Assembly: GCA_000611775.1 (NCBI GenBank)
Contig: KK106981.1
Location: 6,842,312-6,906,311 of the forward strand
Direction: 5' to 3'
DNA: 64,000 nt
From: Umbilicaria muhlenbergii
Lineage: Eukaryota > Ascomycota > Lecanoromycetes > Umbilicariales > Umbilicariaceae
The notes under the pieces are model-generated. The model was not told where the DNA came from and made no database searches. It was given only the letters and a program-made list of their open reading frames with translations. Shown here in pieces: positions 1 to 64,000 of this stretch. A program made the position numbers and the translations under genes. Numbering within the stretch: the stretch's first letter is position 1; each line of letters opens with the position of its first letter.

Positions 1-669
1 GATGATCTCAGAGTGGTGGATTGTTTCTTTATGAAGGCTCGTAGTGTACCTCTCGAAAACCCGGCGGACGCGGGAATGACGTTTGGGTTCGGTTGCGCTG
101 CTTGACTCAGAAGCACGCTAAACCTATTCCGTGAACAATGGCGGCGGCTCTTTTCAAACGTCCAACATCTAACGTCCAGCCTCCGACATCACCTCTCACT
201 CCACCCTCATCAAGAACATCCCAGCCACTGGATATCGCGACAACCTTTCACTCACCATCCTCTCTGATACTTGCTCGGTCTTGTCTAGCGTTTCATCGCC
301 CCCTTTTAGAGTTCTTGGTTATTGACGGTTGGACCATACATGGCACTAGTGGTGGAGGAGGCTGGCTGATAGGAGGATTGGATTGTTGAGGCAACACTGG
401 TGGCGTGTGTCAGACCTTGGTGCTTCAGTTGAGACTTAGCTAGCAACGACCTGCAAATCACTTTTGTGTTTCGCTTTTGCAGGAAGCATTCTGTCTAGAA
501 AGGCCGTCTTGCGTGTTCCGGCCTTCGGAGCGGATGTCAATAGCACACTGTGCAAGAGACTCATCACCCAAGCATTGCCATTCACAAACGAGGGCCATTG
601 ACCATACTCCTTTATCGGGACTTGACTACACAGCCTCTCTGACAGATCACGCACATTTCAGAGCCCATC
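1..669. other. Gene-free upstream region of PCF11
   Basis: I see no supported gene here. The short open frames on both strands show no recognisable domain and no exon-like continuation. The last couple of hundred bases presumably hold the promoter and 5' UTR of PCF11, whose ATG lies at 670. Something upstream may be cut by the window edge. Confidence 0.5.
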
Positions 670-2937
670 ATGTCTGTCGGTCTGCCTTCTGATGAAGTCG
701 CTGAAGATTACAAGAACTCTCTTGAAGATCTGACCATGAATTCAAGATATGAGATCAGCAATCTAACGGTCATTGCCAAGGAGAACACAGAGCACGCCAT
801 GGCAATATCGAGAGTCTTGGAGAATCACATCCGCAACGTAAGTAATCATCGTTCCCCAGCGCTGTAACAGGAGGGTAGTTTCAACTCGGCGCCCAAAGCC
901 ACGATATGAGTGCCTTTGCTGTTGGAATAAGTCCACTAATTAACGAGTAGGCTCCTCCGGACCGCAAGCTTCCCGCGTTGTATGTTCTCGACTCTGTGGT
1001 AAAGAACGTAGGAACTCCTTACACTTTGTTCCTTGGACGTAATCTATATCAGACGTTCATGAATGCATATAGCTTGGTAAATAGTCAGATACGCAAGAAG
1101 CTGGATGAGATGTTGAAGACGTGGAAAGAGCCTGTGCCGGGGTCATTGGAGACTAGACCAGTCTTCCCTGTTGAAACCACCAGGCCAATTGAAAATGCGT
1201 TGATTAAAGCGAGGACAATTGCAGTGCAACAGCAGCAGCAGCAAGCAAGAGGGCAGCTCGAAATGTTCAACAGAAATCGATCAACGGCAATGCCGAATGG
1301 CTCCTTTCGAAATACGCCCACACCGCCACAGAATAACGCACGATATCCTCCGCCAAATCCTTCAGGTTTTGTTCAACAATACCCTCCTCATTTGACAGGA
1401 GCTCCGAACGGTCATCACCAGGTATGTCGGTCAAGTAACAATGTAGATTAGAGCTGGGCTGACTTCTAGCGCAAGATGATACGTCCCTCCGCATCGCCAT
1501 ACCCTCAATACGCCTCTTCACAACCAACCCCTTTGCAATTCCAACCTCCGTTTCAGCAACCATCATCCTATCCGCAACCCCAACACCCCGACAACATTGA
1601 CTCCTTACATAGGGATATTGAAGATCTAATTCGAATTGCAAGAGCCGAATTCGCAGCGAATCCCTACGATACAGCGATCCAGACCCGCCTAAAGGCCCTT
1701 CTAGACTTGCAAAGCATCCTGAAAAGCCAGCAACTCCCCCCTGATCAAATCCAGCTTATTCGCGACCAAGTGGCGCAGCTCTCTCCCGCGCCAAGGCCCT
1801 CGTCCGTCGCCCCGTCACAAATCGCTCCTCCGCCGGTATTGGCCGCCGCCCCTCCGCCACCACAAAATCCTGGTGTGCAGTCACCACCGGACTTACAAGC
1901 TTTGCTGTCTTCGAATGCACTTGCAGATCTTCTCGCATCAGCTGCGCGTGCTCAACAGACACCAAGTATTCCTCCTAGTGCAACAATAGCTATGCGCCAA
2001 CCTCAGGCTCAGACGCCGCAGCCACCGAACCCTCCAATACCTGCTGCACCCAGCGGCGAAAGCTCGCTACTTGCGCAGTTGAGAGCCAGCGGCTTGTTAC
2101 CACCTGCTGGAAACACTCCCGTCAATGGCTCGGTGCCTCCACCTCCGCCCCAGTTTCCTTTCTCGCTACCAACCCCAAACATGCAGACCCCCTTGGCATT
2201 ACCCGCGACTATGGCTCGACCTGCATTGATGGAAGTGCGCAACGATGTGCAGCTCACGTCAGCTTCTGTAAAGATGTAAGATACGTCCAGTGGTATCAAT
2301 GGTCCATTTCCTAACGTGCTACAGACCGCGACCCCATCTTATTGATATGTTGTACGGTGCCCAACCGAACCAATGCTCGACCTGTGGTCGGCGTTTCCTC
2401 GCGACCGAAGAAGACCGGAAAAGGAAAGCTCGACACCTCGATTGGCATTTCCGGACCAACCAGCGGCTGGCTGACTCGGCAAGACGTGGACAGAGCCGAA
2501 GTTGGTACGTTGACGAGATGGTAAGCAATGTCCGTATTCCTGTAACCGGCACGTAGATGCTCATTAGATGGTAGGAGTGGATCCGGTCAAAGGACAATGT
2601 TGAGGATGATGCAAATGATGCCCCAGCTGGCTCGGATGCTTCCAAAGCTTCGGCTGCCATGGCGGCGGCAAAGAATGACCTTAAGACCAAATACATCCCT
2701 GTTCCTAGTGACCCTACTTTGTCCAACGCACCCTGTCCCATATGCCAGGAGAGATTTGAGACCGTTTTCAACGACGAGGCGCAAGATTTCGTGTGGATGG
2801 ACGCGGTGAAGATTGGAGGTAGGGTATTCCATGCCAGCTGCCACGCAGAGATGAAGAAGGATGGTGGAAGCACACCCCTCAGGACTTCGACGCCGGATTC
2901 GGTGCTTGGGAAGCGAAAGGCTGAAGTTAGTGAATAA
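670..2937 (+). CDS. PCF11: mRNA cleavage and polyadenylation factor Pcf11
   Basis: Pcf11 is a nuclear subunit of cleavage factor IA. It binds the Ser2-phosphorylated CTD of RNA polymerase II and links pre-mRNA 3' end cleavage to transcription termination. Five exons, 670-837, 951-1421, 1470-2275, 2325-2520 and 2575-2937, join in frame to about 667 residues. Residues 1-130 are a CTD-interacting domain (EDYKNSLEDLTMNSR at the start, YVLDSVVKN after the first intron). A Gln run follows near residue 146, then a long Pro/Gln-rich linker. The C-terminal part carries two zinc-binding boxes, CSTCGRRF...HLDWHF and CPICQERF...FHASCHAEM, with the Clp1-binding stretch IPRPHLIDMLY before the first. This order is diagnostic for Pcf11. 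The ATG at 670 puts the CID at the extreme N-terminus, as in orthologues. The long antisense frame at 2319-3005 is a shadow. Confidence 0.95.
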
Positions 2938-3606
2938 GTTACAAATGATATAATCAGCCCTGCTGATGGTTTGGTAGGGCTCCGACCTAAATGCGTCACG
3001 TGCAAAGCTCGTCAATGGATTCTAACGCAAGGCACCTGGCTCGTCGGTTGTGATACTCGAACATGCGATTGCATGTAAAAGCCACCAGTGTTGCTTGCAT
3101 TCTTCGCCCACGTGATTGTACGGCCTGCGCCCGGGAGCTCTGCATTGCGGCATGCCAAGGCTATCGAGATGAGGATTCGGATTTCCCAAGAGAGGCATTT
3201 GTACGGCGCTGGTCCGTGGCATTGAATGGGCCGATTGGGCAGTAACTATTACTTTTCGTTCGATATCCAATGGCGGCCTATCACTCTGTAAATAAGAAGC
3301 GAATCATACAAATTGATTGGTTGATGTAAACGTGCACTGGACGAGGACGAGTACCTGCATTTGATTCGGCTGAATGAGAGGACGGGAATGGACCCGGGTA
3401 AATGGCGGAGGGCATGTTGCGACACAGCGACGCCAGACCCCACCATTCCCCCGTTTTGCCTTTTCCACCGCAAGATAAATAGTCCCCTGCGAAGAAATCA
3501 TGTCTTCCCATCTCAACTCTACAAGGACCGCGGACACTTTACTCTATACATACTACCTGCGTCCGACACTGCCATTCTGGCTTCAATCCTTGCCAAGGCC
3601 GCAAAC
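2938..3606. other. Intergenic, no gene seen
   Basis: This spacer lies between two genes on the same strand. It should hold the PCF11 3' UTR and the promoter of the dehydrogenase gene. Overlapping short frames on the minus strand lack domains and splice-compatible continuation. Confidence 0.5.
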
Positions 3607-5024
3607 ATGTCTTCTCCACACACAGTCCGATGGGGTATCCTAGGTTGGTCTTGGACATCCCCGCACAACAGATTCGTATCTGGTGATCCAAAACAATCGT
3701 CGTGATATTTCTGGATACGATCTGTCTTAACTGATGCTAACCATGTGCCAGCCACGGGTGGAATTGCCCAGAGTAAGCCATCTAAACCCGAAGCCCAGCC
3801 CTAACCACGTTGACCTCCCTTTCCTCGCAGCTTTCACCAAGGATCTCATGATCGACCCCTCAACCCGTAAAGTCAGCGATATCAAGCACACCGTCGTGGC
3901 CGCCGCTTCGTCTTCCTCCGCCGACCGAGCAAGGAAGTTCCTCGAGGACTGCAAATGCCCCTCCGATGCCGCTGCCTACGGCTCCTATCAAGAGCTGGTG
4001 GCCGATAAGAATGTAGACATCATCTACGTGGCTACACCGCACTCGCACCACTACCAGAACACCATGCTCTGCCTGGAAGCGGGCAAGAACGTCTTATGCG
4101 AGAAATCATTCACCGTCAATGCCACTCAGGCGAAGAAGTTGGTTGAGACAGCGAAAGCGAAGAAGCTATTCCTGATGGAGGCTGTGTGGACGAGATACTT
4201 CCCTCTAAGCAAAGAGATTAGGAAATACATCGAAGACGGGAAACTGGGCGCCGTCCACCGCGTCATCGCCGACCTAAGCTTTGGCGAGGACGTCGAGAAC
4301 ACCTGGGGCACCGAGCACCGCATGGTCAACATGGATCTCGCCGGCGGTGCTCTCCTCGACCGTACGCCCCCCTCCCCGCCCTCGCTCTCACCTTCCACTA
4401 ACAGCCCCTCCAGTGGGCATCTACCCCATAACCTGGTGTTTCCAAACCCTCTACCACACCGTCCCGCCCTCCCTCCGCCAACCCCCCACCGTCGTCTCCT
4501 CCGTCTCCAAATACCCCCCCACCGGCGCCGACGAAAACACCTCCATCATCCTCACCTTCCCCCACGCCCCCGGCGGCTCCAGCTCTACCCCCCATCAAGC
4601 CCACGGCATCGCCCTGACCAACTTCCGCGTCGCCACCGACGTCGACGGCCACAACACCGCCAAACCCGCCATCCGCATCCAGGGCACAAAGGGCGAAATC
4701 CAAGTCGACGGGCCCGCCTACAGACCCACGCACTACCGCATCATCCACAAGAACGAGGCGAAGAGTTGGGCGAATAGGCATGAGGAGGGAGGGGAGGATC
4801 AAGGGCCGTGGGTCGAGGAGCATGAGTGTGAGATTCCGGGGCATGGGATGTTTTGGGAGGCGGATGAGTGTGGGAGGTGTTTGCGGGATGGGCGGTTGGA
4901 GAGTGAGTCCATGACGCATGAGGAGAGTTTGGTGGTGATGGAGACGATGGATCAGGTGAGGAGGCAGAATGGGTTGGTGTACCCGGAGAAGATCGAGACG
5001 ACGGAGTATCCGGTTCAGCTGTGA
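3607..5024 (+). CDS. Gfo/Idh/MocA oxidoreductase (dihydrodiol / D-xylose dehydrogenase-like)
   Basis: This is a predicted NAD(P)-dependent dehydrogenase of the dihydrodiol dehydrogenase/D-xylose dehydrogenase branch of the Gfo/Idh/MocA family, probably cytosolic. Exons 3607-3643, 3752-3772, 3831-4361 and 4414-5024 join in frame to 399 residues, the usual family length. The Rossmann start WGILATGGIAQTF is assembled across the first three exons. Further family signatures are IIYVATPHSHHY, the Lys-containing CEKSFTVNA (EKP box variant) and LMEAVWTRYFP. The second half gives the alpha/beta substrate domain (GIYPITW). Exon 2 is a microexon of only 21 nt. The substrate cannot be told from sequence. 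The 3' half is codon-biased and GC-rich enough to leave a long antisense frame (4398-5270), which I rejected. Confidence 0.88.
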
Positions 5025-5362
5025 AGATGTTTTTGGATTTGTGCGGATAATGTAGCTAATTTGGACTATTCCTTCAATGCAACTTCTACCGTTGAGCTCT
5101 CGGAGCCAGCTTGTGAGCCATCCGCTGGGTGTTTGAAAAGCAGTTCTCCCGCTAGACTCGTCCCTCCAAAGCCATACTGCTAAAACCATCCACTGGGTAT
5201 CTCCCAAAGCAATCTCCCTACAGACGATCCTGTCACGTATCCGCCAAGCCATAGCTGCCGTGAAATGCACCCAACACCCCGCAGTAGCCGATCCGATCGA
5301 CGGAACGATATCCAGATCAGCATGTCCCTGACTCGACGAGTGCAGCCAAAGTGTCCGTGCTA
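5025..5362. other. Convergent intergenic spacer
   Basis: This lies between the stop of the dehydrogenase gene (+) and the stop of the next gene (-). It is likely to hold both 3' UTRs. No gene or RNA is recognised. Confidence 0.5.
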
Positions 5363-6836
5363 TTAGCGGGCCCTCCCCGGCGAAGACTTGGCCTTAAGAG
5401 TCAAGCCACCAAACACGTCGTCGTCGCCCACAGCGCGAATGCTAGAAGGACCTCCTTGGCCCATATTGACGTTGCCGGCGCGGCTGCTCATCTACAGTCA
5501 CCCATATCAGCGAGCTGTATATCTGGAAACCTGGTTGAGTGGGAGCTTACGGCTTGGCTTTCACTGGCGGAAGAGGAGCCGCTACGGTGCTTCGCCTGCA
5601 TACGCTCTTTGAGGGTTGCGGCACGCTGGCGGCGATTGTTAACTTGGACGTCTCGATTCGGAGAAGGTGGTGGAGTGGAGGAGCTTACGGCTCTGGCGGC
5701 TTCTTTGGCGGGGGAGAGCTTGATGGGAGGGGATTTGGGGGGTTTGGGGTCGCTACTGTCGCGGAGTTGGTCGAGGAGAGAGGTGGCCTGCTGAGGTGGT
5801 TGTATAAGCTTGGATGAAGGTTGGGTGGATGTGAGGGTGGCGGGGCTAAGGGCCGCTTACATTTTTGCTGTTGTCGTCGCTTCCGCGGAAGCGTGCCTGA
5901 TAGTCCTGTCCGCGGTCGAGTTTAGCTTGAAGAGATGGTCATGCGGAGGGTTTGTGAGGTTAGCTCACCGCTCTGGTCTCGTTTTGGGATGCGACAGGGT
6001 CGAGGAATGCCCCGCTGAGTGTACGAACGTGCTTCTGTGGTAAATGGTGGGTTAGCGCTTGGGATCACAACCACAGGACAGGAGATGGTTCGACTCACTC
6101 CTTTGCCTTTGCCGGTGTAGGTGGTGAATTCACCATCATCGTTGCCGTCGAAAACTGCGAGTTCCTGTGAGGTGTGTTAATCCAACCATCCAGAACATCC
6201 AAAGCGGCATCGAAGGTAACGATGAGCTGCACATACAGAATCCCTCGACAACTGCTCGCTATTCAAGTAGTCGACATCTTCCGGATATTTGTCTTCAAGA
6301 CGTCCCTCCTCAACAAATTGCCGATATCGCGCGACGGCGCCGGGCTTGAAATATGTGATCTCAGGAATCTGATCGAGGATACGAACACGGGTGTTAATCT
6401 TCCCGAGGGTGATCTGCCCCTAGATTTATAGTATTAGTGACTCGTGACTGAGAGGCGCCTCAACACGCTTGAGACTCGACAGGGAGGTTGGACACTGGGA
6501 GGGGGAGGAGAGTTGCACAACGCAGCGCTTTAACTCGGGGAAGAGCTCCTTCAATGTCCTCATCATGACCTTTGGGTCCACGTCACGCGCATCGCAGTCG
6601 CAGATGAAGAAGTCCATCTCTTCATTCCAGATGCTGGGCAACTTGTGCTCGGAATAACCCATGTGGCCGGTGTACAGAGGATTGACCCCGGCAATGTATT
6701 CGAGATGCTGAGTGTTAGGTGAAGTCCCGGGCCGGGGTAGAATGCAATGAATAACCTGGTTGATGAGTGGCGGGGAATGCGATGGTGAATGAAGCTCGGA
6801 GCTGAATCTGGTACATGGCGATCGACACCAAGTCAT
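5363..6836 (-). CDS. Conserved-looking hypothetical protein, nine small exons
   Basis: I do not recognise the family. On the minus strand a chain of short exons joins in one frame: 6836-6756, 6707-6522, 6419-6237, 6164-6099, 6034-5969, 5905-5861, 5808-5689, 5625-5551 and 5491-5363, giving about 316 residues. Every donor/acceptor pair is GT-AG and all eight introns are phase 0. The N-terminal half looks globular and conserved (LEYIAGVNPLYTGHMGYSE, DFFICDCDARDVDP, INTRVRILDQIPEITYFKP). The C-terminal half is low-complexity and charged or Pro/Ser-rich (IQPPQQATSLLDQLRD, SPPIKLSPAKEAARA) and ends near GDDDVFGGLTLKAK. The first exon and its weak donor (GTTATT) are the least certain part; the start could lie elsewhere. 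No membrane segment or signal peptide is seen. Confidence 0.7.
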
Positions 6837-7272
6837 TTCTCGCTTTACTTCACTCCGTCCGCGTGCCCTAGTTTGGGCTGAGCTTATCTGCTTAAAAGAA
6901 TAGGTGGAAATCAACGCACGCGCTGTAATGTCACTGTTCTCGGCTTTATTTCATCAGCATTTAAAACTATCAGGAGTGCTCCGTCTGGTGCAAATGCTTC
7001 TCACTAGTGAGACAGATGAGACCAGTGCGGCAGCATGCCGTCTGGATCGGTCGTGCGACACGGATGAAGAAATGGTGATCTCAAGAGTACTCTATCGTAC
7101 AGAATACAATTAAGAGAGAAAGTATGTACAGATACACTCTCACCTGTTAATGAGGCAGACAGGACTTTTTGTATATGTATCATCATCTCAGATTGCCAAC
7201 CCAATGGCCTCCCTTCACTCGTACATCGCTATGACTTGCTCCGCCACGACTCGAGGAAATTCGAGATTAAAC
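6837..7272. other. Intergenic spacer between two minus-strand genes
   Basis: This should hold the 3' UTR of the adenylate kinase gene and the promoter of the nine-exon gene. I see no gene in it. Confidence 0.45.
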
Positions 7273-8302
<1,030 letters not shown>

Positions 8303-8767
8303 TGTTGCGTGCGAATCTAGCTGCTTAGCCGGACCAAGGCAAATGAGCACGCCTGATATGCGAAAGTTTTGTATCAAAGACTGTGTCAGGACGGCCAGAG
8401 GAGGGATGTGGAAGGAATCTGGAAGCTTTCGGCTCGGACGCCGCTCCGTTTGTCGGGCTTCAATAACCGTCCTCGCGGCCTTTCACCCGGTCGCCGTCCT
8501 TGAAAGCAATCTACGAAGCCGTTCACAAGCAATTCGATAGAAGTACCAAATCTAAGCTCTACGACGCTTTAAATAATGGTAGACGCGTCCTGGGCAGCAG
8601 GCATAGGAACGGATTATACGGGTGCTTTCATTCACACTAGTCTACATTGAGATTAGACTAGCGCTTTCGAGCTGTTGGATATTGGATGAAGGCGCTGAAG
8701 CAGCAAGAGCATCAACTCGAAACCATCAGCTCTGCCTCAATCACCCCTTCAATACCCGCTCAACACA
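8303..8767. promoter_or_regulatory. Divergent promoter ADK1 / RPN8
   Basis: These 465 bases separate the start codons of two housekeeping genes transcribed in opposite directions, so they must carry both promoters. I could not single out a TATA box or a named factor site. Confidence 0.5.
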
Positions 8768-9967
8768 ATGCCTGCTACTACTGCAGAGACTCTCTCTCTT
8801 GTGACACGCAACATTTCTGTAGCGCCCCTTGTTCTCCTCTCCGCAGCAGATCACTACGGCCGGTCAGGGAAAGGAGCGCGTAAGCGTGTAGTTGGTGTGT
8901 TACTTGGGCAGAACGATGGCAAGAACGTGAGGGTCTCGAATAGCTTCGCAGGTATGTCAAGGCCACAACTTGCTCTGAAGTTTTGGGAGCCGGAGTCTAA
9001 TGAAATTGTGCAACAGTCCCCTTCGAGGAAGATGACAAGGACCCTTCAGTATGGTTTCTGGATCACAACTATGTTGAATCAATGAACGACATGTTCAAGA
9101 AGGTCAACGCTCGGGAAAAGTTGATAGGGTGGTACCACTCAGGCCCTAAGTTAAGAGCCTCCGATCTGGAGATCAACGAGCTCTTCAAGCGATACACCCC
9201 AAATCCACTACTAGTCATCATCGACGTTCAGCCAAAAGAGGTTGGTGTACCGACGGACGCTTACTTTGCTGTGGAGGAGATCAAAGACGTATGTACTGCA
9301 TGTTTCTCCTATTCTCTGGGTACCAGTACTCACCCTCTGATGCTAGGACGGCACTACCACCACAAAGACCTTCGTACATACACCTTCCATAATCGAAGCC
9401 GAAGAGGCAGAAGAGATTGGTGTGGAACACCTTCTTAGAGATATCCGCGATGTCGCCGTTGGCACCCTTTCAACCCGCATAACCTCCCAACTACAATCAC
9501 TGCAAGGTCTCCATCTTCGATTACGTGACATCGGCCAGTACCTACAAAAAGTACTAGACGGCGAATTACCTGTCAATCACGCTATACTTGGCAACCTACA
9601 GGACGTCTTCAACCTCCTACCAAATCTATCTACCCCGAAAACGACGCCGCAAATCAACGGCGCTAATAAGGCACAAACCGAGAACAATGACTTGGCACGG
9701 GCGATGAGCGTCAAAACGAATGACCAGCTTATGACCATTTACCTCAGCAGTTTGATTAGAGCTATTACAGCTTTCCACGATTTAATAGAGAACAAAATTC
9801 AGAACCGGCAACAACAAGAAGAGAAGGAGGCAAAGAAGGAAGAGGGAAAGGATGATAAGGATGAGAAGAAGACGAACGGAGTAGTGAACGGAGAAACAAA
9901 GGAGGGCAAGGAAGGCGCAAAAGAGGACGGAAAGGAGAAGACTAGAGACTCCGACAAGAAGAGGTAA
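8768..9967 (+). CDS. RPN8: 26S proteasome regulatory subunit Rpn8 (PSMD7)
   Basis: Rpn8 is the catalytically silent MPN-domain partner of the deubiquitinase Rpn11 in the proteasome lid. Exons 8768-8951, 9017-9288 and 9347-9967 give 358 residues. The MPN domain covers about residues 10-145 ([41 protein letters not shown]). The JAMM metal-binding His-x-His is not present, as expected for Rpn8 and unlike Rpn11. The helical C-terminal bundle follows ([37 protein letters not shown]). The protein ends in a strongly Lys/Glu-rich tail of about 50 residues, common in fungal Rpn8. Introns are 65 and 58 nt. Confidence 0.95.
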
Positions 9968-10326
9968 CGGAAGTAGGGAGAATCTTCTAATGCATCTGAG
10001 GTTTAGCGATCGATGGAACGGGGCGCTTCACCGCGCAGGCGCAATTTGTGTATAATAGGCAGTGGTTCACACATGGGAACCACAAGGTCAACCACTTTCA
10101 ACCGGTTGGGTTAGACTGTGTTCAAACTTCCAACGTCTGCTTGTGATGAGCCGGCTGAAAAACCAGCAGTTACAGAGTGAGCCTTATCCGCACAGTGAAT
10201 CAAAGTGCGGCTAAGGTTCTCTACTCCACCCTTACAATCTCTGACACCTAAACTATCCACACACCACGGAGTAGATTCCGAAACCCTTCGACATATCTTC
10301 GTATTTCAGCCTCTTCACCTGGATTC
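9968..10326. other. Intergenic, no gene seen
   Basis: This spacer between RPN8 and the BTB gene has no supported coding or RNA feature. Confidence 0.45.
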
Positions 10327-11075
10327 ATGATGGACGCTATATTCCAAAAGAGCGGATCTACCGTCACCAAGTGCAAATCCCGCAAGTGAGGAGCCTTCCC
10401 GGGAAGCCCGGGTCAAGTCGCAAGCTGATAGTTAACAGAACACTCTTCGACACCATAGTGCAGGTAAAGGTGGGAAGAGACGCAAAGGTATTTGCGTTAC
10501 ACAAGGGGCTCCTTTGCGATAGTTCCGCATACTTCAGGGCTGCCTTTGAAGGCAATTTCAAAGAAGCACAGGAGCAAGTTCTCCTATTGCCAGAAGACGA
10601 TGTGAAGGTCTTCGAGCTCTTCCAGTTCTGGCTCTACTCTGAAAAGCTTCTCGATACCGGCGAGGGCATTGCAGATTTATGCACAAGTCTCCTCGTGAGC
10701 CTCAACCTATTTGCGGAGACTCGCTGCATACCGCAGCTGCAGGATTTGACCATTGATGCTCTGATCTATAACATAAAAGTGAAGAAAAAGGTTCCAATCT
10801 GGGATATACCTCGAATCTACGAAAACACAACGGAGACTTCACCTCTTCGCAGATTGTTCGTCGATGTCAGCGCGCGGATAGGGGACCTTCGGGATGGTCG
10901 TTGGTTTAGCGGAGAAAACGAAAATCTATACAACAGAACTTTCCTCATCGATTTGGTTCTAGCTCTTTACAACGAGAAGCTCCAAAGAAGCCCTCAAGTC
11001 TTCACCGAACTTCGCTGCAACTATCACGTTCACACAAAAGCCGAAGAGTGCCATGTTTCGCAAGAATGGAGATAA
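10327..11075 (+). CDS. BTB/POZ domain protein
   Basis: This is a short fungal BTB/POZ protein. Such proteins act as protein-interaction modules, often as Cullin-3 adaptors, but no partner can be named here. The preferred model joins 10327-10385 and 10439-11075 (53-nt GT-AG intron) into 231 residues. An alternative is a single exon from an in-frame codon at 10371. The BTB core spans about residues 20-120: TIVQVKVGRDAKVFALHKGLLCDSSAYFRAAF in the first half, then LPEDDVKVFELFQFWLYSEKL. A helical region follows (LCTSLLVSLNLFAETRCIPQLQDLTIDALI), the usual BACK-like end of this fungal family. No Kelch, MATH or zinc finger is attached. Confidence 0.8.
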
Positions 11076-11371
11076 CCGCGCCGTGGCTGGACCTCTTGCT
11101 CTTTCCTTCCCAGATGGAGGTCCTCACATGTCAACGCCTTCCCAAACCACCAGGACTTCGCTTTCAGATTCTCAAATATCATCTCTATGCATGGCTCTAT
11201 CACATCAAGAGCGACGACTCTAGCTGGAGTATTGTATCATTCAATATCGTTGCTATCTTTTATTGTTCTTTATAAAGTATCATACCCGTCACACTCGTGA
11301 GACTTGGAGCTGTTTCCGCTCTTTCGAAAAAACGGTTAAAAGCACTATTTGGATCCTAATAATCCTGCACC

Positions 11372-12000
11372 ATGTTGATGCACCCTCAACCGGATCCCAA
11401 AGAACGCACGATGTCTGTTCCCACTCCTAGTCCTGAAGTCGACATCACGGAAATGCCAACCTCACACTCTTTCTACCTCGAGCTCGATAGTATCGATGAC
11501 CCTATCTTTTGGGTACGTTCTTCACGAGTCCATCTAATACCTCTCTAAGTCCGCCTCAGGCAGCATGGGATCGACTAATGGACGGAATGGGAGACATGTC
11601 GCCGGAACGGATCACTTGGATCTGGGACGAATCCCTGGTCGACTATTCCCTCCTGCCGACCTCTTGGACCGCCGTCCAGGAAATGTACATCACAAGAGTC
11701 TTGTTATCGCCGCGGGTCCGTGTAGAGCACAAAGACGCGCTCTTCCTCTACGAAAGACTACAGAGGGTATTCCCGGACCTTGGGAACTGCTTTTGGCCTG
11801 CTTTTCAACGGCGGTATTGTGAACTTGTGAACGAGGCAAAAGCGACACTGGCGAGGCAAGCGCTACAGCAAGATGCCAGCCAGATGGCATTTTGGCAAAC
11901 TATCCACTGTCTCAGACTTCTGACTCTCGCTTGTCCTCGTCCTCTAGACTGGGCTTTGGCTCTTGCTGTTTTCGAAGCTCGAGTAATCCTGAAGACGTGA
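11372..12000 (+). CDS. Hypothetical protein (two exons)
   Basis: Exons 11372-11512 and 11560-12000 join in frame to 193 residues. I do not recognise a domain. The protein starts with an acidic, Pro-rich segment and is then mostly helical and rich in Trp and Leu (AAWDRLMDGMGDM, RVEHKDALFLYERLQRVFPD, FWQTIHCLRLLTLACPRP). There is no signal peptide or clear membrane span. It follows the BTB gene on the same strand by about 300 bp. The intron (47 nt) is at the lower end for fungi but has good GTACGT and CAG ends. Confidence 0.55.
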
Positions 12001-12353
12001 TGTATCTACAAAACGATGGCACAGGTGTTCACAAAACCACTAAAAGTCGTCTGGCCGCATTTCTTTTCACGACGATATATCGGGTGTCAGGAGTAGTGTG
12101 GGAAATGAATTGAGGAGAGGCCTGCAAACGGCTTGGAGATGTCCAGTATATCATTGTTGATCTGGACAGTCCCCCTTCCGGGCTGCTACACCATGACGAG
12201 TTGGCGGCAGCTCTACGCTACACGTTAGTGTTAACAGACGAGGATGTTCGAATAGCAGAGCATACCTGTCCCATACAGCATAAATGGCCTCTGCTCGTTG
12301 GTGGTGTGAATCTTACGGCGCGCATCAAATATGTTTTGGGGAGCAATATGATC
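12001..12353. other. Convergent intergenic spacer
   Basis: This lies between a plus-strand gene and the stop of the SWIM gene. I see no further feature. Confidence 0.45.
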
Positions 12354-13004
12354 TCAGTCACCCCAACCTGCAGCCCATCCTGCAGCCTCTTCCCTACCCA
12401 CTACCCTTTCCTCTACAAAGCCGGACAACGGTTCGTACTTCTCAGACAGGAAACAGGCAAGCAGGTGCTTACACAGAGGCACAACTCCCTGTTCAAGCAT
12501 CAAGCCTCCGTAGTTTGAGCCAGACTCTCCGTCAATTGGACCCTCATCCAGTCCAACCACGTCCACATTACCATCGTGGCCGTAACTCTCCTCCGTTGCA
12601 TTGACGGCCGAGAACGTGTAAGCTGGACAGCTACAATTCCAAGCCTTCAGCCTGACCTCATAACTCGAGCCGCCAGCTGCTGCATAGCGCGATGCCCTCG
12701 TTGGCTGCGACGAGCGGACATAGTAGACAACATTGTCCCTGGCAACCTCCGGACCACGTGTTTCGTCCACGGGTGGACAAGAGACGACCAGACGGGTGAC
12801 GAGCTGACGGTCAAGGAGGTCAAGGGCTGCGAGTAATTCGTTAGGGAAGAGGCAGTGGAGCGTCAGAAAGATATTCTTCAGGTCTGGTGGGGCTTCGTCT
12901 AGAGGATTCGCGGATGGGGTCCTCGACGTCGGTGTGGAGAGGCTTGAGAGCTGGGTGAAGAGAGATGCTATGAAGGAACGCGGAGCAGGGAGGTTGGTCG
13001 TCAT
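12354..13004 (-). CDS. SWIM zinc-finger protein, Sws1/Shu2-like
   Basis: A single exon encodes 216 residues with a SWIM signature: WNCSCPAYTF, a loop of about 45 residues, then PLCKHLLACFLSE, giving C-x-C-xn-C-x-H. The C-K-H-L-L-A ending and the overall length resemble Sws1/Shu2. Those proteins form the Shu complex with Rad51 paralogues and promote Rad51 filament assembly in homologous recombination. I infer this role only from the motif and the size. The frame is open upstream to 13223, but the ATG at 13004 (MTTNLPAPRSFIASLF) gives a more protein-like N-terminus, so I chose it. The loop between the two metal-ligand pairs is Gly/Asp-rich. Confidence 0.7.
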   Translation of the reverse strand: MTTNLPAPRSFIASLFTQLSSLSTPTSRTPSANPLDEAPPDLKNIFLTLHCLFPNELLAALDLLDRQLVTRLVVSCPPVDETRGPEVARDNVVYYVRSSQPTRASRYAAAGGSSYEVRLKAWNCSCPAYTFSAVNATEESYGHDGNVDVVGLDEGPIDGESGSNYGGLMLEQGVVPLCKHLLACFLSEKYEPLSGFVEERVVGREEAAGWAAGWGD

Positions 13005-14003
13005 TGGCTGGGAACGGGTGACGGAGAAATGGCCTTGCCGACGATTAATCCCTGCAGTGCCGCTAAGAGACCTCGATGTCGTTGCAGACGTAGATAGATG
13101 CCCTAATTCATGATACAAACATCGGACCACATGCCAACTCCCGAAATGTGCTTGCAGATGTTCAATAGCGATTGTGAATATGTCTACAGGGGCAAGGGAG
13201 TTCTTCACTTGACGGTGCATCATTTATGGAAAAGGGTGTGAATGGGCTCGCACACACATTTCCCTGAGAAAACCACCGCCTACCTTACCGCCTTACCTAC
13301 CTCATAAACCGTTCGTATTAGGTCTAAGAAGCTGCGACCTTGTATCCGGATCTCCACTATGGATATTGTCCGATCGACATATTTGAAACATGGTATTATC
13401 GCGAACGCTCAAGCATCTTTATTGCCTGGCGCAGCCAGAGGTATAATCTACCGGGGCCATCTTTTTACCAGTATGCCATTCAAATCGGTCAATACGATGT
13501 TGACGGCAGCCAATCATCGGTCACTGTTTACTCACGCCTGATGGCCTTTGTTACGTGCTATGGGATCATGCGTCGTTTTCTCCCCTCCGGGCCTTCCGGA
13601 TCTGGTGGCCTGTGTTGCAGTGATCCTCTTTTCATCTATGTCTCTAATTTCTGTCCATCCATGCTATCCACGGATAATTTTGTTCATATACGTATTTCCA
13701 CACTTTTCTAACGTCGCTCTTTCTCTTGTAAAGGGGAGTTACCCACCCACGTGTGCGGTCTTGCCATCGTGACTAGTTGTTCAGATTCAGGCTTCCGAAT
13801 CTTATTGCGCGACTATTCAAGCTCTGCTGAACTATATTGATAGTGGCACTCATTAACTATTCCGCTTTTGTCAGTTTCAACGACTGAGGTTGACTTTATA
13901 CCCCGAGGGCACCTGCTAAGCTTCTCGGGCTGACTTCCTAACGGTCAGTTCGCAAATACTAAGAGCTATGACCTTATGACGGTATACTCTCTATCTGAAC
14001 CCT
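13005..14003. other. Gene-free region between divergent genes
   Basis: About 1 kb without a supported gene. It should hold the SWIM gene's upstream region and the distal promoter of the lipase. Small open frames around 13340-13770 show no domain and no codon pattern that convinces me. Confidence 0.45.
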
Positions 14004-14010
14004 TATATAA
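14004..14010 (+). promoter_or_regulatory. TATA-like box of the lipase gene
   Basis: A TATATAA motif lies about 155 bases before the lipase ATG. It is followed by a CT-rich stretch (about 14020-14120), a common core promoter arrangement in strongly expressed or inducible ascomycete genes. Confidence 0.5.
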
Positions 14011-14165
14011 ATGCCCATTACTTCCTTCCTTTGACCAGCATCGCAACTGCATCTTCTCCAATAATCGACGATTGACTTGATCAACACGAACCTCTCTTCT
14101 TACAACTCTTCTTTCACATCTTCTTCTACAGTAGTAACCCTGGTATACATCCCGGGTTACCAACG

Positions 14166-15534
14166 ATGAACACCCTTCTTCGTGTTGTCATGGTCCTTGG
14201 ACTATGGCTTCCTCTTTTGTTTGAGGCATCTTCTGCCGCTGTTTCTTCCTCTCCATTGGTCCTCGTCGGTTCCTTAGTCGCTGCCTTCTCTCCGTTGGTC
14301 TCCAGCTCCGCTCTCCCTACCTTTCCCGTGGCGCTCGAGAAGCGCAAGTGTGGTCTCAGCTGGACCAAGGGTATCTCCTGCCGCGACGTGTCGAAGAACT
14401 CAAAGCACGACGGTATCACTGAAGAGCTTCTGGCGAAGTTCAAGCTCTACTCTGGGTATGCAGCTGCGGCTTACTGTGCAGGCAACAATGACTCTCCCGG
14501 AACCCAGGTCACCTGTCCAATTGGCAACTGCGAGCTCGTTGAGGCGGCGAACGCCACGACCATTTCCGAGTTCGAAAACACCATCAAGACAGACGACACG
14601 GGATTCGTTGCAATCGACAATCTTCACAAGGTGATCGTCCTTGCTTTCCGGGGATCTCGCTCGAAAAAGAACTGGTTCGCCAACTTCGACATTGCCATGC
14701 ATCAGACAGATCTCTGCCCTGGATGTCGAGTCCACGGAGGCTGGTGGGCATCGTGGGAGGAGGCTCGGCCCGTCGTGCTCCCGAAGATCCAGGAAGCTGT
14801 CGACAAGTACCCGGACTACGGCCTCGTGGTCACCGGGCACTCATTAGGTGCCGCCGTCGCAACTCTGGCCGCCGCCAACATCCGGAACGTGAACTCCCAC
14901 CTCGCGAACATAACGGAGCTGGTAAGTGGACCTCCCCACGCCCCGTACATTGCTTTCAACTGCCCACCCGCATGCTAACTCGACTCACCAGTACACCTTC
15001 GGCTCCCCCCGACTCGGCGACGAAACGACCGCCGAGTTCCTGACCCGGCAATCCGGCAAATCCTACCGCATCACCGCCGGCAACGACCCCATCCCCCGCA
15101 TGCCCGGCGTCGTCCTCGGCTACAAGCATATGTCGCCCGAGTACTGGATGAAGAAAAACGCCGACAACCCCAGCACTGGGGATTTCGTCGTCCTCACCGG
15201 TACCTACAACACCGACGGTAACAGCGGCAAGCATTGGTTCCATACCGAGACGCATCGCCATTATTTCGGGCCGATCACCAAGTGCGGATCCAGCGAGGAC
15301 GGGTATAAGCGGGACGTTTTCGCCGACGGCCTGGACGCCGCTGGAAGAGGGGCGCTGGGCTTGCTGGCTCCGCATGTGGATGCCTCGATGGTGGCTGTGA
15401 GCCGTGGCCCGTCTGGTCGGGAGTCGATGACGTTTCCGCCCGGCAGCGTGGCCGATGTTGCTTTGGAGGCTATCCACGGGCCCGATGCTGACCGGGATAC
15501 TTCGACCACGGTGTTCTTTGGGACCGGTGGCTAG
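14166..15534 (+). CDS. Secreted class-3 lipase (triacylglycerol lipase)
   Basis: This is a secreted ester hydrolase of the fungal lipase class 3 family (Thermomyces/Rhizomucor lipase type). Exons 14166-14921 and 14992-15534 give 432 residues. The N-terminus is a signal peptide (RVVMVLGLWLPLLFEASSAA), and a possible KR processing site lies near residue 60. The catalytic Ser226 sits in the nucleophile elbow GHSLGAAVA. The likely Asp is in AGNDPIPRMP and the likely His in WFHTETHRHYFG. The fold markers VLAFRGSRSKKNWFANFD and YTFGSPRLGDE are present. The C-terminal tail of about 100 residues after the His is longer than in the classic enzymes and is of unknown role. A TATA-like box lies upstream. 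Confidence 0.9.
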
Positions 15535-16526
15535 GACGACGGGCTGCGCCCGGAAGCGTCTGCTGTGGGCGGTGATGCGTGAAGCCACGCCGATCAGGGG
15601 AGCCGTGGGGTAAGAGTCACGCCCTGAATTCCTTGGCGGGTTTGTGGGAAGGGGAGTCTTTGGTGTGGTCCAGGGCGGAAGGAGACGCAAGTAGACAAAT
15701 AACCTTGTCTCAGTCTTGTCTCAGTCTTGTCTCGGCATCACTCTGTACATATGTCTTTGCCAGACCGTGTCATGTTCAATGGGTTTCCTTTTTCTGTATT
15801 AGCGCATTATTCTGCGTTGCTCTTTTATCGCGATATACCATGTCAAATACGTTATAACCCTCAGGCGAACCATACTAAAATAAGCGGTAGTCTTCTGATA
15901 AGGAGACGTCTCTCGATATTGTTCTGTTGGTGAAGAGAGTTTCGAAGAGGACTAAACACGCAGATAGTGAAAGTTGAAGCCATTGAGCCCTAGCACTACA
16001 CTCTTGCCCTCTAGTGCACGAAAATGTACTGTTCACTATCGTTTCGCTGCTGAGGACCCGCTGGACTTGCCTTCTCTAAACTGCCACTGATTTGATAGTT
16101 CGCCTGGCGTTATGCTTCCGACCGCAAATTTGGATGGATAGACTTTGACAACATAATTCGTTTTTCGTAGACACACTGCTATCACACAACAGTGAAGCAG
16201 AAGAGAAGAATCCCAACCTCAGCTTTCCAATCCGGCTAGCTCTAGCACTAATGACACCTTTTGCATACGCCATAACTTCCATAGGAGTACAGTTAGATTG
16301 AAAGGAAAGGAAAAGTTGGAGTATTAGGACCATATATATCTCTATAGTGAAACGAGTGACCAGCCGCCGTGTACCAGCGCCATCTTCTAGCCCAATCTCC
16401 AAATGGCGCCAAACCCACCGTACTCAGACAGTATAGTTAAGAAGCCCTGAAAACCCCCGACCCATGCACATGAGACTCAAGGATTACAAACCCCATTGGA
16501 GAAGAAAGTTCCCAACCGATTATACC
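15535..16526. other. Gene-free region
   Basis: Nearly 1 kb between the lipase and the stop of the USP gene (convergent). A short direct repeat of the type GTCTCAGTCTT occurs near 15706-15733. I see no supported gene. Confidence 0.45.
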
Positions 16527-18062
16527 CTAAACATCCGCCACCACCTTATCCACCCGTTCCCAGAACAAAAGATAAGGCGTAATATGATTATCTCTCTGCC
16601 CACTCTTCTGCGGATCCGTAGCATCCGTCAAGCCCACTCTCCTCACCGTCGAATCGTCCAACTCCCGCCACTTCCCTTTAGGTCCCCTGGCAACAGTGAT
16701 GTAATGGCCCGTGTTCAGCCCCCCCATCTGATGGACAACAGCAATGAGTCTATACCGCAACCCACGTGACCCCAATTTCTGGCCTTCGAGATATGCGGAG
16801 AGGTCGATGCGCCGGCCGAACGATACGCGCTGATTGTTCTTGCGCACGTGCGCGGTTCCGTTCGCGCGTACCTGGTAGATGAAGCGGCGGAGTTGGATGC
16901 AGAGGATGTCGGGTGCGCCCGTGATGGCGTGGTTGCGGGGACGGTCGGAGGTGTGGTTACAGGCGGTGTTGCCGCAGGTCACGCCTTGCAGGGTTTCGGT
17001 CTCGAAACTGGCGCGGATGAGGTCGGTGAGCTGGCTGGTGATGTTGTTGGGGGGGTTGACCCCGTGAGAGGGGTCCGGGAAACCCACTGTGACGGATAGT
17101 TGGTTGCATTGAGGACATTGGATTGTGCTCTCTGTCTCTATGTGGAGCATTGCTACGAGCGGGTAATCTTGTCTGTGCCAAGGTTAGTATTTCCGAGGTT
17201 AGTATTTGTTGGGAAGACCGGAGAGGAAAGAGTAGGTAGCGTACGCCGGTAACTGCTCCCGCAGTTTTGCTAAGAGCCAGATATAGAAGTCATGTGCGTC
17301 TTGCTGCCCTTGGGCTTGCCAACCAGCTGTACAGGGGTGAGCATCTCTGAATGATCATCGGAAGAGAAAGCTTACCATGCCGAACGACGGTCTGAAAATG
17401 GGCCAGTGCTTGCTGGATATTCCCTTGGCCCCAGAAGACTGTAGACAACCTATATAAAGCACAGGCAACGCAGTGTTGCACCGGTGGTACGGAACAGACG
17501 GGGTGAGTCTGCTCAATCCAGTTGACGAATTTTGGAATGTGAAGGAGCGCCTGCAAGATGCTGTTACGGTAGCATAGTTGCCCTGGGTTCTGCAACCCTT
17601 TAGAGGGCAACGGCGGTTTCGTTTTTGGCCCCCAAATGTTTGAGATTGGCGCCGACTTTCATCCACTAATTAGCACCAGTACGTACACGAGTGCAAGCCT
17701 ATACCTACCGCCACACGGCGCGCGCGTTGAGTAGCAGTCTCATTGCTGCGGACCACCTTCCTCGGTCTCAGCACTACCATTTTTGCTTCGTCTTCGAACG
17801 TAAGATTCGTAGCTGGCACAAATTGGATAGGTTTCTGTAATAAAGCTACGAGAGCTTGTGCTTGCGCAGGATACTTGTGGGACAGCGAAAGGTGCTTGAG
17901 AGAAACAACGTTACTCGGGAGAGGTGTACACAGGCTCACTCTAGAAAATGCGCGCTGTGGGCGAGGAGGAGTCGCACGACGTAGACCTCGCGAGTAGGGC
18001 ATGGGCTTTGTACCCACTCTCCGCCTGCTCTTCATTGTCCTTGGCATTTTCATTGTTCCCAT
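16527..18062 (-). CDS. Ubiquitin-specific protease (UCH/USP family)
   Basis: This is a predicted deubiquitinase of peptidase family C19. Exons 18062-17709, 17655-17376, 17326-17245 and 17172-16527 join in frame to 453 residues. The Cys box is GLQNPGQLCYRNSILQALLH, with the probable catalytic Cys near residue 146; it is a little degenerate compared with the usual GLxNxGNTCYxNS. Next come WQAQGQQDAHDFYIWLL (QQDAHEF-type box) and CPQCNQLSVTVGF...CNHTSDRPR, a probable zinc-finger pair. The His box is GGLNTGHYITVARG followed by WRELDDSTV. The N-terminal 118 residues are basic and disordered. The start is uncertain, since the frame is open to 18182; I chose the first of the ATG cluster at 18062. 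Which yeast Ubp it matches is unclear. Confidence 0.88.
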
Positions 18063-18957
18063 CTCGTGTTGTAGGAGATTAGAAATCTCGAACTGCCGGA
18101 TTTGGACGCTGAAATGTCGAATTGAAATATCAAAGAAGAGTAGTCTATCGAGTATACACGCTTCAATAAGATAATCAAACAAAGCCCCTTTATATTACAT
18201 GTATGGAGACAACAGGAAATCACTCAATTGCAAAAGTAGATCCATAGCAAGAAAGTCCTCGGTAGTTGAAGGCCGAGGGAGTGTCGCGAGGTTTTCAAAG
18301 CAGTCCACATCTCAGCTAATGCACACAATGGAGTAATCGGAGGGCAAGTGCCAACGGTTGAGGCCAGATGGGTGTTGTGAAGGCGAGCTGGATGACCCTC
18401 AAGTATGCACATTCAAAGCGAGTAGAGTACCGTCTTAGTTGATGTTCGATTGGTATCGTGAGCGTCAAAGTGGTCAAAGAATAAAGAAGGAAGAGGACTG
18501 AAGAAAGAAGAAAGAGGACTGAAGAAAGAAGAAAGAGGACTGAAGAAAGAAGAACGAAGAATGAAGAAAGAAAGGACAGGCAGTTTTTCGCGACAGGTGC
18601 CCGGCACGACCTGCGGCCCCGACAGCGCGACACCCCGCTGCCGGGCATGGCTCGGCTCCTCCAGCCTGCACGGGTGCCGATCTCCCGCGGCTTCTGACGG
18701 CGCCGCTGCGCCAAGGCAGATCGCGGTTTGTCAGACCGGCCTACACTCCTGGCGCTGCTGCCGTCCTGCGCTCCCCTGATGCCGAGCTGCGAATTGCGAG
18801 GGGCGAACGGCCAACGGCGCATTGCCCGACTTCACATGCAACGCGCCTCTTAGCCTGGCTTCTCCAGCGTCAAACGCGAGCTACTGCAGTGCCACCTCAC
18901 AATGAGCCCGCATCTTTTGCGTCTGTGGTGCTTGGTCTGAGAGAATTGTCCGGAGCC
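18063..18957. other. Divergent intergenic region USP / TRM9 with a short tandem repeat
   Basis: This 895-bp spacer separates two divergent genes. It holds a purine-rich tandem repeat (listed separately) and, from about 18595 to 18850, a GC-rich, CpG-dense stretch just before TRM9. No gene is supported. Confidence 0.5.
18493..18555. repeat. Three tandem copies of a 21-bp purine-rich unit
   Basis: The unit GAGGACTGAAGAAAGAAGAA plus one base is repeated three times with almost no change, followed by degenerate GAAGAAxGAA copies to about 18575. It is a small minisatellite of one-sided purine strand bias in a divergent promoter region. Confidence 0.9.
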
Positions 18958-19951
18958 ATGGACCGCGATGAGGGCCCGGTGGACAGCAGCTCCTATGAAT
19001 GCCGGCATGTCCATCACGTCTATCAGCAGATCGCCTCGCACTTTTCCTCCACCAGATACAAGGTTTGCGTCTCCTGATACCTGACCTGACATCGCCGGCC
19101 CGGTGACTCGCCTTGCCTCCCCTCCGTTCCCACCTGCCCACTTTTCCACCGGGCGGAGCTGCTACTCGTCCTCGTATTCCTTCACAGAGCTTGGGTGCTG
19201 ATGCGTGCAAGCAGCCATGGCCGCTAGTCGAGCGCTTCCTGATTGGCCTCCCCGCCGGATCTGTTGGTCTCGACGTCGGCTGCGGCAACGGAAAGTATCT
19301 GGCTGTCAACCCGAACGTCTTCATCGTCGCTTCCGATAGGTAAGCTTCACTCTGCCCGGCTCGTCGGGATGATCCGTCCGTTTCCACGCTGCAGATTATC
19401 CGGTCAGGGGGACATGCTCACCCCATCCCAGGTCTCCTAATCTCGTGGGAATCGCAAGCCAGCACCAGCCGCATAGTTCAATTGTTGCGGACAACCTCAC
19501 TCTCCCTCATCCCTCTGCTTCATTTGACTTTGCTATTTCCATCGCTGTAATCCATCACTTGTCAACTCCTGCCAGGCGAGTGGAGGCTGTTGCAGCCATA
19601 CTCGATACGCTTCGGCCTCGGTCTGAAGATAGTACCGAGGATGGGCGGGCCGACAAGGTGGGAGGTAAAGCCTTGATGTATGTGTGGGCCCTCGAGCAGA
19701 AAGGAAGTCGACGCGGTTGGGACGAAGGTGACGAGCAAGATGTAATGGTGCCGTGGGTGATGAAGCGGAAGGACGATCAAGGCGGCACCGAGGAGACGAC
19801 CTTCCATCGATACTATCATCTGTATCGACGTGGGGAACTGGAAAGGGACATTGTCGAAGCTGGCGGTGCCGTCATCGAGTCTGGATACGAGAAGGATAAC
19901 TGGTGGGCCATTGCTGTACGGAAACCCCAACCTGAGCTGTGCCTCCGATGA
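18958..19951 (+). CDS. TRM9: tRNA wobble-uridine methyltransferase Trm9
   Basis: Trm9 is the SAM-dependent enzyme that, with Trm112, methylates carboxymethyluridine at tRNA position 34 (mcm5U and mcm5s2U). Exons 18958-19062, 19215-19339 and 19432-19951 join in frame to 249 residues. The N-terminus ECRHVHHVYQQIASHFSSTRYK plus PWPLVERFL is characteristic. SAM motif I is GLDVGCGNGKYL near residue 50. FDFAISIAVIHHLSTPARRVEA is motif IV and the following helix. The insertion with the acidic stretch (SEDSTEDGRAD) and the ending HRYYHLYRRGELERDIVEAGG also fit Trm9 and its ALKBH8 relative. Intron 1 is 152 nt, longer than its neighbours. Confidence 0.93.
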
Positions 19952-20799
19952 TGGACTCGACTACACCTTGCTCCACCACCGCCGGGACGCACGTGGATCC
20001 TAGCAGTCATGGTTCTGTCGGACCGAACTCGTGTTCGCAACTGCTATGTAAGCGAAATGGACCTCTGGCACACATGTCGTGGCTTACAAGGAGCACCGAT
20101 GACAAGACCACGTCACTCCCCTGAGCTGGAGATAGTCTTGCCATGCCGCCGGTGCTAGCAGCACCTCTGCCTTTGCAACACCAGCGTGGTAACGGACGAC
20201 GGGGCAAGGTGGAGAGTGTTTGCCTGCGCACAGTCTAATAAGCGTAAAAATATTAGCGGGAGCTCCTGGGAGTGCTTTACGACAGAGAAAAGATCTTACA
20301 GACAATCTGGTGTCGACCATATCCTACCACTCGATTTGAATGATGTTCGAAGGCACTCCCAGTTCCCATCTCAAGCCAAGCGGCGTTCACGCGCTTCCTG
20401 CAACACAATGCGAAACGAGAGTACCAAGCCTCCAAGCTTAGACATCTACACTCCATTCCTCTTGTGTATACATCATACATCTGCTATCTTATATTCCGAC
20501 CCATCGGGACGAAAAGTCAACGCAATCTATGCGACCACGATCCCGAGCTCCCAATGCAATCAATCCTCCATGTGTACGCCCCCATCTATCGTCCATGCCC
20601 TTGTTGCAGAATGTATCAGTGTCGGATAAAGTATCGCTGCGTTCCCGAGATCCTGTCCTGTCGCATACCAAGACCCCCTTCGCCCCGAAACCCTCCGACT
20701 TTTAGCCCGACATTTTTCCACCGTCCCAAATAAAACTCCCAAACCTTTTCCCACCACAAGCCCTCTTCCTCCTCGTCCGCACCCCCACTGCCACATCCT
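19952..20799. other. Convergent gene-free spacer
   Basis: This lies between the stops of TRM9 and the Myb-like gene. Short frames in all phases lack recognisable sequence. It probably holds two 3' UTRs. Confidence 0.45.
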
Positions 20800-22057
20800 C
20801 TACCCGCCCTCCCGTCTCCCCCCTTCCCTCTCCTCATCCTCCCCCCTCCCAAACGGCCCCGCGTAAGCCGGCACCCCGCTTTCCAATTCCGCCAAACTCG
20901 GCAGCAAACCCTGCTGTTCTCTCCGAACCCTCACATTCCCGGACGGCAACGACTCCCTCCTCCTGCCCCCGCCACTCTCTCTCCCCCTTCTCCCCCTGGC
21001 CCCGCTCCCTTCCCCGGCCGTACCCATGGAACTGGCGCCGCTGATGGTGCTGGTGCTGCTGATGGTGCTGGCGGCGCTCGTGCTCGAGGGCGTGATGCTG
21101 GAAAAGGGCACGACGCCGGCGCGGCGGGCCATGTCTTGCTCGCCGAGTTGCCAGTGCATGGCTTCGGCGGCGCGCCAGGGGATGCCGAGTTCGGTTGCGA
21201 GGGGGGTCCACATTTCAGGTTTGAATCTGTTGGGGGAAGAGGGGAGGGGGGTTAGTTGAGGGTTTGGCTGGGGTTTTGAGCCAATAGAGGGAGAGGTTCG
21301 GGCTTCTTGAGATCTGCTGATCGATGGGGCTTTTTTCCCCAAGGTTTCGAAGCACAGATTTGGTCCTTCATCGTCACTATCTTCAACGAGCTGGAGGAAG
21401 ATCACAAGAAGCCAAAAAGGTGTGTTGAAAGCGGCCATCGAAGCGTCATACAAAAAATAGATATGCTAATGCTTACCTTTCATACAGCCTCGCCAGCCTA
21501 TTCTTCCTCTCTTCGTCCCACTCGCTCCGTCGCTCCAAATAATTTTGGTAGTGCAGCCGACAGCTGATGGCGCTGCGCCCGGGAAGACGTTTGCTAATGT
21601 CCTCCCACTTCATGCCCGAGCCGCGCAAGTCGATGATCAGAGCATCCTCTTCCGGGGTCCATTTGGACTGCTTCTTTGCGGGAGAAGCCGATGGATGGGG
21701 GGTTGTTGGCGGTGGTCGTTTCTGAGTGGGTGGAAAGGACTGCTGAGTAGGAGCAAGAGCGCGAGGTGGGGACGATCGTGCAAAGGGCTCAGTATAAGGA
21801 CTCGGGAGAGGGGCATGGGAGTAGCGCTGATACGAGGATGAGGGCGAGTGGGTGGATGTTGTGGCAGGCACGGAAGTGGAGCGTGAGATGGGAGAGCGTG
21901 TGCTTGGGTGAGCTGGGAGAGAGGAGGCCGGAGCAGGAGAAGCGTCAGATGCTGGAGGGACGGAGGACGTGTCGGACGCTGGAGGGGATGAGGTGGGCTT
22001 GAGCAGGAGCGAGATGTCCAGCTTGGCGGTTGTGATGGTCAGCGGTGCGTGGAGCAT
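20800..22057 (-). CDS. Myb/SANT-like DNA-binding protein
   Basis: Two exons, 22057-21477 and 21226-20800, join in frame to 335 residues. After a Ser/Pro-rich N-terminal half there is a Myb-like repeat, KWTPEEDALIIDLRGSGMKWEDISKRLPGRS, ending SCRLHYQNYLE. A second, more divergent helix-turn-helix stretch (MWTPLATELGIPWRAAEAMHWQLG) spans the intron. This tandem arrangement is common in small fungal Myb regulators, which are nuclear DNA-binding proteins; the target is unknown. The C-terminal tail is Ser/Thr-rich, then Gly/Arg-rich. The open frame extends to 22108 without an ATG, so I chose the ATG at 22057. The intron is 250 nt, long for this region. Confidence 0.78.
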
Positions 22058-24062
22058 GTGCGCGGTCGTAGACTTGTCCGGGTCTCCTTCCCACGTGGTA
22101 CGGCCCAAAAGAAGAGAAGAGAAGCGGATAAGAGGGCAGCAAATATAGCAGTGAGATGATGACTTTTACTTTTGCGCGTGGTTGAACAGCAGAATGAAAA
22201 ACCTTACAAAGGTACTTGCTAGACGCGTGTCTTCAAATGTATGAGATCATACCTTCAAGGAAGCAGACACAGGCAGGTTGTACACGCTATAAAGGAGAGT
22301 AGACGTGAAAAGACGGTCAGAGTATATAGTCGGGTTAGTCGGCCAATCCCATCGGGTTCGGAAGGAGGCGAACATAGTGTGACCAATAGTAGAGTTGAGT
22401 AGACCATCCACGTTTGACATTGGCTGAACTAATTCAAAACTTGACCACAGCCACAAAGATTGACACTTTCAGGGTCGAGGGGAAGCTACAGTTTGCACTG
22501 CCAGATGGAGATGTGTAGGAGTGACTATCATCGACAAGGATCGTATGACGTTCAACAAGCATGACCCTTGGCGTTTTTAGTCGCATGTCGCGCATTTGTG
22601 TGAAGGAGTTCGCGACGAAGGCAGAGCAGGTTCGAGAGCCGTTAGGCCCATACCGGCATTTGGTTGCCTTGCCCTGAAATGCTGGTGTTCACGAGTAAAA
22701 TGGGGAGAAGAACGGTAGAGGAGGATGACGACTGGTTGCGAACTAAGGGACGACGAGGGCGGAAGCAACCAATGGGGGCGAAACAACGCAGCAGAACAAC
22801 GACGACATACATGAGATAGATCGAACCTTACTGCCCTGAATCCATGAGAGTCGTCGCAGTGTGGCACCAAAGCTGTCGTCGGAAGGGGGTCGAAAAGAAA
22901 AGCGCGTTATGCCTCTGCCACGAACGACGCTACCTCCGGCCTGCAAGGATTAACAATTAGCGATCTCAGGCTTTGGTTCTCGGCTCCCCAGGCCCAAGCC
23001 CGCGACAGCCCTGGACGGCGGCCTGACGAGGCTCTAGCTGAAGTCAGTCCGAGTTTCCCAGCAAGATGAACTGGCATCTGGCATCGCTACTTCCGACGAC
23101 CCTATTTGCGTAGCGGTGAGCTCACCGATCCGGCACCGTATGTATGGCTGCCGCACTTTGAGGCAGCACGCTGGGGAAGGTGCAGACCGAGAGAGGGGAT
23201 TCAGAATGCTGCGACAACGAGAGCAATTGAGAATGTGATGCAGAGAGTTGTCGTCGAAGTTCAGGATTCCTCTTTTCGGACGAATTCCTGGGGTTATATC
23301 TGTTTGTCTCGGCCGCCTGCCTGGTGGGACAGCATGTGGGTTGCTCTCACACGCAGGCAAACTGGTCGAGCGGTGAGGTGACGCTATTGCAGTTGGTGCG
23401 GAAGCTCGATGAATGAGCCGGCTGTTGTGCTGCAGGACGTCAGATCCTCGAGGCGGATGCGCTGGCCCGTACCTGCGGTGGCGGGGCAGGCACGGCAGGG
23501 GACGTCCAGGTCGTACAAGATATCCGTGGCGTGTGTCAAGATCGGGCAAGGTCTGGCAGCCTTAACGAGATGGAGCAGGGGAAAAGGGGAACAGGGGAAC
23601 AATCGAATCAAAGCGTGAACACTTCAGTCAAGGCATTTGTGCTTGGGTCTAAACATAACTAAACAATCGGCGCGACCAGCTAGAAGGTCGTCGAAACAAA
23701 AGAGCGGTCAATACTCGTAACACCTCTGCCACAGCCCTGGCGTGCTAACCCTATGGGGACACCTGCCACGTGACCTGCCCGACGGTGCCCTAAAGCATGG
23801 ACGAGCGGACCAGTCGAGGAGGCGTGCGGTGATTGCTGCTGGCCCCGAAGGGATGTGATGCCTCACAAAAATCACGACCCGCGGGCAGCCGGCGTGAGAC
23901 ATTCCAGAATGTGGAAAAAAATCCACTCGCCAGGCCTTGGCAGACTCAGCCCTATGCAGACGCGACAGCCCGGAGACTCGACCGGGGTCTGCGGCGTGCT
24001 GGAGATCAGCACAGATTCCATGCGCAGCGGTGCTGAAACCTTCCAGAGCCGATCACCATGCC
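22058..24062. other. 2-kb gene-free region between divergent genes
   Basis: I could not support a gene here. Several overlapping open frames on both strands (around 22577-22946 and 23034-23618) have no domain, no consistent splice pattern and no codon preference. The region may be a long regulatory spacer for the Myb-like gene and tubulin cofactor B, or may hold a small or non-coding transcript I cannot see. Confidence 0.4.
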
Positions 24063-25230
24063 ATGATGAGTCCGCAAACAGCCCACGACATCCCCCTTCG
24101 CATCACCTCTGAAAACTCGGCATCTGAGCGCCGCATTACCCCCTCATGGAGCATCGCCCACCTGAAGACAAAGCTCGAGCCGGTGACTGGCGTCCCTCCA
24201 TCTTCCCAGAAGCTCAGCTTGCGTTTACCAAACCAACCTGAAATTCCCGTCGAAGCGGCCGATGAGGAGAATGTGCAGTTGGCGAGGTTTCCACTCCAGG
24301 CCTATGCGGAAATACATGTATGTTGACCTCTCATTTTGTCTTGGCTAATGTAGTGTAACCTTTGTACTTCACCGCAGATACTGTTCTGGACTATCATCTA
24401 AGCTTACGCATGGCTTTTTCCCGCGTAACGCAAGCTTGATTTCTCTGCTTGCTAGACTTTATACTTGCTCTAGTTTTTTGATCTCGAATTTGAAGCATGT
24501 TTGTATCTATGCATGAAAAACACCTGCTGCATCTCTGCCTTGATTGTTTCTTTTTGCCATGCTTTCCATGACCATCTGTAATTACGCCTCTTCATCTTTC
24601 CATCCACCCTCCAAACCTGCCCAGCCGAGCCGACCATCGACCGGGCTCTAATCTCCCAGCAGGTGCAAGACACCCGCCCCGCTTCTGCTCGTGCAAACCT
24701 CACCAATGTGGCCGATGTACCCAAATACGTCATGCCCGCAGAGACCTACTCCACCCTGCCTGATAGCGTCCTCGCCTGGAAAAAAGCCAACAAACTCGGC
24801 CGTTTCGATCCTCACGCGCCGGAAATAGAGAAGAAGAAGATAGATGAGGGATGGAAGGAAGTGGAAGCAAGAGGTATGATGTTTCCGACCGTTGAACAAG
24901 GCCCTTGGAAACTTTGATTCACAGGAGATGATCACTGACTAGCGTGCAGAAATTACAGCGGGCAAACGCTGTCGTCTAATCGACGACGACACCCGCCGAG
25001 GCATGGTCGCTTTTGTCGGTAAAGTCGATGAGATACCAGGCCTGAAGGGGCCGTGGGTTGGCATTGTGCTGGATGAGCCGGTCGGGAAGAATGATGGGAG
25101 TGTGGGCGGGAAGCGGTATTTCGAGTGTGGGAAGAAGAAGGGGGTTTTTGTTAGACCTGAGAGGGTGGAAGTAGGGGACTGGGGCGTGTTAATGGAGGAG
25201 GAGAATGGCGAGGACATGGAGGAGATCTGA
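24063..25230 (+). CDS. ALF1: Tubulin-folding cofactor B (CAP-Gly protein)
   Basis: Cofactor B (TBCB, yeast Alf1) captures alpha-tubulin from the chaperonin and works with cofactor E in tubulin heterodimer assembly. Exons 24063-24317, 24663-24873 and 24950-25230 join in frame to 248 residues, the usual length. Residues 1-85 are a ubiquitin-like domain (IPLRITSENSASERRITPSW, PPSSQKLSLRLPN). A linker follows (DTRPASARANLTNVADVPKY, YSTLPDSVLAWKKANKLGRF). The CAP-Gly domain is at the C-terminus (GMVAFVGKVDEIPGLKGPWVGIVLDEP, then NDGSVGGKRYFEC and KGVFVRPERV). The acidic tail ends DMEEI, like the tubulin/CLIP-type EEY end. Intron 1 is 345 nt, several times the local norm. Confidence 0.93.
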
Positions 25231-25949
25231 GGGGTGGGAATTCTCTCTCTGGTATTACAAGATGCAGCGGAGCCACATAGCCATGATTGACTCCAGGTTG
25301 GTAACACTGGGTTCAGCGTGGGATCGCATTGGAATCAGTTCGTGTGCCGTACAAAGGAACCCACATTACTATGATAGAACCTTCCTCGTGATGATGGAGC
25401 GGCCTCCAATGTAGCCGCCAGAACCTCAAAACTGCAGATTCAACCCAGGGTGATCGCGGTACGGCAGCCTCACAATCTTGCTAGTGGAGTGTCTGCAGGC
25501 TTGCTGTCCAAAAGCCTGATATTAGTAAGAAAAGGCGTAACGCTCTAACAGCACATGGCGGCCACGGCAATCTCGTCTTAGTATTAGCGTCCCGCGAGTA
25601 ACATAGTTTAGATCCAGAAGAGTCGAAGCGGAGCTTTTCCCGCCGATTAGCCGCGGCATACGAGCTAGCGAAGAGGCAAAGCAAGGAAATCGATGAATGG
25701 GTAAAGCGTATTGTCAGTGCGAGGTCTCGGAATACCCGGGTCTAAAAGCGTTGGCCTTGAGAGGGCGCTCCTGCAGGTAACCAGCATAGTTTAAACACGA
25801 AAAAGCATTGCCCAGAGCGACCGGCGCGTAGATTTGGTGATCTGATCAGGCGATAGGCGCAGACTAGAGCAATGAAAGGTTGGATCGACACTAGGAAGAG
25901 AACAGCAACGTGAGAACCATGTGCTGAAAATATTCCGACGTGGTTTTAT
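25231..25949. other. Convergent gene-free spacer
   Basis: This lies between the stops of tubulin cofactor B and MIF2. No gene is supported. Confidence 0.45.
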
Positions 25950-28632
25950 TCATCGGGAGCCCTCAGTCTCGTCGGCACCGCTCTCGACTAAAACCTCACA
26001 TCCTTGAGCGAAGAATATTCGCGCACGGTTCTCGTAGGGATTCGCGATGCTGTAGATATTTCCTGCAACAGAATCGAGTGTTAACATCAACTGCTTTCTT
26101 AAACAAAACATTTCGGACACCTAGGTCGCTGATAAGAATGGTCAAAGTAGGGGAAATGCAAGTAGTAACCCAAATACAAAAATGCACAAAAGCAGTATGT
26201 TGAAGAAATATGACCAGACCATAATTGGGGCACTTCACGACGCGAATGCACTATATACTAGGCGTCTCCGGCGCTCAAGTGTACTTCTTGCCCATTGTGC
26301 TTAGCACGCCTATTAATGTTGATCGGAAGCGTAGCATCGCTCTTGATTTCCATTCCAGACATAGAAGTGCAACGGAATCCTGGGTGCGCGACACATAATG
26401 TTCTCAGGAGGGGCAAAGAATTTCGTGATACAAACTGAACAGAAAATGAAGTAGGGTCTCTCAGTGTCGTGGACCGGAGGAAGAGAAAGGGACGGGCAAG
26501 TGCACAAACTAGAATATGAGAAAATTCTACTCACCCCTCGGGACCTGCCACATGCCTCCCTTTCCAATGCTAAAGTTCGTGTTCCCAACTTTGACCATGA
26601 CCCGACCGTAAAAGACGAAGAACACCATCTGCATCTTTCGAGAATTCTTGAGCCGTTTGACGCCGCCAGGTGGAAGGTCCACCACTCCAGAACCAAAGAA
26701 TGGTAGCGTAAGTATCTTCGCATATCGAAATTCGCTGCCTGCTACTTCACGAGTCTGGATTGCTCCTGCAGCATATGCGAGTTCTGTAACAGGAGTCAGT
26801 TTACCTATGGCTTACAGGAAGAAGGATTTGATGTCAGTGCGTAACTGACCACTCTCTTCGATTGCGTCTTCATTGCCTTTACCGATCATCGGATCCCACT
26901 GCATGACATCTCCCCGCATAATAGGCACCTCTTCTGCTTCCCAAGGCTCCTGGTCTTCATCTTCCTCTTTCAGATCAGCAAGTTGTCGCTTCTTGTGTGA
27001 TCCTGTTCGCCGTCCTGTTGGTCGCTTTGCCCGCGGCTGCTCAAGCTCTTCAGTCCGGATAACTTCTTTGATACCTGGCAGGACCATCGTCGAGCCGTCG
27101 TTGGTTCTATCTCCATAGACAATCCGTTCGTTTCTCCAAAATGCCATCGGTTTCACGGAAGTCCTTCCAGATCGAAGTACACGGGCTCCACTGTCATCAG
27201 CAGGAGTTTCGCTTCGTAGTACATACAGACTGCGCGGCTTCGGTCTTCCTGGAGCTTGAGGGGGTCCCATTGGCTCAGCGGTGGCCGCCTTTTCAACAGG
27301 CTTCCTCACAGATACAACTCTGGCATTGGGATCACGTTGTGAGGGTGGCGGCTTAGGAACTTTGCGCTTAACGGTGGGAGTTGCATCAACCGAAGTATGT
27401 CTTGCTCGTTTTGTGGGCCTCTGAGATGCTTCCGCTTCCTCGATGTTTTCATCTCGAAATACTTCTGTCTTTGCTATCTTTGCAGGCCTACCTCTCCGGG
27501 TTTTGGCTTCTGGAACTGGGAGCTGAGAAGCATCCAAGTCTATGGACCCTGCCTTTGGTGGCCGTCCTCGTCCCCTCTTGACAACGGATGTTGCGGCCTG
27601 GCGAGATTCTGGTTCAACCGATGCAGTCTTAGTCGACATGAGTTTTCCTGACACGCCCTTTTTCTTGCGACCTGGTTTCTGCTGCTCCGGGATTTCAGTG
27701 GTCTCGTCTAATGTCGGAGGATTATGTTGTATGTCATCATTATCCACTGTCCCCTGTGCGTCATCATGATCGTCTTGGTAATATTCATCTCCGTTGTCGA
27801 GCATATTGCTTTCCTCATTTGAGTTATCAGACACGTCGACTGCACTGGCATCGTTTGCTGTGGACTCTTCTTTCCCCTCTTTATCCTCATCGATATCAGC
27901 ACGCAAATCAAAAGGTCGATTCTTTCCTCTCCCAGATGACGGCCGTGACTTGATGCCCGCTCGGGTTGATGACGAAGAAGACAACCGCCGCCGTTTCTGC
28001 GGTGATCGCTCAACGCTTGGGTGCGCATCTTCAAGAGAAAAGTCAAGCTTTCGGTTCACCAGTGGTTGCGACATAGCTCGGCTTGGGGTATCGTTTGAGC
28101 GGCGCACGGGGGATGACATAGTTCCTACGGATCTCCGAGGCGATGAGTTTAAGGTGGTTTTTATTGGTGAACGCGCCCGCGGTGGTGGGAGTATGGTTCG
28201 GCTGCTGCGAGTATGATGTGCTGTCAAGACTTCTGTAGGCTCAGGTATAGTGCCTACACCGAGAGTACTCATTAGTATTCGTTGTAGTAATAGTACTATC
28301 GCCCTTTGGAGCTCTATCCGCGTACTTTGTCCAATATCCATATCCTCTTCCTCGATTATCGTAGCGTTCTCAACCGCGCCATTGCGCTTTGGCGGCGACT
28401 TTTCTGGTGACGAGAAGATGCCGTCGATGGGTTCGAGACCGTGCTCGTCGCGGATTCCCGTATCCTTCAAGGTGACACCGGTCTTCCTGCACAGAGCTCA
28501 GTATCAGCCAGTGCAGGCCTTCTAGAGCAAGGCAGAGCCCTCAGGATCAGTCGATGCTTACCTTCCTGCGACTCCAACATTCGAATAGTCATCCACGCGT
28601 CCATTGCGCCTGGGCGTTCTGGAGGGCTTCAT
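25950..28632 (-). CDS. MIF2: Centromere protein CENP-C / Mif2
   Basis: Mif2/CENP-C binds the Cse4/CENP-A nucleosome and anchors the inner kinetochore. Exons 28632-28562, 28486-26850, 26783-26535 and 26062-25950 join in frame to 689 residues. The N-terminus (KTGVTLKDTGIRDEHGLEPI, then DGIFSSPEK) is the Mif2 N-terminal region. The middle is long and disordered, with AT-hook-like KRGRGRPPKAG and TRRGRPAK. Then comes a CENP-C signature-like segment (GARVLRSGRTSVKPMAFWRNERIVY; the Arg and Trp match the CENP-A tail reader). The C-terminal cupin dimerisation domain is FFGSGVVDLPPGGVKRLKNS, MVFFVFYGRVMVKVGN, GGMWQVPRGN, then IYSIANPYENRARIFFAQGCEV. The cupin is interrupted by a 472-nt intron, against 75 and 66 nt for the others. 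The gene is divergent from RNH201. Confidence 0.9.
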
Positions 28633-28993
28633 AGCGATCATCGAGAGCGAAAACGCCTAGCGTCAGCTAGACAGCGACAACAGGTTAAGATCGAAACTGT
28701 TCGTTTGGCAAGGGCTAAGGGGCTCCTTCAGAGCCTGATGTATCTCACTGCAACCTCACAGCGGGTTCGGATGTCAATATTCGATGATGGTGCCTCGTTC
28801 CATAGCAGGTGGAGGCAGCGACATGGACTCGGGAGCAACACGCTAAATGTGTGGCGCTAATACTTTACGCGCTGGTGGCATGCCTTGGCAAGACACGTCT
28901 CCCAGAACACGTCGTGCACGTCTACTAGCATGATTATTCCAGGGGCCCTACGAATTGTCCTATGAACATCAGGACCTTTGCGCATTATCCACC
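28633..28993. promoter_or_regulatory. Divergent promoter MIF2 / RNH201
   Basis: Only 361 bases separate the two start codons, so the centromere protein and the RNase H2 subunit probably share a bidirectional promoter. I could not name a factor site; an MluI-box (ACGCGT) type element does occur just inside MIF2 exon 1 near 28596. Confidence 0.5.
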
Positions 28994-30073
28994 ATGGAAG
29001 GCGTTCAACTCGATTCGCAGGATATTGCGCAGGAAACTCCAGCAAAGGATGTCTTCATAGCTCCTTCGATACATACTGAGAGCATACTCTCTGGAGCATC
29101 ATATACTCACTGCTCGCCCATACCGGAATTCATCGCAAAGGATCTACAGGTGGAGTGCGTTCTTGGTGTAGATGAAGCAGGCAGAGGCCCTGTACTTGGT
29201 GCCAGAACCTCCGCCATTCCATCTTTGAGAATTCGTTGAAGCTTACCGATCGATCTTAAAGGTCCAATGGTGTACGGCTTGGTGTACCTTCCGTTAACGT
29301 CCCACCGGTCTCTGCTCGCTGAGACGCACCATTTCGATGACTCCAAAGTTCTTACTCCAACCGTCCGCTCTAACCTTATGCAGACTCTCTGCACACCATC
29401 GACCGACCTGTACAAAAGCTGTGGGTGGGCGACCAGGGTCATGTCAGCTCGAGACATTTCTTCTGGCATGCTAAAACCAGCCGGAACTTACAACCTCAAC
29501 GCCCAAGCTATGGATGCGACCATCGACCTTATCAAAGATGTTTTCGCCAAAGGCGTGAACGTAAAAGAGATCTACATCGATACCATTGGAAGCCCGCAAG
29601 TCTATCAGAAGAAGTTAGAAAGGATCTTTCCCACCACGATGATCACCGTTGCCAAGAAAGCGGACTCGTTATATCCCTGCGTATCGGCGGCCTCAGTGTG
29701 CGCAAAGGTGACAAGAGATGCCGCCTTGGAAGTCTGCTATGAATCATACCTCCCTTCGCTTTCCGAAGAAGAACCCGCTGTGGCCGCGGAGGGCTGGGGT
29801 TCTGGTTACCCATCGGACGCACGCTGTTCAACGTGGCTAAAGAAGAACATGGACCCCACCTTTGGTTGGGGTAGCGAGTGTCGATTTAGCTGGGGCACCG
29901 CCAAGGATCTGCTCGAGGCCAAAGGTGGTGGTACGAAGATCGATTGGCCTATTGATGACAACGAGGAGCAAAGCATGCGTATGACCGACTTCTTCACAGC
30001 CCCAGCAGATGAAGATGGCGTGAGCGAGCTGGCTGGCTGGTTCGGTAAACGTGTAGGCGAAGAAGTTTTCTAA
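28994..30073 (+). CDS. RNH201: Ribonuclease H2 subunit A
   Basis: This is the catalytic subunit of RNase H2, which removes single ribonucleotides and RNA-DNA hybrids from nuclear DNA. Exons 28994-29198 and 29262-30073 join in frame to 338 residues. Catalytic carboxylates are visible: Asp60 and Glu61 in GVDEAGRGPVLGPM, Asp175 in IYIDTIGSP, and Asp203 in KKADSLYPCVSAASVCAKV. The intron falls inside the first motif, after the Leu of VLG. The family substrate-recognition Tyr-Gly stretch and the SGYPSD motif (EGWGSGYPSDARCSTWL) are present, as is the C-terminal FGWGSECRFSWGTAKDLL. The length matches fungal orthologues. Confidence 0.95.
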
Positions 30074-30565
30074 AGAAATCTTAGTGACAATATGGTACGA
30101 AGACAGTCTTTTGATGGCACCCAAGCCCAAGATTTCAGCTGCCGAGGCCGAGAAGCCTCACGCGGCTCTAGCTTTCCCCAATCCTGGATGTCAGTGGACG
30201 TGGTAACCAAAGTATGATCTCATGCTCAGCTTCAGATCAACACGGCTACAGCTCAATCGGTTCCTACAGAACGTCGACGAACAGGCTGTCGCCGCTATGA
30301 GCCGAGCAAAGAGCAATCTAGCCATAGACAGACGTCTGTTACGGAGGGGAGAGATTTCATGTGTGCGAGCTCCTACGAGGACTAGCGGAATCAAGTGCGG
30401 CACGAAATGCTGGCATAGTTGAGAACGGTACACGGCGGAGGATGGAACTATGGAGTCCACCATAGTGTCCTATTATTGGTGCTCCTTTGCAAACATTATT
30501 GGTACATATACTGTAGGACCATATCCCAGCGCCAATGCAGGTCGAGCCAAAAATTGCAAAGGGGC
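30074..30565. other. Convergent gene-free spacer
   Basis: This lies between RNH201 and the stop of PEX16. No supported feature was seen. Confidence 0.45.
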
Positions 30566-31918
30566 CTACATAGTCGCCGTCGAAAAGTAATACTCATCCC
30601 AAAGATACTCGTAATCCTCAATGACGCCCCCAACCATATCCAGCAGAGGCTTGTTCCTCAGTCTCCGAGTAACTCCACTGATCCACGCCCTACCCCGCGT
30701 TAGCTTCAGGCACCCGATCAACAGTTGCACCCGGGACGTACTTTGTAAAATTCTCATAAAATGCACCCCTCATCGCCCACCAACCCATCCCCCAACCCCT
30801 TCTCTTCAACTCCTCTCTCTCCAGCCCCGTCAATCCTCGCAAACCCCCGGCAACCCTCTCTCCCAAATCCCTCTTCGCCAACTGCCGCGCCCCCAACTCC
30901 AGACTCACCCCGACCAACCACGGCCTCCAACTCTTCTTGTTCCCTTTCCACCGCTGCATCGCTAGCGCATAGATCACCGGCCTCAGGATCCACATCACCT
31001 CCGCCAACTGCCCTTGCGCAGTCGTCACCCGATGCAGCAGTTGTTTCGGCGGTTTGATATCATCGGCAGTAAGCACCTTCTTGAGCAAGAACTCAGATAT
31101 GTCACTCGTATCCGGAAGGCTGGGGAGGCTCAGCCCCGTGCGCGGCATTGTCCATCCTAGGGAACTGTTCGAGCTCTCCTCCAGCAGCGGGGTCGCCATT
31201 CCATCCCATTGGCTCTTGTCGTTCTCCTCTTCCAGTGTGCGGGGATCGATTTCCCGTTCCGGTAAGGGCGGACTGACGAGCGGCCGCGAGTTGGTGAGAC
31301 GCATGAGGAGGAGCCGGCATAGTGCCTTGATCATCTCGAGGACTACGACGACGCGCCAGCGGATCTTTTCGCCTTTTCGCTTGGCGGCCATTTCCCAGAG
31401 GAGCTCGGTATATTGGATCATTTGTAGGAGCAGGGCGACTCGTTTGTACAAGGGAGATTTCGCGGTCCAGAATTTGGTGTAGCGGTTGTGGGGTGTGGGA
31501 TGTGGACGAGGGATGTTTGTCGGAAGGCGGGCGATTGCTTTGGCGAGAAGGGAGTCATGATAAAGGGAGAGGAGCTGGACGCCGGAATGTACTGCGATAG
31601 TGGATTAGGGCTATTGGCCTCTGGCAACAATGTTTGGGGGGCATACATGATTCAGATGCTATCTCGGATTCTCGAAAGCGGCCTAGGGTATATAGTTAGA
31701 ATACACAGTTGGGAAAAGTGTGACAGGGACACACCAGGGATGATGTAAGTTAGTGAACGCAGCGCCGACTCTATTTGCGACACCGAGCTGGCATTCCTTG
31801 TGACGAAGTCCTCATACATGGTGGGCAATTGAAGGGGTAAAGATAGGGTTTCTGGTAGTCTGGACTGCGCCTGCTTGTAAAAGTCCATGATGGCGCCTCT
31901 CTGGCGATCAATCGCCAT
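30566..31918 (-). CDS. PEX16: Peroxisomal membrane protein Pex16
   Basis: Pex16 is a peroxin needed for inserting peroxisomal membrane proteins and for forming peroxisomes from the ER. Exons 31918-31735, 31682-31647, 31591-30742 and 30689-30566 join in frame to 397 residues. The signatures are YEDFVTRNASSVSQIESALRS with the Pro-Gly-Arg-Phe turn across intron 1, then VQLLSLYHDSLLAKAI, YTELLWEMAAKRKGEKIRW and WRVVVVLEMIKALCRLLLMR. The hydrophobic segment AEVMWILRPVIYALAMQRW leads to SWRPWLVGVSLEL. The end is KPLLDMVGGVIEDYEYLWDEYYFSTATM. Exon 2 is only 36 nt. The start could also be the Met at 31888. Confidence 0.93.
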
Positions 31919-33025
31919 GGTACTAGGAGAGATGGTGGAAGTGACGGTGACTTGTTGGCTACATCTGACTCGAAGGGGATAGTGACGCTTCGCGCAACAC
32001 GCGACAATCACGGTATTGCCTCCCTAGAATGCCGAGGTCTTGCTTACTCATTCAACGAGCTTACCTGACTCGGTTGGGACGACAGTCACACATTGCTGCC
32101 CTGACGTACCGGACCGTGGTACCTTCCTCCCGACTCATCCTGCAGACGGAACTGTACCCTTGGTGACAACACATAGTTCTCCCCAGTAACAGACGCTGTG
32201 TGTGACTGCCGAATCGGAAGCGTTGATTTGATCAATCCATGGCACAGTCGTAAATACCACGGTGTTCTACGACCGTCCTTGAACTACGTACGTTTGAAGT
32301 TGGCCATGTCCGTCCATATGCTTTACTGTTGCCTCTATCCTGGAAGGCTCAGCCTCTCGCATCTATGCTCGTACCATTACGACGGTCCAATTTCATACGG
32401 CTGTTGTCAGTGCAACTGCGTCTGCCCGTCAAAATGCTGAGAGTTCGGATACGGCCGGAGCCTAGGAATCGATATCGAACCCTTTCTGCTGAGCTTCCTA
32501 GAGCGCGAACGCCTCTGTACGCAACTTGTTGTGCTGCAGTTCACTGCACATTTAATCGCCTTCTGCATTTCCTCTCGTTCTTGATCCCTTCGTTCAGTCT
32601 TACTCTACTTATGGGTTTGCGGCATTGTAAAGCTACGGCGAGGCTGCATGGGCAACCTCGCATACTCAACCCCCACAGACGGTTACACAAGCGCTGGGCT
32701 TTCCAAAGATGTACGTAAGTACAGAACCATGTTGCTGCTCAACCTGCGCTGAGGCCTACTGTCAGCATCAATCAGCCTAAGCCACAACAACTTTGGGATA
32801 ATGCTGATCCCTACACCACTCCATTGTGAAGGTGTTGGTCAGCGCTAGAGCCCATTGTCTTGACCGTGAAGATATGGTCCATACCATGTCCATCTGTGCA
32901 TAAGTAGAACATCATGATCATCATCACGACCTCTCGATGGATTGGTAATCTTTTCGGACGATAGAGATAGCAATGAGGTGTACTTAGAGAAGAGAAATGC
33001 TGTGCGAAAAGCAAGCGTCCCTAAG
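31919..33025. other. Gene-free region of about 1.1 kb
   Basis: This lies between PEX16 and the end of the membrane-protein pseudogene. The small frames around 32198-32718 do not look coding. I see nothing else. Confidence 0.4.
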
Positions 33026-34496
33026 TCAACGTCGCTGTTGGATTACATAACTGCGGTGCCATCTTCCAGAGTGTGGCTGCCGATCCGTAAACTCTTTTCC
33101 TTTTCGCCGTTCTTGCTCTTGTGAACGAGAAAATGGGAGGCCCTTAACAGAGTACATCATTCCCTCCTTTGTATTCTTCACTTTCTCCACCAGGCCTTGG
33201 TTTGTAAACTTGTCTGCTGCCGGGCTGAATTCTGTCCGTATAGCTGACGAGAGATCCATGGCGGCCTTGAATGTACCCAGTGTACCCATTTCGCCAGCTC
33301 GGTCAAAGCGACTGTTGCGATGGACGTCCATCCATATGATATACATACCTGTGGTCTAGATGGCTGTTGTGATGGAAAGGACTAGCAAGATATATGAGGA
33401 GAAACCCCATTGATAGGTAGATAGGGGCATGCACTTAGAATTTGCCTCGATATAATCGGAACTACAGACTTACTGGTTATACGAATAGAGCCAGGGTTGC
33501 GTGATATTGAGTGTCGGCGGAGAGAGTGGTAAGGAAACCAATCCTGGAAGCAAGTTCGGTGAAGAGAGTGCTACATATGCCGATTTTGGGAGTGCAGTCG
33601 GGAGTTGAAAGGTGCTAGAAATATCCCTGACGGTCCAGCCATATTGAGACACATCTGACTTCCTACGTGAGCCCCTCTGGGCCTCGACGAGTTGTGGGAA
33701 TGAACAGGTACAGATACTTACAAGTATCAAAGTACGACCAAGCCCTAAACCCTTCAGTATGATCAGAGTCATGGTAAAACAATTTGCTGTTCTCATCGAC
33801 TATACCGCCAACTATATTACCATTAAAACCAATGCGTCGCCAGTCCTCCACGATCAAGGTTTTGTTATGCGTCTGTGTGAAATTCTGGAGCGGAACAAGA
33901 CCACTGGATTCGACGACGTAAGGCTGATAACGTGTGCTATAGCTTGTTACTGCACTGAGCAGGGTTGGAAACGCAACAACGTAGGCGCTCGCGAAGATCA
34001 TCCACAGTATCAAGAGTTTCCCTCGCAGACCCTTGTAGAACGACCATTCTTTTGCCATGACAAGCATGGTCTCTAATGATGGATCTTTGAGAGACAGGAT
34101 GGCGAATGTTGGATAAGATACTGCTCGCTTCTCCATCGTATGAACGACTGATTTGGTGAAAACTTGGAATATTACAAAGGCCAGGAGGGTTTGTCCACAA
34201 CGACCAACAATGACATCCCATATAACGTCGACGAGTTTGACGGTGGAGAATTTGAACGTTCCGAACGCAATCGTGATCGTAAAGAATTCAGAATCTACCC
34301 AGGGGTTGAAACCAGCAGAGCCGTCGATGCCAGCATAGTCGCCGCTAGGTAGACACCCGTTTGTAGCACCACCGTTAAGCAGAGGGAGTAAACAGCCAGC
34401 AACAATGGGTAGTGTGATTGCCATCATGAGGATGAACGCGGCGCAACGAGTGCATAAACCCTTCGAGCGAGCCCTAGCCTTTGATCTCGGCGGCAA
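33026..34496 (-). pseudogene. Fungal multi-span membrane protein, two in-frame stops
   Basis: One frame runs through 34496-33722, a GT-AG intron, and 33654-33026. It encodes four or five hydrophobic segments in an order I recall from a lineage-specific fungal membrane-protein family of unknown role: FILMMAITLPIVAGCLLPLL, TLLAFVIFQVFTKSVVHTM, LLILWMIFASAYVVAFPTLL, and near the end SSYILLVLSITTAI followed by TTGMYIIWMDVHRNS. The frame is interrupted by TAA at 33472-33470 and TAG at 33358-33356. Sequence on both sides of each stop still fits the family (SDYIEANSKCMPLSTYQWGF between them). No intron that spans both stops restores the downstream frame. There is no ATG at the left end of the open frame; the nearest is at 34427. 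I conclude it is a recently disabled gene, or that the assembly has base errors here. Confidence 0.72.
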
Positions 34497-34879
34497 GGGT
34501 TTATGTCAGACATTTGAGTCGTAAGGCCTCGTCCCGGCTTCTTCGAAACTGCTGGATTCAATGCACGTCATCTGAGACCTAGTTGTGAAGACTGACAGAA
34601 AGCGCTCCAAGAGATTAACTATAGTAGACGAATATCGTAATTAGGACCAAAGTAATTGCATTTGGAGCCCTAACGAAGCATGTTGCTGTAATATGAAATT
34701 GATAGGACTTCGATAAGGGCGCCGGATATACATGGGGTGCCCTCATCGTGGCTAAGAGAACATACGAAGACGTACTCCGTACACCATCAGTCATGACTTC
34801 GCTCTGTGCCCCTTACGCCACATGCAGGGGATATGGAAGAGGGTGGCAGGCAGGGTAATGACATGAAGTGAAATGCAAC
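34497..34879. other. Intergenic, no gene seen
   Basis: A short spacer between the pseudogene's 5' end and a small plus-strand open frame. Nothing is supported. Confidence 0.4.
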
Positions 34880-35242
34880 ATGAGCCTATCGTCTTTACCG
34901 ACGGTTATGGATGTCCACGAAATGGAGGTCCAAGACGGCTATAGTAAGATGTTGGATAATGCGCGCCAAAGAACTTTCGAAATGATTGCCAACATGGGAA
35001 AAGTTGTCGATCAGGAACATCGCTTCACGCATAAGACTCTGCAGCTCTCACTCAACAAAGTGAGACGGCTTCTCGAAAGTGACGTTCGCCAACAGCCCTT
35101 TGACGAGTATTTAGCACCGATGATGCAGGTACATCCACAGTTATTTACAGCCACTATGGATGCACGTTGGCGGCCGGCAACACATCGAGTGCCGTCGAGT
35201 GGCCCCCTTACCTGCTGCCGTCAGCGCAGCCCCAATGTCTAA
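34880..35242 (+). CDS. Small hypothetical protein
   Basis: This open frame of 120 residues starts at the ATG at 34880. The first about 80 residues look coding and helical (EVQDGYSKMLDNARQRTFEM, HKTLQLSLNKVRRLLESDV). The remainder after MMQ looks random, and an intron may begin there (GTACAT at about 35129). No family is recognised. It converges on the next gene with only 5 bp between stops, so the model may be wrong at its 3' end. Confidence 0.35.
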   Translation: MSLSSLPTVMDVHEMEVQDGYSKMLDNARQRTFEMIANMGKVVDQEHRFTHKTLQLSLNKVRRLLESDVRQQPFDEYLAPMMQVHPQLFTATMDARWRPATHRVPSSGPLTCCRQRSPNV

Positions 35243-35247
35243 GCCAC

Positions 35248-35711
35248 TCATTGATTGTCCTCTGGCCCCATGGGCTTCTCTCTGTGCTTTTCGACGTTTT
35301 CTCGTTTCGCTTCAGCAGGTTTCGAGGGATCCTGATTGATCTCGTCGTGAGTGGGTGTAGACTCGTCAAAGTTGGTTTCTTTCGGATCAGATGTGGGCGT
35401 TCGTGAGGCTGCCGCGTTATCTGGCGACATTGCGCTGTCCGTAGCCCGCGACGCATTGATGTCGGCGGCGTCTGCACTACTCGATTGTGGATTTGCTACG
35501 TTACCGCTCGAGCCTGAATCTCCAGTTCCCGAGGTTGCATTGTGACGCAGGAAGACTGGAAAGGCTGTTAGCGACAGCGGTGTGTTGAGCGTGCTGATAG
35601 GAAGCCGGGGAGAGGTTTACGTGGAGAAGGCCTTAAGAACTGAGGCACATTTGAGCGGAGAAAGCCGGTTGAAGCCCTAGTCGAGGCACGCTTGAGAATG
35701 TAGGGCGACAT
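35248..35711 (-). CDS. Small protein with mitochondrial-type presequence
   Basis: Exons 35711-35621 and 35555-35248 join in frame to 132 residues. The N-terminus (MSPYILKRASTRASTGFLRS) is rich in Arg, Ser and Ala and lacks acidic residues, which suggests mitochondrial import; an FLRHNA-like site could be the processing region. The rest is highly polar and disordered: a Ser/Asn/Ala-rich stretch, then DPKETNFDESTPTHDEINQD and KRENVEKHREKPMGPEDNQ. No known domain is recognised. The function is unknown; the import call is an inference. Confidence 0.62.
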
Positions 35712-36691
35712 ATCTATTGATCCTTAATATTGGTGATACCCTCACGGAGTTACTACTGTAATTGTCAAGGTCTGAATTAAGTGCGATGTGCACGGCTGGG
35801 AGCTGCTAAGCATAAGTACGAGTACAGCGGACAGTGTACGGTTACGTCACTACCGTGTATGCCATCATAGCACGGCTCAAAACTCCGCCACCCCGCCGGA
35901 TTTGTGCTCTCCCAACCAGTACCTTATACTTCTCGGCGGTCCCTTCTATCAACCCTTGCCAAAAGCACCGTCTGATTGTTGCAAGTGTTTGGATGGAGAG
36001 ATATGCCAAACAAGGCCCAAAATTAAATTAAGGACAAAAAACATACAACAGCAGGGATTCGCTGGTGGTCACCCACCCAACTACTGATCTGCCGATCTCA
36101 AGCTTATGTATGGCAGAGCGGACGGGATGCCCAGTATCTCGTCGGTCTGTGTAAATATAGCTCTATTAAGTGATGGCTGCAGTGCCGTTTTAGGCTCCCA
36201 TGAACCAGTTGTGGCTCCTTTTGGTCCTAATGCCAGAGTCGTAAACATAGCTGCTTTAGCTTGCTCCCTGTCCTGTGCCGGGGGCCGCAGTACATGAGAG
36301 CCGGGATTGAATGGGGCACAGCCTGAACTGGCACTGACTGGCTGCTGAGACCTCGGGTACAAGGCCCGCATTAATTATAGACGTTGAAACCAAGCCTGCA
36401 GCAGGCACTTGGTGGTCCAACCCTTGCTTTGATTCTGTTGTGGATCTGATAACTCCGTACGGAGCAATCCCCACTGGACTACGTCCCCAGGGATATTTCA
36501 GCCCGTGTCGTAATACTCAGGTAGAGAATGAGCGGAATGAACACTTTGCCTATGTAGTTATCTTGAAGGTAGATAGACATTAACAATAACATCTACATTT
36601 CAACAGTTAACAATAAGATCTGCACTGAAGCATAAGATGAAACCCAAGACATGTTTATTCTATGAGAAGTCATTTTGTGTTCAGTTCAGTG
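35712..36691. other. Gene-free region of about 1 kb
   Basis: AT content rises slightly. Short frames near 36081-36474 are not supported as genes. Confidence 0.4.
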
Positions 36692-37346
36692 TCAAGATCC
36701 AACCACAAGCTCCAGAGTCCCTTCTCCCACAAGGTTCGCGCCATCATATATTTTGAAGGCCGCTGTTCCGTATGTGCCATAAGTGATCATCCAATTTTTT
36801 AGCGCCATGGACGCGACAGAACCACACCCATTGTTAATTGATGATTGTTGGCGTTGACTGCTTGTAGCACGACCCAACTGTCCCTGTAAATATAAACTTC
36901 ATGAGGGATTACAGTGTCGCTGCTCGCTTGTATGGTGTCTTGAAGTAGTTCTGTTGCAGTTGTGGACCTCAGTCTTTGAAAAATGGGCCACCCGGTATTG
37001 GGGAGGAGCCCATGATCTGTCAAGGCTGTGATGATTATGTAGGTTGCACTACTGAGTTGACACCAGATACAGGGAATCGGCGAGCCAGAGCGGACATGGA
37101 GAGAAGAGAAGATCTCTGAGAGATCACGAGAGAAGATACTGGAGCGAGAAATGAGTTGTCAGTAATATGATGGTCTGCTTCAAGGGGACAAAGTGATTAT
37201 TAGAAACCGCTCTTGAAGACTCACGTTCCAGCTATGGTTTTACCATCATTGGCACAAACCTGCTGTCGAGGAAGTATAGTCAACGAGATGACCGGTAACA
37301 CCAGACTTAAAGCCGCGACCGTAGAAAGGAGACCAAAGGCTCGCAT
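36692..37346 (-). pseudogene. Small secreted protein gene, apparently broken
   Basis: The first exon (37346-37225) encodes a clear signal peptide (MRAFGLLSTVAALSLVLPVI) followed by Gln-Cys. After an intron, the frame from 37138 is open and reads as a structured protein (TYIIITALTDHGLLPNTGWP, EVYIYRDSWVVLQAVNANNH). The expected C-terminal part (ALKNWMITYGTYGTAAFKIY) is present but in another phase, so the copy looks broken once or the true splicing is not visible to me. The pattern resembles a family of secreted proteins of plant-associated fungi that end in a short beta-rich domain. The function is unknown. Confidence 0.5.
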
Positions 37347-37733
37347 GTTGAAGATTTTTTGTGTGGAAATTTTGAAAGCTGAAAAGATGAAGCAGTGAAA
37401 AGTTGAGCAATCGCTCGGTGTGGTTGCATGTAATAAGCAAGAACAAGATAACTCAAGACTGTATATATGTGCTCGCCATTCAACCTAAGGTTTGGACTAC
37501 AAGCGACTCCGTTGTTTCAAAGAAGTGATAAGACACAAACGCGCAAAAGAAACTGATGCGCTTCAAAGGCGCTTCTCATTATCTACCTCATGGCATTGAA
37601 ATAGCTCTAATTCCGCACCGGGGCTTCTAAAGCCAGGCAAAGGTGACAACTGTCAAATCTGTCTAGGTGCTCACAATACATTATACACTCCTTTGACCAT
37701 TCCAATAGCTTGTTGTATGCTAGTAGAAGGAGT
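37347..37733. other. Intergenic, no gene seen
   Basis: This spacer lies between two minus-strand genes and has no supported feature. Confidence 0.4.
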
Positions 37734-39125
37734 CTAAACTACGGCCCAGCCCTGACGGATTAATAAATCCATTGAAGCAGTGGCAGCAAAGTGCCCTATG
37801 TCATCAATGTATCGAAATATTCCTGCCACCCGCCCATTCTCGTCAACGAGCGGTGCACCACAGATCCCGTCTTTCACACCTAGCCCAAGAATCCCAAATG
37901 CAGAAAATTGCAACTCAATCCGCCAATTCACATAAGGTATTCTGATGTTGGGGTGATGATCTCTTTGGGGGTAAAAAGCCCCAAGACCTCGTGCACATAG
38001 ATCAATTCTTCCAGTAGACATCCCGTCACACTCAAACCAATCCCCCGCTTGTATTTCAGAATGGTGAATGAGTCGTTGAGGGTTTGGAGCTTCAAAATAG
38101 CGCTGGTTGTCAAAGGTGATAGATGGATCAAGCTCAGCAAGTGCAATATCATGAGGCGGTAGACGGAGACGAATTTGACCAATGCGTCGACCAGATGTAG
38201 GCTCAGGATGGAAGACCTCACTGCTGTGCTGAAAACCATGATTTGCCACAGTGAGCCTCCGCTCAACACCCTTTTGAAGAAGAATACCCGCAGAGGTAGA
38301 CATCCCTGGCATTCCGTTAGGATGTGTAGGGGACGAAATACATACACCTGGCGAAACTTTGAACGGTTCAGTGTAGAGGTAGTTTGTGTTGTCATCAGCA
38401 GCCGCAGTGGGAGTGATCAGCCTGGCATAGCTTGCTTCACGAGGCTGTGACCAAAAGCTTTCTTCGCTATGGTGATACATGATGTTAAGCCCTCCAGCTT
38501 TTCCTAAGAGAGAATGCCGTGCGTATTTTCTTCCGTCTGTGACTGACAGCTCGACTATGATGAGTGGAGGAACAAAGTGTATAGCACTTATGTTGACTTC
38601 TTTTTGTAAAGCGTCCACAATAGCTGACCGTTGCTCCAACGTCGGAAATCTGAACCTTGGAATTGGAAAGGGGAATATATCACGGTGTGTTGAGCCGTAG
38701 GGCCTAAATTGCCCGAGTGGAAGGACTGTTAGGGGAGCAACATCCGGTGGTACAAATCGCGCCAAGCAGCCTGCGACAGTGAGAGGGATTGGTTGAGCCT
38801 GGGGTACATCTGTAGTGATTATGATGTCTGGAAATTCGAAAAAGATTTTGCTTGCACAGAAGCGCTTTTGAATCCAAGCCCATTCTGCATCACTAGGAGT
38901 GCGGAAAATAGAATCTGTAGAGTTCCACAGCGTAAAGGGTGCATCATCAGCGATGTGTCTGCTTCCGAATCCAGGTTGGGTCTCGTAGAAGCGGCTGGTA
39001 GGCACATTCAGATTCCCCACCCCAGCTTGAGAGTAGAGGAGAGGAGAGGATACAGGACTGTACCCTGGACGCTTGGGAGTGAGCTTGACCGGAGAGAACC
39101 TTGAGACAGTTAAAGAAGACGACAT
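37734..39125 (-). CDS. Trypsin-fold (PA clan-like) protein with Cys at the nucleophile site
   Basis: A single intact exon encodes 463 residues. The C-terminal half has the marks of a chymotrypsin-like double barrel: His296 in LTVANHGFQHSSEV (compare TAAHC), an Asp in DIALAELDP (compare DIALLKL; Asp326), and KDGICGAPLVDENGRVAGIF where trypsins have GDSGGPV. Cys422 therefore stands at the nucleophile position, as in 3C-like cysteine proteases, if the alignment is right. The N-terminal 240 residues match nothing I know. There is no signal peptide, so it is probably intracellular. It may be an active cysteine peptidase or a dead relative of trypsin. The neighbouring genes to its left are broken, but this frame is clean, which argues for selection. 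Confidence 0.6.
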   Translation of the reverse strand: MSSSLTVSRFSPVKLTPKRPGYSPVSSPLLYSQAGVGNLNVPTSRFYETQPGFGSRHIADDAPFTLWNSTDSIFRTPSDAEWAWIQKRFCASKIFFEFPDIIITTDVPQAQPIPLTVAGCLARFVPPDVAPLTVLPLGQFRPYGSTHRDIFPFPIPRFRFPTLEQRSAIVDALQKEVNISAIHFVPPLIIVELSVTDGRKYARHSLLGKAGGLNIMYHHSEESFWSQPREASYARLITPTAAADDNTNYLYTEPFKVSPGVCISSPTHPNGMPGMSTSAGILLQKGVERRLTVANHGFQHSSEVFHPEPTSGRRIGQIRLRLPPHDIALAELDPSITFDNQRYFEAPNPQRLIHHSEIQAGDWFECDGMSTGRIDLCARGLGAFYPQRDHHPNIRIPYVNWRIELQFSAFGILGLGVKDGICGAPLVDENGRVAGIFRYIDDIGHFAATASMDLLIRQGWAVV

Positions 39126-39645
39126 AGTGAGCAGGAAGAGAACAAAACAGGTGCGCTATTCAGTTGAGGTGTGAAATGTGTCAAGTTATGGCGGCTTGAC
39201 TTTTCATCACTACTTTTTTCTCTTGCCTCAGACACTCAGACCCCCCTGCCTCGGCTATAACTAGCCGTGCACTAATGCCCTTTGGGATTAGCTACAAATG
39301 CTGACTGTGTGCATTTTTCCTATGGAGAAAAGCTATCCGAACAGGTTAGCTCCATGGTTTTGCCAGGGTGGTGCGCGCTAGCAAGCCTTTTCGGAATGAG
39401 GTCTGAGCTAGCTGAGGCAATTTTTCTCACGTTCAATGACCAGGGTGAGTCAGCCTGTCCACATACAAATTCTAGCGAGGAACTAGACTTCATTTGGGGC
39501 ATTTCGCCAGTTTTCCATTACATTACATAGGCCCGGAATAACTGCTCTCCGCGACGCTAGACCTATTCAGGAATATAAAAGTCTAAATTTGTAAGAAGGC
39601 ATTCTCGAGTCCTTCCGCCCCCTTTTTGGCTGAATACCCACCATT
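39126..39645. promoter_or_regulatory. Divergent promoter region
   Basis: These 520 bases separate the trypsin-fold gene (-) from the hydrolase gene (+). On the plus side there is a TATA-like motif TATAAAA at 39574-39580, about 66 bases before the hydrolase ATG. Confidence 0.5.
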
Positions 39646-41106
39646 ATGCCTCGTATTTCAGTCCGATTGAGGCGTCGATTACGCCGGCGCCAAATCCTTG
39701 CCCTGGGTATGTTTTTAATGCTTTATACTGAGCGGTACTTGGGTGCTGCTCGTTGTCACGGTTATGCACCACGTCTACGCCACCGGCCACTTCTCTCAGC
39801 CTTTCAATATGATTCTACAGTCAGATTTGATGTGGACAGTTATTCCGACTTCAATTTTGAGAAGTTATTGGCACGCAAGCAGTACGATGGAAGCTGTATC
39901 CTCTTCCACGAGGGCCAAATCTTCCGGACTGACGCGAAGAGATGTCTCCGTGAAGCGCATTGGTCACCGTATGCTGAGTGGTTCTCTGTGTGTGGTGTGG
40001 ATGTGAGTGTTGTGCATGAGAAGCCGGAAAAGGTCACGGGACGACCTATTGTGCTTCTACACGGAAACCTGAGCTGGTCTTTCATGTGAAGGAACGTGAG
40101 TCTGCTAGGTGCCACATGGGGCTTATACGAGTCTCGAGACTGACTTACCTGGCAGGTGATCCCACATCTTACGCAGCAAGGCCATGAGGTGTATGCTCTG
40201 GATTGGATTGGCCATGGACTTAGCGATAAGCCGTCTCAGCCGTCCATGATCTCGTTCGAACTTCACATGCGTACACTACGGGCTCTGTTTGATGAATTTA
40301 GTATTACCAATTGTTGCATTGTTGCCCACGATTGGGGAGGGCAAGTACACCCGACGGTACGACACACGAAGGGAAGTAGCTAACACCTCTGATCATATAG
40401 ATGTATAGCACTCTCCACACTACCAGACCTACCCCCAGATACCTGTACAAGTCTCTTCCTCCTCAACACGTTCTTCCCACCCCGCCCAACCGACATTACC
40501 ATCCACAGCTACACGCTCTACCTAATCTGGTTCTTCAGCACCGGCATCTTGGATGGCTGCATCCCCGAATGGGTCGTAATGCGCTACATGTGCCCCCAAA
40601 CAACTTCCAAAACCATGGACGGCTACTGCGCGCCCTTCGCCGCCGGAGCAGCGACAAAAGCAAGCATCAGCAGGTTCGCACACATCGTACCCGGTATCCC
40701 CGACTTCATACTCTCACTCCGAACGCACCACCTCTGGCGCATGATCGAAGGCCTCCTCGACCCCTCCTCCTTCACCAACATAACCGCGCAAGCCCGCCTC
40801 GCCGACCGCAACCGATCGGTCCGATCTTTCTGGGCCGAGTCGTCTGCAGAACTGCAGGACGAAGTACGGCCGCAGGTGATGGTGGCGTTTGGACGTGACG
40901 ATCCGCTGTTGGTGGACTTTAAAGGTGTTTTGGTGCATACGATCGAGCCCGGTCTGCAATTGCGGGCGCTGGGTGGGGAGTGGATCGAGCGGGCGGGTCA
41001 TTATCCGATGGAAGATCGGCCGCTGGAGGTGGCGCGGCTGATACAGCGGTTTGTGGGGGCTAGTCGGTCGTTGACTGATGGGTTGGAGCGAGGGTTCAGG
41101 ACGTAG
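39646..41106 (+). pseudogene. Haloalkane dehalogenase-like alpha/beta hydrolase with one in-frame stop
   Basis: Exons 39646-40095, 40156-40340 and 40401-41106 join in one frame of 446 codons. This is the haloalkane dehalogenase/epoxide hydrolase branch: oxyanion region LLHGNLSWSF, then VIPHLTQQGHEVYALDWIGH, the nucleophile elbow VAHDWGGCIAL with Asp, a later acid in GRDDPLLVDF, and the catalytic His in RAGHYPMED. A basic N-terminal segment followed by a hydrophobic stretch suggests a membrane anchor or targeting signal. Codon 148 is TGA (40087-40089), where relatives have Trp or Tyr (SWSFM-stop-RNVIP). It cannot be spliced out in frame with visible sites. The second intron starts with GCAAGT, a non-canonical but well-known GC-AG intron. 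The gene is either recently disabled or carries a base error; everything else is preserved. Confidence 0.78.
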
Positions 41107-41353
41107 GGTTTGCGGTGGGATATAGCTTGATGTAAGGATGAATAGAGGACTAAAAAATAAAAGTAGAGACAGTGAGCATGAATTTCCAATCGCCAACAAT
41201 TCCAAAAAAACCCCTTGAAATGCAATTTCCAGTCCCATTCCCTGTTCCAATAGAACAGCTTAACAATTTTCCCCTCCACATCCACAAAAGTCCCGCATCA
41301 AACACCCCTCCCCACAAACTCCACCCTCACAAACTAACACCCTTCCCCCCCCC

Positions 41354-42592
41354 TCAATAAAAATCCACCGCCAGCCTCTGATTCGCACTCGCCACATCCG
41401 GCGTGCCCGACCCCCCCGTAATATACGCCCTCCCCTGCCCCACCACCCTCCTCTCATACTCAATCGCCGCCTGATTCGGCCCACTCATCCAATTCCCCAT
41501 CGTAGTCTGCAACACCCTCTCCCCATCCCCCCTCCTGACACACGCCCCCTCCGGCGCCCCCTTCAAAACATCCTCCGCAAACCCACCCGCGGTCTTCCGC
41601 CCATCCGTCGCCGCGATCGTCGCCGCCCCATCGCACCCTTGCTCCAGACTGATGTCCCCGTGCGCGTGGTGGTCGTTGCTGGCGTCGAGTTGGAACTCCG
41701 CCCACGTGGCGGGCAGTAAGGTGCCGCGCTGGACGCGGCCTTTGAAGCTGGCGGGGAGGGGCACGAAGGTCGAGGCGTGGGGCGCGAGTTTGACGGATTT
41801 GAGCGGGTGGTCGAAGTTGGCGCCGGCGGTGCCGTTGCCGTTCCAGTAGTTGTCGTAGAAGTAGTAGGAGCATTCCTTGCCGGATTTGTTGCCCAGTTCG
41901 ATGCCGGGGCCGCTGGGGGCCGGGGCGGCGGTGGCGACGGCGGCGATGTGGATTTGCTCGACGGCTTGCGGGATGACGCGGTGCTCAAGGTGGGGTGGGC
42001 CGCCGGGGGTGGCGTCGCCGTCGTTGTAGGTGATTTGCGAGTCTTTGGTGCCGTGCGCGGCGGAGGATTGGGCGTTGTCGTTGGCGTTGCCGGGACTGCC
42101 GCCCCAGGCTCCGACGCCGATGTAGGTTTTTCCGTCGGCGAAGGAGCGGATGAATTTCTCGAGGGCGGGGTTGCCTTTGATGGCATCCATGCGAGAGACT
42201 TGGCCTTGGTTGTTGAGGTGGATGCAGGATTTCAACTCATTTTTGGTTTGGGCATTGGCCTTGGACCAGGCTTGTTGCAGATGCTGCATGAATTGCGGGT
42301 CACCTTTGCGGGTACTGGGGTCGCCTTCTTGCTGGATCGTTAGGTTGCCTCCGGCGCCAACGATGTTGCTGATGTCGATGAAGTCATTCCCGCCAAAGCC
42401 ATCGAAGGTGATCTCTGCCTGCTCGCCCTCGTGGCCTTCGTGGATGGCAATAATGGCTCCGGATGATTTGTCGGCGGCATGGATAACTGCCGTAGTGCGA
42501 GCTTTGACGGTTATGTTCTTGTTGCCGTTCCAGCCATGGACTTCGAATTCCTGGTCGTGGCCGGCCTTATTGGTAATGTTAATGTTGGGCAT
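41354..42592 (-). CDS. Intron-less protein of unknown family, two beta-rich halves
   Basis: A single exon encodes 412 residues from the ATG at 42592 (MPNINITNKAGHDQEFEVHG). No domain is recognised. The N-terminal part (residues 1-75) looks like a beta-sandwich (FEVHGWNGNKNITVKARTTA, then HAADKSSGAIIAIHEGHEGE). A second beta-rich part with many Asn and Gly (GIELGNKSGKECSYYFYDNY, LAPHASTFVPLPASFKGRV) resembles thaumatin-like or fungal fruit-body lectin folds in style only. There is no signal peptide, so a cytoplasmic lectin-like or structural role is possible, but this is speculation. GC content and third-position bias are higher than in its neighbours, which gives long shadow frames. Confidence 0.6.
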   Translation of the reverse strand: MPNINITNKAGHDQEFEVHGWNGNKNITVKARTTAVIHAADKSSGAIIAIHEGHEGEQAEITFDGFGGNDFIDISNIVGAGGNLTIQQEGDPSTRKGDPQFMQHLQQAWSKANAQTKNELKSCIHLNNQGQVSRMDAIKGNPALEKFIRSFADGKTYIGVGAWGGSPGNANDNAQSSAAHGTKDSQITYNDGDATPGGPPHLEHRVIPQAVEQIHIAAVATAAPAPSGPGIELGNKSGKECSYYFYDNYWNGNGTAGANFDHPLKSVKLAPHASTFVPLPASFKGRVQRGTLLPATWAEFQLDASNDHHAHGDISLEQGCDGAATIAATDGRKTAGGFAEDVLKGAPEGACVRRGDGERVLQTTMGNWMSGPNQAAIEYERRVVGQGRAYITGGSGTPDVASANQRLAVDFY

Positions 42593-44582
42593 GCTGACTT
42601 TGGGTAATAGGTCCAAGGAGATATAGGTCGATATCGATATAGAAATACCTTTCGTATATGGAAAGCGAATATGAAAATGACAAACAACTTAATAGAGAAG
42701 CTATTCGGAATATCATGGAAATTTGTTCGATATAAGTATCTAGGGAAAACGCATCACGTGATATAAGCCCCAAGGATCCTGATTCCTCGCCCCTTCAATC
42801 GCACATATTCTTCAACGCAATGATCCTTTTCGATACTCAACTGATCTAAACGAGTGGGGCACATGGACGCGTAGCTCTGCAGCTCCACAGACCCAGACAA
42901 TAACAGCGAGCAAAGAGGCACATGGTTGACGTAAGCATTCTCAGCGCCGAGAGTGTAGCGTTGCTATTGGTGAGATGTAATCATTCGCTGATGGCGGCGG
43001 AGCCAGGCTGAGAAAGGAGTACGCCCAACAACCCATTCCTGTGGAGATGTAGGAAATAATTCAAGGCAAGCATCGCCTCCCTTTAGCATTCATCGTGGCT
43101 CAGCGACACAGGATTACCAGCTTGACACGTATCAGACACACAATAGACAATAGATGCCACATCTTTTTTATTTCTGCTGCGACGCCGTTACATGCGTCGG
43201 TTTTGGGGGCCCAAATGGCAAGATTGGTGAGCGAGTCTCGTTTCAATAATGTTGTCCAAGCATGCAGCGTACTCGGAAGACGACGTGTCGCCATACTCCA
43301 AGGCTGAATAGGGCTGAACGAGAGACCAGCCCGCAAGGTAAGCGAGAATATATTTTCACTCTCACCTCAGCCAGTAGTTAGAGGAAGTTCATGTTCCCAC
43401 CGACGTTCATCACCACCTTTTCCACATATAGGCACAAGATGACACAAAGGATGCGCTCCATGGCTGTGTGAACCAGCATACCGTTTGCCCTTCTGTATAG
43501 CCTCAACAGTCTTGCATCCTACGCGATTGTCACGTCACAGGGTGCGGCAGCAAGTAGGCTTACATCACTGTGAAGGTTCGGTAGGTGTACTGATTCGCAT
43601 TTCTGCGTCAAATGGCGTCTTCCTCATCTGTTCGCCACCTGCACCGTTCTGGCACTGCTGGCACCGCTCTTAAAGCGCATGTTGATTATGATTGCAGCTG
43701 TCATTCATTACTCCATGGACTCGGTACGCTCGTGACACCTGCATGGGATGTCGAGGATTCGTACAACCTACCGAATGGATAGAACCTTCCAGACACATCC
43801 CGTTGCAGCTATATTCCTTTCTACATGCATGATTTCTTGGAGCTCGTATAACGGCGGCTAGCCCGGGTCAGCAGCATCCTGCCGTACTGATTGATTAGTC
43901 TGAGCTTTAAAATTGAAGCTTCCTCTGTCTTCCTCGTCCAGCGAAGTCTTTGGGTGTTGGATGTTAGCTGACATTCAGCTGGTATGGTCGGGGCAATCGT
44001 CCAGTACTGCTTCTACGCCGCGTCATATTGAGCCTATCCTAAATTTTCCAAGTCTTGTCTAAGAAGATGTCTGCTAGCCGTGGAGTCTGGTGGCTACCAG
44101 AGTTGTTGATGCTGTACTATTCTCTTCGTTGTTACTCCTGTGTTCTTAAGGGTTTCTCGGAATGTTCTTTTTCTTTCACTTGCAGCATCGACTGACGGCC
44201 ATCTTTCGGCAAGACGATTACAAAGTCCATTGTTCGTCGAAAACAACGTTTCACGATACACTGTTTTCTGAGTCGTCAGACAAAAGAAAGAAGACGTCCA
44301 AACTGAGGCATGACTTGACTTTCTCGAACTCGATCATGCACCTATTGTCGAGAACACGCCATCCTTCGTTGTCTATTCGACCGTACTATCTGAGACTGAC
44401 CATGTCATTCTGCCCCATCCACGATACAGAAGCATACTCGCAACAAACAAACGGGTATAAGTAGCAACAATGGCTCTATCAGATCCAGCTTTCAACCCAT
44501 CTCCCCACAATTCTCCCCAGCAATTCCACCCAAGCCTCGACGCCTCCCCCTCTTTGGCGTTGCAGCTATCCAAGGCTGGGCC
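42593..44582. other. 2-kb gene-free region
   Basis: I see no supported gene. Frames around 43095-43673 and 44162-44464 have no domain and poor codon pattern. The last about 130 bases are open in the frame of the next gene, so its true start could lie further left. Confidence 0.4.
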
Positions 44583-45413
44583 ATGGACATGGAAGAAGTC
44601 TCTCCCCCCTTCCAGCAGGGGAAGTTCATCTTCGTAATCGGTACACAGCCATTCAGCACCAGAGCCTCCCCCTGCTAACCCCCCCCAGGCGGTCCCGGCG
44701 CTGGAAAAGGCACGCAATGCAGCCGCCTAGCGCAGTCGCTCGACCTAGTCCACATCTCCTTCGGCGACGTCCAACGTGCCGAACTGGCCAAACTGGACTC
44801 CATGCTCGCACATCTACCTCACGATCGTGACCGTCTAGGCAATCTAGCCCCCGATGACCTATCCGTGCAAATGCTCAAGGAACGTATCGATCAGTACTGG
44901 GCGGAGGGGAAGCGGCACTTTCTCCTCGATGGGTTTCCGCGCTCTGTAGGGCAGGCGGCGGAGTTCGAAGACAAGGTTGGCGTCTATGTGATGCGAGAAA
45001 CGGAGAAGATACTTGCATTAGGCTGCTGAACATGCTCCGCAGATCGGTCCTGGTCTGACGATGTTACTCTTCGACGCCCCCAAGCAGACCCGGCGCGAGC
45101 GGGTCGTGCGATGCGGACAATTCTCAGGCAGGGCCGAGGACAACGCAGCGGATTTCTGGGTGCGGAACGAACGTTTTGCATGGTTGAGTCCGCCAGTCGT
45201 GGGCATGTTCGAGAGGCGTGGGCGGCTTGAAACGGTGAGGCGTTTACGGGAACATTTTCACGGCATGGCGCTAATCGAGGTTAGGTGGATTGCCAGCGGA
45301 CGGAGGAAGAGGTGTATCAAAGGGTGCGGTTTGTTGTCCGCGTGTGGGTGGAGGGTTGGCATTCAGAATTTCCACTTATTGGGGGGCTCTGCGGTGGGAA
45401 TCAATCGCTGTAG
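44583..45413 (+). CDS. Adenylate/UMP-CMP kinase-like nucleotide kinase
   Basis: Exons 44583-44640, 44689-44975, 45043-45234 and 45285-45413 join in frame to 221 residues. The P-loop FVIGGPGAGKGTQC is split by intron 1. Then come HISFGDVQRAEL (NMP-binding), FLLDGFPRSVGQAAEF and LTMLLFDAPKQTRRERVV, with the short-LID type CGQFSGRAEDN. This layout is that of the UMP-CMP/short adenylate kinases, distinct from the long-LID ADK1 at 7.3-8.3 kb. The segment between the NMP motif and the second domain (AKLDSMLAHLPHDRDRLGNL) is unusual, and the last exon after ETVDCQRTEEEVYQRVRF ends in an atypical tail. It may be a divergent accessory paralogue. No acceptable ATG was seen further upstream. Confidence 0.75.
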
Positions 45414-45637
45414 GAGGATTGCTAGGGTTGGAGGGACATGGACGTAGTAAATTGAATCGGCAGATCAGCGCTTCGAAAGTAAATTTGGACATGGTTACCT
45501 AAAGTTGGTTTTACCAGAATCTTGATGATATGGACCGACAGTGTCAGCTATAGAACCAAGGGATTTCAAATGTAACAGTTCGACATGGCTTCAGTGTTTT
45601 ACTTCAATATACAATCAGCGCCCCTAGCACATCACCC

Positions 45638-47483
45638 TCACGACTCCACCATATTCAAGCTCTTCTCCCCCCTCCCCACCGCACCCATACCCATACCCAC
45701 CCCACCCCTCGCATCCTCCCCTACAACCCCCCTGCCCACAATACTGACCCCTGTCTCCGGTCCAGTAAAATTCTTCCTCCCCGTCGTCAACCAAGTAACG
45801 ACGCTGATCAATCCAATCACCCCAATCGCCGCACTGGTATAGTTCATATTGTTGTAGTCAACCGGGTTGACGGTTGGGAAATTGAAAGTGATGGAAGTGA
45901 AGAGCAAGAAGACGAGTCCAATGATGTTAAGCACGATGCCGTAACGACCCAGCGTGTAAGGTCCAGGGAGTACTTTGGCGTGGCCAGTGAAGCGCGCAAT
46001 GATGCGTACGAGGAGGGGCATGGCGTAGGAGAGGTCTGCCCATCATCGACTCATCAGTAAGCGAGCGCACAGCAAGGGCAGCAAGACAACTGGGATAGAT
46101 GAGAAACTCACAAAACCCCTCGGTAGCAATCGCAATAACGGTATTAAAGCCCGTCAAAGTCCCGAAATAAATCGAATTCAGCGCCATTTGCACCGTCAAC
46201 ACCAACAAGATCGCATACACAGGCACCTGCCTCTTCGGCTCCACTTTAGCGATGACAGTCGAAAACGGCAACCCCTTATCTCTAGCGAAGGCATACAAAC
46301 TCCTCGACCCCTCCGCCAGCAAGGCATTGGCGCACACCAAGATGATGACCGTAATAAGGGAGGCGAGGAAGCAAGCGCCGACGACGGAACCCGTCGAGTC
46401 GTAGAAGATCTGAAGGAGCGGAACGCCCGTGGCAGACTGGGCCGTCGCCGTGATATCGCCAATACAAAAGCAGACGGATATCAAAAAGATGAATCCCGTG
46501 ATCGCGCCAATATACACGGACATGATAATCGCCTTGGGCGCCTCCCGGCTCGCATTCTTCATCTCCTCCGTCATGTGCGCCGGCGCATCATAACAGCACA
46601 TGCCAAAGGCGCTCTGCAGCAGGCCCAAAATCGCGGTAAACGCGGTGCCGAAGCCGGTGAAGTTTTGGAAGTCGTGGAAGACGAAGCTGGCGGGCTGTTT
46701 GTGGTCGTTGGTCGCGAGGATGACGATAACTACGACGACGAAGGAGGTGATGTTCCAGATCAGGATGCCCTTGGAGATGCGGTCGAGGAGGTGAGGGCCG
46801 TAGATGTTGACGACGGTGGCCATGACGGCGATGAGGTAGGAGAGCAGAACGGTGTGCCAGCGCTGGATGATGTAGGAGGGGAAGGCGAGGTTGGCTTGGC
46901 CGAGGATGAAGTTGACGCCGATGAAGTTGTTGGTCGCCCCCATGGCCAGAATACCTGATCATCAGAATCCCATCATCGTTAGCCAAGTCCATTCTCTAAC
47001 CACCCGAGACGCTGCTTCCGACATACCCGTCAGCATAAACCAGCCCGTCACATACGACAGTCCCCTCGCCATCCTCGGCGGCGCCAACACCGCCACCCAC
47101 GAATACTGGCCCCCCGCCACCGGATACGCCGAGCAGATCTCCGCCATCGAGTACGCGACCGCCAACGTCACAATCGACACGGCGATCCACGAATAGATCA
47201 TCACCGGCGGCCCGCCGGACTCGACGCCCACAATCAACACCCCGCCCAGCGCCGTCCAGCTGGTCACGATGCTGAAACTGAAGTCGATCATGCCCAGCAG
47301 GCCGAAGGAACGCTTCAGCTCTTGCTGGTACCCGAGCTTTTCGAGGATCGCATCTTCTTTGGTTTCGTCGGCGAAGGCGAGACCGGACCCAAACACACAC
47401 CGAAGAAGGAAGTGGCCCAGTGCCAAGTCGACCGACCAACAGAGCGATCTGTCCAGTTGGGGAGGACAGAGCCACCGCCACAT
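45638..47483 (-). CDS. Amino acid / GABA-type permease (APC superfamily), 5' end missing
   Basis: This is a plasma-membrane transporter of the fungal GABA/choline/amino-acid permease group. Exons up to 47027, 46954-46112 and 46035-45638 are in frame. The conserved start of the fold is visible at about 47375 (EDAILEKLGYQQELKRSFGLL), followed by FSFSIVTSWTALGGVLIVGV, AEICSAYPVAGGQYSWVAVL, GATNNFIGVNFILGQANLAF, GMCCYDAPAHMTEEMKNASR and VCANALLAEGSRSLYAFARD. About 12 membrane helices can be counted. The last exon ends with a Gly-rich tail. Upstream of the LGY motif the frame stays open to 47483, but the sequence there no longer looks like a permease N-terminus and has no credible ATG. It overlaps the left edge of the retroelement island. 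The gene is probably truncated at its 5' end by an insertion, unless a first exon lies hidden in the repeats. Confidence 0.8.
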
Positions 47484-49126
47484 CTCACTGGTGTGGATGA
47501 ATCCAACAAGAGAGCACCCAATCCGATCACGAGCACCCAGAGCACCGCCTTCAAGCAGTGAGGTTGACGAACGATCAGAACAAGACGAATACTCTGAAGA
47601 GGACGGCGACCAAATAACGTTTTAAGACAAGCCAATCCCACCAGCGTGGTGAGAAACATTATCCCTATCCTCCTCTCAACACAAACCCTCGAAAGACCCT
47701 AGTGCACATGGTACGGCAGGGAGACACACTGAGAACAGTGAGACCGACTTGGAAACCCACCCTAGTCAGTCAGAACCTGTGGCTCCAGATAGCGAGTTGA
47801 ACTCACTATCACATATTGACGGCGAAGCGACATCAGCCACTCCCAGGCTACCTGCCATAAGTATATGACAGGTCACTACCGGTCTACATTCTCCATTGAT
47901 CGATCCGCACACTCAAAATCAACAACTAGGTCCGCTAGATTCAGCGTGAGATGACAACATGACTTTATTCCGGATTTCAGAGTTCACTGAGGAGCCAGGA
48001 GAGTGCGTCAAGACGTTCATCTGACTAGTCAAAGCCTCATTTGCAGGAGTATCTCACATCTATCCTACAACATCAGAGAAGGAGTCTGCCAAGATTCTAC
48101 TGTTGATCTTCAATACAGGGGGAGTAGCACAGGCATGGATTGATGATCAAGACAATGAGATAAGTGAGAACTGGCAGTTGCTTATGAAAGCACTGAAGTG
48201 TCAGTTCCTGAAGCAAGAAAGGAAGAATAGGAAACAGGAAGCCTTTTAAAAGCTCTTCAACCTTCAGCAAGGAGGCAGATCACTACAGGAGTATACAGAG
48301 GAGAGCTGAGAATTGAAGAGAGACCTCCTCAGTGAGATTGAATCAGAGATAGCTCAGCGTCTGATTGATGACCTGGATGATGAAATCACTCGTCGTGTGG
48401 TTGAGACTATGATGAGGAAAGGGGAGAAAAGGTTGAAGGACACAATTGATAAAATCAAGGGTGCCTCAGGGCTCAAGATGAGCAATGAAGTCACAAGCTG
48501 AAAGTCAGATGAGAAGGACTATACAAAGTAAGCAAGGTTGAATTCTTCAGAAGGTCAGTCTGACTACAAGATCTTCAGACACAGCAGATCAAAGAGTGTT
48601 ATCACATCAATGATGTGAAAATCTTCTTCCCACAAACTGAATTCAACCCTATTGGAACGTCATGAAGGTTGATAGTGAAGATCAACAAGGAAATCGAGAG
48701 AAAGGTGAATAAGTGAACGACAGAATAAATGAAGGCCAGAAAGAAAGCAGGCCTGCTGACAAATGAGCAGGAGGAAATCAATGAGCTTTCAGGCATCATG
48801 AGTAAAGACTTCTTTTCAGACAAAGTGATTTATCCCTCAGGATATGATGATGAGGCAGAATAATTATTCTGAAAGAGGAAGGTAGTAAACCTTCAGACCT
48901 GACTGAAGGGACTGAAGTCAGTATAATCATGAAGGCGTGAAAGAAAGACAGAGGGTAAGGTTCATCAGTGAGGGTGAAGCCTAAGGAGGAGGAAGTAATG
49001 ACAGCAGGAATTTATGCTAAACATACTCATGTTCTACCTGCTGTAGCAGGCTTACTGACCGGACTTATACACAAGCATCAGGAAAACATTCATTTACCTA
49101 TCATTAACACAGGCAATTCTGAATGG
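47484..49126 (+). mobile_element. Outer retroelement fossil, gag-like segment
   Basis: This plus-strand sequence resembles the gag region of an LTR retroelement (ILLLIFNTGGVAQAWIDDQD, ENWQLLMKALKCQFLKQERK). It is broken many times. The left end is not marked by an LTR and is placed only approximately, between about 47400 and 47650, where it abuts the permease gene. GC content and CpG frequency fall steadily from left to right. The element is interrupted at 49126 by copy A and continues at 55022-56168 and from 61964 to the window end. The family of this outer element is uncertain. Confidence 0.6.
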
Positions 49127-49397
49127 TGTCAGGTTTACGCCTGAACATTGAACTGAACTGAATGATCCGAATGATGTACCAAACTGAACGACCGAATGGG
49201 TTAGCGCTGGACGACTGAATGAGTTAGCGGCGATTTAGACTAGTGAGGATTTAGACGGATTTAGACTAGTGAGCACATAAAGGCTTTGATCTTCATGCTC
49301 TTTCTTCCTTTTGCTCCTTAGACTAGAATTCTTCTCTGTAGCTAAATGCCAGCTGTCAAAACACATACATTGATTCATAATCTGCATAGTTCTGACA
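49127..49397 (+). repeat. 5' LTR of copy A
   Basis: It begins TGTCAGG and ends CTGACA. It is 271 bp, and its counterpart is at 54768-55021. It still contains about ten CpG dinucleotides, while the 3' LTR has almost none. Confidence 0.88.
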
Positions 49398-49439
49398 TTA
49401 TTCTAGTCTCTTCCTTTATCTCCTGCCGCAAGGCAACCT

Positions 49440-49490
49440 GAATGAACCAGAACCAGAACCAGAACCAGAATCAGAACCAGAATCAGAACT
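49440..49490. repeat. Hexanucleotide repeat (ACCAGA-type)
   Basis: Tandem AACCAG/AATCAG units just inside the 5' LTR of copy A form a short microsatellite-like tract. A related, degenerate tract occurs at the mirrored place in copy B (about 61628-61665). Confidence 0.8.
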
Positions 49491-51224
49491 CAGTCATGAT
49501 GATCAGAGGAATCAGTAGTGAAGTCTACTCATGAATCAGAGAGTCTTTGTTGACTTCTGCAAATGATGAACAATTCACTTTGAATGAAAACCTGATTGAT
49601 CAGATCCTGATCACCTCAACTGCAGAGACCTTGATTAATCTCTTACAAGAACATTCCTTCAAAGCAATGACTGCTCTTTAACAATTAATCACTGATCATG
49701 AGCAGTCTTTGAACGAAATCAACACCATTATAAAGGCACACAAAGAACTACAAGCGGACTATGAAAGAATGAAAGACAAGAACAGAGAACTGAAGAAGAA
49801 AGTCATTGAACAAGTTGATGTGATAACATATCTTGAACAAAGAATCACAAGCACCCCCTGACCTGATTTCCCTCAACTCACAGTTGAAGGATCATTCAGA
49901 TTATTAAAGCTCCCTGATTCACTGATGTTCTTCAGTGACTGTTTAAAATATGATGAATGAGTAATGAAGATTAGAAACTACCTACTAGCAATGAATGAAT
50001 AATACTTCACTGAACAGATGAAAATAACATATGTGAAAACAAGAGTTGAGGGTGACCCTGTCAAACACATAAGGCTTTAAATGAATTCAGCATCTCAAAC
50101 AGCTTATTTGAATATTAATGAACTGCTAGAACATTTGACCTGAATCTACAGAGACTCAGATTAAAAATGTATCATCATTGATGAATTCTGCAAGCTTTAT
50201 CAAGAATTCAAAGACTTCTCATCCTTTTGAGCTGATTTTCAGTGATATGTTACTGAACTGAATGAGTTCTTTGATTCATACTGAATAGGAGAACTTCTGA
50301 ACAAGGTGAACAATATCATTCAACAACAGTTAAACATTAACAACAACAGATCTGAAAACCTTTATGAACTCATTAAGTGTTGTCAGTGAATCAATCAGAT
50401 CTTATGACTGCTTGATGCAAAGAAGATCATTAAATCTTAATTGAATTAAACACCTCTCTTCACAAGTCAAACTCATACAAGGATTGAATATTTTATTAAA
50501 ACCTTAAAATCAACTACCTGAATGATCACTGAGTCAGTTCCCTGAACACTGAACTGAACATCACACTCAAACATCATCAAAGAACAACAGATGAAGGAAG
50601 AGTGTTGTTTTAAATGCAATGAACAAAGGCACCTTGCCTTAAACTGTTTAAACAAGGACAAAAAGAAAGAGACTTCAACATCAAGATGTGTGTAATGAAT
50701 CATATTCAACTTCAACTCTGATTTTAAATCAGATTCAGGAAAAGGCGTTCTCTTATTAAAGTCATGATAAAGAACAATGATAATCCCCTTGTAATATCAG
50801 CACTGATGATCAATGAAGACATGCTGTTCACCTGAACATCATTCAAAGTGAATTGCAAGCTCACTCTGAATGAGGTTAAGCTATGAGTCAAGGCTTTACT
50901 TGATACTGAGTCAATTAAATATGCATTCATTAATGCTAACTTGACAAAGACTCTGATTGAATGATCTGAAATTGAGGCAGTATCACTGCCAAAGCCCTGA
51001 ACCTTACATGATTTCCAGAAAAAGACAGTGAAATGAGTTACACATGTGATTTATTCAATTATGAAGATCTGTGATCATTCTCAGTGACTCACCCTCATGA
51101 TGATTGTAGACATGAAAGATCTCAACATTATATTAAGACTTCTTTGAATGAATCACATCTGAATTTTAATCAACCCTGTGAACCAGGTAGTGATTTTCTC
51201 ACTGAATGAAGAACTGAACAAATA

Positions 51225-51370
51225 AATGAAATTAAACAAACAAACTGAACTGAAGAACTGAACACTGAATGAATGAACTGAACTGAAGAACTGAACATCA
51301 AATGAATGAACTGAACTGAAGAACTGAACATTGAATGAATGAACTCAATTGAACAACTGAATGATTGAAC
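51225..51370. repeat. CTGAA-rich tandem repeat in copy A
   Basis: About three imperfect units of around 40 bp, built of ACTGAA/AATGA words, lie between the protease and RT regions. A shorter reverse-complement version lies at about 59808-59890 in copy B, so the number of units differs between copies. Confidence 0.8.
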
Positions 51371-54300
51371 TTGAATCACTGAAAACTTATCAGATCCTGA
51401 AGAAATTCATTACAAAAACAGATCTTGAATCAGCTTCTGCATCAAAGAATAATAACCCCTCACATGCAGTTAATATCAAGATGATTGACACAGCACTGTT
51501 CATATTGAATATGAAGAAAAGCAACAAAATCTTTGTTATCTTTATTCAACAGATTGAGGAAGCATTGAACTCTGAATTGAAGTTAAATGAATTAAATATC
51601 AAGACAGTTCTTCCTTCTGAATATCATGACTTGATTGATGTTTTTTTTTAAAAAAACTGCAAATGAACTCTCTCTGCATCAACTTTATGATCACAAAATT
51701 GTTTTAAAAAGTGAGCAGAAGCTCAGATACACACCTTTTTATAATATGTCACATGAAGAACTAATAGCAGTGAAGAACTACATAAAAGACAACTTATAAA
51801 AAAGTTTCATTAAAGTCAGTTAATCATCAGTAGCCTCACTGATTCTGTTCATATAAAAGAAAGATGATTCTTTATGACTGTGCATCAACTACTGAAAGCT
51901 GAATTCAATTATGAAGAAAGACTGATACTCATTACCTTTGATTAAGGAAACCCTGACTCAGATTTCAAAGACAAAATACTTCATCAAGATTGATATACAA
52001 CAGGCATTTCACTGCATATGAATGAATCCTGATTCTGAAGATCTGATAACCTTTCAAACAAGGCATGATTTTTACAAATATAAGATCTTGCCTTTCAGAC
52101 TCACTAATGAATCAGTCATCTTTCAGCACTTTATTAATGATGTACTATTTGATTTATTGAATATTTATTATACAACATATTTAAATGATATCCTGATCTA
52201 TTCAGAGTTCCTGTCTGAACATTAAACTCATGTTTAAACTGTTCTAGAATGACTGAGGAAGGCAAATTTACAAACTGAAATCAAGAAGTGTGAATTTCAC
52301 AAGATTAAAACTCAATACTTAAAACTGATCATAAGATGTCATAACATCTGAGTAAACTCTGAAAAGATTATGATTATAAAGACTTGAGAAGTGCTCATCA
52401 ATTTAAAACAGCTGCAAGCATTTCTAGGTTTTTACAACTTCTACTGATGATTCATAGAGAGATATTTCAAAATCACAAAGCCTCTAATCAGACTGACAGG
52501 CAAGAACATACTCTTTAATATGCAAATTAAACAGTGTCTTCAAGCCTTTAGTGAACTAAAGAACTGACTGATTAACATGTTAATATTACAACACTTTGAC
52601 TGAACTTGAACATGTTATCTCAAATGTGATTCATCTGATCTGATATTCACAGGAGTACTATCTCAGAAAGATGATTAAAAATTAATGCATTCAGTGACAT
52701 TTTTCTTTAAGAAACTCATACTAACTGAATGCAATTATGAAATCTATGACAAGGAATTGTTGACTATCATTTAAAGTTTAAAGGATGACGTGCTGAATTA
52801 GCAGGAACAGAGAATTCAATTTAAATTTTAATTAATCATAAAACCTTGAAGTACTTTATGATGATCAAGAAACTGACTCACAGACAAGTCAAATGAGCTG
52901 AATTTCTCTCATAATTCAACTTTGTGATCATCTACTGAACAGGCAAGGAGAATGAAAAGGTGAATACACTCATTAAACACTTAAATGATCAACTAAAGAA
53001 GAATGAAGATGATGAGTGATTACAATATTAATCTTAAATCATGCTACTGAGTCACTGCTTAAACTCATGTATCATTGCTGAACAAAAGAAAAAAGCTCCT
53101 CAGCTTTTAAAATCAGTTGAACAAGCTCTGAATGATTCAGCCTTGAATGAATCAACTGAACAGGTCTTGAATAAAACTTTAAATGAGTTGATTACCTGTT
53201 ATGTGAAAGCAGATGATTTCTGTCAGGAAATTCTAAACCTATTATGAATCAAGGTAAGATATTCAACAAAGATCTCTCTTAATGACTGCACTGAGGACAT
53301 CAGCTGACTGCTTTATTAAGAACATGTATAAGTCTCAGGCATTGATAATGATTTAAATCAGAATGAATTACAACAATGATTGATTCAAGAAGCTCATGAA
53401 CAGCTGACAGTAAAACATATTAAACATTAAAAGACTCTGAAACTGCTTTCACGCTTCTACTACTGACCTTGAATGAATTGAATAATCAGTTATTTTATTC
53501 AAAACTGCCACATCTGCTGCTGAACAAAGAACATGAATGAGCAGTATCAAGGAACCCTGAAATCACTTTTAATTTCAAGTCATTCATGACAAGATATTTC
53601 ACTTGATTTGATTATCAGGTTACTTGAAAGTAAAGGATTCAACACAATCCTGACAGTCATTTACAAATTGATTAAGGAAAGACATTATATCTCTTACTCA
53701 ACAGATAAAGAAGAGGGAACATTAACTGAATACATTATTGAACTTTAAGTTGCTTCACAATGTATGAAGGTTTCATGAATTATCACAGACAATTACATCA
53801 GACTGAGGATCACAATTTGTAACATTACTTTGAAAATACCTGTGTGAATGACTCTGAATCAGATTGAAACCTTCAATCACTTTTCACCCTGAGACAGACG
53901 GGCAGTCTGAAAATGTAAATGCAAATGTTGAACAGTACCTTAAAGCATTTGTGAATTATCAACAAGATGATTGAGCAAAATGACTGTCAATGATTGAATT
54001 TACAGTCAACAATGCAGATTCTGACTTCATCAAAGTTTCATCATTCTTTGTAAATAAGAAATATCACTTTTGAATGAGCTTCAACCTTGAATGATTGATC
54101 ATCCTGCTGCTGACAAGAGAATGAATTCTGAAGGAAAAAGCTGATTTCATAATGAATCATATGAAAGCTTTACATATGATGTTATAAGAGAACATGACAG
54201 CAGCACAACTTCAGCAGAAAGACTTCACAAACTGAATTTAAATATTAATCTCAACATATCAAGTAGATGACCTGATATGATTGTTGATAAAAAACATTTA

Positions 54301-54767
54301 AACAACTCACTTGTTTAAAAAGCTGAATCACAAGAATGAAAGACCTTTTTGAATCAAGAAGAAAGTATCAACTTAAGCATATAAGCTTGAACTGCTTAAA
54401 TCAATGAAAATACATTCTGTATTTCACATCTTTTTATTATAACTCACTGTGAATGATCCTTTGCCTGAACAAATTGAGTCATCACCGCCATCAGTAATAA
54501 CTGAACAGGCTGAACTGAAATGAGAAGTTGAACAGATTAATGATAACTGTTGATGAAAAAATAGATTACAGTATAAAGTGACATGAAAAAAATACTCATC
54601 TGATAAGACCTGATATAATGCTGATGAATTCAAACACTCACCTGAACTGAAAGAGGCATTTCATGAAAGGTACTCAAATAAGCTGACTGAGTCACTGAAT
54701 ACATCAATGACAAAGCAGAAAGGTAAATGATCAGCTCACAGAGCTCATTAAATAAAAAAGAGGATAA

Positions 54768-55021
54768 TGTCAGATTTATGCTTAAACATTGAACTGAACT
54801 GAATGATCTGAATGATGTACTAAACTGAATGACTGAATGAGTGAACACTGAATGACTGAATGAGTTAGCAGCAATTTAAACTAATGAGTTTAATATATAT
54901 ACAAAGGTTTTAATCTTCATGCTCTTTCTTTCTTTTGCTTCTTAAATTAAAATTCTTCTCTGTAGTTAAATGTCAACTGTTAAAACACATGCATTAATTC
55001 ATAATCTGCATAGTCCTGACA
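54768..55021 (+). repeat. 3' LTR of copy A
   Basis: It begins TGTCAG and ends CCTGACA. It is 254 bp, preceded by a purine-rich AAAAAAGAGGATAA tract. It differs from the 5' LTR mainly by transitions and by one short length change. Confidence 0.88.
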
Positions 55022-56168
55022 GATGAAGAAGGCATGTCAGTGATTAAATGTCAAACACATAACAAATCATTCATATGCAAATTTTATAAACAAGGATTCA
55101 GTTCACCTGTCATAATAAAAAGCTTCAGATGAGCAGCTGAAAGCAGATTAAAACTGTGAACAAGAAGCTCATTTATAAAGTATCAGTTGAGAATATGTCA
55201 AGAAAGTCAGCAGTAAGCAGATCAGAAGAAAGATTATTTACAGCAAGTAATTAAAACCTGAAGCTTTCACTGTTGATGAGAGTCATATAAATTAAGCCTC
55301 AGAGGCTTTACTCAATCTGATGAATGAGGACAAGATGCACTTAGCAGAATATCATCTTAAAACCTCATCATTCACTGCTATGAATGTATCAACACAACAT
55401 CAAATGTGAACATGTCATGAACAGAAAGAAGTAAAGAAGCAGTCAAAGATGATTACTACAATCTTCACTTTAACTGCAGGAAAAGCCCTGAAGAAGAAGT
55501 TTTTAAATGTGATGATGTATAAAATCATGACCTTACTGAACTGCTGAGACAGAGATATTAAAGAGAGCCTGCTCAAGGATGATCTTCATCATGAGCATGT
55601 GCATTTACACAGCTTGTTTAACACCTTTACTGTTGTCAGTGAGTCTGTGAAAATTGAAGAACAGGTCATCATCATGAGCTGAGCTCAGAGAAGTCAACAC
55701 AAGTTGATGTGATAATCATTCAGTTCACTTAAGAGTTCTTTAACACAGCAGAATACAAGGTTCTCATGATTTTTAAAAGAGCATACTTCTTCACACATCA
55801 AGGAGTGACTGCTGAAGGTCACATTGTTTTTAATAATTCACTTTTCACATCACTTATGTTTTAATTAGAAACTATAGACAGTTTTGTATGACAAGAATTG
55901 AGAGAGAGAGAAAACTTAACACTGAAGAGCAGACAACAGCATGTTAATATTAAAGATAATCTTATTCACTTCTACAGAGATATTTAATTAATTTATAATC
56001 ATAACTCTTCTTCTTTTTTACATCTTTCTCACATCATGAACTTCTGCAGTTAATGATGTTAATCTGTTTTTCTTGCTTCATGCATCAGTCTGAATTCCTT
56101 TCACAGTGAGCATTCAGATGAGAATTATATCAAGCACAATTAACAACACTGAGTCTGTCAAAGGAAGT
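55022..56168. mobile_element. Outer retroelement fossil, middle segment
   Basis: AT-rich, broken sequence lies between copies A and B. It appears to be the continuation of the outer element after the insertion of A. No domain is recognised with confidence. Confidence 0.5.
56164..56168. repeat. Target site duplication of copy B, left
   Basis: GAAGT directly precedes the left LTR of copy B, and the same five bases directly follow its right LTR at 61964-61968. Five bases is the usual length for Ty3/Gypsy integration. Confidence 0.85.
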
Positions 56169-56411
56169 TGTCAGGACTATGCAGATTATGAATTAATGCA
56201 TATATTTTAATGACTGACATTTAACTACAGAGAAGAATTCTAATTTAAGAAGCAAAAGGAAGAAAGAGCATAAAAATTAAAGTCTTTATGTGCATGTTAA
56301 CACTCACTAATTTAATCACTGTTAACTCAATCAGTCATTCAGTTCAGTTCATCATTCAGAACATCATTCAGATCATTTAATTCAATTTAATATTTAAATG
56401 TAAACCTGACA
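56169..56411 (-). repeat. LTR of copy B (3' LTR in element sense)
   Basis: 243 bp from TGTCAGG to CCTGACA, in inverted orientation to the LTRs of copy A. It matches the LTR at 61721-61963 closely. Confidence 0.88.
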
Positions 56412-57202
56412 CTACTTCTCTCTTTATTTAATGAGCTTCATGAGCTGATTATTTACTTTTCTGCCTTATCATTGATGTATTCAGTGGCCTGATCAGCTTA
56501 TTTGAGTACTTTTTATGAAATGCTTCTTTCAGTTCAGGTGAGTGTTTGAATTCATCAGTGTTGTATCAAGTCTTGTCAGATGAGTATTTTTTTTATGTCA
56601 CTTTATACTGTAGTCTGTTTTTTCATCAACAGTTATCATTAATTTGTTCAACTTCTCATTTCAATTTAGTCTGTTCAGTTATTACTGATGGCAGAGGTGA
56701 CTCAATTTGTTCAAGCAAAGAATCATTCACAGTGAATTGTAATAAAAAGGTGTGAAATACAGGGTGTATTTTCATTAACTTAAGCAGTTTAAACTTATAT
56801 ATTTAAGTTAAAACTTTTTTCTTGATTTGAAAAGGTCCTTCATTCTTGTGATTCAACTTTTTAAATGAGTGAGTTGTTCAAATGTTCTTCATTGACAATT
56901 ATATCAGGTCTCTCACTTTATATGTTAAGGTTAATATTTAAGTTCTGTTCATGAAATTTTCTTGCTGAAGTTGTGCTGCTGTCATGTTGTCTTGTAACAT
57001 CACATGTAGAGCCTTCATATGATTCATTATGAAATCAGCTTTTTCCTTCAGAATTCATTCTTTTGTCAACAGCAGGATGATCAATCATTCAGAGTTAAAG
57101 CTCATTCAGAGATGATATTCTTTATTTGCAAAGAATGATAAAACTTTGATGAAGTCAGAATCTGCTTTGTTGGCTGTAAACTTAATCATTAGCAATCATT
57201 TA

Positions 57203-58040
57203 GTTAAATAAAATAAAAAAAAAAAAAAAAAAGATATAAAAAAAAAAAAAATAATAAAAAATAAATTAAAAAACAGAAAATAAAAAAAAAGAAAAAAAAA
57301 AAATAAAAAAAAAAATAAAATTTAAAAAAAATAACAAAAAAAAAATAAAAAAAATGAAAAAAATAATAAAAAAAAAAATAAAAAAATTAAAAGAAAAAAT
57401 TAAAAAAAAAATAAAAAAAATAAAAACAAAAATTTAAAAATAAAAAAAGAAAAAAAAAATAAATAATTAATAAAAAAAAAAAAAAAAAAAAAAATAAAAT
57501 TGAAAAATAAACAAATAAATAACAAAATAATAAAAAAAAATAAAATATCAAGTAATAAAAAAATAAAAATAAAAAAAAAATATAAAAATAAATAAAAAAA
57601 AAAAAAAAAAAAATTAAAAAAAAAAAAAAAATGAAAATTAAAAAAAAAAAAACAAAAAAAAAAGTAAAAAAAAAAAAAAAAATAAAAGAATGTAAAAAAA
57701 ATTAAAGAATAAAAGTAAAAAAAAAAAAATAAAAATAATAAATAATGAAATTATAAAAAAAATAAAAATAGTAGATAATATAAATATAAAAAAAAAAAAA
57801 ATAATAAAACAAAAAAATATAAATAATAAAAAAATTAAAAGAATAAAAAATAAATAAAATAAAAAAAAAAAAAATTAAAAAAATAAATAAAATAAATAAA
57901 AAAAAAATTAATAAAATAAAAAAAAAAAAAAAATAATAAAATAAAAAAAAAAAAAAAAAAATAAAAAGATTAAAAAAAAAAAAAAAAAAAAAAATAAAAA
58001 AAAAAAAATAAAAACAGAACAAAAAAAAAATAAAAAAATA
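57203..58040. repeat. 838-bp block of almost pure A with scattered T, G and C
   Basis: The plus strand is overwhelmingly A here, with isolated T, few G and C, and no repeated unit. The flanks on both sides align to copy A (reverse complement): the left flank to about 53980 and the right flank to about 53145. The block thus stands in place of about 835 bp of copy A. Where I compared columns at the two ends, most of the surviving non-A bases equal the base in the matching column of copy A. The block is therefore a position-preserving conversion to A, not an inserted poly-A. A poly-Phe open frame on the minus strand here is meaningless. Confidence 0.8.
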
Positions 58041-61000
58041 AATTATTAAAAGAATATTAAGCTAATTTTAAAAGATGAGAAGCTATTTAATTTTGTTAAA
58101 AAATGATACATAAGTTTAAGCAGCAGCTAAATAGCATGATTTAAAATTAATATAATAATCACTAATCATCATCATTCTTCTTTAGTTGATCACTTGAATA
58201 TTTAATGAGTGAATTCACCTTTTCATTTTCCTTGCCTGTTTGATAAATGATCACAAAGTTAAATTATAAGAGAAATTCAGCTCATTTGACTTGTCTGTGA
58301 GTCAATTTCTTGATCATTATAAAGTACTTCAGGGCTTTATGATCTGTTAAGATTTAAATCAGATCCTCTGTTTTAATCAGTTCAGTACATCATTCTTTTA
58401 AACTTTAAATGATAATCAACAATTCCTTGTCATAAATTTCATAATTGCATTCAGCTGGTATGAGTTTCTTAAAGAAAAATGTCATTGAATGAATTAATTT
58501 TTAATCATCTTTCTGAAATAGTACTCCTGTGAATAACAGATCAGATGAATCACATTTAAGATAACAAGTTCAGATTCAGTAAAAGCATAATAATATTAAC
58601 ACATTAATCAATCAGTTCTTTAATTCACTAAAGGCTTGAAGACATTATTTAATTTATATATTAAAGAGTATATTCTTGCCTGTCAGTCTGATTAAAGACT
58701 TTGTGATTTTGAAATATCTATATATAAATCATCAGTAGAAGTTAAAAAAAATTAAGAATACCTGCAACTGTTTTAAATTAATGAGCACTTCTTAAGTATT
58801 TATAATCATGATCTTTTCAGAGTTTACTCAGATGTCATGACATCTTATGATCAGTTTTAAGTATTGAGTTTCAGTCTTGTGAAATTCACACTTCTTGATT
58901 TCAGTTTGCAAATTTGCCTTTCTCAGTCATTCTAGAACAGTTTGAACATGAGTTTAATGTTCAGACAGAGATTCTGAATAAATTAAAATATCATTCAAAT
59001 ATGCTGTACAGCATGTGTTCAATAGATTGAATAATACATTGTTAATGAAGTGCTGAAAGGTGACTGATTCATTAGTGAGTCTGAAAGGCAAGACCTTATA
59101 TTTGTAAAAATCATGTCTTGTTTAAAAGGTTGTCAGGTCTTCAGAATCAGGATTCATTTATATGCAGTGAAATGCCTGTTGTATATTGATCTTGGTAAAG
59201 TATTTTGCCTTTGAAATCTGAGTCAGGGTTTCCTCAATTAAAGACAATGAGTATCAGTCTTTCTTCATAATTGAATTCAGCTTTCAGTAGTTGATGCACA
59301 GTCATAAAGAATCATCTTTCTTTCATATAAACAGAATTAATGAAGTCATTGATGATTGATTAACTTCAATGAAACCCTTTTGCAAGTTGTCTTTTATGTA
59401 ATTCTTCACTGCTATCAGTTCCTCATGTGACATATTGTAAAAAGGTGTGTATCTGAGCTTTTATTCACCCTTTAAAATGATCTTGTGATCATAGAGTTGA
59501 TGTGAAGAGAGTTCATTTGCAGCTTTTTTGAAAAAAACATCAATCAAGTCATGATATTCAGAAGGAAGAATCATCTTGATATTTAATTCACTTAACTTTA
59601 ATTCAGAGTTCAATGCTTCCTTAATCTGTTGAATAAAGATTATAAAGATTTCATTGCCTTTCTTCATATTCAATGTGAACAGTGCTGTGTCAATCATCTT
59701 GATATTAACTGCATGTGAGGGGTTATTACTTTTTAATGCAGAGGCTGATTCAGGATTTACTTTTGCAATGAATTTCTTCAGGATCTGATAGGTTTTCAGT
59801 GATTCAGGTTCAGTTGTTCAGTTTCATTCAGTCATTCAATGTTGTTCATTCATTCAGTTTCATTCATTCATTCAGTCATTCATTCAGTGGGAAAACCACT
59901 ACCTGGTTCACAGGGTTGATTAAAATTTGAGTGTGATTCATTTAAGAGAGTCTCAGTATAATGCTGAGATCTTTCATGTCTACAATCATCATGAGGGTGA
60001 GTCACTGAGAATGATCACAAATCTTCATGATTGAATAAATCACATGTGTAACTCATCTCACTGTCTTCTTCTGAAAATCATGTAAGGTTCAGAGCTTTGA
60101 CAATGATACTGCCTTAATTTCAGATCATTCAATCAGAGTCTTTGTTAAGTTAACATTAATGAATGCATATCTGGTTGACTCAGTATCAAGTAGAGCCTTG
60201 ACTCATAACTTGATCTCATTCAGAGTGAGCTTGCAATTCACTTCAAATAATGTTCAGGTGAACAGAATGTCTTCATTAATCATCAACATTAATATCACAA
60301 GGGGATTATCATTGATCTTTATCATGACTTTGATAGAGGAACGCCTTTTCCTGAATTTAATTCAAAATCAGAATCAGAATCAGATATGATTTATTACACA
60401 TGTCTTAATGCTGAAGTCTTCTTCTTTTTATCCTTGTTTGAACAGTTTAAGGCAAGGTGTTTTTGTTCATTATATTTAAAATAATGTCCTTTCTTCATCT
60501 GTTGTTCTTTGACAGCGTCTGAGTGTGATGTTCAGTTCAGTTGTTCAGTTCAGTTCAGTGTTCAGGGAACTGACTCAGTGATTGTTCAAGTAGTTGATTT
60601 TAAGATTTTAATGAAATGTTCAATCCTTGTATGAGTTTAACTTGTGAAGAGAAGTGTTTAATTCAGTTAAGGTCTGATGATCTTCTTTACATTAAACAGT
60701 CATAAAGTCTGATTGATTCATTGACAGCACTTAATGAGTTCATAAAGATCTTCAGGTCTGTCATCATTAATGTTTAATTATTGTTGAATTTTGTTGTTAA
60801 CCTTGTTCAGAAGTTCTCCTATTCAGTATGAATCAAGAAGCTCATTCAGTTCAGTAACATATTACTGAAAATCAACTCAGAAGGATGAGAAGTCTTTAAA
60901 TTCTTAATAAAGCTTGTGAAATTCATCAGTGACAGTACATTTTCAATCTGAGTCTCTGTAAATTCAGGTCAAATGTTCTAGCAGTTCATTAATATTTAAA

Positions 61001-61720
61001 TAAGCTGTTCAGGATGCTGAATTCATTTAAGGTCTTATATGTTTAACAGAGTCACTCTTGATTCTTGTTTTCATGTATGTTATCTTTATCTGCTCAGTGA
61101 GGTATTATTTATTCATTACTAGTAGATAGTTTCTGATCTTTGTTACTCATTCATCATATTTTGAACAGTCATCAGAGAACATCAGTAAATTAAGAAGCTT
61201 TGATAATTTAGATGATTCTTTAACTGTGAGTTGAGGAAAATCAGGTCAGAGAGTGCTTATGATTATAATTCTTTATTCAAGGTATGTTATCACATCAGCT
61301 TGTTCAGTAATCTTTTTCTTCAATTTCTTGTTCTTATTCTTCATTCTTTCATAGTTCACTTGTAGTTCTTCATGAGCCTTTATAACAGTGTTGATTTTAT
61401 TCAAAGACTGCTCATGATTGATAATCAATTGTCAGAGAGTAATCATTGCTTCAGAGGAATGTTCTTGTAAAAGATTAATCAGGATCTCTGCATTTAAAGT
61501 GATTAAAATCTGATTAATCAGGTTTTCATTCAAAGTGAATTGTTCATCATTTACAGAAGTCAACAAAGACTCTTTAATTCATGAATAAACTCTGCTATTA
61601 GCTCCTCTGATCATCATGATTAATTTCTGATTCAGGTTCAGATTCTGATTCAATTTCAATCTGATTCAGAATTTATTCAGGATGCCTCATGACAGAGAAT
61701 AAAAAAAGAGACTAAAATTA

Positions 61721-61963
61721 TGTCAGGACTATGCAGATTATGAATTAATGCATATGTTTTAACAGCTGACATTTAACTACAGAGAAGTATTCTAGTCTAA
61801 GGAGCAAAAGGAAGAAAGAGCATGAAAATTAAAACCTTTATGTGCACATTAACACTTACTAATCTAATCACTGTTAACTCAATCAGTCATTTAGTTCAGT
61901 TCATCATTCAGAACATCATTCAGATCATTTAATTCAATTTAATGTTCAAGTGTAAACCTGACA
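61721..61963 (-). repeat. LTR of copy B (5' LTR in element sense)
   Basis: 243 bp from TGTCAGG to CCTGACA, followed directly by the right-hand GAAGT target duplication (61964-61968). Confidence 0.88.
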
Positions 61964-64000
61964 GAAGTGAATATTGAACATTTAATAAAAAAACTCTGCC
62001 TCATACACTCCTCACTGAACAAAGATCTCTATAATGTCAGTCAGCAGAATAAAGGTTAATGAAAGCTCAGTTAAATCATCACCTGAATCAGCAGATCTGG
62101 CTGAAGTTTCAGTTATGACAAGTATACATCAGGTGAATGAAACCTCACATTCACCTTCACTTACACTTATAAGATCTCAGTCAACTTATGAGCAGCAAGT
62201 TCACCTCAAGAAAGCATGAATGAATAAATTAAGAAAGTGATTAAAACTGAGACTGAATGATTTAAGTTTGAGAGAAGAGCAAGGGAACAATGAAGAGAAA
62301 TCATCTTAAAGAAAGCAGTTAAGAAAAGCAGCTCAATTGTTGACTTAAGTAAATTAAAATAAATCTGAGGATTATGTGAAAGATGCTGATAAAAGCATAA
62401 AATCATCTCATTCACTTGATTCAAGAAACAAGTTTCAACTGAGCACTTTCTTAATAAAAAAGAGTGCTCTACAGAATCTGTCAACTTTAATAATATTAAA
62501 ATTAATCAAATTAAGTGAATCATCTGCTTCAAAATACTGACTGAAGATCACACAGAAGCAAATTAATGCTCTTAAAAAATTAACTGAAGATGAAGATATT
62601 CAAGAGAAGGTTAATTTAACAACATTAAAATACTCAGATCAAGTTTTAAAGTGTATAATTATTAAACTTTCAGAAGATGTATTTAAGATCTTGTTAAAAA
62701 AGATGAGTGATTCACAGAGAAGTTCAAGAAACATATTAATGAAAAAGTTCATAATCAGTCAGTCAGTCAGCAAGAAGTGCAAGAGACTTATTATTAAAAA
62801 CATCAAGAACAAGATCTCAGATCAGAACTGAAATGTATTAAAGAATTAACAAAAGACAGATCAAGAACTCATCACTTTAACATGTATCAAGATTAAAACA
62901 AACTGATATCTTGAAGTGTTTTATTATTTCAATCAGAGAAAAATACTCTACAAAGAGTACTGACACCTGATGAATATGATGAACAGCAATGAGATCAAGT
63001 ACTTGAATGATGAGCTCTTAAGAAAGCTTATTGACAACCTGAAATGATGAAAGAAGAGAACTGAAAACTCAGGCTTATTTAAGATGAAAGGCATACAAAT
63101 TTAAAGGATGAAACAAATAAATGATAATTATAATCTGTTTACAGAGAAGTTCAAAAAGGCCTTAAAATTAAAGAAAAAAAGAAAGTTAACAGATTTTATC
63201 AAGCAGGAGCTCATCTATCAAAGTTTATATTTAAATGACACTGTGAAACCTGAGTCTTTGGCTAAAGTCAGGTAAATGAAACAGCAGCAGTGAGAATCAA
63301 AGACTTTCATCAAAGGCAGCATGATTAAATTTGTGACAGCTATGAAGCTTGAACATGAAATAATAATCACATGAAACACTGTCAATATCACCCTCATTGA
63401 GTGAAATGCTCAGCTTTAATAGCTATCAATCAATGCAGTAGAAGAGGTGAACATGATGATGATATTCATTTAAAAGCAGCAAGTCAGGATTCAAGCTTTA
63501 AATGAAAAGATTCAGAATTTGAGAAGTCAGTTGAGATTGTCAGCTGAGATTGAATATAAAAGCATGATATGAGAATTAATGAAGAAGAAAGAAATCTCTC
63601 TCTTTTTAAGTGATGAATCTCTGAAGAAGGCTGACAGCAATGATATGAGCAGTGAAATCAATTAAAGTGTCAGAGTCATCATATATAATAGTATGACAGT
63701 ACAACAATATAACAAAATGACAGTACATCATTATAACTCATTTATATGATGACTCAGTGAGTAGTGTCTTGACATCAAGTGAAAACTCTTCACAAAGAGG
63801 TTCAGAAACCTGCTTCCTCAGTGATCAGTTTTTACCACTAAATAGAAGATGTATAATCACTGCATTAACTTTATCATGACTATATTGTTTACAACACTTC
63901 ATTCAATACTTATATGACCTCATGTTGTATATTAATCTTTTACATACTAATCACTCAGTACCTTCAGGTGAACGGTCACATCAAAAGCAAAATAAAACAT
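61964..64000. mobile_element. Outer element fossil, right segment (to window end)
   Basis: AT-rich sequence continues the outer element after copy B. A plus-strand coding past is suggested by long stretches of charged, helix-like residues (Lys/Glu/Ser/Leu-rich) with many breaks, but I recognise no reverse transcriptase, integrase or transposase. The family is undetermined and the element runs off the window. Confidence 0.45.

Follow-up and report, generated by a model that had tools for sequence, protein, structure and literature searches.

Results

Host retroelement and its sister copy

The window, that is, the whole stretch of DNA analysed here (64,000 nucleotides; G000:C1:6842312-6906311), belongs to the assembly searched here, which comprises 7 contigs with a total of 34,788,950 bases. 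The gene-rich part of the window is fungal nuclear DNA, as indicated by a Mif2/CENP-C N-terminal domain (PF15624, E 2.6e-29) in the reading frame 26812-28470 on the minus strand. A Pfam search matched one of five proteins; two open pieces, one from each of the retroelement copies described below, gave no match to Pfam, and another protein search gave no match. The A-rich block under study lies within one of these two copies:

49127-55021, plus strand: copy A, the inverted sister used for comparison in the original prediction
56164-56168, no strand assigned: left target duplication of copy B, GAAGT
56169-61963, minus strand: copy B, the LTR retroelement in which the block lies, with LTRs at 56169-56412 and 61721-61963
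61964-61968, no strand assigned: right target duplication of copy B, GAAGT

Copy B has the features of an LTR retrotransposon, namely LTRs of the form TGTCAGG...CCTGACA and an exact 5-bp GAAGT on both sides. Its coding strand would be the minus strand, judging from a segment at 59464-59817 that we take to be an RT-like motif. Since GAAGT is found on both outer sides, the two ends of copy B probably stem from one insertion and the join itself is probably right. The sequence thus suggests that the contig is correctly joined here, and a false join of two different insertions is less likely given the identical GAAGT on each side.

The left LTR of copy A (49127-49397) contains 9 CpG and 41% G+C, while its right LTR (54768-55021) and both LTRs of copy B contain no CpG and 28-31% G+C; repeat mutation seems to fade toward the outer end of copy A. 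In the A+T-rich part at 49001-57000, CpG is found at 0.08 of expectation, TpA at 0.56 and TpG at 1.65. Classical RIP targets CpA and would increase TpA; the pattern here does not look like it.

Composition of the A-rich block

The original prediction described a nearly pure A block of 838 bp, and a letter count confirmed this, with 689 A among the 838 bases of 57203-58040. Outside the block there was no 50-base stretch with at least 35 A, and none with at least 35 T. Genome-wide, 23-mers of A (up to one mismatch) clustered at the block alone, the nine other places being single short homopolymer tracts.

We aligned the block to the column counts of 30 genomic copies, copy A included. These 30 were taken from 43 matches; the 1.4 kb copy A query gave at least 43, with 40 of 131 candidates scored. 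Both flanks of the block align to copy A and to the majority letter of the 30 copies, so that position is kept, as had been proposed. In 57204-58030, 120 of the 144 non-A letters agree with the majority letter in their own column, as compared to a mean of 33% (sd 4%) in 394 other registers, a control set which still includes the +33 register later found relevant. The earlier observation, made by eye, that surviving letters equal those of the sister copy in the same column is therefore borne out.

The survival of letters in the block is non-random. Columns with a majority A stay A (241/246), and the other columns mostly become A (T 210/306, C 112/136, G 117/136), leaving 94/306 of the T, 9/136 of the C and 17/136 of the G. 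At the most conserved columns T survives in 69/205 cases and at the least conserved ones in 3/22, which would follow if copy B often has C at the latter. A strong dependence on neighbouring letters was rejected, as none stood out; positions 57715-57785 were left out of that analysis, of the runs test and of the rows marked 'excl', and are included in the other base-outcome and register counts.

Transversions dominate these changes, with T to A in 210/306 and C to A in 112/136 columns; RIP was accordingly rejected as the cause, and the statement that C-to-T repeat mutation cannot make the block holds. The retroelement copies outside the block differ mainly by C/T and G/A transitions, as under the RIP of fungi. 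The block, in contrast, is not confined to C-to-T and G-to-A changes: most of its changes are T-to-A, C-to-A and G-to-A, and of these three RIP could account for G-to-A alone.

Agreement of the surviving letters in two registers

The same 144 letters also match the retroelement 33 columns further on, with 109/144 in agreement compared to 120/144 in register 0 and 62/144 in the next best register. The block thus agrees with its relative in two registers, as an overlay of two layers requires. The rule is that a letter is kept where the element shows the same letter in its own column and 33 columns on, and is otherwise A. This rule was correct at all 152 columns of 57345-58021 that are at least 97% conserved in both registers. 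Where the two conserved letters agree, the letter is kept (57/57, 18 of them A); where they disagree, the block reads A (95/95, including 19 columns with no A in either layer). Other merge rules, such as the alphabetically first letter or a bitwise AND of two-bit codes, were rejected, because all 19 columns with a C/T or G/T disagreement carry A.

On the reading developed below, the affected stretch would consist of the following parts:

57206-58042, no strand assigned: A-rich block, an out-of-register overlay of two sequences with disagreements written as A
57206-57345, plus strand: layer 1 is retroelement and layer 2 the right end of a high-copy repeat, called X (21/21 letters agree with X)
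57346-58021, no strand assigned: both layers are retroelement, 33 columns apart (register, likelihood and lag tests), with a poorer fit at 57684-57863
58022-58042, no strand assigned: the layers return into register, at a place where copies vary in length
58043-58798, no strand assigned: in-register overlay, normal sequence with scattered A for C or T (pyrimidine-column counts)

The +33 offset gave a log-likelihood of -162, while 1598 other offsets gave a mean of -571 (sd 35) and -453 at best. A comparison inside the block, which makes no use of other copies, pointed the same way: 45 of 48 pairs of non-A letters 33 bases apart are equal, compared to a mean of 33% unequal pairs over lags 5-119. 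The three unequal pairs are all C against T, indicating that the layers are not identical. Moreover, simulated overlays of random real copy pairs at offset 33 (300 draws) gave 82.0% A, 1.6% C, 2.6% G and 13.7% T, and 57346-58021 shows 81.8, 1.2, 2.5 and 14.5%, respectively; the rule thus predicts the composition. Under this rule T survives best because T occurs on this strand more often than any other letter.

The fit is poorer at 57684-57863, where register 0 accounts for 27 of 43 letters, perhaps as a result of a local length difference. It should be noted that copy A contains a tandem array with a 33-base unit (51231-51361), which equals the overlay offset and lies elsewhere in the element; this match is probably due to chance.

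Left end of the block

The +33 register fails to fit 57206-57345. In this part the second layer matches repeat X: all 21 non-A letters of the first 140 bases agree with the X copies at loci L032, L010 and L019, and 20/21 agree at L033, L015 and a second place in L019, whereas controls with shuffled letters and positions (n=15) peak at 16-18. The first mismatch to X is at 57356, and X itself ends at ~57345. The copy number of X is high (288 candidates, with 97-100% identity across 158 bases among the 40 scored). X has a sharp end, and adjoins or sits inside retroelement copies (L010, L015, L019, L032, L033, L043-L054).

Since layer 2 agrees with X at the left, it begins inside X, and a contig could plausibly break inside such a repeat. 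The affected stretch starts at 57206, as the letters at 57203 and 57205 are non-A despite differing from layer 2.

A search for the junction of X with the element elsewhere in the assembly (up to 3 mismatches) found none, the one hit not reading as X; the reversed-pattern control gave 3 hits. As this junction turned up nowhere else, copy B may in truth be structured differently from its stored form. It is possible, though we hold it to be unlikely, that the sequenced locus carries X inside the retroelement, in the column aligned with ~57379-57382, that this arrangement was lost in assembly and that the overlay hides a real feature. In a bolder form of this idea, two versions of the locus, differing at ~6% of pyrimidine columns, may have coexisted in the sequenced culture.

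Right end and tail

The copies vary in length at ~58022-58042, with relative offsets spanning ~100 bases among 30 copies. To the right of this point, copy B reads A at 22 of 418 pyrimidine (C/T) columns in 58041-58840, the last at 58798, compared to 0/309 onward to 59440 and 0/524 in the left flank. Other copies (n=25) each show 0-3 such A on the right and 0-5 on the left; 25 of the 30 copies were used on each side, five having failed the length cut. Sixteen of the 22 scattered A stand at C/T-variable columns, and at G columns of 58041-58840 copy B has A in 66 cases against 51.3 expected. A second count on a wider alignment gave A at 25/388 pyrimidine columns, 20 of them C/T-variable, with 106/388 columns variable overall. 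An in-register overlay of two sequences that differ by transitions would give this pattern. The affected stretch therefore reaches ~58798 in thinned form. The A-rich block proposed at 57203-58040 is there, with its start corrected to 57206 and with this tail lying beyond its proposed end.

A two-layer path over 57206-58799 gave a log-likelihood of -504 compared to -1735 for one layer. In this path the two layers share one register to the right of 58042 and are offset by 33 columns across most of 57345-58021; over 57206-57344 the path wanders, since the profile used lacks repeat X. With average letter frequencies, one layer fits better than the two-layer model in four of the seven 100-base segments from 58106, so that the case for the tail rests on the A at pyrimidine columns. 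Only one of these lies in 58213-58491, where the overlay may be patchy.

The divergence of the layers in the tail, ~6%, is low compared to that of copy pairs (mean 14.2%, 5th percentile 8.75%, minimum 6.1%; 435 pairs) and lies also below the mean distance of a copy to the majority, 9.2%. This would fit two closely related layers, or a layer that is itself a consensus collapsed from several copies. Among the 56 loci fetched, none fits as a layer throughout, and the idea that a layer is identical to a known copy was rejected on this ground. Short segments are fully matched by some loci (23/23, 18/18, 11/11 and 19/19 letters), and the best fits in five tail segments are 53/54, 103/107, 121/128, 86/89 and 94/97.

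Discussion

Taken on its sequence, the A-rich block almost certainly is an artefact: two repeat sequences were merged in an overlay of ~1.6 kb (57206 to ~58798), and A was written wherever they disagreed. It is not a biological feature. The original prediction had favoured an artefact in the data, whether through storage of unknown bases as A or through failure of a consensus step. This main reading is supported, and the rule behind the artefact has now been found. The base-by-base overwriting with A that it described is right in that position is kept; it is not right as to the process, in which a second sequence was compared and the agreeing letters alone were kept.

Could a single sequence have given the block? 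If the unknown or low-quality bases of one copy had been masked at random and stored as A, position would be kept and all changes would be to A, as observed, and the survival of neighbouring T columns indeed looks random (runs test, z 0.42). Yet survival differs strongly between T, C and G, the log-likelihood falls to -298 with a free rate per base and to -317 with one rate compared to -162 for the overlay, and both the +33 agreement and the equality at lag 33 are left without reason. The register, likelihood and lag-33 results refute such masking, to which we give very little weight.

Less probable still is a superposition of Sanger traces from two templates differing by 33 bases in length, with mixed peaks called A. 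Such traces are also ungapped, and length variation among the copies is indeed found at the switch point; but a base caller would not turn every mixed peak into A, as is the case here in 95/95 columns, and one Sanger read is shorter than the ~1.6 kb affected. The biological alternative named in the original prediction, a strand-specific process of error-prone synthesis or repair that put A opposite almost any template base, would account for changes to A on one strand with position kept. A polymerase, however, would not spare a base because it matches the letter 33 columns on, nor because it matches the unrelated repeat X, and this dependence excludes the process for practical purposes.

The overlay most likely arose at a contig join. 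Overlapping contig ends, both from the same degraded retroelement family, would have been laid over each other without gaps. From 58043 rightwards the layers would be in register, with few disagreeing sites. Anchored at the right, the ungapped overlay would have slipped by 33 columns at ~58022-58042 and stayed slipped leftwards, without re-alignment; further left, layer 2 would enter repeat X and stop at 57206. What can be read from the letters themselves is the keep-if-equal rule, the agreement at +33, the presence of a second repeat and the scattered A of the tail. Each disagreement probably held an ambiguity letter or N that was then turned into A. Ambiguity letters or N become A in programs knowing four letters only, and a program of this kind was presumably responsible. 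A literature search for such an A-writing artefact found no paper.

Mis-merged contig ends and collapsed repeats occur in genome assemblies. The present case resembles them in involving a high-copy repeat and two non-identical sequences, one layer starting inside another high-copy repeat. It differs in that disagreements became A, not N or an ambiguity letter, and in that the overlay was not re-aligned after the length difference.

These findings remove the startling claim that some 840 bases were converted to A base by base. The 1.6 kb at 57206-58798, which correspond to G000:C1 6,899,517-6,901,109, should be masked. The tail also serves as a warning, as the same error there resembles ordinary C-to-A and T-to-A mutation. 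As an assembly error the case is otherwise ordinary and worth flagging, and it offers a test for any assembly, in which A-rich stretches are screened for non-A letters that agree with a relative in two registers.
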